Assembly: GCA_030425785.1 (NCBI GenBank) | Contig: JAUHYJ010000030.1 | Coordinates: 1 to 13,362, forward strand | Direction: 5' to 3' | DNA length: 13,362 bases | Source of the DNA: Acidimicrobiia bacterium | GTDB lineage: Bacteria; Actinomycetota; Acidimicrobiia; Acidimicrobiales; Ilumatobacteraceae | Shown here: positions 1 through 13,362 of the stretch, piece by piece | Layout: every line of letters starts with the position of its first letter | Numbering within the stretch: position 1 is the stretch's first letter | The notes under the pieces: generated by a model | Database searches by the model: none | Told to the model about the DNA's origin: nothing | What the model saw: only the letters and a program-made list of their open reading frames with translations | Translations under genes and position numbers: made by a program

Positions 1-1974
1 ACCTGGCTCGAGTCGCTGCCCGACTCGTCGTCGCAGATCCTCGCAGCGGCGTTCGAAGCCGCACAGATCCGACCGACCGACCACGTCGACGAGCTGCGGG
101 GCCACTTCGCGAGTGTGGCGGGATGGGCCGGGCTGGCGCGCTGGCGGACCGACTGGGCGCATGCCGACGAGCCGTTGCCGGCCCTGCGACCGATCGACAT
201 CGCGGCCGCGCGAGCCATGCTCGAGGCGGCCGTGCTGATCGCGGCCGGCGTCGCGCCCGACGTCGCTCCGGCGGCCGGCAACCGGACCGGCGAAGACCTC
301 GAGGCTCGGGTCACGTCGGCGGCGAGCCACCTCGGGCTCGCGTCGGAGCCGGCCGCGCGGGATGCGGTGCGGACGATCCTGTCGCTCGTCCCCGAGTCCG
401 TGCGGGCGTCGATCTGGTTGGCCGCGCAGGAGCGCCGGTACGAACACCGGTTGTTGGCCGCCCTCGAGCGGACCGCGGCACGTGCCGCTCCCGCCGGTGA
501 TCGGCCGGAGGCGCAGGTCGCGTTCTGCATCGATGTGCGCTCCGAGGGCCTGCGGCGCCGGTTGGAGGAACTCGGTCACGACGACACCCTGGGCTTCGCC
601 GGCTTCTTCGGGGTGCCGATGGCGGTACGTGAGCTCGGCTGGCCGACGGCCGAGGCACGCTGCCCGGTCCTGGTCGCCCCGTCGGCGGCGGCGCTCGAAC
701 AGCCGCTCGTCGAGCATCTGACCGACGCCGCGCGTCGCGTGGCGCGCGCTGGTGCGATCGAGTCGTTGTCGGACGCACACGGGGCGACGAAGCACGTTCC
801 GGGTGCGACGTTCGCCGCCGCCGAGTCGATCGGCTGGTTCGCCGGGGCGCGGGCGGCGTGGCGCACACTGCTCGCACCCCGGCCCGTGCGGCCCGACGTC
901 CCGACGACGACCGTGCGCATCGGCGACGAGGTCGGCATCGAGCAGCGGGTCCTCGCCGCCGAGGCGGTGCTGCGCACCATGGGTCTCGTCGACGGTTTCG
1001 CTCCGTTGGTGGTGCTCTGCGGCCATACGAGCGCAGTCGTGAACAACGCGCACGGGACGGCGCTCGAGTGCGGCGCCTGTGCCGGCGCGAGCGGCGCGTC
1101 GAACGCCCGCGCCGTCGCCGCACTCCTGAACGAGTCGGACGTGCGGACGGGCCTCGCCGCCACCGGCACCGAGGTCCCCGACGAGACGTGGTTCGTCGGC
1201 GCCGTGCACGACACGGCGAGCGACATCGTGACGATCCTCGACCGCCGGGTCGCGCCGGCGAGCCACCATCGCGCGATCGACGAGCTGCAGGCGCGGCTCG
1301 ACCTGGCGGGCCGTCGTCAGGCCGCCGAGCGCTCCATCGAGCTCCCGGGCGCGACCGATGACGGAGTGCGGGCGCGGGGTCGCGACTGGGCGCAGGTACG
1401 CCCCGAGTGGGGACTCGCCACGAACGCCGCGTTCGTCGTCGCGCCCCGGTCGACCACGGCGTCACTCGACCTCCACGGCCGGGCCTTCCTGCACAGCTAC
1501 GACGCGAGCCGCGACCCGGACGGCTCGATCCTCGAGGCGATCATGACGGCGCCGCTGGTCGTCGGCCACTGGATCTCGTCGCAGTACTACTTCTCGACCG
1601 TCGACCCCGAGGTGTACGGCGCCGGCGACAAGCTGCTGCACAACCCGATCGACGCCGTCGGCGTCATCACCGGCGCCGGCGGCCAGCTGCGGGTCGGGCT
1701 CCCGCTGCAGAGCACCCACGTCGACGACGATGCCCATCACCAGCCGCTGCGCCTGCTCGCCGTGATCGAGGCCGACATCGCCCGGATCGAGTCGATCATC
1801 GCCCGCAACGAGGTGCTGTCCCGACTGGTCGACGGCGGCTGGTTGCGCGTCGCGGCCCGGTCGGCGTCCGGTGAGCCGTGGTCGACCCGCACCCCGGGGG
1901 GCACGTGGCAGCAGCTGCCCCGGGGTGCCAGGATCGAGACGCCCACCCCCGACGACACGTACGAACTGCACTGA
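1..1974 (+). CDS. dabA: DabA, inorganic carbon uptake zinc protein (UPF0753/DUF2309), 5'-truncated by window edge
   Basis: The reading frame is open from base 1 to the TGA at 1972-1974, giving 657 residues; the N-terminal part lies outside the window, as DabA proteins are usually about 800-1000 residues. A GTG at 115 is an internal codon, because the preceding 38 codons also read like the family. DabA is the cytoplasmic, membrane-associated partner of the NuoL-like DabB; the pair takes up inorganic carbon with a zinc site resembling that of beta-carbonic anhydrases. The four residues of that site are all visible: the Cys and Asp of FCIDVRSE (codons at 526 and 532) and, 15 residues apart, the His of LCGHTS (1024) and the Cys of LECGAC (1069). 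This Cys-x-Asp and His-x14-Cys spacing matches characterised DabA. The dabB partner is not visible and would be expected upstream. A PII-like gene follows after 28 nt, probably in the same operon. Confidence 0.93.
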   Translation, partial: TWLESLPDSSSQILAAAFEAAQIRPTDHVDELRGHFASVAGWAGLARWRTDWAHADEPLPALRPIDIAAARAMLEAAVLIAAGVAPDVAPAAGNRTGEDLEARVTSAASHLGLASEPAARDAVRTILSLVPESVRASIWLAAQERRYEHRLLAALERTAARAAPAGDRPEAQVAFCIDVRSEGLRRRLEELGHDDTLGFAGFFGVPMAVRELGWPTAEARCPVLVAPSAAALEQPLVEHLTDAARRVARAGAIESLSDAHGATKHVPGATFAAAESIGWFAGARAAWRTLLAPRPVRPDVPTTTVRIGDEVGIEQRVLAAEAVLRTMGLVDGFAPLVVLCGHTSAVVNNAHGTALECGACAGASGASNARAVAALLNESDVRTGLAATGTEVPDETWFVGAVHDTASDIVTILDRRVAPASHHRAIDELQARLDLAGRRQAAERSIELPGATDDGVRARGRDWAQVRPEWGLATNAAFVVAPRSTTASLDLHGRAFLHSYDASRDPDGSILEAIMTAPLVVGHWISSQYYFSTVDPEVYGAGDKLLHNPIDAVGVITGAGGQLRVGLPLQSTHVDDDAHHQPLRLLAVIEADIARIESIIARNEVLSRLVDGGWLRVAARSASGEPWSTRTPGGTWQQLPRGARIETPTPDDTYELH

Positions 1975-2002
1975 TGACACGCCACTCGCGAGGAGCGACG
2001 AC

Positions 2003-2344
2003 ATGACGACCTGGGACGGACTCACCACGATGGCTCGCATCGAGATCGTGGTCGACGGCGAGCACGTGCCGACCGTGCGCGATCTGCTGCTCGAGGCCGG
2101 AGCGACGGGATACACCGCGCTCCACGGCGTCGCCGGCTTCGGGCACTCGGGCGAACACGCCGGGCGGCTGCTGTTCAACGACCGCAACAGCTTGTCGATG
2201 GTCATCAGCGTCGTGCCGCCCGAGCACGTGCAGCCGGTGGTGGCCGGCATCCGCGCCCTGCTCGACCACCATCACGGCGTGGTGTTCGTCAGCGAGACCC
2301 ACGTCAGTCGGCCGGACTACTTCCAGGCGACGAAGCCCGACTGA
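2003..2344 (+). CDS. PII-like signalling protein linked to DabA
   Basis: This is a 113-residue protein. The ATG at 2003 is chosen because AGGAG at 1991-1995 lies 7 nt upstream; an ATG at 2030 (start MARIEIVV) is a possible alternative that fits the PII core better. The pattern is that of the PII fold: a first strand ARIEIVVDG (residues 11-19), a helix (about 22-33), then TGYTALHGVAGFGHSGEH (35-52), where GFGHSG occupies the place of the nucleotide-binding GxG and T-loop base of PII, and a second beta-alpha-beta unit from SMVISVV to VVFVSETH. The T-loop is short and lacks the uridylylated Tyr context of GlnB/GlnK. PII-like proteins next to bicarbonate transporters or carboxysome genes (SbtB, CPII) bind adenine nucleotides and respond to bicarbonate. 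A regulator of the adjacent Dab transporter is therefore likely, but this is inferred from position and family. Confidence 0.8.
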   Translation: MTTWDGLTTMARIEIVVDGEHVPTVRDLLLEAGATGYTALHGVAGFGHSGEHAGRLLFNDRNSLSMVISVVPPEHVQPVVAGIRALLDHHHGVVFVSETHVSRPDYFQATKPD

Positions 2345-2361
2345 CGGTCGGGCCCGGATCC

Positions 2362-3210
2362 TCAGGCTGCTGCGCCGAATCGATAGCCCGACGAGGCCGT
2401 CGATCCCATCCACGAGTCCTCGTGGTACTGGAGGACGCCCGGCTCGTCCTCGGCCGCGCCGACGGCCACCAGTAACGGGACGAAGTGCTCTTCGCGAGGA
2501 TGGCACTGTCGGGCGCTCGGCGCGTCCTCCCATGACCGGAGACGGTCGCTGCGGTCGGCGCCCGCGTGGCCGACCACACTGGCGGTGAGCCAGTGGTCGA
2601 ACTCCCGCGAGGGAGCCTGCGACGCCGGACCGAACGCCCGCAGGTCATGGAAGGTCGGCACCCCGCTGGCGATGATCAGCACGCCCTCGTCGCGCACGGG
2701 GGCGAGTGCCCGGCCCGCCGCGAGATGCGCGTCGACGTCGAAGTCGCGCCGCACCGACAGCTGCACGATCGGCACGTCGGCATCGGGGTAGGTGACGTAC
2801 AGCGGAGCGAACACGCCGTGGTCGAACCCGCGGTTCGGGTCCGCCGCCGTGGCGAAGCCCGCACCCTCGAGCAGCTCGGCAACGCGGGCGGCGACGTCGG
2901 GTGCGCCGGGAGCCGGGTACTGGATCTCGTAGGTGAAGTCGGGGAAGCCTCCGTAGTCGTAGAGCATCGGCGGGTGCGGGTGGGTCTGCACCGTGAACTC
3001 GTCGGTCTCCCAGTGGGCCGAGATCACGAGAACGGCTCGGGGCCGCACCCCGACCTCGTCGGGAATCGCCCGGAGCGACTCGGTGAGCGGTCGCCAGTCG
3101 CCCGGGAGGAGATCGGTGATCCAGGGCCACGGGCCACCCCCGTGCGAGATCGCATAGGTGGGGAGACGGGCGGATCGGGCGGCGTGGTCGGGGTCGGTCG
3201 TGAGTTGCAT
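2362..3210 (-). CDS. Class III extradiol dioxygenase, LigB / 4,5-DOPA dioxygenase (DODA, YgiD-like) family
   Basis: The protein has 282 residues, a usual length for the family. The start at 3210 is supported by AAGGAGGG 4 nt upstream on the minus strand; a Met codon seven codons further upstream would place the ribosome site inside the gene. These enzymes use one non-haem metal to cleave aromatic diols next to a hydroxyl group. The conserved metal-binding His residues are visible: His23 (ISHGGGP), His66 (SAHWE), His188 (TFHDLR) and His242 (EEHFVP). The family blocks YDYGGFP (84-90) and DHGVFAPL (130-137) are also present; His131 is the usual second-sphere or catalytic His. The physiological substrate is unknown: DODA homologues act on catechols, but quinone or xenobiotic detoxification is as likely. 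The gene has its own promoter with an embedded palindrome at 3230-3258. It converges on the PII-like gene with only 17 bp between stops. Confidence 0.9.
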   Translation of the reverse strand: MQLTTDPDHAARSARLPTYAISHGGGPWPWITDLLPGDWRPLTESLRAIPDEVGVRPRAVLVISAHWETDEFTVQTHPHPPMLYDYGGFPDFTYEIQYPAPGAPDVAARVAELLEGAGFATAADPNRGFDHGVFAPLYVTYPDADVPIVQLSVRRDFDVDAHLAAGRALAPVRDEGVLIIASGVPTFHDLRAFGPASQAPSREFDHWLTASVVGHAGADRSDRLRSWEDAPSARQCHPREEHFVPLLVAVGAAEDEPGVLQYHEDSWMGSTASSGYRFGAAA

Positions 3211-3229
3211 CGGCCCTCCTTCCAGCAGC

Positions 3230-3258
3230 ACAGTAGTTCAACTTTGAACTGAATGCAA
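3230..3258 (-). promoter_or_regulatory. Promoter of the dioxygenase gene with MarR-type operator in the spacer
   Basis: On the minus strand, TTGCAT (3258-3253) is followed by exactly 17 nt and then TACTGT (3235-3230), a plausible sigma-70-type -35/-10 pair. The -10 lies about 20 nt before the ATG and leaves room for the AAGGAGGG ribosome site. The spacer carries a perfect 16-bp palindrome at 3235-3250, AGTTCAA-CT-TTGAACT (7-2-7). The TTCAA-nn-TTGAA core resembles operators of MarR-family repressors, which commonly control quinone or aromatic dioxygenase genes. Bound protein would block both promoter elements. No MarR gene is visible in the window. Confidence 0.68.
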
Positions 3259-3333
3259 CGTCACCAGGTCGCACGGGTCCGCGACCCCGGCCAACGAGAT
3301 GGCGGCGAGCGCCGGTCATCGACCGACCACGCC

Positions 3334-3666
3334 TCAGCGCCAGAACACCGACATCGGGTCGTCGTCGATCTCAAGCAGCAGGTCGGCGACGAACCGAGTC
3401 GGTGCGGCGCGGTCGTACCGACGGAACCTGCCCGTCGCGTCGGGCCGGTACAGCGTCCACTCGCGACGCGAGGCCACGTAGCGGAGGCGGGCGATCGGAG
3501 TGCGGATCCAGTGGCGGCCGGCCAACTGGTCCCACGGCGGCCGCGCCTCGTGGATCGTGACACCGCGCGCGGTCTCGTCCACTTCGATGCGTGCCTCGCC
3601 GCGCGCCTCGGCCGCGGTGCGATCGGCCGCCCATCGGCGGATGCGCGTGACGTCGAGCTCCGGCAT
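3334..3666 (-). CDS. DUF3024 family protein
   Basis: The protein has 110 residues, starting MPELDVTRI. The best-conserved stretches are typical of DUF3024: VTIHEARPPW (about residues 36-45), PIARLRY (57-63), REWTLYRP (68-75) and the C-terminal LLLEIDDDPMSVFW. The family has no assigned biochemical role. It is small, soluble and rich in Arg and Trp, with no signal peptide or membrane segment. No good ribosome site is seen before the ATG; a GTG codon directly precedes it in frame and could equally be used. It lies 123 nt upstream of the dioxygenase gene in the same direction. Because the dioxygenase has its own promoter in that gap, the two are probably not one fixed operon. Its start faces the UBP zinc-finger gene 86 bp away. 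Confidence 0.78.
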   Translation of the reverse strand: MPELDVTRIRRWAADRTAAEARGEARIEVDETARGVTIHEARPPWDQLAGRHWIRTPIARLRYVASRREWTLYRPDATGRFRRYDRAAPTRFVADLLLEIDDDPMSVFWR

Positions 3667-3740
3667 CACCGCGCGCCATGTTCGCGCGACCGACGACGTG
3701 CCGGGACCGTCCCGCCCTGGTAGCGCTCGACCCGGTGCGA

Positions 3741-3752
3741 TACAACGGGGCC
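3741..3752 (+). promoter_or_regulatory. Possible leaderless -10 element before the UBP zinc-finger gene
   Basis: TACAAC (3741-3746) fits the TAnnnT-like -10 of actinobacteria except at its last base. It ends exactly 6 nt before the ATG at 3753, so transcription could begin at the start codon. There is no Shine-Dalgarno sequence upstream, which supports a leaderless message. No convincing -35 is seen. The same geometry occurs before the AraC-type gene at 7196. Confidence 0.4.
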
Positions 3753-4058
3753 ATGGCCGGATGCCGACACCTCCCCGACGACCTGTCCCCACCGCCGCCG
3801 AGTGACTGGGCGGGCTGCACCTCGTGCATCGCGGCAGGTCGTCGCGACTGGGTCCACCTCAGGGAGTGCCAGGCGTGCGGGCTCGTCGGCTGCTGCGACA
3901 GCTCGCCCGCGCAGCATGCGACCGCTCACGCCCGTCGCACACCCGACCACCCGTTGGTGCGGTCGATGGAACCGGGCGAGAACTGGTGGTACTGCTACGA
4001 CGACGACCGAGCCTTCGAGCTCGTCGCCGCACCGCCGGCGCCGACGCGCACGGCGTGA
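3753..4058 (+). CDS. UBP-type zinc-finger domain protein
   Basis: The protein has 101 residues and is almost entirely one zf-UBP domain. Visible zinc ligands include Cys4 and His6 (GCRHL), Cys22 and Cys25 (GCTSC), Cys39 and Cys42 (ECQACG), Cys47/Cys48 (VGCCDSS) and the His residues of SPAQHATAH and TPDHPLVRS (His55, His59, His66). The family ending RSMEPGENWWYCYDD (70-84) follows; this Trp/Tyr-rich turn lines the ubiquitin-tail pocket in eukaryotic UBP fingers such as those of HDAC6 and USP5. Stand-alone bacterial copies are common in actinobacteria, but their ligand is unknown; ubiquitin binding should not be assumed. The ATG at 3753 is preferred over an ATG at 3678 because the domain starts there. 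The gene is convergent with the DUF4389 gene, 22 bp apart. Confidence 0.85.
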   Translation: MAGCRHLPDDLSPPPPSDWAGCTSCIAAGRRDWVHLRECQACGLVGCCDSSPAQHATAHARRTPDHPLVRSMEPGENWWYCYDDDRAFELVAAPPAPTRTA

Positions 4059-4060
4059 GC

Positions 4061-4081
4061 ACCGGTCGGCCCGACGCCGGT
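4061..4081. terminator. Possible bidirectional hairpin between convergent genes
   Basis: ACCGG at 4061-4065 pairs with CCGGT at 4077-4081, and an inner TCGG-C-CCGA (4066-4074) can pair as well, with a CG bulge. It fills the 22-bp gap between the stops of the zinc-finger and DUF4389 genes. There is no T-rich tail, so termination is only suggested. Confidence 0.3.
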
Positions 4082-4701
4082 CAGGCGGCCGGCAGCGAGA
4101 ACGGCGGGTACTGGCGCTCGACCATCGTGATGTAGGTCCACACCCGGTAGTAGAAGTTGCTGACGCGCACCAGGAAGTCCCGCATGCCCGTCGGCCAGGC
4201 GCCCGTGAACATCACCGCGAACCAGCCGACGATCGCGACCACCGCTGCGGCGAGGAAGTACACGATCGCCACGAGGTAGAGCGGGATCGCCAGGAACACG
4301 TTGAACGCCGCGGTACGCGGGGCCGTGGGCGGCGGCGTCGGCAGCTCGAGCCGCACCGGCGGGTAGTGGTCGTTGTCGTCCGGGCCGGTGCCGAAGTCGA
4401 ACGGCGGATACGTCTCGGAGTAGCCCATCAGGAATCCGCCGGCGCGGGCGTTGTACCGCTCGTACATCGCCATCACCCCGTACAGCGAGGGGTGCAGCTT
4501 GCCGGTCACGATGAGCATCACCCAGTAGACGAGGAAGACGGCGCGCGACAGGATCTGCAGCGCGTACAGGACGATGCCGTGGGGGATGTACAGCACCCAG
4601 TTGACGAGGGGGCGCCACCGCGCCAACTCGTAAGGGGACTCGACGACCAGGTACTCCCGGTCGGCCGGCGCTGGGACGGTCGGGGGACGGAACTCGCTCA
4701 T
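4081..4701 (-). CDS. DUF4389 membrane protein with two repeated units
   Basis: The protein has 206 residues. The start at 4701 is well supported by AGGAGGT (4715-4709) 7 nt upstream. The chain contains two copies of the DUF4389 unit. Each has a hydrophobic hairpin starting at an IP motif (YIPHG near residue 38, AIPLY near 145), a VTG or FTG turn after a Trp-rich helix, an aromatic/basic segment and an ending TYPPF or QYPPF (about 97-101 and 199-203). Four membrane segments are likely, with the loops between units on one face of the membrane. The function of the family is unknown; no catalytic or metal motif is seen. It lies 112 nt downstream of the VOC gene on the same strand. It could belong to that operon, but the strong ribosome site would suit independent expression too. 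Confidence 0.85.
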   Translation of the reverse strand: MSEFRPPTVPAPADREYLVVESPYELARWRPLVNWVLYIPHGIVLYALQILSRAVFLVYWVMLIVTGKLHPSLYGVMAMYERYNARAGGFLMGYSETYPPFDFGTGPDDNDHYPPVRLELPTPPPTAPRTAAFNVFLAIPLYLVAIVYFLAAAVVAIVGWFAVMFTGAWPTGMRDFLVRVSNFYYRVWTYITMVERQYPPFSLPAA

Positions 4702-4813
4702 CTCTCACACCTCCTGGAGATCGTGGAGTGACGATGGGGGCCTCACGCCCTCCACGTGCCCACCTCCGCCGTGGGGCGAGCAGAGCCGTTCGTCACCAGC
4801 CGCGCCACGTCGT

Positions 4814-5239
4814 TCAGCCGAGTTCCTGGAACAGGGTCAGGTGGATCGGCCCCGGACCGTCGAGGCGAGCATTCGACGACCGCCACGGTGTCTCGGTCGG
4901 TGGCGCGACGAGCGACGCGCCGGCGACGGCAGCCCGATCGGTCACCGCGTCGACGTCGTCGACCTCGAACGCGACGCGGACCCGCGGGCTGACCTCCCGG
5001 CCGACCTCGAGCCGATCGATCAGGCGACGTTGCGCCGCCGTGACGAGCTCGAGTGTCGCCCGCCCGGCCTGCAACGCGACGACCCGCGCGTCGTCGTCCG
5101 AATCGACGGCGAACTCCTCGGGCATCCCCAGGACGTCGCGGTAGAACGCGACCGCGACGTCGAGGTCCTCGACCTCGACGACGACCCGGAGCTGTCGCAC
5201 CGAGCCGTCGCCGACGTCGATGGAGGTCGATGCGCTCAT
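4814..5239 (-). CDS. VOC-fold (glyoxalase/bleomycin-resistance-like) protein
   Basis: The protein has 141 residues with the paired beta-alpha-beta-beta-beta arrangement of the VOC superfamily: LRVVVEVEDLDVAVAFYRDVLG (from residue 17), ATLELV (61-66), then VRVAFEVDDVDAV (87-99) and a closing HLTLFQEL. The ATG overlaps the stop of the upstream dehydrogenase gene by four bases (ATGA), and GAGGT lies 6 nt upstream inside that gene, so translation is probably coupled. The His residues that usually begin the metal-binding strands are replaced by Arg18 and Arg88, while Glu64 is kept. Metal-dependent glyoxalase or dioxygenase activity is therefore doubtful, and a binding role is possible. Substrate is not known. 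Confidence 0.83.
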   Translation of the reverse strand: MSASTSIDVGDGSVRQLRVVVEVEDLDVAVAFYRDVLGMPEEFAVDSDDDARVVALQAGRATLELVTAAQRRLIDRLEVGREVSPRVRVAFEVDDVDAVTDRAAVAGASLVAPPTETPWRSSNARLDGPGPIHLTLFQELG

Positions 5240-6288
5240 CGGCCGACCTCGACGACCAGCGCGATCTTGCCGAGCGCACGCCCGCTCTGCAGGTGGGCGA
5301 TCGCGTCGGCCGCCTCGGGCAGTGGATACGTGCGATCGACGACCGGCGTGACGTGGCCGTGCTCGACGAGATCGGCCAGCCGTTCCAGATGTCCGGCGTC
5401 TTCCCGGGCGACGAAGGTGGTGAGCCGCTGACGACTGACCGTCGAGGCGAGCCCGGCGCGGATCTGACGATCGATCCCGCCGATCAGACGGCCACCGTTC
5501 TCGCCACCGACGATGACGAGCGTGCCGGTCGGCGTCAGCGCCCGGCGAAGGTCGCGCAGGCGCCGGTTGCCACCGGTGTCGATGATGACGTCGTAGCGAT
5601 CGGCCTGCGCGAGCGGGTCCTGTGACCGGTAGTCGAGTACCCGGGCCGCACCGAGGCGGCGGACCGCGTCGAGCTTCGAGCCGCTGGCCACGCCGGTGAC
5701 GATGCCGCCGAGGGCCGTCGCGATCTGCACGGCGTACGTGCCGACGCCGCCCGACGCACCCAGGACGAGGACCTGGTCGCCGGGCCGGACCCGTCCGTGG
5801 TCCTCGACCGCCTGGAGCGCAGTCGTGCCCGTGACCGCCAGCACACCGGCGGCGGTGACGTCGAGGCCGGTCGGGATCGCAGCGAGCCGATCCTCGTCTG
5901 CGCGGGCGAACTCGGCGTACGTGCCGTGCCCGTGGCCGAAGACGCGGTCGCCCTCGGCGAAGCGGGTGACTCCGACGCCCACCGCCTCGACAACGCCGGC
6001 GACGTCGACGCCGGGGACCGGGTTGCGGGGGCGTCGCAGACCGAACGCCAGGCGTGTGAGGTAGGGACGTCCGGTCATCAGGTGCCAGACGCCCCGGTCG
6101 ACGCCGGCCGCCGCGACCCGGACGAGCACCTCGTGCTCGCCGAGCTCGGGCCGCGGGATCCGGCGGTGTTCCAGCACGTCGACGTCGCCGTAGCGGCGCT
6201 GGACGACGGCGAACATCGTGTCGGTCCGGTGCCGGTCGACACCGGGGAGGTCGTGTGGGGAAGGTGCGGAGACGGGGAGCGTGTTCAT
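5236..6288 (-). CDS. Zinc-free medium-chain dehydrogenase/reductase (quinone-oxidoreductase-like)
   Basis: The protein has 350 residues. It has a GroES-like N-terminal fold (MFAVVQRRYGDVDVL from residue 25; PGVDVAGVVEAVG at 92-104; GDRVFG at 113-118) followed by a Rossmann domain with VLVLGASGGVGTYAVQIA (173-190), the AxxGGVG nucleotide-binding loop of NADPH-dependent quinone oxidoreductases. The Cys and His ligands of zinc alcohol dehydrogenases are absent, and no Cys is seen in the chain. Reduction of quinones, enones or similar electrophiles using NAD(P)H is likely; the true substrate is unknown. The start at 6288 is favoured by GAAAGGAC (6303-6296) 7 nt upstream. A start at 6216 (MFAVV) would match the usual family N-terminus but has only a weak ribosome site. 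It sits between the DUF4386 gene (34-nt gap) and the VOC gene (4-nt overlap). Confidence 0.88.
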   Translation of the reverse strand: MNTLPVSAPSPHDLPGVDRHRTDTMFAVVQRRYGDVDVLEHRRIPRPELGEHEVLVRVAAAGVDRGVWHLMTGRPYLTRLAFGLRRPRNPVPGVDVAGVVEAVGVGVTRFAEGDRVFGHGHGTYAEFARADEDRLAAIPTGLDVTAAGVLAVTGTTALQAVEDHGRVRPGDQVLVLGASGGVGTYAVQIATALGGIVTGVASGSKLDAVRRLGAARVLDYRSQDPLAQADRYDVIIDTGGNRRLRDLRRALTPTGTLVIVGGENGGRLIGGIDRQIRAGLASTVSRQRLTTFVAREDAGHLERLADLVEHGHVTPVVDRTYPLPEAADAIAHLQSGRALGKIALVVEVGR

Positions 6289-6322
6289 GTGCTCGGTCCT
6301 TTCAGGTGAGGAAGCGGTCGGG

Positions 6323-7069
6323 TCAGACAGCGACGGGGTCGGGACGGCCGATGGGGCCGCTCGTGGCGCCGGCGGGGCGGTCGAGGCCACGGGTGACGAG
6401 GCGGATCGCAAACGCGAGTTCGACGACGAGCGGGACGACGTAGAGCGGCTCGATCACCGAGCTGGCGTCGGGCGCGAACACCGCGGCCGACGAGCCGGCG
6501 AGGTACACGAGGCCGGTCGCCGCCATGCCCCACGAGAGCCAGCGGGGCACGAGGTCACCCGTCGAGAGCAGGCGGGCGAGCACGAGGCAGCTGAACGCAA
6601 AGGCGATCAGGCCGATGTCGTAGCCGAGCGCATGACGCTCGACGGCGTCGAGGGCATCCTGGGCCGCACCGGTGGCGATCGTGCCGTCGGCGCCGACCGC
6701 ATCCCGGGAGCTACCGAGCGCCGTGACCAGGTTCAGCAGGTTGACGGCGATGATCGCACCCTGGATCAACCGCAGGACGGCCGCCGAGATCGCCCAACGG
6801 CGGTTGACGTGGCGCAGCAGGCCGAGCAAGCCGAACGCCACCGTGACGTCGAGGCCGATCATGACCACGTCGGCGCCGATGCCGACTCCGAACAGGCCGG
6901 GCGAGTCGGCGATGTTCTGCGCCGTGGCGACCGGATCGTCGTCGACGATCAGCGAACCGCGGACGGCGAACTCGGCGAAGACGCCGGTCGCGATGATGCC
7001 GAGGTACGCGAGCCCGGTTCGGCGTGCGAGCTTCGACGGCTTCGTGTGGGTGGTGGTGACGGTGTTCAT
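6323..7069 (-). CDS. DUF4386 family multi-pass membrane protein
   Basis: The protein has 248 residues with six likely membrane helices: about residues 17-36, 60-85, 92-117, 150-170, 178-199 and 208-226. The opening RTGLAYLGIIATGVFAEF, the DDDPVATAQNIADSPGLF loop (residues 43-60) and the RLIQGAIIAVNLLNL helix are the recognisable DUF4386 pattern. The family has no known biochemical role. The ATG at 7069 follows GAAAGGAC (7082-7075) by 5 nt; nearly the same leader and first codons (ATG AAC AC) recur at the next gene. It is the first gene of the operon DUF4386-dehydrogenase-VOC. It is divergent from an AraC-type regulator with 126 bp between them, which makes that regulator a candidate controller. 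Confidence 0.87.
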   Translation of the reverse strand: MNTVTTTHTKPSKLARRTGLAYLGIIATGVFAEFAVRGSLIVDDDPVATAQNIADSPGLFGVGIGADVVMIGLDVTVAFGLLGLLRHVNRRWAISAAVLRLIQGAIIAVNLLNLVTALGSSRDAVGADGTIATGAAQDALDAVERHALGYDIGLIAFAFSCLVLARLLSTGDLVPRWLSWGMAATGLVYLAGSSAAVFAPDASSVIEPLYVVPLVVELAFAIRLVTRGLDRPAGATSGPIGRPDPVAV

Positions 7070-7176
7070 GGGGTGTCCTTTCGCGTGATGGGGAACACGA
7101 TCGACGGTACGGACGCGGGGTGGTCCGGGTCTTGGCCCCGGCGGCCACCTTCGTGACCGATCCGGCCAACGCCCAC

Positions 7177-7195
7177 GTTCTGCTAGAACCCGCGC
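7177..7195 (+). promoter_or_regulatory. Leaderless -10 with overlapping palindrome before the AraC-type regulator
   Basis: TAGAAC (7184-7189) ends 6 nt before the ATG at 7196, the same spacing as the TACAAC element before the gene at 3753. No ribosome site precedes the ATG, so a leaderless transcript is likely. The hexamer forms one arm of a perfect 5-3-5 palindrome, GTTCT-GCT-AGAAC (7177-7189). A protein bound there would cover the -10, so the site could serve for autoregulation. No clear -35 was found. Confidence 0.5.
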
Positions 7196-8191
7196 ATGGC
7201 CTCGATCGGCACGCCCGTGGTTCGTCGCATGATCGACGTCGCCCGCGACGAGCACGACCGCGACGAGCTGCTCGCGAGTGTCGGCTTGACATCGGCGCCG
7301 AGCGGTGTCGAGTGGACGGGCGAGGGGATCGACGAGGAGGCGTACTACGCCCTGCTCGAGCGGATCGCGATCGACGACCCCGAGTTCCCCGGCCGATACG
7401 CCCGTGCACTGCGACCGGACGACCTCGGCGCGCTCGGTCTCGCCTTCAAGACCGCGCCAACGGTCCAGGTCGCGCTCGAGCGACTGGCCCGCTACCTGCT
7501 CGTGCTCAGCGACACCCTCCAGTACGAGTTGACGACCACGGCCGAGGGCGGGCGGTTCGCGCTCGTCGGGCGGCCACACCATCGCCGTGGCGCCGCGATC
7601 GCGAACGAATGTGCGCTCGCCGCGGTGCTGTCGATCACGCGCAGCGTCAGCGCCACGCCGGTCGACCCGGTGCTCGTCGAGTTCCAACACGGCCCTCCCG
7701 ACGACGACCGACACCTCCGTTCCGTCTTCGGCTGCCCGGTGCGGTTCGAAGCTGTCGTCAACGCGCTCCATTTCGACCCCGCCGGGCTCGAGCGTCGCAC
7801 CCTGCTCGCCGACGACGGGTTGTCGTCGTACCTGCTCGCCCGCCTCGACGACCTGACGGCCCGCAAGGCGTCGCGTTCGATCGTCGACGACGTGCGCGCG
7901 GTGATCGCCGACGCGCTCCCCGACGGACAACCGAGCAAGTCACTCGTCGCTCGTCGTCTGGGCGTGAGCGAGCGGACCCTGCATCGCCAGCTCGCCGACC
8001 ACGGCGAGACCTTCCAGTCGATCGCCACGCACGCGCGCCGCGACGCCGCCGAAGCGCTCCTGGCAGAGGGTCGCCACTCGATCGTCGAGGTCGCATTCCT
8101 CACCGGCTTCGCCGACCAGACCGCGTTCTCGCGTGCCTTCAAGCGCTGGACCGGCACGACCCCCGGCGCCTACCGGGGCGGCAACGCCTGA
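7196..8191 (+). CDS. AraC-family transcriptional regulator (OruR/ArgR-type sensor domain)
   Basis: The protein has 331 residues. The N-terminal two thirds (about 1-215) match the ligand-binding domain found in AraC regulators related to OruR: an early helical region, then DDLGALGLAFKTAPTVQVALERLARYLLV (75-103), and FGCPVRF (178-184). The C-terminal double helix-turn-helix spans about 247-328, with VARRLGVSERTLHRQL (251-266) as first recognition unit and VAFLTGFADQTAFSRAFKRWTGTTPGAYR as second, the standard AraC signature. It is divergent from the DUF4386-dehydrogenase-VOC operon and probably activates it in response to a small hydrophobic or aromatic molecule; the inducer is unknown. Start at ATG 7196; no upstream ribosome site is visible, consistent with leaderless translation. 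Confidence 0.92.
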   Translation: MASIGTPVVRRMIDVARDEHDRDELLASVGLTSAPSGVEWTGEGIDEEAYYALLERIAIDDPEFPGRYARALRPDDLGALGLAFKTAPTVQVALERLARYLLVLSDTLQYELTTTAEGGRFALVGRPHHRRGAAIANECALAAVLSITRSVSATPVDPVLVEFQHGPPDDDRHLRSVFGCPVRFEAVVNALHFDPAGLERRTLLADDGLSSYLLARLDDLTARKASRSIVDDVRAVIADALPDGQPSKSLVARRLGVSERTLHRQLADHGETFQSIATHARRDAAEALLAEGRHSIVEVAFLTGFADQTAFSRAFKRWTGTTPGAYRGGNA

Positions 8192-8203
8192 ACGAGCGGC
8201 CCT

Positions 8204-8221
8204 GGCCCGACGCGACGGGCC
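8204..8221 (+). terminator. Possible GC hairpin after the AraC-type gene
   Basis: GGCCCG (8204-8209) and CGGGCC (8216-8221) form a perfect 6-bp stem with a 6-nt loop, 12 nt after the stop. There is no U-tract. Such hairpins sometimes terminate in high-GC genomes, but chance is not excluded. Confidence 0.35.
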
Positions 8222-8295
8222 GAATGTCACTGGGTCGGCGGCCACGGCGGCGCGATCGTGATGGTGAGCGGGCCCCACTCGTGGAGGAGGCGGGC

Positions 8296-9018
8296 ATGAC
8301 CGAGACCCACAGCGTCACGCGCGAACACGCCGATGTCGTCGAACACCGACGGGTGGGGCGGTGGTCGGCAGCCAGGGTGACGGCGAGCACCTTCGGTGTC
8401 CTGGCCGGGCTGGGTGGGATCCGCCACGGCATCGGGGAGATCCGACAGGGCAACGTCGGCACCGACGGATTCTCCATCGAATCCTGGACGGACGGGCCGG
8501 TGGCCGAGCACTTCGACGGCGAGCCGGCGTTCACGGTGGTCCCGAACATGCTCGCGACCGGTGTGCTGGCGATCGGCGTCTCGTTGCTCGTGATCGTGTG
8601 GGCGGGTTGGTTCGTCGACCGACGCCACGGAGGGCTCGTGCTCTCGTTGCTGTCGGTCGCGATGCTGCTGCTCGGCGGCGGGGTCGGCCCGCCGGTCGTC
8701 GGTGCGCTGGCCGGCTGGCCCGGGAGCGCGATCGGCGACGGACTCGAACGCCGGCGCCATCGCTGGACGGGGCCACTCGGCGATCGTCTCGCACCGGCAT
8801 GGCCGTGGACGTACGCGCTCGCGACCTCGAACGGCATCTTCCTGATGGTCGTGTCGTTCGTGCTGATCACGAACTTCGGGTTGACGAACGCGGACCTGCT
8901 GCTCGCCAGCTTCGGCGCCTCGGTGATCCTGCTCGTCGCGACGACGGCGTGCGCGATCGCTCGCGACGTACGTCGCGAGCGAGACGCCGAAGCCCGGCTC
9001 AACGCTGCTCGACGATGA
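8296..9018 (+). CDS. Five-helix membrane protein of unknown function
   Basis: The protein has 240 residues. The ATG at 8296 follows GGAGGAGG (8283-8290) by 5 nt. Likely membrane segments are at about residues 28-46, 82-107, 113-140, 172-195 and 199-221. The first carries LGGIRHGIGEIRQGNVG (39-55), a His/Glu/Gln-rich turn, and the third ends in a glycine run GGGVGPP. The chain finishes with a charged cytoplasmic tail. The overall pattern (short first helix with HGxxEixQGN, then a loop ending in PAFTVVPN before the second helix) resembles a widespread uncharacterised prokaryotic membrane family, but no function is known. It is 104 bp from the AraC-type gene. Its last 20 bp overlap the end of the convergent PCu(A)C gene. 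Confidence 0.8.
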   Translation: MTETHSVTREHADVVEHRRVGRWSAARVTASTFGVLAGLGGIRHGIGEIRQGNVGTDGFSIESWTDGPVAEHFDGEPAFTVVPNMLATGVLAIGVSLLVIVWAGWFVDRRHGGLVLSLLSVAMLLLGGGVGPPVVGALAGWPGSAIGDGLERRRHRWTGPLGDRLAPAWPWTYALATSNGIFLMVVSFVLITNFGLTNADLLLASFGASVILLVATTACAIARDVRRERDAEARLNAARR

Positions 9019-9436
9019 CGGTGGCCACCACCGGATCGGCCCCGTCGAGTTCGACGTCGACCGCGATCTCGTCCCCTTCGGCCAAGGGTGCGGTGAGGCC
9101 GAGGCACATCAGGTGGAGACCGTTCGGTTCCATCTCGATCCGGCCGCCGGCGGCGAGCTCGAGCACGGCCGAGGGCGCATCACCCATGCTCGCCACGTCG
9201 TCGTCGAACGTCGACAGGTGCGGCACGACCACCGCGCAGACCGGCGACGTCGCGCCCAGGTATCGGCTCGGTGCCGCGCCCCGGTTCTCGATCGTGACGT
9301 AGAACGCGGCGCTGTCGACACCCGGCGGCGTCGGACGGGTCCACGCGTCCACCACGACCACGCCCCCGCTCGCGCCACATCCGGCGACGAGCAACGCGAC
9401 GCATGCGACCGACCCGATGCGGCGCCGCGTCCTCAC
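8999..9436 (-). CDS. PCu(A)C-type periplasmic copper chaperone lipoprotein (DUF461)
   Basis: The protein has 145 residues from a GTG at 9436, which overlaps the stop of the SCO gene by four bases (GTGA). That start gives a compact lipoprotein signal: RTRRRIG, a hydrophobic core, and the lipobox VAGC with Cys20. A start at 9490 would add an 18-residue Arg-rich extension within SCO and is less likely. The mature part has the PCu(A)C motif: His and Met ten residues apart (PHLSTF...ASM), then, after 23 residues (21 is more usual), HLM in GLHLMCLGL. The domain opening DAWTRPTPPGVDSAAFYVTIEN is also typical. The family carries Cu(I) outside the membrane and helps to build the CuA centre of cytochrome c oxidase, usually with SCO, whose gene precedes it here. 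Confidence 0.9.
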   Translation of the reverse strand: MRTRRRIGSVACVALLVAGCGASGGVVVVDAWTRPTPPGVDSAAFYVTIENRGAAPSRYLGATSPVCAVVVPHLSTFDDDVASMGDAPSAVLELAAGGRIEMEPNGLHLMCLGLTAPLAEGDEIAVDVELDGADPVVATVIVEQR

Positions 9437-10119
9437 GACAGTTCGCGCAGATCGGCGACGAGCCGGTCGACGTCGAGCAGTGCGGGCCACACGATGCGCA
9501 GGTGACCGTCGCCGTCGATCCCCATCAGGGTCGACGTGTGGTCCATCGTGTAGCCACCACCCTCGATCGCCTCGCCCTCGGCGAAGAACACGCCGTACTG
9601 GCTCGCGACCCGCTCGACGGCCTCGGGTTCGCCGGTCGCTCCCTCGAACGTCGGGTCGAACGACCGCACGTAGTCGCCGAGCCGGTCGAGCTCGTCACGG
9701 GCCGGGTCGATCGACACCAGGAGCAGGCGGACGTCCTCGGCATCGTCGCCCAGTTGCCGCCGTGCGGCCGCGACCTGTGCGAGCGTCGTCGGGCAGACGT
9801 CGGGACACGACGTGTAGCCGAAGTAGACGAGCAACAGGTCGCCCCGGTAGTCGGCGAGGTCGACCGGCGTGCCGTCGCTGCGGACCAAGCCCTCCATCGA
9901 CGGCGCCGCGGTCGGCGCCTGCATCACGGTGCCCGAGTACGGATGCGGCCGGAGCAGGCCGAGCCCGAACCAGACGATCGCAGCCACGACGACGAGGCCG
10001 GCGACCACGAAGCCGACACGGCGGACCCGGCGGCGCGGGTCGCGACCGCCGACCCGGGCGTCGTGCCCGGTCGTGGGAGGCGCGGTGGGAGGCGTCGTGG
10101 GAGGCGTGGTGGCGGTCAT
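9433..10119 (-). CDS. SCO1/SenC-family copper chaperone for cytochrome c oxidase
   Basis: The protein has 228 residues. A Thr/Pro-rich and then Arg-rich cytoplasmic N-terminus leads into a single membrane anchor (about residues 35-55) and an external thioredoxin-like domain. The copper ligands are present: Cys105 and Cys109 in TSCPDVCP and His194 in TMDHTST. LVSIDPARD (134-142) is the usual SCO strand-turn. SCO proteins deliver copper to, or reduce the cysteines of, the CuA site of oxidase subunit II. The ATG at 10119 overlaps the preceding stop by four bases (ATGA), and no separate ribosome site is seen, so translation is probably coupled. The N-terminal TTPP repeats come from a 12-bp tandem repeat. 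Confidence 0.92.
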   Translation of the reverse strand: MTATTPPTTPPTAPPTTGHDARVGGRDPRRRVRRVGFVVAGLVVVAAIVWFGLGLLRPHPYSGTVMQAPTAAPSMEGLVRSDGTPVDLADYRGDLLLVYFGYTSCPDVCPTTLAQVAAARRQLGDDAEDVRLLLVSIDPARDELDRLGDYVRSFDPTFEGATGEPEAVERVASQYGVFFAEGEAIEGGGYTMDHTSTLMGIDGDGHLRIVWPALLDVDRLVADLRELS

Positions 10120-10120
10120 G
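10073..10120 (-). repeat. 12-bp tandem repeat coding for Thr/Pro repeats in the SCO N-terminus
   Basis: Three near-identical 12-bp units of the form GTGGGAGGCGnn run from 10073 to 10108, with a degenerate fourth to 10120. On the minus strand they code for repeated T-T/A-P-P tetrapeptides right after the start Met. The in-frame unit length means copy-number change would leave the frame open. Confidence 0.8.
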
Positions 10121-10757
10121 GGTAGCACTGGAACGCGTGGGCGGCCTCGTAGGCGAACGACGCGAAGCCGCCGTCGTTGCGGAGCTCGCCGCCGAGCACG
10201 TCGATGTGGCGGACGAGCTTGTCGGCGTCGCCGGTGAGGGTCAGGTAGCGGTACTCGCCGCGGATCATGCCGAGCCCGTCGACGAGGGCGTAGCTGGGAG
10301 CGAAGACGTCGACATCGGTCGAACGGCGGAACCCGAGACCGACGACGTTCTCGATCTGACCGTCCGAGCCCGACAGCCAGGGCCAATCCGCATCGATGGC
10401 GGCGCGCGCACGGTCGACATCGGCGAGATCGGGGTCGGGATCGAGCACGATCGTGACCACACGGAACGGAGTCCCCCCGAGATCGACCCCCGATTCCACA
10501 CGCGACCGCACCTGCCGCATCGTCGACTCGACGGCGTCGCACGCGTCGTCACAGCCGAGCGGCACGAAGGTGTAGAGCGTGATCGCGCCCCGTGCGTCCT
10601 CGCTCGTGACCGTCGCCCCCGTCTGATCGACGAGCGCGTAGCCGGGTGCGAGCCGGAGCCGCGGAAGCACCTGGATGGGCTGGAACACGGCGAACGCGAT
10701 CGCCGCGAGCGCCACCACGACCATCACCGCACCGAGGACCTTTGCCCATCGTGGCAC
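10116..10757 (-). CDS. SCO-like thioredoxin-fold protein lacking the third copper ligand
   Basis: The protein has 213 residues from a GTG at 10757; GAGG lies 9 nt upstream. It has one N-terminal membrane anchor (about 8-25), then an external domain. FVPLGCDDACDAV (64-76) contains the SCO-type CxxxC (Cys69, Cys73) at the usual place, and VVTIVLDPDPD (100-110) matches the strand-turn seen in SCO. The His expected before the last strand is missing: the aligned stretch is VFAPSYALVD (151-160). Without it, tight copper binding is doubtful; a thiol-disulfide role in preparing CuA cysteines or SCO is possible. A lone Cys211 sits near the C-terminus (FQCYP). It is first in the operon with SCO and PCu(A)C, and overlaps SCO by four bases. 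An exported redoxin of another kind is an alternative. Confidence 0.82.
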   Translation of the reverse strand: MPRWAKVLGAVMVVVALAAIAFAVFQPIQVLPRLRLAPGYALVDQTGATVTSEDARGAITLYTFVPLGCDDACDAVESTMRQVRSRVESGVDLGGTPFRVVTIVLDPDPDLADVDRARAAIDADWPWLSGSDGQIENVVGLGFRRSTDVDVFAPSYALVDGLGMIRGEYRYLTLTGDADKLVRHIDVLGGELRNDGGFASFAYEAAHAFQCYP

Positions 10758-10778
10758 TCGCCAATCCTCGGTACCGTC

Positions 10779-11207
10779 ATGACGGTGAGGGATCTCGTTC
10801 GACGCTTCGCCGTCCCGGTGGTGATCTTGGTCTCGCTGAGCGCCGGCGGCCTCGCGATGTGCGGGCTGCCCGGCGACAGCCTGGACGACGACGCCGGGAT
10901 CGCCGGCACGTACGTCGTCAACGGTGTCGACCCGACCGACGTCGAGTACTCCGGCACCGTCACCATCAGGCCTCGCGACGACGGTCGCTACGACGTCCAG
11001 TGGCTCGTCACCGGCGCGATCCAGACCGGCGTCGGCGACCTCGTCGGCGACCGGTTCACCGTCGAGTGGTCGACCGTCGACTCGCCCCGCGGCACCGCCG
11101 GCGGCACGGCCGAGTACGTCGTCCAGAGCGACGGACGGCTCGTCGGCGAGCGGAGCGTCGACGGCGTCGACGCCGTGGGCACCGAGGAGATCTTCCCCGA
11201 ACCCTGA
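10779..11207 (+). CDS. Small secreted or lipid-anchored beta-rich protein, unknown function
   Basis: The protein has 142 residues. The N-terminus (VRRFAVPVVILVSLSAGGLAMCG, from residue 7) is a signal sequence; Cys28 could be lipidated, but the Met before it makes LAMC an atypical lipobox. The rest reads as repeated beta strands: GTYVVNGVDP, YSGTVTI, YDVQWLVTG, GVGDLVGDRFTVEW, GTAEYVV, GERSV. The pattern of Gly-Thr-Tyr, Tyr-Ser-Gly-Thr-Val and Gly-Val-Gly strands is seen in small exported proteins annotated loosely as fibronectin-binding-like, with no proven role. Its ATG is only 21 bp from the divergent GTG of the SCO-like gene. Its stop is 20 bp from that of the cytochrome fusion gene. It has no clear ribosome site. 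The family-like strand pattern supports a real gene. Confidence 0.68.
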   Translation: MTVRDLVRRFAVPVVILVSLSAGGLAMCGLPGDSLDDDAGIAGTYVVNGVDPTDVEYSGTVTIRPRDDGRYDVQWLVTGAIQTGVGDLVGDRFTVEWSTVDSPRGTAGGTAEYVVQSDGRLVGERSVDGVDAVGTEEIFPEP

Positions 11208-11227
11208 GACACCGGGTCGCTGCTGCA

Positions 11228-13362
11228 TCACGGCTGCCCACCCTGGAGCGACATGAGGTATTCGAGCAGTGCGTCGAGCTGCTCGTCGCTCAGTCGCTCG
11301 TCGTAGATCTGCAGCATCTGGCCGGCACGATACCCATCGACGATGTAGGCGTCGGGGTCGAGGATCGACTGCCGCAGGTACTCGTCGGCACTCATGCCGG
11401 GGATGCGGGTGGCAGCCGTGTCGGCGATGCCCGCGAGCGACGGGCCGACTCGATCGTCGCCCGGGTCGACCGAGTGGCAGACGTCGCACGACCCCTGGGA
11501 CTGGTCGTTGAAGACCTCCCGGCCCTCGGCGGCGCCCGGCGGTGGCGGGACGTCGACGGCGGTGACCACGAGGCGTTCGCCGGGCTCGAGCGACGGCGTC
11601 CCCCGATAGAGCTCGGTGACCGTCGCGCCCTCGACCAGCTCGATCGCGATCGGCGCCGACCGATCGGGCAGTGCCACGTCGACGATGCCGATCGCGGTGG
11701 CACCATCGCGCCCCACCGTCTGCTCGCCGACCGCATCGCCGCCGCTGCGCACGACGACCGACACGTCGTCGCCGAGGCGCCCCGTCGTGTCAGGCTGGCC
11801 TTCGAGCTGGTAGCCGGGGGTGTGGTCGACGATGACCCACACGGCCGTCTCGTCGACGTTCCCCCGGTACGGCGCGCGGGTCGCGAGCACGACGCCGACG
11901 ACCGATGCCACCACGACCAGCCCGGCGCCGACCATCCGCCGAGCCGTGAAGGACGACGTCGACAGGTCGCCGTGCCGGTTGGGCGCCTCGACCGCAGCGA
12001 CGAGTTCGCCGGGTGCCACGAAGTCCTCGCTCGCGACCCCGCTCCAGCGGCGCGGGACGTGCGGGGCTCGCGTGCCGGCGAGCCGCTCGTCGAGGATCGT
12101 GTTGCCGAGGCCGTAGGCACAGTCGTCCGGCGCGCAGCCGACGACGTGCACGTCGGTGGCACCGGCGCGGTCGAGCGACGCGACGGCATTGGCGTGCAAC
12201 ATGCCCGAACACGCGACCTCGACGACCACGACGTCGTCGTCGAGCGCCTGCAGCGCGTCGACGCCTCCGGCAGCGCTGGCGTGGCGTGCACACGCGATCA
12301 CGACGCGCCGACCGGCGGGGTCGATGCCGTCACCGACCGCGTGCTCGTAGCCGGGGAGGCGCATCGCATCGAACGAGCACGACCCGATGCAGATGCCGCA
12401 TCCGACGCACGCCCCGGCGTCGACGACGGCGATCGGCCGCCGGGCCTGGATACCCGACTCGGCGTCGGCCGCCGACAGTTCGGCCATGTCGAGGGCGAGA
12501 TACGGGCAGTCGATCACGCACAGCTCGCAGCCGGTGCACGCATCCGTATCGATCTCGACCACCGGTGTGGGTGCGGATGCGACGTGCGGGGCGATCACCG
12601 CGATCGCGACGAGCGAGGTCAGGACGAGCACCGCGATCCATGCCCACGAGCCGAGCAGCGGCGGCAGCAGGAACAGGACGAACGGGTCGAGCGGCAGCCC
12701 TCCGACGGTGCGCGCCGGCGAGGCCTGCTCGAGGATCTCGGCCGGGAAGGCGATCGACGCCAGGACCAGCGCGCCGAGCATGATCGCCATCCACTTCCGT
12801 GGCGGCACGATCGCGAGCCTCGAGCGCCGCAGGTGCCGCCACAGCGCGAACCCGATCACACCGGTCAACAGCAGGTGCACCGTCCAGATGACGAACAGCA
12901 CCCCCCAACCCGAGCCGGCATTCGGGCCGTACACGTTGCGGACCAGCAGGTCGGACACCGCGCCCACGCCGCCGAACAGGTTCGCGACCGCCTCGTTGAG
13001 CGCCTGGGCGCGCTCGTCCCACACGAGCCAGTAGCCGGTGACACCGGCCAGCCAGACCACGACCAGCGCGACGACACCCGACGTCCACCGCCACCGACGC
13101 GGGCCGCGGAACCGGCCCGCGACGAAGATCCGCCATGCGTGCACCAGGGTCGTCAGGACCAGCGCGGCCGACGCATAGCGATGCACCGTGCGGACGACCG
13201 ACTGGATCGGATGGTCGTGCATCCGCTCGACCGCTCGGTGCGAGGCGTCGAACCCGAAGCCGTAGAACAGCGTGACGTACACGCCGGTGACGATCACGAT
13301 CGCCAGCAGGAACACGCTGATGGTGCCGGCGTGCGGGAGCGGGTTGAGCCGGTTCGAGCGCA
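11228..13362 (-). CDS. Cytochrome b - 2x[4Fe-4S] ferredoxin - MvhD/FrhD - cytochrome c fusion, 5' end beyond window
   Basis: The frame is open from the stop at 11228-11230 to the window edge: 710 visible residues, numbered here from the codon at 13360. A GTG at 13315 is internal, because the 15 codons before it read NPLPHAG..., a normal cytochrome b start region. Domains in order: cytochrome b N-terminal type (1-185) with four helices and two His pairs, each 14 apart (60/74 and 162/176), for two b hemes; two more helices (about 192-208 and 227-257); a ferredoxin domain with CTGCELCVIDCP (Cys275-285) and CVGCGICIGSC (Cys318-328) for two [4Fe-4S]; an MvhD/FrhD domain (352-425) with CSG (Cys384) and GCAPDDC (Cys409, Cys414); a helix (476-495); a beta-rich region (500-605); and a cytochrome c domain with CDVCH (625-629) and probable ligand Met682. 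The helix count puts iron-sulfur domains inside and cytochrome c outside. MvhD domains normally join heterodisulfide reductase to hydrogenase, so electron transfer between a cytoplasmic carrier, the quinone pool and external cytochromes is inferred. The partner is unknown. Confidence 0.9.
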   Translation of the reverse strand, partial: RSNRLNPLPHAGTISVFLLAIVIVTGVYVTLFYGFGFDASHRAVERMHDHPIQSVVRTVHRYASAALVLTTLVHAWRIFVAGRFRGPRRWRWTSGVVALVVVWLAGVTGYWLVWDERAQALNEAVANLFGGVGAVSDLLVRNVYGPNAGSGWGVLFVIWTVHLLLTGVIGFALWRHLRRSRLAIVPPRKWMAIMLGALVLASIAFPAEILEQASPARTVGGLPLDPFVLFLLPPLLGSWAWIAVLVLTSLVAIAVIAPHVASAPTPVVEIDTDACTGCELCVIDCPYLALDMAELSAADAESGIQARRPIAVVDAGACVGCGICIGSCSFDAMRLPGYEHAVGDGIDPAGRRVVIACARHASAAGGVDALQALDDDVVVVEVACSGMLHANAVASLDRAGATDVHVVGCAPDDCAYGLGNTILDERLAGTRAPHVPRRWSGVASEDFVAPGELVAAVEAPNRHGDLSTSSFTARRMVGAGLVVVASVVGVVLATRAPYRGNVDETAVWVIVDHTPGYQLEGQPDTTGRLGDDVSVVVRSGGDAVGEQTVGRDGATAIGIVDVALPDRSAPIAIELVEGATVTELYRGTPSLEPGERLVVTAVDVPPPPGAAEGREVFNDQSQGSCDVCHSVDPGDDRVGPSLAGIADTAATRIPGMSADEYLRQSILDPDAYIVDGYRAGQMLQIYDERLSDEQLDALLEYLMSLQGGQP

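Follow-up and report, generated by a model that had tools for sequence, protein, structure and literature searches.

What could a bacterium do with one membrane protein in which a cytochrome b, two ferredoxin motifs, an FlpD domain and a cytochrome c follow one another, and with which partner would such a protein exchange electrons? The question is raised by an acidimicrobial MAG (4.4 Mb, 857 contigs, 83% complete), from which the window analysed here, 13,362 nucleotides in length, is taken. Since the window is an entire contig (G000:C568), the 5' end of the fusion gene is cut off and this assembly offers no sequence to its right. FlpD/MvhD is known as a [2Fe-2S] subunit placed between hydrogenase or formate dehydrogenase and HdrABC, whereas in the fusion it is joined to a membrane protein. 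As far as the literature was searched, the fusion is real, conserved and uncharacterised, and what is new here is the association of its b-ferredoxin-FlpD part (hereafter the core) with B-family heme-copper reductases; apparently, a bc-type cytochrome b has been rewired to a terminal reductase.

The preliminary description named no characterised enzyme of this architecture, and no account of the protein's function was found in the literature searched, which was covered in part and had Murali et al. 2024 on eNOR outside its scope. The domain combination itself is, however, already in print, in the sections covered of one paper and as appendix table rows only: RME88945.1 is given there as an ORF with C1-type cytochrome c homologue, cytochrome b6, DMSOR_beta-like and FlpD domains (PMC8756737, Table A3). 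That paper is also the only one in the literature searched to come up for FlpD together with nitric oxide reductase.

Domain organisation of the fusion protein

On the minus strand, positions 11228-13360 of the window form a single open frame of 710 codons with no internal stop (Table 1), and the preliminary description was right to read it as one polypeptide. The domain search that it proposed returned, in order and all above the Pfam cut-offs, Cytochrome_B (52 against 27.2 bits), Fer4-type ferredoxin (several models), FlpD (PF02662, 32 against 22.3 bits) and Cytochrom_C (33.7 against 21.3 bits). A complete homologue of 738 amino acids, P0001, adds 28 N-terminal residues to the window protein, differs from it at 3 of 710 residues and provides the numbering used below.

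Table 1. Minus-strand features of the window; residue numbers are those of P0001.
Feature	Position	Strand	Remark
Fusion gene, 5' end cut: cytochrome b, 2x[4Fe-4S], FlpD, TM7, beta domain, cytochrome c	11228..13360	-	
Cytochrome b helices A-D, two H-x13-H heme pairs, residues 36-206	12827..13339	-	
Two more helices (E and F in bc-type cytochrome b), with the quinol-site loop changed to LDPFVLFLL, residues 216-288	12581..12799	-	
Two [4Fe-4S] ferredoxin motifs, residues 300-360	12365..12547	-	
FlpD domain with C-x-x-H, CSG and GCxxxDC, residues 380-455	12080..12307	-	
Seventh transmembrane helix, place of cytochrome b helix G, residues 501-523	11876..11944	-	placed from aligned ranges
Predicted periplasmic beta-strand domain, residues 530-632	11549..11857	-	no Pfam match
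Cytochrome c domain, residues 638-732; CDVCH heme site 11474-11488	11249..11533	-	
SCO1/SenC-like copper or thiol protein, first gene after the fusion	10116..10784	-	adjoins the fusion in relatives too
SCO1/SenC	9433..10125	-	
PCu(A)C copper chaperone	8999..9490	-	start codon uncertain

The same layout recurs in independent sequences. Among the best 120 of 308 homologues, 118 cover 97% or more of the fusion in the alignment and 119 carry CxxCH after the ferredoxins, the exception being P0062; where an organism is given, it is Ilumatobacter, Acidimicrobiales or Acidimicrobiia. The fusion with its CxxCH also lies in one frame in 20/20 class-level loci, a count that is not a frequency because these loci (20 of the 66 FlpD-bearing among 395 genomes) were picked for long open frames. 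Separate genes joined through misassembly or a missed frameshift, which the fragmentation of the MAG might suggest and which had been named as fatal to the single polypeptide, can be ruled out with near certainty by these homologues and class-level loci, because the homologues are independent.

The residues expected to bind the cofactors, assigned from their motifs, were compared by aligning 80 of these 120 homologues (46-89% identity to the first sequence). The b-heme pairs H88/H102 and H190/H204 (both H-x13-H), the ferredoxin Cys 303-306-309-313 and 346-349-352-356, the FlpD motifs with Cys 385, 412, 437 and 442, and the heme c site C653-x-x-C656-H657 and Met 710 are each either invariant or kept in at least 90% of these sequences. 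The two b-heme His pairs, the eight ferredoxin Cys and the CxxCH with a downstream Met, all noticed earlier, are conserved at this level. Of the MvhD-type motifs, CSG and GCxxxDC are kept, and the classical CxxC is replaced by C-x-x-H, with His 388 in the place of the second Cys.

Two elements between FlpD and cytochrome c go beyond the earlier domain list. One is a seventh helix, which we take to hold the position of cytochrome b helix G in our numbering; the other is the beta domain, judged to be Ig-like. FixG_C was considered for its identity and gave no match in the window protein, which leaves it a domain without a named family.

Relation to bc-type cytochrome b and to FlpD/MvhD

The two bis-His pairs have the H-x13/14-H spacing and the location in helices B and D of bc-type cytochrome b, and an AlphaFold model of the fusion fits bc1 cytochrome b. 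Compared with the cytochrome b of bc1/b6f complexes (QcrB, PetB/PetD), the fusion would, judging from the model, have the Fe-S/FlpD module inserted on the cytoplasmic, bH side before its last helix, and it seems to lack the last helix of cytochrome b. The quinol-oxidation motifs of bc-type cytochrome b are PEWY and PWD/PWG, and both are changed in the fusion. PWD occurs in 0/321 sequences, in which VWD or IWD (302), LWD or AWD (8) or PWN (1) was found instead and 10 gave no match; PEWY is not kept, and a DPFV loop is present in the 5 acidimicrobial sequences compared. Within this altered loop Asp 253 is invariant in the 80-sequence alignment, and the same position in the other cores compared is mostly Asp (Asn in L018). 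Because the PEWY and PWD/PWG motifs are absent, the fusion is classed as a derivative of bc-type cytochrome b and not as a bc1/b6f subunit. The ExtP cytochrome b profile (NCBIfam NF040969) scored 69 bits with it, against a cut-off of 290.

A further difference from bc1/b6f complexes is that most loci examined have no Rieske gene beside the fusion. In the family of the window a Rieske protein belongs to a divergent operon that has a separate cytochrome b gene; it was seen in 3/20 class-level loci and in 1/80 loci (best 80 of 230), the latter being the acidimicrobial L007.

The likeness of the FlpD part to MvhD lies in the CSG and GCxxxDC motifs, which align to the solved MvhD with E 4e-6. It is not an MvhD/FrhD orthologue in the strict sense, as at least 90% of the 80 aligned sequences have His for the second Cys of CxxC. 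The fusion scored 41 bits with the HdrA2 profile (NCBIfam NF040770; cut-off 1100), and a profile search of the 83% complete MAG returned nothing above the strict cut-off for HdrA2 and no FlpD other than that of the fusion. An HdrABC partner was set aside on these grounds. Of the partners suggested in the preliminary description, HdrA thus found no counterpart above the cut-off in the MAG, and the oxidase subunits fared better, since in relatives they adjoin the fusion.

Distribution and the three architectures

Among the relatives compared, the core occurs in three architectures. In Gammaproteobacteria it mostly ends shortly after FlpD, in stop-to-stop frames of mostly 500-600 amino acids; in MAGs of Chloroflexi, delta, Balneolota, Verrucomicrobiota and Nitrospinota it is followed by the helix and the beta domain (mostly 680-760 amino acids); in Acidimicrobiia the cytochrome c is added to these. 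Among the sampled sequences the cytochrome c is fused only in Acidimicrobiia: a CxxCH after the ferredoxins was found in 0/120 homologues of a Chloroflexi query (best 120 of 1067) and in 0/81 cores in L008-L085. The published RME88945.1, with its C1-type cytochrome c homologue, may be an exception. Isolates with a species name among the 80 loci include Thioalkalivibrio denitrificans ALJD and Fodinibius halophilus. Thioalkalivibrio denitrificans has two core copies, between which a 185-amino-acid protein without Pfam match is encoded (L012, 11460-12017). In plasmid records only partial matches were found, in three records.

Within the family, near-full relatives are present in 6/200 genomes, including a truncated one (the frame of G067, L116, stops before CxxCH) and a split one (the gene of G090 is divided between two contigs); the other matches are mostly to cytochrome b only. 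The fusion is patchy even within the genus, as 4/10 genomes have it and two single-contig genomes lack FlpD, and with it the fusion. In other acidimicrobial genomes FlpD also occurs in frames of ~480-500 amino acids; 8 such regions were compared and set aside, since in none did a core adjoin a COX1 of the Tyr or Gln type, although one of them (L180, a 4-kb contig) has a frame with core-like motifs.

Association with B-family heme-copper reductases

A scan of genome contigs gave 230 core loci, of which the best 80 were kept, and the active-site residues of the neighbouring COX1 were taken from an alignment. Where at least 3.3 kb lay upstream, Gln occupied the position of the active-site Tyr in 51/54 loci; the acidimicrobial L007 had Tyr (1/54), and no residue could be read in 2/54, L023 with a partial COX1 and L072 with no COX1 above 200 bits. 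A CuA CoxII was encoded in 48/49 loci with at least 5 kb (again among the best 80 of 230). Judged by these sequences, the core is a regular companion of heme-copper reductases of the B family; going by the record titles of the 80 loci, this holds in about seven phylum-level groups.

Gln at this position is the residue given for eNOR in the part of the source covered (PMC8756737, Table A4). The neighbours outside Acidimicrobiia have both the Gln in COX1 and the CuA in subunit II that mark eNOR, and the Gln-type enzymes among them are probably, by their residues, nitric oxide reductases. eNOR is in this sense the usual neighbour of the core and not its relative. Many non-acidimicrobial loci have, near the core, another COX1-like gene that is divergent and shows GH.LQF or a similar sequence in place of the Tyr or Gln motif, for example at 4822-6264 in L044 and 13114-14580 in L071.

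In the lineage of the window, by contrast with these eNOR-like neighbours, Tyr is kept. COX1 is Tyr-type in 19/20 class-level loci, with the oxidase out of view in one (none was seen in L162), and in five family genomes (L115-L119, where L119 and L007 are one contig). The COX1 of L115 closely resembles chains of the ba3 type (E 9e-146 to 3eh3, 1e-142 to 1ehk), which suggests that the acidimicrobial partner is a Tyr-type, ba3-like oxygen reductase.

Where contigs permit, the family loci have the order CoxII-CoxI-fusion-SCO-SCO-PCu(A)C on one strand. The CoxII and CoxI genes of the MAG were not found beside its second operon, on contig C95, and presumably sit in the gap between C568 and C95. In the window, two SCO genes and PCu(A)C come after the fusion, and the overlap of the latter with SCO1 may be overestimated because its start codon is uncertain. 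The SCO pair recurs in 13/20 and PCu(A)C in 7/20 class-level loci, and in 6 of the remaining loci the fusion lies near the end of its contig; an SCO1-type match, on either strand and not always adjacent, is found in 27/80 loci (best 80 of 230). The space that separates the SCO genes from the fusion holds a small lipoprotein-like frame on the plus strand (~10785-11207), and L115 has a similar one.

Divergent from this cluster, the family loci have an operon for a cytochrome c, a GltD-like protein (an FAD/NAD(P) protein with ferredoxin motifs), a cytochrome b, a subunit IV, a Rieske protein and a cytochrome c, with Pfam assignments made on the L115 relatives only. It is adjacent in 3/20 class-level loci; in three of the others the flank in question is shorter than 1 kb or the oxidase is not in view. 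The MAG has this operon on contig C95 (L121, G000:C95; 23-5587), with a TlpA-like protein in addition and cytochrome b fused to subunit IV, and it reads as a bc complex of unusual composition that includes a flavoprotein of the NAD(P)H type. In other lineages a NuoF-like gene stands beside the core in 4/80 loci (best 80 of 230), three from Nitrospinota and one from a delta MAG; in two of these (L071 and L078) it lies between two core copies.

Possible functions of the fusion

Four functions can be weighed. The core is kept with two types of reductase and gains a cytochrome c beside an oxygen reductase, and a conduit to CuA is therefore the best explanation. We hold it tentatively, with close to an even chance of being correct: the fusion may be a dedicated electron-transfer subunit, or a tight partner, of a B-family oxygen reductase, fed by a cytoplasmic NAD(P)H flavoprotein or by ferredoxin. 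The protein would derive from a bc-type cytochrome b in which the two [4Fe-4S] clusters and the [2Fe-2S] cluster of FlpD, on the cytoplasmic side, lie where bc1 has its quinone-reducing site near heme bH. Electrons from an NAD(P)H flavoprotein or from reduced ferredoxin would enter at FlpD or the ferredoxin part and cross the membrane via the two b hemes; on the outer side, the tethered cytochrome c would reach the CuA of the oxidase and pass them on, through CuA, to oxygen. In other phyla, the core without cytochrome c may serve the Gln-type, eNOR-like reductases likewise. Cofactor loading, the direction of flow, the donor and a physical contact with the oxidase are all proposed here from motifs and neighbourhood. 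The transmembrane wire from cytoplasmic Fe-S clusters to a periplasmic cytochrome c, imagined in the preliminary description, gains support from the conservation of the ligands, the fit of the model to bc1 cytochrome b and the link with a CuA oxidase.

Several observations weigh against such a conduit. The GltD-like gene, a candidate donor, is adjacent in few class-level loci and may serve another complex, because it comes first in an operon that also encodes a separate cytochrome b and a Rieske protein; NuoF-like genes are scarce too, the fusion is patchy in family and genus, and the MAG's own oxidase genes were not seen. Energy would also be poorly conserved along a direct path from the cytoplasm to CuA, which spends membrane potential, and the adjoining copper chaperones also suit a role in assembly.

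That role, to which we give roughly half the weight of the conduit and which we regard as unlikely, would be that of a transmembrane reductase carrying cytoplasmic electrons to Cu(II), or to the Cys pairs of SCO/CoxII, on the outside while CuA and CuB are loaded. Its model is CcoG (FixG/RdxA), which acts as cupric reductase when cbb3 oxidase is assembled, with no relatedness to the fusion implied. CcoG/FixG has an Ig-like tail, to which the tail of the relative L044 might correspond through a weak Filamin (Ig-like) match (E 0.024, below the cut-off). The SCO and PCu(A)C genes described above speak for such a role as well, and together with the CcoG precedent, described in the part of the source covered as a membrane protein linked to oxidase assembly, with two [4Fe-4S] motifs and cupric reductase activity (PMC8267372), they keep it alive. 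On the other hand, the fusion shares with CcoG/FixG only the generic ferredoxin motifs and no other Pfam domain, FixG_C and similar domains being absent from the Pfam matches of the whole fusion and of the beta domain. An extra cytochrome c domain with a Met ligand better suits delivery to CuA, and a copper reductase would have no obvious need for FlpD or for two b hemes.

Less probable still, and in our estimate improbable, is quinol bifurcation by a bc-type complex without a Rieske protein, in which one electron would go to cytochrome c/CuA and the terminal reductase and the other via bL and bH to the Fe-S/FlpD module and on to NAD(P)+ or ferredoxin. The cytochrome b keeps both heme pairs, the altered quinol-site loop retains an acidic residue in Asp 253, the low-potential module is apparently at the bH side and NAD(P)H-type flavoproteins are nearby in some lineages; against this, the loss of PWD and PEWY makes the quinone site a putative one. 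If such bifurcation were true, this would be a new respiratory complex in which the terminal reductase itself pays for a strong reductant, the outer acceptor being an oxygen reductase in Acidimicrobiia and a nitric oxide reductase in many other phyla.

Flow in the reverse direction, from periplasmic cytochrome c to cytoplasmic ferredoxin or NAD(P)+ for biosynthesis or CO2 fixation, is very unlikely: the parts are reversible in principle and the window starts with a gene for a DabA inorganic carbon transporter, but the usual neighbour is a terminal reductase, the flow would run against redox and electrical gradients without a visible drive, and a search limited to the RuBisCO pathway found no RuBisCO large subunit in the MAG. 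The supply of reductant for carbon fixation, an option of the preliminary description, accordingly finds no support, within the limits of an incomplete MAG.

In the usual picture, CuA reductases receive electrons from cytochrome c or cupredoxins, which draw on the quinol pool. If the core feeds electrons to them, this picture would be incomplete for the organisms that have it, perhaps also for denitrifiers by which N2O release is controlled; if it serves instead as an assembly reductase, eNOR-like and ba3-like enzymes would have in it a maturation factor that has so far been missing. The neighbourhood of an oxygen reductase or a probable nitric oxide reductase points to an unstudied branch of respiration.

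Minor features of the loci

Two further features were recorded. The DabA gene (PF10070, 624 bits) and a P-II-like gene after it occupy positions 1-2341 of the window, on the plus strand. In L163, L165, L167, L169, L171-L173 and L176 a second cytochrome c-domain match follows directly after the fusion and is probably a separate small cytochrome c gene.
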